Assembly (NCBI GenBank): GCA_016839665.1
Contig: JAEOTU010000119.1
Location: 1 to 7,585, forward strand
From: Candidatus Hodarchaeota archaeon
GTDB lineage: Archaea; Asgardarchaeota; Heimdallarchaeia; Hodarchaeales; Hodarchaeaceae
Direction of reading: 5' to 3'
Length of the DNA stretch: 7,585 nt
Position 1 is the first letter of the stretch. Each line of letters opens with the position of its first letter. The position numbers and the translations under genes were made by a program. Shown piece after piece: positions 1 through 7,585 of this stretch. The notes beneath the pieces are model-generated. The model saw only the letters and a program-made list of their open reading frames with translations, had not been told where the DNA came from and searched no databases.

Positions 1-141
1 AGGAATCAGACACCCCGTGTTGAAGCGCGACCTAGAAAAGGTCTGACACCAAGTTTACGGAATAAACGTAATTTTATCAAACGAATAGAAAGAGGATTAC
101 CAGTCGGCCAACCCGAATACCGACGTGATAGTCGTAGATAG
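1..141 (+). CDS. C-terminal fragment of an unidentified arginine-rich protein
   Basis: Reading frame 1 is open from the first base for 46 codons and ends at TAG 139-141; the other two plus frames close early. The residues are strongly basic (about a third Arg or Lys) with scattered prolines and end in RRDSRR. This could be a nucleic-acid-binding or ribosome-associated tail, but no family is recognised. The stretch is less AT-rich than the spacer that follows, which supports coding. The gene starts outside the window and is convergent with the zinc-ribbon gene. It may also be chance open frame; confidence is moderate. Confidence 0.5.
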   Translation, partial: RNQTPRVEARPRKGLTPSLRNKRNFIKRIERGLPVGQPEYRRDSRR

Positions 142-163
142 AATTAAATTGAATTTTCTTTTA

Positions 164-388
164 TCATTTTGATCGTAAACGTTGGCCACAACGCTCGCAA
201 AATTTTGCATCAAGTATTAACTCTGAACCGCATTTGCGGCAATAACGTTTTGATCCTGTTTGTTTTACTTTTTGGTCTTCTTCAAATTTACGCCATGCTG
301 ATTTATGAGGATCTACACCTTTTTTCTCTGCAAATTCGAACCAAAATGATTTTTTATCTTTTTTCCGATTTGGGGGAGAGCTATTCAC
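164..388 (-). CDS. Small zinc-ribbon protein (74 aa)
   Basis: A short basic N-terminal region (residues 1-48, rich in Lys and Arg, with aromatic motif FWFEF at 15-19) precedes a C-terminal zinc ribbon. The ribbon has two CxxC knuckles, C50-RK-C53 and C64-ER-C67, separated by ten residues, each followed by glycine. This is the compact treble-clef/zinc-ribbon pattern common in archaeal small proteins that bind nucleic acids or act as protein-interaction modules. The start is GTG at 388, because an in-frame stop lies four codons upstream and no internal ATG is available. No clear Shine-Dalgarno sequence sits directly before it. The gene stands alone, convergent with the fragment at 1-141. Specific function is unknown; a zinc-binding role is well supported by the four cysteines. 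Confidence 0.75.
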   Translation of the reverse strand: MNSSPPNRKKDKKSFWFEFAEKKGVDPHKSAWRKFEEDQKVKQTGSKRYCRKCGSELILDAKFCERCGQRLRSK

Positions 389-622
389 TTCTTCTATTTA
401 GTTCACCACACGTATTTTCCGTTCGAGTAAATAAACTCCTATCTAGTTAAAAAATCTTGCCATAACAGAACTAAAGAATCTTACTTGATGGCTAAAAAAT
501 TAAAGAATGATAACATAATGCTCCTTTTTTGCCTCTCAGGTGATATATTTGTGTAACATCTCTATTTGAACGATTATAGGCTTATATCCTCTTCTAAGAT
601 GAAATAAATTTAAAAGAAAGAA

Positions 623-720
623 TGGTAGCGGCCGGAGGATTTGAACCATCCGATCTCGGGGTTTCTCAAGATAGAACTCTTTATGAGCCCCGCGGGATAA
701 CCTAGCTACCCTAGGCCGCT
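623..720 (-). tRNA. Initiator tRNA-Met (CAU), intron-containing, CCA encoded
   Basis: On the minus strand the acceptor stem AGCGGCC pairs perfectly with GGCCGCT (627-633 with 714-720). Discriminator A and an encoded CCA follow at 626-623. The A1:U72 pair and the run of G:C pairs in the anticodon stem (CGGGG/CCCCG) around loop CTCATAA match archaeal initiator tRNA. The anticodon CAU lies at 685-683. A 19-nt intron (663-681) interrupts the gene between positions 37 and 38. The D arm GGG/CCC with AGCTAGGTTA loop, and the T-loop TTCAAAT, are present. An oddity is that the T-stem needs a bulged U (GGA-U-GG with CCTCC), or else contains two mismatches. A weak TATA-like AATAATAGTA lies at 741-750, and pyrimidine-rich sequence follows the 3' end. 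Confidence 0.93.
663..681 (-). other. 19-nt BHB intron at tRNA-iMet position 37/38
   Basis: The pre-tRNA folds into a textbook bulge-helix-bulge. Anticodon-loop bases CUCA pair with UGAG in the intron (4-bp central helix). This helix is flanked by 3-nt bulges UAA and AAA, and a 3-bp AGA/UCU intron stem closes a 6-nt loop. Cleavage after the second base of each bulge leaves the mature loop CUCAUAA. The tRNA splicing endonuclease and RtcB-type ligase would process it. The position is the canonical one, directly 3' of the anticodon. Confidence 0.88.
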
Positions 721-831
721 AAGTCGTTCATACCAGTTGATACTATTATTGAAGTTCTCTAATTAAGAATAAATTCTTATCTGATATAATCGATTATATA
801 ATGTGTATTATTAGGTTAGGTCTTCACAGTT

Positions 832-933
832 TTAAACCTTTCCCCTTCTGGGTCTATTAAAAGCATAGATTGCTTCCGAATAACAATATTACTTCTTAAC
901 ATTAAAATCAAAGGTTTAAGGGTCTCTTAAAAG
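832..933. repeat. Nested short inverted and direct repeats
   Basis: TTAAACCTTT (832-841) is the exact reverse complement of AAAGGTTTAA (910-919). Just inside the first arm and just after the second, GGGTCTATTAAAAG (850-863) recurs as GGGTCTCTTAAAAG (920-933), with 13 of 14 bases identical and a 70-bp offset. The long arm spacing makes a simple hairpin weak. The arrangement could be binding sites, a degraded duplication or part of a small RNA. Function is not known. Confidence 0.45.
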
Positions 934-955
934 ATTGAAAAGAAAATGATTTAAG

Positions 956-972
956 AAAAAATTATCAAAAAA
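956..972 (-). terminator. Oligo-T terminator for the L44e unit
   Basis: Read on the minus strand, two T6 tracts (967-972, then 956-961) occur within 17 bases, roughly 70-90 bp past the stop codon of the winged-helix gene. Archaeal RNA polymerase terminates at such T-runs without needing a hairpin. They would end the L44e-winged-helix transcript before the tRNA gene. Confidence 0.45.
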
Positions 973-1043
973 TACCAATTTGCCTAGGACATTACCTCCA
1001 ATAGACAACAGATCAGATAAAAGAGTATAAAAGCACTTAACAA

Positions 1044-1418
1044 TTATTCAAAGAAAAATGCTTTGAATTCTGTATCTTCCTGAAGTAATTCTGTTACCTG
1101 CAATCCAAGAGGAGTCAATTGCCAACCTTGTTCTCCCCTCTCAACTAATCCAAGCTCTAATAGGGATCTACTGTACTTTCCTGTCCGAATATGACTTCTA
1201 ATAGTATCTAATCCCACACCAATTATCTTACTAAGCCGTTTATAGCCAACGGAATCCCGATACAGCTCAATTAATATTCGTTTTTTTGTTCTCCCAAGTC
1301 TTTCCATTAACTCAGAGGGATCAGATGTCATTCCTTCTTGAGGAGTTTTTATCTGACTAGAATCCTCGATGTCCCTAGAGTTAGAATTAGCTAAATCCTG
1401 AGATTCTTTCTCTGCCAT
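1044..1418 (-). CDS. Winged helix-turn-helix protein, second gene of the L44e unit
   Basis: This 124-residue protein has a disordered acidic/polar N-terminus (about 1-40) followed by a compact winged-helix fold. Residues 43-55 (TKKRILIELYRDS) form helix 1. GYKRLSKIIG (59-67) and LDTIRSHIRTG (70-80) give the helix-turn-helix, with the second as recognition helix. LLELGLVERGEQGWQLTPLGLQV (86-108) is the last helix plus wing, a pattern typical of archaeal ArsR/MarR-like regulators. It may be a DNA-binding regulator, but the fold also occurs in RNA- and ribosome-associated proteins. The ATG start is supported by GAGGGA 7 nt upstream (1426-1431). It lies 52 bp after L44e on the same strand with no clear promoter between, so co-transcription is likely. 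The target is unknown. Confidence 0.82.
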   Translation of the reverse strand: MAEKESQDLANSNSRDIEDSSQIKTPQEGMTSDPSELMERLGRTKKRILIELYRDSVGYKRLSKIIGVGLDTIRSHIRTGKYSRSLLELGLVERGEQGWQLTPLGLQVTELLQEDTEFKAFFFE

Positions 1419-1470
1419 TTTATATTCCCTCGATAGATGTGTTTAAGGTAGCCAACTAACACATTCGCTG

Positions 1471-1773
1471 TTAAATTCGTTTGATTTCAGTTCTTTTAGC
1501 CCTCGGCCTACTACGAATCCATTTCTTTCCGCATTGTGAACACGTAATGCGAAGATCAACCTTTTTAGTGGTTTTTGAGGTCATGTTCCGAGCAGCGATC
1601 GGACGACGTGAATATCGTCCATGATTTCCAATACGGCTTGTCCACCGTGCTGATCTCCGACTACCCTGATTCATTCCTCCACCTCTCTGCTTGGCTTTTT
1701 CGATTTTAACCTCTTGATCGGTGTGTGTATTACACTGTGGACAGAATGTTCGCATTTTAGCAGGAATTTTCAT
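1471..1773 (-). CDS. rpl44e: 50S ribosomal protein L44e (eL42)
   Basis: This is a structural protein of the large ribosomal subunit near the E site, shared by archaea and eukaryotes. The N-terminus MKIPAKMRTFCPQC is typical of the family. Zinc ligands are C11 and C14 (CPQC) and C78 and C81 (CSQC). The family signature TKKVDLRITC covers residues 69-78. The body is rich in Arg, Lys and Gly, as expected for an rRNA-binding protein. At 100 residues it is slightly longer than the usual 92-95. The ATG at 1773 gives the family N-terminus, has GGAG at 1784-1787 upstream, and lies 30-40 bp after a strong TATA box. In many archaea L44e is followed by S27e; here a winged-helix gene takes that place. Confidence 0.96.
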   Translation of the reverse strand: MKIPAKMRTFCPQCNTHTDQEVKIEKAKQRGGGMNQGSRRSARWTSRIGNHGRYSRRPIAARNMTSKTTKKVDLRITCSQCGKKWIRSRPRAKRTEIKRI

Positions 1774-1787
1774 CCTAGAGTAACTCC

Positions 1788-1806
1788 ATTCCGAATAACC
1801 CGGAAT
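1788..1806. repeat. Small inverted repeat in the L44e promoter/leader
   Basis: ATTCCG (1788-1793) and CGGAAT (1801-1806) form a perfect 6-bp inverted repeat around a 7-base centre. It lies between the TATA box and the L44e start codon, across the expected transcription start. It could act as an operator; as RNA it would be only a small hairpin. It may be chance. Confidence 0.35.
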
Positions 1807-1816
1807 ATATATTTCA
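1804..1816 (-). promoter_or_regulatory. TATA-type promoter of L44e
   Basis: The minus strand reads GAAATATATAT here, preceded by A/T-rich bases suitable as a BRE. The box centre is about 37 bp before the L44e ATG, so initiation about 25 bp downstream would give a leader of roughly ten bases. This is the best archaeal promoter match in the window. Confidence 0.6.
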
Positions 1817-2175
1817 TTGATTCGTAGCCAGTTATTAACTCACTTCTGTAATTGGGTTAAAAATTAAATGTTTTAATGTAATAGACAACTTTGACTATAT
1901 CTAATATCCAAAATATCGTACGTCCTATTCTCAAATTATCTTTAATTTAGTGTAATCAACTTTTTATAATAGTTCATTGCCTTTATGATTAAATGGACTT
2001 TCATATGATGCATTTTTTCAACGTTTTCTTTGTTATTAGATTTTTTCCATTTGGTACGCAATAAAGAGGAGGAAAAAACGAAATATTCCTTGTGATAACG
2101 CACTATAATCGAAGATCATCATGATTAAGCGATACTTCTAAAAACTCCTTATTAGATTCCTTTCAATGACGAATA

Positions 2176-3363
2176 TTGCGATTGGATCCAAAATACAAAT
2201 CGATTATTGAAATAGCAGTGCTTCTAGGAACCGCAGTCGTGATGGCAGTTGCTGTTTCCGTTGGAATAAATTTTCTTCTGGGTTCACCTAAACATCCGAC
2301 AGTAGCAGTTACTACAACCAGTATGCTCCCCATCTATAATGGTTTTGAAGAAAGTAACAGTATTCAACCCTTTCAAGGTGATATCCTCCTAGTGAAAAAA
2401 GTCCCAATAGAATCAATAGACCTCGGGGACGTCATCATATTCGATACACCTAGCATCTCTGATCCTGTTGTCCATCGTGTTGTGGCAAAATGGTTCCAAG
2501 ATGGAATGTATTTCTTTAAGACGAATGGAGATAATAACCACAATCCTGATCGTTGGGTCGTTTCAGGAGACAGTGTTCACGGGGTTGTGGTTATGCGTAT
2601 CCCACATGTTGGTTGGTTCTTGCTAGTAGTTCAAACAACTGTTGGCCGATTAATTGTTTTACTTCTTGCTGTTCTCGTTCTTTTTATTGGTGGAGATTCA
2701 GAGGAGGATGAAAAAGAAGAGGAAAAAAAAGAAGAAGGTTTTTCTACAAGCGAAGAGAAAACAAATCCTAGCAATCAAAAAACTTTAATGGCCAAAGCGT
2801 CCAGTATTAGGAATAGAAGTGTAAAATTAGTTCAAGAACGAAGTAATGTCTATATTGTGCTTGGCTTCATCATTATTGCATTATTCTTAGGAAGTAATTT
2901 ACTTAGCGCTGTAATATCCTCCCCTTCAGCTAAACTTTACTCTATTGGTGACGAACTTAGAACTCAAAACCTTTTAGAATCACCACCTGAATCTCCATAC
3001 TCTCTCTCCTTACCTACCATTCAAAGAGATTACTATTATTGGTACCAAACAAGTAATAGCACCGAGGAAACATATTTCTTTCCCATTCAAATCGAGATCT
3101 CCTCTGGAGGCCTTTTCAACAATATAGATAGAATAGAAATCCTTGCTAACGAAACTCATGCTAACGGTACCAAAGGATTATATCGGTGGACTATTGCCTA
3201 TAACTTTTTTGACACTCGCTATTTCGAAGGGGGGATAGTTCTTTTTGTTGCTAGTGAGGGACCATTTACCGTTATGATTTCTCTGACTGTATATTCGCGC
3301 GGATTACTCAAATCCTCTCCAAAATCATTTAATTTCCCCCTGTTATTAAGTGCTCTTCATTAA
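2176..3363 (+). CDS. Sec11-type signal peptidase I with extra TM helix and C-terminal ectodomain
   Basis: This membrane protease cleaves N-terminal signal peptides from exported proteins. TM1 (about 10-36) is followed by TTTSMLP with catalytic Ser49, PVVHRV with His100 (the ER/archaeal type uses His, not the bacterial Lys), and NGDNNHNPD with Asp119 and Asp125. The six-residue Asp spacing matches that recalled for archaeal Sec11. GDSVHGVVVMRIPHVGW (131-147) is the last peptidase box, and TM2 spans 147-172. A highly charged Glu/Lys linker (174-224), a third TM (225-249) and a roughly 145-residue domain follow. Three N-glycosylation sequons (N294, N325, N330) lie in that domain, which topology puts outside the cell. 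Usual archaeal enzymes are about 140-220 residues; this one has 395. The start is TTG 2176 (stop at 2167 in frame); TTG 2182 is also possible. It is followed 18 bp later by the GPN GTPase. Confidence 0.88.
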   Translation: MRLDPKYKSIIEIAVLLGTAVVMAVAVSVGINFLLGSPKHPTVAVTTTSMLPIYNGFEESNSIQPFQGDILLVKKVPIESIDLGDVIIFDTPSISDPVVHRVVAKWFQDGMYFFKTNGDNNHNPDRWVVSGDSVHGVVVMRIPHVGWFLLVVQTTVGRLIVLLLAVLVLFIGGDSEEDEKEEEKKEEGFSTSEEKTNPSNQKTLMAKASSIRNRSVKLVQERSNVYIVLGFIIIALFLGSNLLSAVISSPSAKLYSIGDELRTQNLLESPPESPYSLSLPTIQRDYYYWYQTSNSTEETYFFPIQIEISSGGLFNNIDRIEILANETHANGTKGLYRWTIAYNFFDTRYFEGGIVLFVASEGPFTVMISLTVYSRGLLKSSPKSFNFPLLLSALH

Positions 3364-3381
3364 TACTCTAAGATGAGATGA

Positions 3382-4137
3382 ATGACCAATATTTGCTATT
3401 TAGTTGGGACTGCTGGTTCAGGGAAAACTATGCTTACCTCAGCTCTTCAACGATATTTAACTAGTAAAGGAGCTTCCCTTACAATCGTGAATCTCGACCC
3501 AGCAGTACAACATGTACCATATCAAGCGGATGTAGATATTCGTGATTATATTGATTATGATCGAATAGTTGATGAATACCAGCTAGGTCCGAACGGTGCC
3601 ATGATTATGGCAGCTGATTTAATTGCAGATTATATCACTGAAATTCGTGAAGACATTGAAGAACTAGGGGAAAGGTCTGCAGTTGTGTTAGTAGATACTC
3701 CAGGCCAAATTGAACTTTTCGCGTATCGTAATTTCAGTTTAAGAATTACTGAGAGTTTTCCAAGTGACACATCACTTCTGGCTTTTTTATTTGATTCTGT
3801 CTTGGTTTCCGATATTGCAGGATTTCTCTCCATTAGTTTATTAGCATCTTCTGTCCAAATACGTTTAAATCTTCCAATGACTCACGTTATGACAAAAATC
3901 GATCTTCTGAAACCTGATCAGATTGAAACTGCTTTAACATGGCGAGAAAATCCATATGACGCTATAGAAGAACTTTCTGGTATGGCGCGGGAGTTTTCTC
4001 TTCAAACAGGCCAGCTGGTTGAAGTAATGAGTGAAATTCCTTTACTTCCAGTTAGTGCCTTGACAGGAGAAGGATTAGAACTACTGGGTGCCCAGATTAG
4101 TCGTTCTTTTGTTGCAGGTGAAGATTGGTTGATCTAG
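3382..4137 (+). CDS. GPN-loop GTPase (Gpn/XAB1 family)
   Basis: A 251-residue P-loop GTPase, the normal length for archaeal GPN proteins. Motifs in order are: G1 GTAGSGKT (9-16); NLDPAV (37-42), the G2 region; the diagnostic GPN triplet G69-P70-N71, whose loop in homodimers inserts into the partner's active site; G3 DTPGQIELF (105-113); G4 TKID (171-174); and G5 VSALTGEG (224-231). Eukaryotic Gpn1-3 assist RNA polymerase II assembly and nuclear import. Archaea usually have one homodimeric member whose role is not firmly known, with polymerase assembly the usual guess. The ATG follows GAGATGA directly and starts 18 bp after the signal peptidase stop, so the two genes probably share a transcript. 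No defects are seen. Confidence 0.96.
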   Translation: MTNICYLVGTAGSGKTMLTSALQRYLTSKGASLTIVNLDPAVQHVPYQADVDIRDYIDYDRIVDEYQLGPNGAMIMAADLIADYITEIREDIEELGERSAVVLVDTPGQIELFAYRNFSLRITESFPSDTSLLAFLFDSVLVSDIAGFLSISLLASSVQIRLNLPMTHVMTKIDLLKPDQIETALTWRENPYDAIEELSGMAREFSLQTGQLVEVMSEIPLLPVSALTGEGLELLGAQISRSFVAGEDWLI

Positions 4138-4183
4138 AATTTAGTACCAAGAGATTATTAACTAAAGAAGTCTTGCAATTAAA

Positions 4184-4612
4184 TTATACCAAAAAAAAGG
4201 TTGACATTAGCATCCACATTAGGGAGGAAACAACGATGAATAATACAGTTAAGGTAAATGTTCCAGAAAGCCAAAGTCTTTTTTGATCGATTTGATCTTC
4301 TGTAATGTGTAGGATAAATCTAACGAAAAATACACAGATAAGTAACCCAAGAATAAGAATTATGAACCAAATAGGTAATAGTAGTAATATTCTTTCACTT
4401 GCGGATACCCCTGGGAACATATAAATAAGGCCTGCAATAAGTCCGGTTCCAATACCGAAACAAACCTTAGTATAATACATTTTTGTATTAGGAGAGAGCC
4501 CTGTAGGTTTTGTAGCGGTTGATTCGGTTTCTAGTTGTAAAGCAGAATCATCGGTGACACGTTTAATACGTCGAATCTTACGCTGACTAATATGCCTTCT
4601 TTCTCTACTCAT
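4184..4612 (-). CDS. Three-helix membrane protein, EMC6-like
   Basis: A 142-residue protein with a strongly basic, presumably cytosolic N-terminus (RERRHISQRKIRRIKR, 3-18) and a polar tail to about residue 44. Hydrophobic segments follow at about 48-66, 75-100 and 113-138. The first begins KVCFGIGTGLIAGLIY and the last follows the hydrophilic loop TEDQIDQKRLWLSG. This layout (basic tail, three short TMs, Gly-rich TM1, RLWLSGTFT entry into TM3) resembles EMC6/Rab5-interacting proteins, subunits of the ER membrane-protein insertase complex that have archaeal relatives. The resemblance is judged by eye and is not proof. ATG 4612 is preferred over the upstream TTG at 4618 because AAGGAT lies 5 nt before it (4618-4623). 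It converges with the GPN gene across 46 bp. Confidence 0.7.
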   Translation of the reverse strand: MSRERRHISQRKIRRIKRVTDDSALQLETESTATKPTGLSPNTKMYYTKVCFGIGTGLIAGLIYMFPGVSASERILLLLPIWFIILILGLLICVFFVRFILHITEDQIDQKRLWLSGTFTLTVLFIVVSSLMWMLMSTFFLV

Positions 4613-4715
4613 TTTCAATCCTTGTCTCGTCGTTCTTTACTCGATCTCAATGAAGATTCGGGCTTTTCTTATGTGACCTCTTTAACATTCTTTTTGTATT
4701 TTAATAATAATCCTT

Positions 4716-4736
4716 TTTGGTTTCAAGGGAACCAAA
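4716..4736. repeat. Perfect-stem hairpin with AAG triloop
   Basis: TTTGGTTTC pairs with GGAACCAAA around the loop AAG. The 9-bp stem includes one T/G pair and an uninterrupted 7-bp outer core. It lies about 105 bp upstream of the EMC6-like start and over 300 bp upstream of AMMECR1. There is no T-run directly after it on the plus strand, so it is not a classical bacterial-style terminator. It may be an operator or an RNA structure. Confidence 0.5.
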
Positions 4737-5016
4737 TCAGCTTTTCATGGCCTTTTTCACTATTCTGACCAAGACTAAGAGGCTATTTTTCATCATTTTC
4801 TAGTTTATATCCAGCTATCAGTCAAATTAGAGACTTCAAACATGAAATAATCAATTTTTCAGAGTATACGTAAGATTAATAATCGATTTCCTTATCCTCA
4901 ACTGAACAAAAAAGTAAAAAATTTATTAATAATAGCAATAGATTCCAAAAAAATCATTAAACTTGTGTCATGTCAGGTTAGTTTAGCTATCATTCCTAAA
5001 TATTTCAATACAACAA

Positions 5017-5025
5017 CATATTTAG
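5017..5025 (+). promoter_or_regulatory. Possible TATA box of AMMECR1
   Basis: CATATTTAG is centred about 34 bp before ATG 5055. That is close to the TATA-to-ATG spacing seen for L44e (about 37) and the Mak16-like gene (about 41). It would place transcription initiation near 5046 and so excludes the longer N-terminal readings. The match to consensus is moderate. Confidence 0.35.
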
Positions 5026-5054
5026 TTATGAATTCAGTAGAAAGGATGCATAAT

Positions 5055-5666
5055 ATGTATTCTGGGGAATTTCTTGTCAAATTAGCTCGTCGAACTATAG
5101 AGACTTACCTCAAAGATAATAAAAAGATTGGAATTCCAAACGATGCGCCCAAGGATCTTTTCGATCATTCTGGTGTATTTGTAACTCTTCATCGCATCAT
5201 TCAAGGGAAAGAACCAAACTTAAGAGGATGTATAGGGCGAATTGAAAGCCCACAAAGCACACTTATTCAATCAACCATTGATTCAGCAATTGATGCTGCA
5301 ATCCATGACCCTCGGTTTCCTCCAGTTACTTATGATGAAATGGAAAATATCACTGTTGAGATCACCATACTAACTGTTCCCGAGGTAATCAAAGTCACAG
5401 ATCCTCAAGAATATTTTGATTTAATAGAAATTGGAAAACATGGATTAATTGCAGAACGAGGGCCTTATCAACGAGGGCTTCTACTACCCCAGGTTCCAGT
5501 TGAACAAAAGTGGACCCTCTCTACTTACCTTGATTATATCTGTGTGAAAGCAGGCTTACCCACTCAAGCATGGAAAGATTTAAGCACTAAGATCTCACGA
5601 TTTGAGGGTTATTTATTTTCAGAAAAAAGTCCAAACGGTGGAATTGAACAAAGGAATATTAAATAA
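5055..5666 (+). CDS. AMMECR1 family protein
   Basis: This cytosolic protein belongs to a family conserved from archaea to humans whose biochemical role is unsettled. The family hallmark LRGCIG is at 56-61, with its nearly invariant cysteine. Other conserved blocks are GEFLVKLARRTIETYL (4-19), SGVFVTL (39-45), DPRFPP (85-90), VEITILTVPE (101-110), GLIAERG (130-136) and GLLLPQVPVE (141-150). At 203 residues it matches the family length. Start choice: the frame is open back to GTG 4965 with ATGs at 5028, 5046 and 5055. ATG 5055 has GAAAGGAT about 7 nt upstream, places the conserved GEFLVKLAR block at the N-terminus as in archaeal relatives, and fits a nearby TATA box; 5046 or 5028 remain possible. 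It is a single gene whose stop lies 4 bp from that of the convergent ThiI-like gene. In many archaea AMMECR1 pairs with MEMO and radical-SAM partners; none is seen here. Confidence 0.93.
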   Translation: MYSGEFLVKLARRTIETYLKDNKKIGIPNDAPKDLFDHSGVFVTLHRIIQGKEPNLRGCIGRIESPQSTLIQSTIDSAIDAAIHDPRFPPVTYDEMENITVEITILTVPEVIKVTDPQEYFDLIEIGKHGLIAERGPYQRGLLLPQVPVEQKWTLSTYLDYICVKAGLPTQAWKDLSTKISRFEGYLFSEKSPNGGIEQRNIK

Positions 5667-5670
5667 TTGA

Positions 5671-6780
5671 TTACCTCACAGGTTGGAATGAGAAAATCTT
5701 CTCTATGTCTATATTATAAAAATCCTCATACTTCTGAAGAGAAACTTTAGATCTAAAAGTACAACAAGCACTTTGATCTAAGTTCTCATGATCCAGTCTT
5801 TGTCCAAAAAATCCTAGTTGAATTGGTCTAATTACGGGGAGAATTGATTTTTTTTCCAAGATTTCCAGTGATTCTAAAGACATTGTTTCTTCATTAAAAT
5901 CAAAACAAGTAGGAGATACAATAGTTGGGATTCGTTGTTCCTTGGAGATATTTTGGGAAATATGCTCACAATACATCTGACAGTATAAACACAGTGAGTG
6001 ATTGGTTTTGAGGGAATCTAATAAAGATTGTATTGAAATAATGGCGATAGGATGACCGAATTGTGATTGAGTTTTGCTGATAAATTCTTCTTCAGAGGGT
6101 TTACCCGTCTTAAAGAAAATAGGTACAATATTTATTCCTCTCTTTTTCATTAACCAAGCTGCGAATATAGAGTTGTAATTAGGACGAATCAAGGCGATAG
6201 CAGTTCCCTGAGACTGAGATGGTATTCCATCCATACCCCGAAAAACTTTTGTATAGACAAAGGCTAATGAACCCCGAATATCCAGAAAAATTTCGAAATC
6301 TGGGTTTTCGAGATCTACTCTAATATCTTCAATTCCAGACGACAAAATTGTTGAACCTAATTTGCTTGCAATATCCATTGAGGAGAAAGGATGTTTTCCT
6401 TCTCTACGTACCCGAACAGCAAAGCTATTATTAGGTTGAATATATGCCGTAGCATCCCTTAACCCTCCAGAGATAATAGTCCTTTCTGTAGCTTCAACAA
6501 TTAGCGCAGGACTTACAGATGAAACTCCACTGATTGAATTAACAATGTCATGAGCTGGAATTTCGAGATCACTGTAAGATTCAGATAATAAAAGCAAACG
6601 ATCCCGAAAATCAATAATTTTAAAGGTTCCGTATTGCTTTAGAAGAGTTTTTATATTATGTCGAAGGTGGCCCACCATTCTTCGACGAGTTTGACGACTT
6701 TTTATACCAAACTCACCCCCAAAACGTACTAAAATAACACGTTTATTAATTAAAGCAGAATCATTATCAATTGACGCCAT
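5671..6780 (-). CDS. ThiI-like tRNA sulfurtransferase homologue with degenerate PP-loop
   Basis: Classical ThiI makes 4-thiouridine at tRNA position 8. Here the N-terminal ferredoxin-like part (about 12-65, VRFGGEFGIKSRQTRRRM) and THUMP RNA-binding domain (about 85-185; FAVRVRREGKHPF, VDLENPDFEIFLDIRG) are well kept. Next, FRGMDGIPSQSQGTAIALI corresponds to the family's GPGGLP...GKVLALL. Where ThiI has the ATP-binding SGGIDSPVAAWLMMKRG, this protein has RPNYNSIFAAWLMKKRG (199-215), so SGGxD is lost. The later TGESLGQVASQ block is also absent. Cysteines that bind an Fe-S cluster in methanogen ThiI appear retained as C264, C267 (CLYC) and C339/C340. There is no rhodanese domain, as usual in archaea. 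ATG 6780 (369 aa) is preferred to TTG 6873, whose extra 31 residues are not family-like. It may act as an RNA-binding or Fe-S protein rather than a normal ATP-dependent enzyme. Confidence 0.88.
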   Translation of the reverse strand: MASIDNDSALINKRVILVRFGGEFGIKSRQTRRRMVGHLRHNIKTLLKQYGTFKIIDFRDRLLLLSESYSDLEIPAHDIVNSISGVSSVSPALIVEATERTIISGGLRDATAYIQPNNSFAVRVRREGKHPFSSMDIASKLGSTILSSGIEDIRVDLENPDFEIFLDIRGSLAFVYTKVFRGMDGIPSQSQGTAIALIRPNYNSIFAAWLMKKRGINIVPIFFKTGKPSEEEFISKTQSQFGHPIAIISIQSLLDSLKTNHSLCLYCQMYCEHISQNISKEQRIPTIVSPTCFDFNEETMSLESLEILEKKSILPVIRPIQLGFFGQRLDHENLDQSACCTFRSKVSLQKYEDFYNIDIEKIFSFQPVR

Positions 6781-6890
6781 ATCAAAGACTTTCTCACAAG
6801 CCGTGCATGATTTTAGCAAATTAATGGCTGTATTCCAGATTCGTCCTTTTAGGTTACATAAACCCCAAAACAACGTGCGATTCAGAGTAA

Positions 6891-6900
6891 CTATAAAATT
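6891..6900 (-). promoter_or_regulatory. Possible TATA box of the ThiI-like gene
   Basis: AATTTTATAG on the minus strand lies in the 186-bp gap after the Mak16-like gene. Initiation near 6870 would leave about 90 bases of leader before ATG 6780, longer than for the other genes here. It would also make the upstream TTG 6873 unlikely to be translated from this promoter. Transcription from the Mak16-like promoter is also possible. Confidence 0.35.
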
Positions 6901-6966
6901 TCATTGCTCAGCTCATACTTGTCAGGTCTCATCATTGTCGCATCGTTGTTCTATCATAATTTGGGG

Positions 6967-7413
6967 TTATTTTTCCTCTGTATCGTCCCCAACTTCCTCA
7001 TCAAATAATTCTTCGTCTTCGTCTGCCAACTCTTCAGCCGTTCTAATTGTTTCCGCTACATTAAATTGTTGTTCAAACCTACGCCAAATCGCGGTTTTTA
7101 GGTTTTCATTTAGATTCTTAATCGCTTTATCAACTACTTTTCTTGCGTCCTCTCGATCCTCTGGTAACTCAGTAAAGCCCCATGTTGAAGATGGAGGTGC
7201 CTCTGGATCTTTTTCAATGAAATATACCAAACTTTCCTGTTGCTGAAACGCATAAAATTCAGGTTGAATAAGGGGGCAATCAGTATACTGGCAAGTTCCT
7301 GTAACTGTAAAAAGATGATTACAGCGCATTTTTAGAGAGGTTGATGCTGATTTAAAGGCACACTGTCCATTAGAAAGGTAGCGCCAAGTAGTGATTAACT
7401 GTGATGATTCCAT
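6967..7413 (-). CDS. Mak16/eL28-like zinc-binding ribosome-assembly protein homologue
   Basis: The first 120 residues resemble eukaryotic Mak16, a nucleolar 60S assembly factor related to ribosomal protein eL28. The pattern is W10 then QCAFK (C18), RCNHLFTVTGTC (C31, C41) and TDCPL (C46). It matches Mak16's CSFK, FCRNEYNLTGLC and SCPLANS, with all four zinc cysteines in place. Then come Y54A55 and SLVYFIEK (like the GVCYLYMK stretch), W78, and a helix ending LKTAIWRRFEQQF (105-117), like Mak16's yWPRFIRHKCKQRF. The tail (127-148) is almost all Glu/Asp, also a Mak16 trait. At 148 residues it is about half the eukaryotic length. It could bind rRNA in the large subunit or assist its assembly. 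ATG 7413 lies about 41 bp after a good TATA box. The similarity was recognised by eye and no search was run. Confidence 0.8.
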   Translation of the reverse strand: MESSQLITTWRYLSNGQCAFKSASTSLKMRCNHLFTVTGTCQYTDCPLIQPEFYAFQQQESLVYFIEKDPEAPPSSTWGFTELPEDREDARKVVDKAIKNLNENLKTAIWRRFEQQFNVAETIRTAEELADEDEELFDEEVGDDTEEK

Positions 7414-7448
7414 GTCTTGTCACGTATTTTTTCTGATAATAAAGGATG

Positions 7449-7458
7449 TTTTTTATAA
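7449..7458 (-). promoter_or_regulatory. TATA box of the Mak16-like gene
   Basis: TTATAAAAAA on the minus strand is centred about 41 bp before ATG 7413, predicting a leader of about 15 bases. It sits in the 60-bp gap after the tRNA-Thr gene, so the Mak16-like gene likely has its own promoter. Confidence 0.55.
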
Positions 7459-7473
7459 GAGAGCAATAGTAAT

Positions 7474-7577
7474 AGCCGCTGGTGGGAATTTCATATAGGA
7501 TTCAGCAGAATCTCATATCTTGAACCCACGACCAACAGATTACAAGTCTGTCGCTCTACCAACTAAGCCACAGCGGC
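7474..7577 (-). tRNA. tRNA-Thr (UGU) with intron in the T-loop
   Basis: The acceptor stem is GCCGCTG with CAGCGGC (7571-7577 and 7475-7481), seven perfect pairs, with discriminator U at 7474 as is usual in archaeal tRNA-Thr. The D arm contains TTAGTTGGTAGAGC. The anticodon stem ACAGA/TCTGT encloses CTTGTAA, giving anticodon UGU (threonine ACA codons). The T-stem GTGGG/CCCAC is intact, but its loop is broken by a 31-nt insertion at 7488-7518. Removing it restores the normal loop TTCAAGT. The 3' CCA is not encoded, unlike in the initiator tRNA gene here. The promoter lies outside the window. Confidence 0.93.
7488..7518 (-). other. 31-nt BHB intron at noncanonical position 59/60 of tRNA-Thr
   Basis: T-loop bases UUCA pair with UGAA near the intron's 3' end, giving a 4-bp central helix with 3-nt bulges AGA and AUU. 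The intron folds further by UAU/AUA and a 5-bp GAUUC/GAAUC stem closed by a UGCU loop. Cleavage after the second base of each bulge removes exactly 31 nt and joins G59 to U60, restoring a standard 7-base T-loop. Confidence 0.87.
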
Positions 7578-7585
7578 TTTGGAAG

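Follow-up and report, generated by a model that had tools for sequence, protein, structure and literature searches.

A ThiI-like THUMP protein without ATP-binding motifs in Hodarchaeales: a candidate subunit of a split U8-tRNA sulfurase

The window considered here, a stretch of 7,585 nucleotides from a Hodarchaeales archaeon (contig JAEOTU010000119.1), carries a ThiI-like gene whose product retains an N-terminal ferredoxin-like domain (NFLD) and a THUMP domain and has lost the motifs by which ThiI binds ATP (Table 1). We give a probability of about 0.68 to the reading that this gene encodes the tRNA-recognising, catalytically dead THUMP subunit of a two-protein ThiI-type U8-tRNA sulfurase. The organism of the window would then also possess the partner, the two proteins would form a heterodimer, and the product would be s4U8; the step from co-occurrence to a complex is one that we infer.

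Table 1. Features of the ThiI-like gene and its product in the window
Feature	Residues	Position	Strand	Detail
THUMP protein gene, ThiI-like, without PP-loop		5671..6780	(-)	ORF, 369 aa from ATG plus stop
N-terminal ferredoxin-like domain (NFLD)	15-90	6511..6738	(-)	Pfam ThiI_fer 3.7e-9
THUMP domain	111-177	6250..6450	(-)	Pfam THUMP 6.2e-13
Pseudo-PP domain, PP-type fold minus ATP motifs	190-369	5674..6213	(-)	
RPNYNS where PP-loop SGGxDS is expected	199-204	6169..6186	(-)	
SPTCFDFNEETMSL instead of second ATP loop TGE..GQ..SQ	289-302	5875..5916	(-)	
CLYCQMYC, cluster-type CxxC and a further Cys	C264, C267, C271	5968..5991	(-)	
Cluster-type position three	C339-C340	5761..5766	(-)	

The matches of the window protein to ThiI_fer, THUMP and the ThiI PP domain, the last over residues 190-320 (8.6e-5), all exceed the Pfam cut-offs, and the THUMP domain described in the original prediction is thus retained. 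The NCBIfam ThiI family TIGR00342 scores 122.6 bits over residues 16-237 and does not reach its cut-off of 264.5. The predicted structure fits ThiI through residue 369, Foldseek and VIA searches ranked the same ThiI structures top, and the nearest solved relative is PH1313 (1VBK). The NFLD and THUMP domain are shared with ThiI/TtuI (2C5S, 4KR6, 4KR7), whereas the PP-loop and second ATP loop of these proteins are absent and the TIGR00342 score is below threshold. Because the PP-loop is lacking, the window protein is regarded as a ThiI variant and not as a ThiI enzyme, and by comparison with ThiI/TtuI the activity appears to have moved to another protein.

The original prediction held that both ATP motifs had been replaced, and this was confirmed. 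RPNYNS of the window protein aligns with the SGGxDS of other ThiI proteins, and SPTCFDFNEETMS stands where the second ATP loop (TGE..GQ..SQ) would be expected. Conservation was read from an alignment (A1) of 61 rows, comprising the window protein and 60 of the 74 homologues listed, and omitting P0001 (the window itself), P0071-P0074 (canonical ThiI) and the shorter or partial P0029, P0031, P0049, P0060 and P0066-P0070. SGGxD, which in close relatives would have pointed to a sequencing or assembly error, occurs in 0/61 rows; [RK]P[NH]xNS is the consensus at the PP-loop site and has few exceptions (residue 199, R/K in 61/61; 200, P in 60/61; 201, N/H in 60/61; 203, N in 59/61; 204, S in 61/61), and the second block is of the SPTcF...E type, T291, F293 and E298 each being present in 61/61. 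Because these changes, together with the cysteines described below, are common to the 61 aligned sequences, the loss of the ATP motifs is, on sequence grounds, conserved across the family and does not stem from an assembly error. Checked by letter across Asgard genomes, SxGxDS is present in none of 39 pseudo proteins (38 from genomes, and the window protein), and in all PP-only proteins (32/32), PP copies without THUMP (4/4) and fused rows (31/31). The replacement of the PP-loop is group-specific, RPNxNS being the Hodarchaeales form and VGRLND, RGSLED, SGEEED, DGSLAS and others occurring elsewhere.

The cysteines behave differently from the ATP motifs. In A1, C264, C267, C339 and C340 are invariant (61/61) and C271 is found in 60/61, and in an alignment of all forms C264, C267 and the CC pair coincide with the columns of the cluster cysteines in active ThiI. 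A profile comparison places CLYC facing CLFC of the intact PP-loop subunit (E 0.0011, with a probability of only 20). The Fe-S ligands of Methanococcus maripaludis ThiI show a pattern of CxxC and one additional Cys, according to the accessible part of PMC5372739, and the corresponding archaeal columns appear to be present in the window protein. The claim that Fe-S-type cysteines are kept stands as to their conservation and their placement on active-ThiI columns, while their equation with the M. maripaludis ligand positions rests on the pattern as described there (PMC5372739). All three cluster columns are present in 27/39 pseudo proteins. When both sequences were compared in 31 genomes, CxxC was found in both partners in 21, in the active partner only in 6, in neither in 4, and in the pseudo partner only in 0. 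Such retention suggests a role for a putative site holding a cluster or zinc, and the cysteines may be cluster ligands, either structural or for sulfur supply. Among the split pairs, those of G014 (L021/L073 and L063) lack CxxC in both partners, as do those of G021, G022 and G036 (L074-L081); in these four genomes the cluster seems to have been lost jointly from both halves.

A separate PP-loop-only ThiI domain with SGGxDS and CxxC+C intact was found in 11/12 Hodarchaeales relatives, the twelfth being a 1.4-Mb partial assembly, and searches of these related genomes gave no fused ThiI. This includes the relatives at 87% and 42% identity, which have no fused ThiI and do have the stand-alone domain with SGGIDS and CxxC+CC intact. 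The THUMP and PP-only genes are not adjacent; in G009 and G011 they are separated by 0.79 and 0.90 Mb. Against the NCBIfam model PRK08349 (NF006222), a stand-alone ThiI PP-loop domain family titled 'hypothetical protein', the proposed partner scores 7.6e-47; it thus resembles this family, and at 159.7 bits it is below the cut-off of 251. A further alignment (A3) comprised 6 locus proteins and 51 of the best 120 of 1257 matches.

The same pairing was seen in a search of 227 genomes of the Asgard phylum, which are related, so that the counts are not independent. Matches were sorted by position in 182/227 genomes, among the matches listed, and this gave, before checks, 80 genomes with a pair and 10 with THUMP alone; ThiI was fused in 56, a second PP protein accompanied the fused one in 4, and 32 had PP only, some of the 32 arising from a THUMP match outside the matches listed. 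G189, which is fused by sequence, and G069, which looks like one fused gene broken across two contig ends, were then reassigned to the fused class. Among the matches listed, 78/88 genomes whose THUMP protein lacks a good PP domain thus also encode a separate PP protein, an open frame of <310 codons in 76/78 pairs, and 10/88 do not; in pairs beyond those checked by letter, no match stronger than 1.4e-12 lies at the THUMP place. Among the 60 genomes assigned to the fused class before these checks, a short second PP match was found in 3 (G170, G187, G222), two of these matches beginning ≤4 bases from a contig end, and in 4 others the second PP protein is long. When each genome was judged by its best score (n=227; cut-offs 1e-15 and 1e-20), both searches matched in 159, a class into which fused genes fall by construction; neither matched in 39, only the PP search did so in 17 and only the THUMP search in 12. 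The unpaired genomes (THUMP only in 10/88, PP only in 17/227) may be incomplete assemblies. Separately, all 18 genomes of G109-G128 other than G112 and G116 were without a strong ThiI PP or ThiI-type THUMP match at these cut-offs; weak PF02568 matches (1e-4 to 1e-10) persist in some of them, and the whole function may have been lost in these genomes.

The structure of ThiI provides a rationale for such a division. In Thermotoga maritima ThiI, NFLD and THUMP of one subunit hold the RNA, U8 is placed at the PPase site of the second subunit, and the two subunits contact each other mainly through their PPase domains, according to the accessible text of PMC4041423. In the split enzyme, the window protein (NFLD, THUMP and pseudo-PP) would capture the CCA end of the tRNA, and its retained pseudo-PP fold would dimerise with the separate PP-loop-only protein. 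The latter would bind ATP and adenylate U8, and would bear the CxxC+C cluster site serving sulfur transfer, so that a THUMP protein with a dead PPase fold and a PPase-only partner would together amount to one working half of a ThiI dimer. Since the THUMP domain serves the active site in trans within the ThiI dimer, reciprocal loss after duplication is an expected route to a heterodimer. Several observations weigh against the model: the two genes are not adjacent, some genomes are unpaired, the genomes counted are related, and the model does not require the cysteines kept in the dead subunit, 6/31 pairs having CxxC in the active partner only.

Trees give some indication of how the split arose; they come from quick, short searches and contain many weakly supported forks, and the genomes cannot be counted as independent samples. 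In the NFLD and THUMP tree, the pseudo proteins of G180-G183 nest within a fused ThiI group with support 100, and constraining all pseudo proteins to one clade was rejected (p-AU 0.00024), and with it a single origin of all pseudo subunits. The remaining 26 pseudo rows as one clade were not rejected (p 0.323), and the PP tree by itself is compatible with one origin of the PP-only proteins. The pairing thus appears to have originated at least twice, with the G180-G183 clade having split separately. G181 and G183 each carry one copy that retains an intact PP domain and gives no match to THUMP, and another in which THUMP is joined to a degraded PP domain; G198 and G199 hold a fused copy and a PP copy lacking a THUMP match, and G189 and G211 likewise hold a PP copy without a THUMP match. 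These six genomes resemble stages of a process in which a duplication was followed by reciprocal loss. Two further PP-domain proteins without a THUMP match, one of 438 aa with a ThiI_fer match (L141:524-1840(+), G084) and one of 392 aa (L139:502-1680(-), G167), are perhaps further split stages.

The original prediction favoured a repurposed tRNA-binding Fe-S protein. In such a reading the Fe-S (or Zn) protein would act independently of the PP-only protein, for instance in tRNA chaperoning, sensing or redox chemistry. Absence of the ATP motifs alongside invariant cysteines, the new conserved motifs [RK]P[NH]xNS and SPTcF...E, and the presence of five cysteines as against three in active ThiI would fit such a role. 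However, the intact PP-only ThiI domain is found in relatives, is distributed complementarily and is rare alongside fused ThiI, and the pairing originated at least twice, so that repurposing now seems unlikely; because pairs with an intact PP-only protein recur across the Asgard phylum, a division of the enzyme is preferred over a new role. One might also suppose that the pseudo-PP pocket has been remodelled for an enzymatic activity of its own on tRNA with another ligand. S204, R318 and P319 are kept in 61/61 and match the invariant S20, R150 and P151 of the active partner, and T291, F293 and E298 are equally constant; nevertheless, the loop replacement varies among clades and the domain is much shorter in some of them (proteins of about 314-321 aa), as a dead domain would be, and we give this idea only a small chance.

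It is less probable again that the PP-only protein serves another pathway, such as 7-deazaguanine synthesis, and co-occurs incidentally. Several public records label it 7-cyano-7-deazaguanine synthase, and the genome counts, as stated, are not independent; identification of the partner as QueC was rejected by comparisons including the PRK08349 score given above. Decay of the gene or an assembly artefact, finally, is scarcely credible. The active-site motifs are absent, and dN/dS reaches 0.31 for the closer pair G003-G008, a value based on few changes; yet the changes are common to the 61 aligned homologues, and dN/dS between the window gene and its relative at 87% identity (L001) is 0.21 (0.15 for NFLD and THUMP, 0.26 for the remainder), seven neighbour genes giving 0.08-0.24 in the same comparison. 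Purifying selection thus acts on the window gene. Furthermore, the gene sits between AMMECR1 and L28e in 11/11 genomes compared (G001-G011). Conservation across 61 rows, dN/dS and synteny together contradict artefact or decay, in agreement with the view of the original prediction that the gene is not decaying. Beyond AMMECR1, the order continues with the Gpn GTPase and a small membrane protein in 10/11 of these genomes, G010 being the exception.

Returning to the split sulfurase, the protein of solved structure most like the putative dead subunit is PH1313 of Pyrococcus horikoshii, which likewise has NFLD, THUMP and a PP domain minus SGGxDS. Its structure was solved in 2005, when its function was not known. 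PH1313 is 307 aa long with a shortened PP domain, unlike the window protein, which at 369 aa is not shortened; several ThiI residues are missing from PH1313, and its activity is described as unconfirmed in the accessible part of a 2023 review (PMC9957541). No CxxC was found in the C-terminal parts of the relatives from P. furiosus, P. abyssi and Pyrococcus sp. NA2. Among the best 120 of 239 relatives of the PH1313 N-terminal part, S[GTSD]GxDS is missing in 92; those named among the relatives listed include Pyrococcus, Thermococcus, Palaeococcus, Woesearchaeota and Theionarchaea. A broader proposal, which we hold only tentatively and at somewhat less than even odds, is that ThiI has split more than once in Asgard archaea, that the dead subunit keeps an Fe-S cluster in several lineages while losing ATP binding, giving a sulfurase with a catalytic cluster and a second cluster that supplies sulfur or is structural, and that PH1313 is the THUMP subunit of such an enzyme.

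The proposed two-protein arrangement would be similar to that of Ctu1/Ctu2 (Ncs6/Ncs2), the U34 thiolase, in which one PP-loop subunit is active and one dead, and for which descent from an archaeal homodimer has been proposed (PMC10067955, accessible part). A Ctu1/Ctu2-like pair implies an intact paralogue in the same genome; one was seen in 11/12 Hodarchaeales relatives, and the organism of the window would have to encode one too. There are also differences, as human Ctu2, the dead subunit, has lost the cluster cysteines that the window-type dead subunit retains, and a THUMP domain, present in the window protein, goes unmentioned for Ctu1/Ctu2 in the accessible part of the same source (PMC10067955). 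In the tRNA deaminase ADAT2/ADAT3, the inactive subunit adds a tRNA-binding ferredoxin-like domain, as far as the accessible part of PMC8216470 describes it; the catalytic fold and chemistry are unrelated to ThiI.

No split ThiI or split 4-thiouridine synthetase, and no publication joining ThiI, Asgard and tRNA modification, was found in the literature searched, which was mostly open-access and in part seen as extracts, with most subscription papers and all preprints outside it. As far as these searches reach, the complementary Asgard pairing, its repeated origin and the loss of ATP binding with cluster positions kept are new. An odd 'broken ThiI' thereby becomes a testable two-protein enzyme, and a role is suggested for PH1313-like proteins, which would be THUMP subunits if the split is real. 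Asgard genomes display both end states and apparent intermediates of a change from homodimer to heterodimer, which is relevant to the way in which archaeal homodimers evolve into enzymes of one active and one dead subunit, as in eukaryotic Ctu1/Ctu2 and ADAT2/ADAT3. In addition, cluster binding and ATP use would be separated within one fold, and one U8-tRNA sulfurase would, if the broader proposal holds, contain two clusters of different role.

Some minor features lie beside the gene. The neighbouring L28e-like ribosomal protein (6967-7413, (-)) belongs to a eukaryote-type family and scores 29.1 bits, under the Pfam cut-off of 33.2. C/D sRNAs are present in archaea, and the gap before the gene (6876-6941, (-)) gives weak C/D-box snoRNA matches to SNORD45 (E 0.43) and SNORD64 (E 0.79), which fall under the gathering scores and are probably due to chance. 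The T-loop of a tRNA-Thr(TGT) at 7474-7577 (-) is interrupted by an insert of about 28-32 bases that resembles an intron; this tRNA is missed by ARAGORN and scores 29.1 against 29.0 for the Rfam tRNA model, and excision of the insert leads ARAGORN to call tRNA-Thr (tgt).
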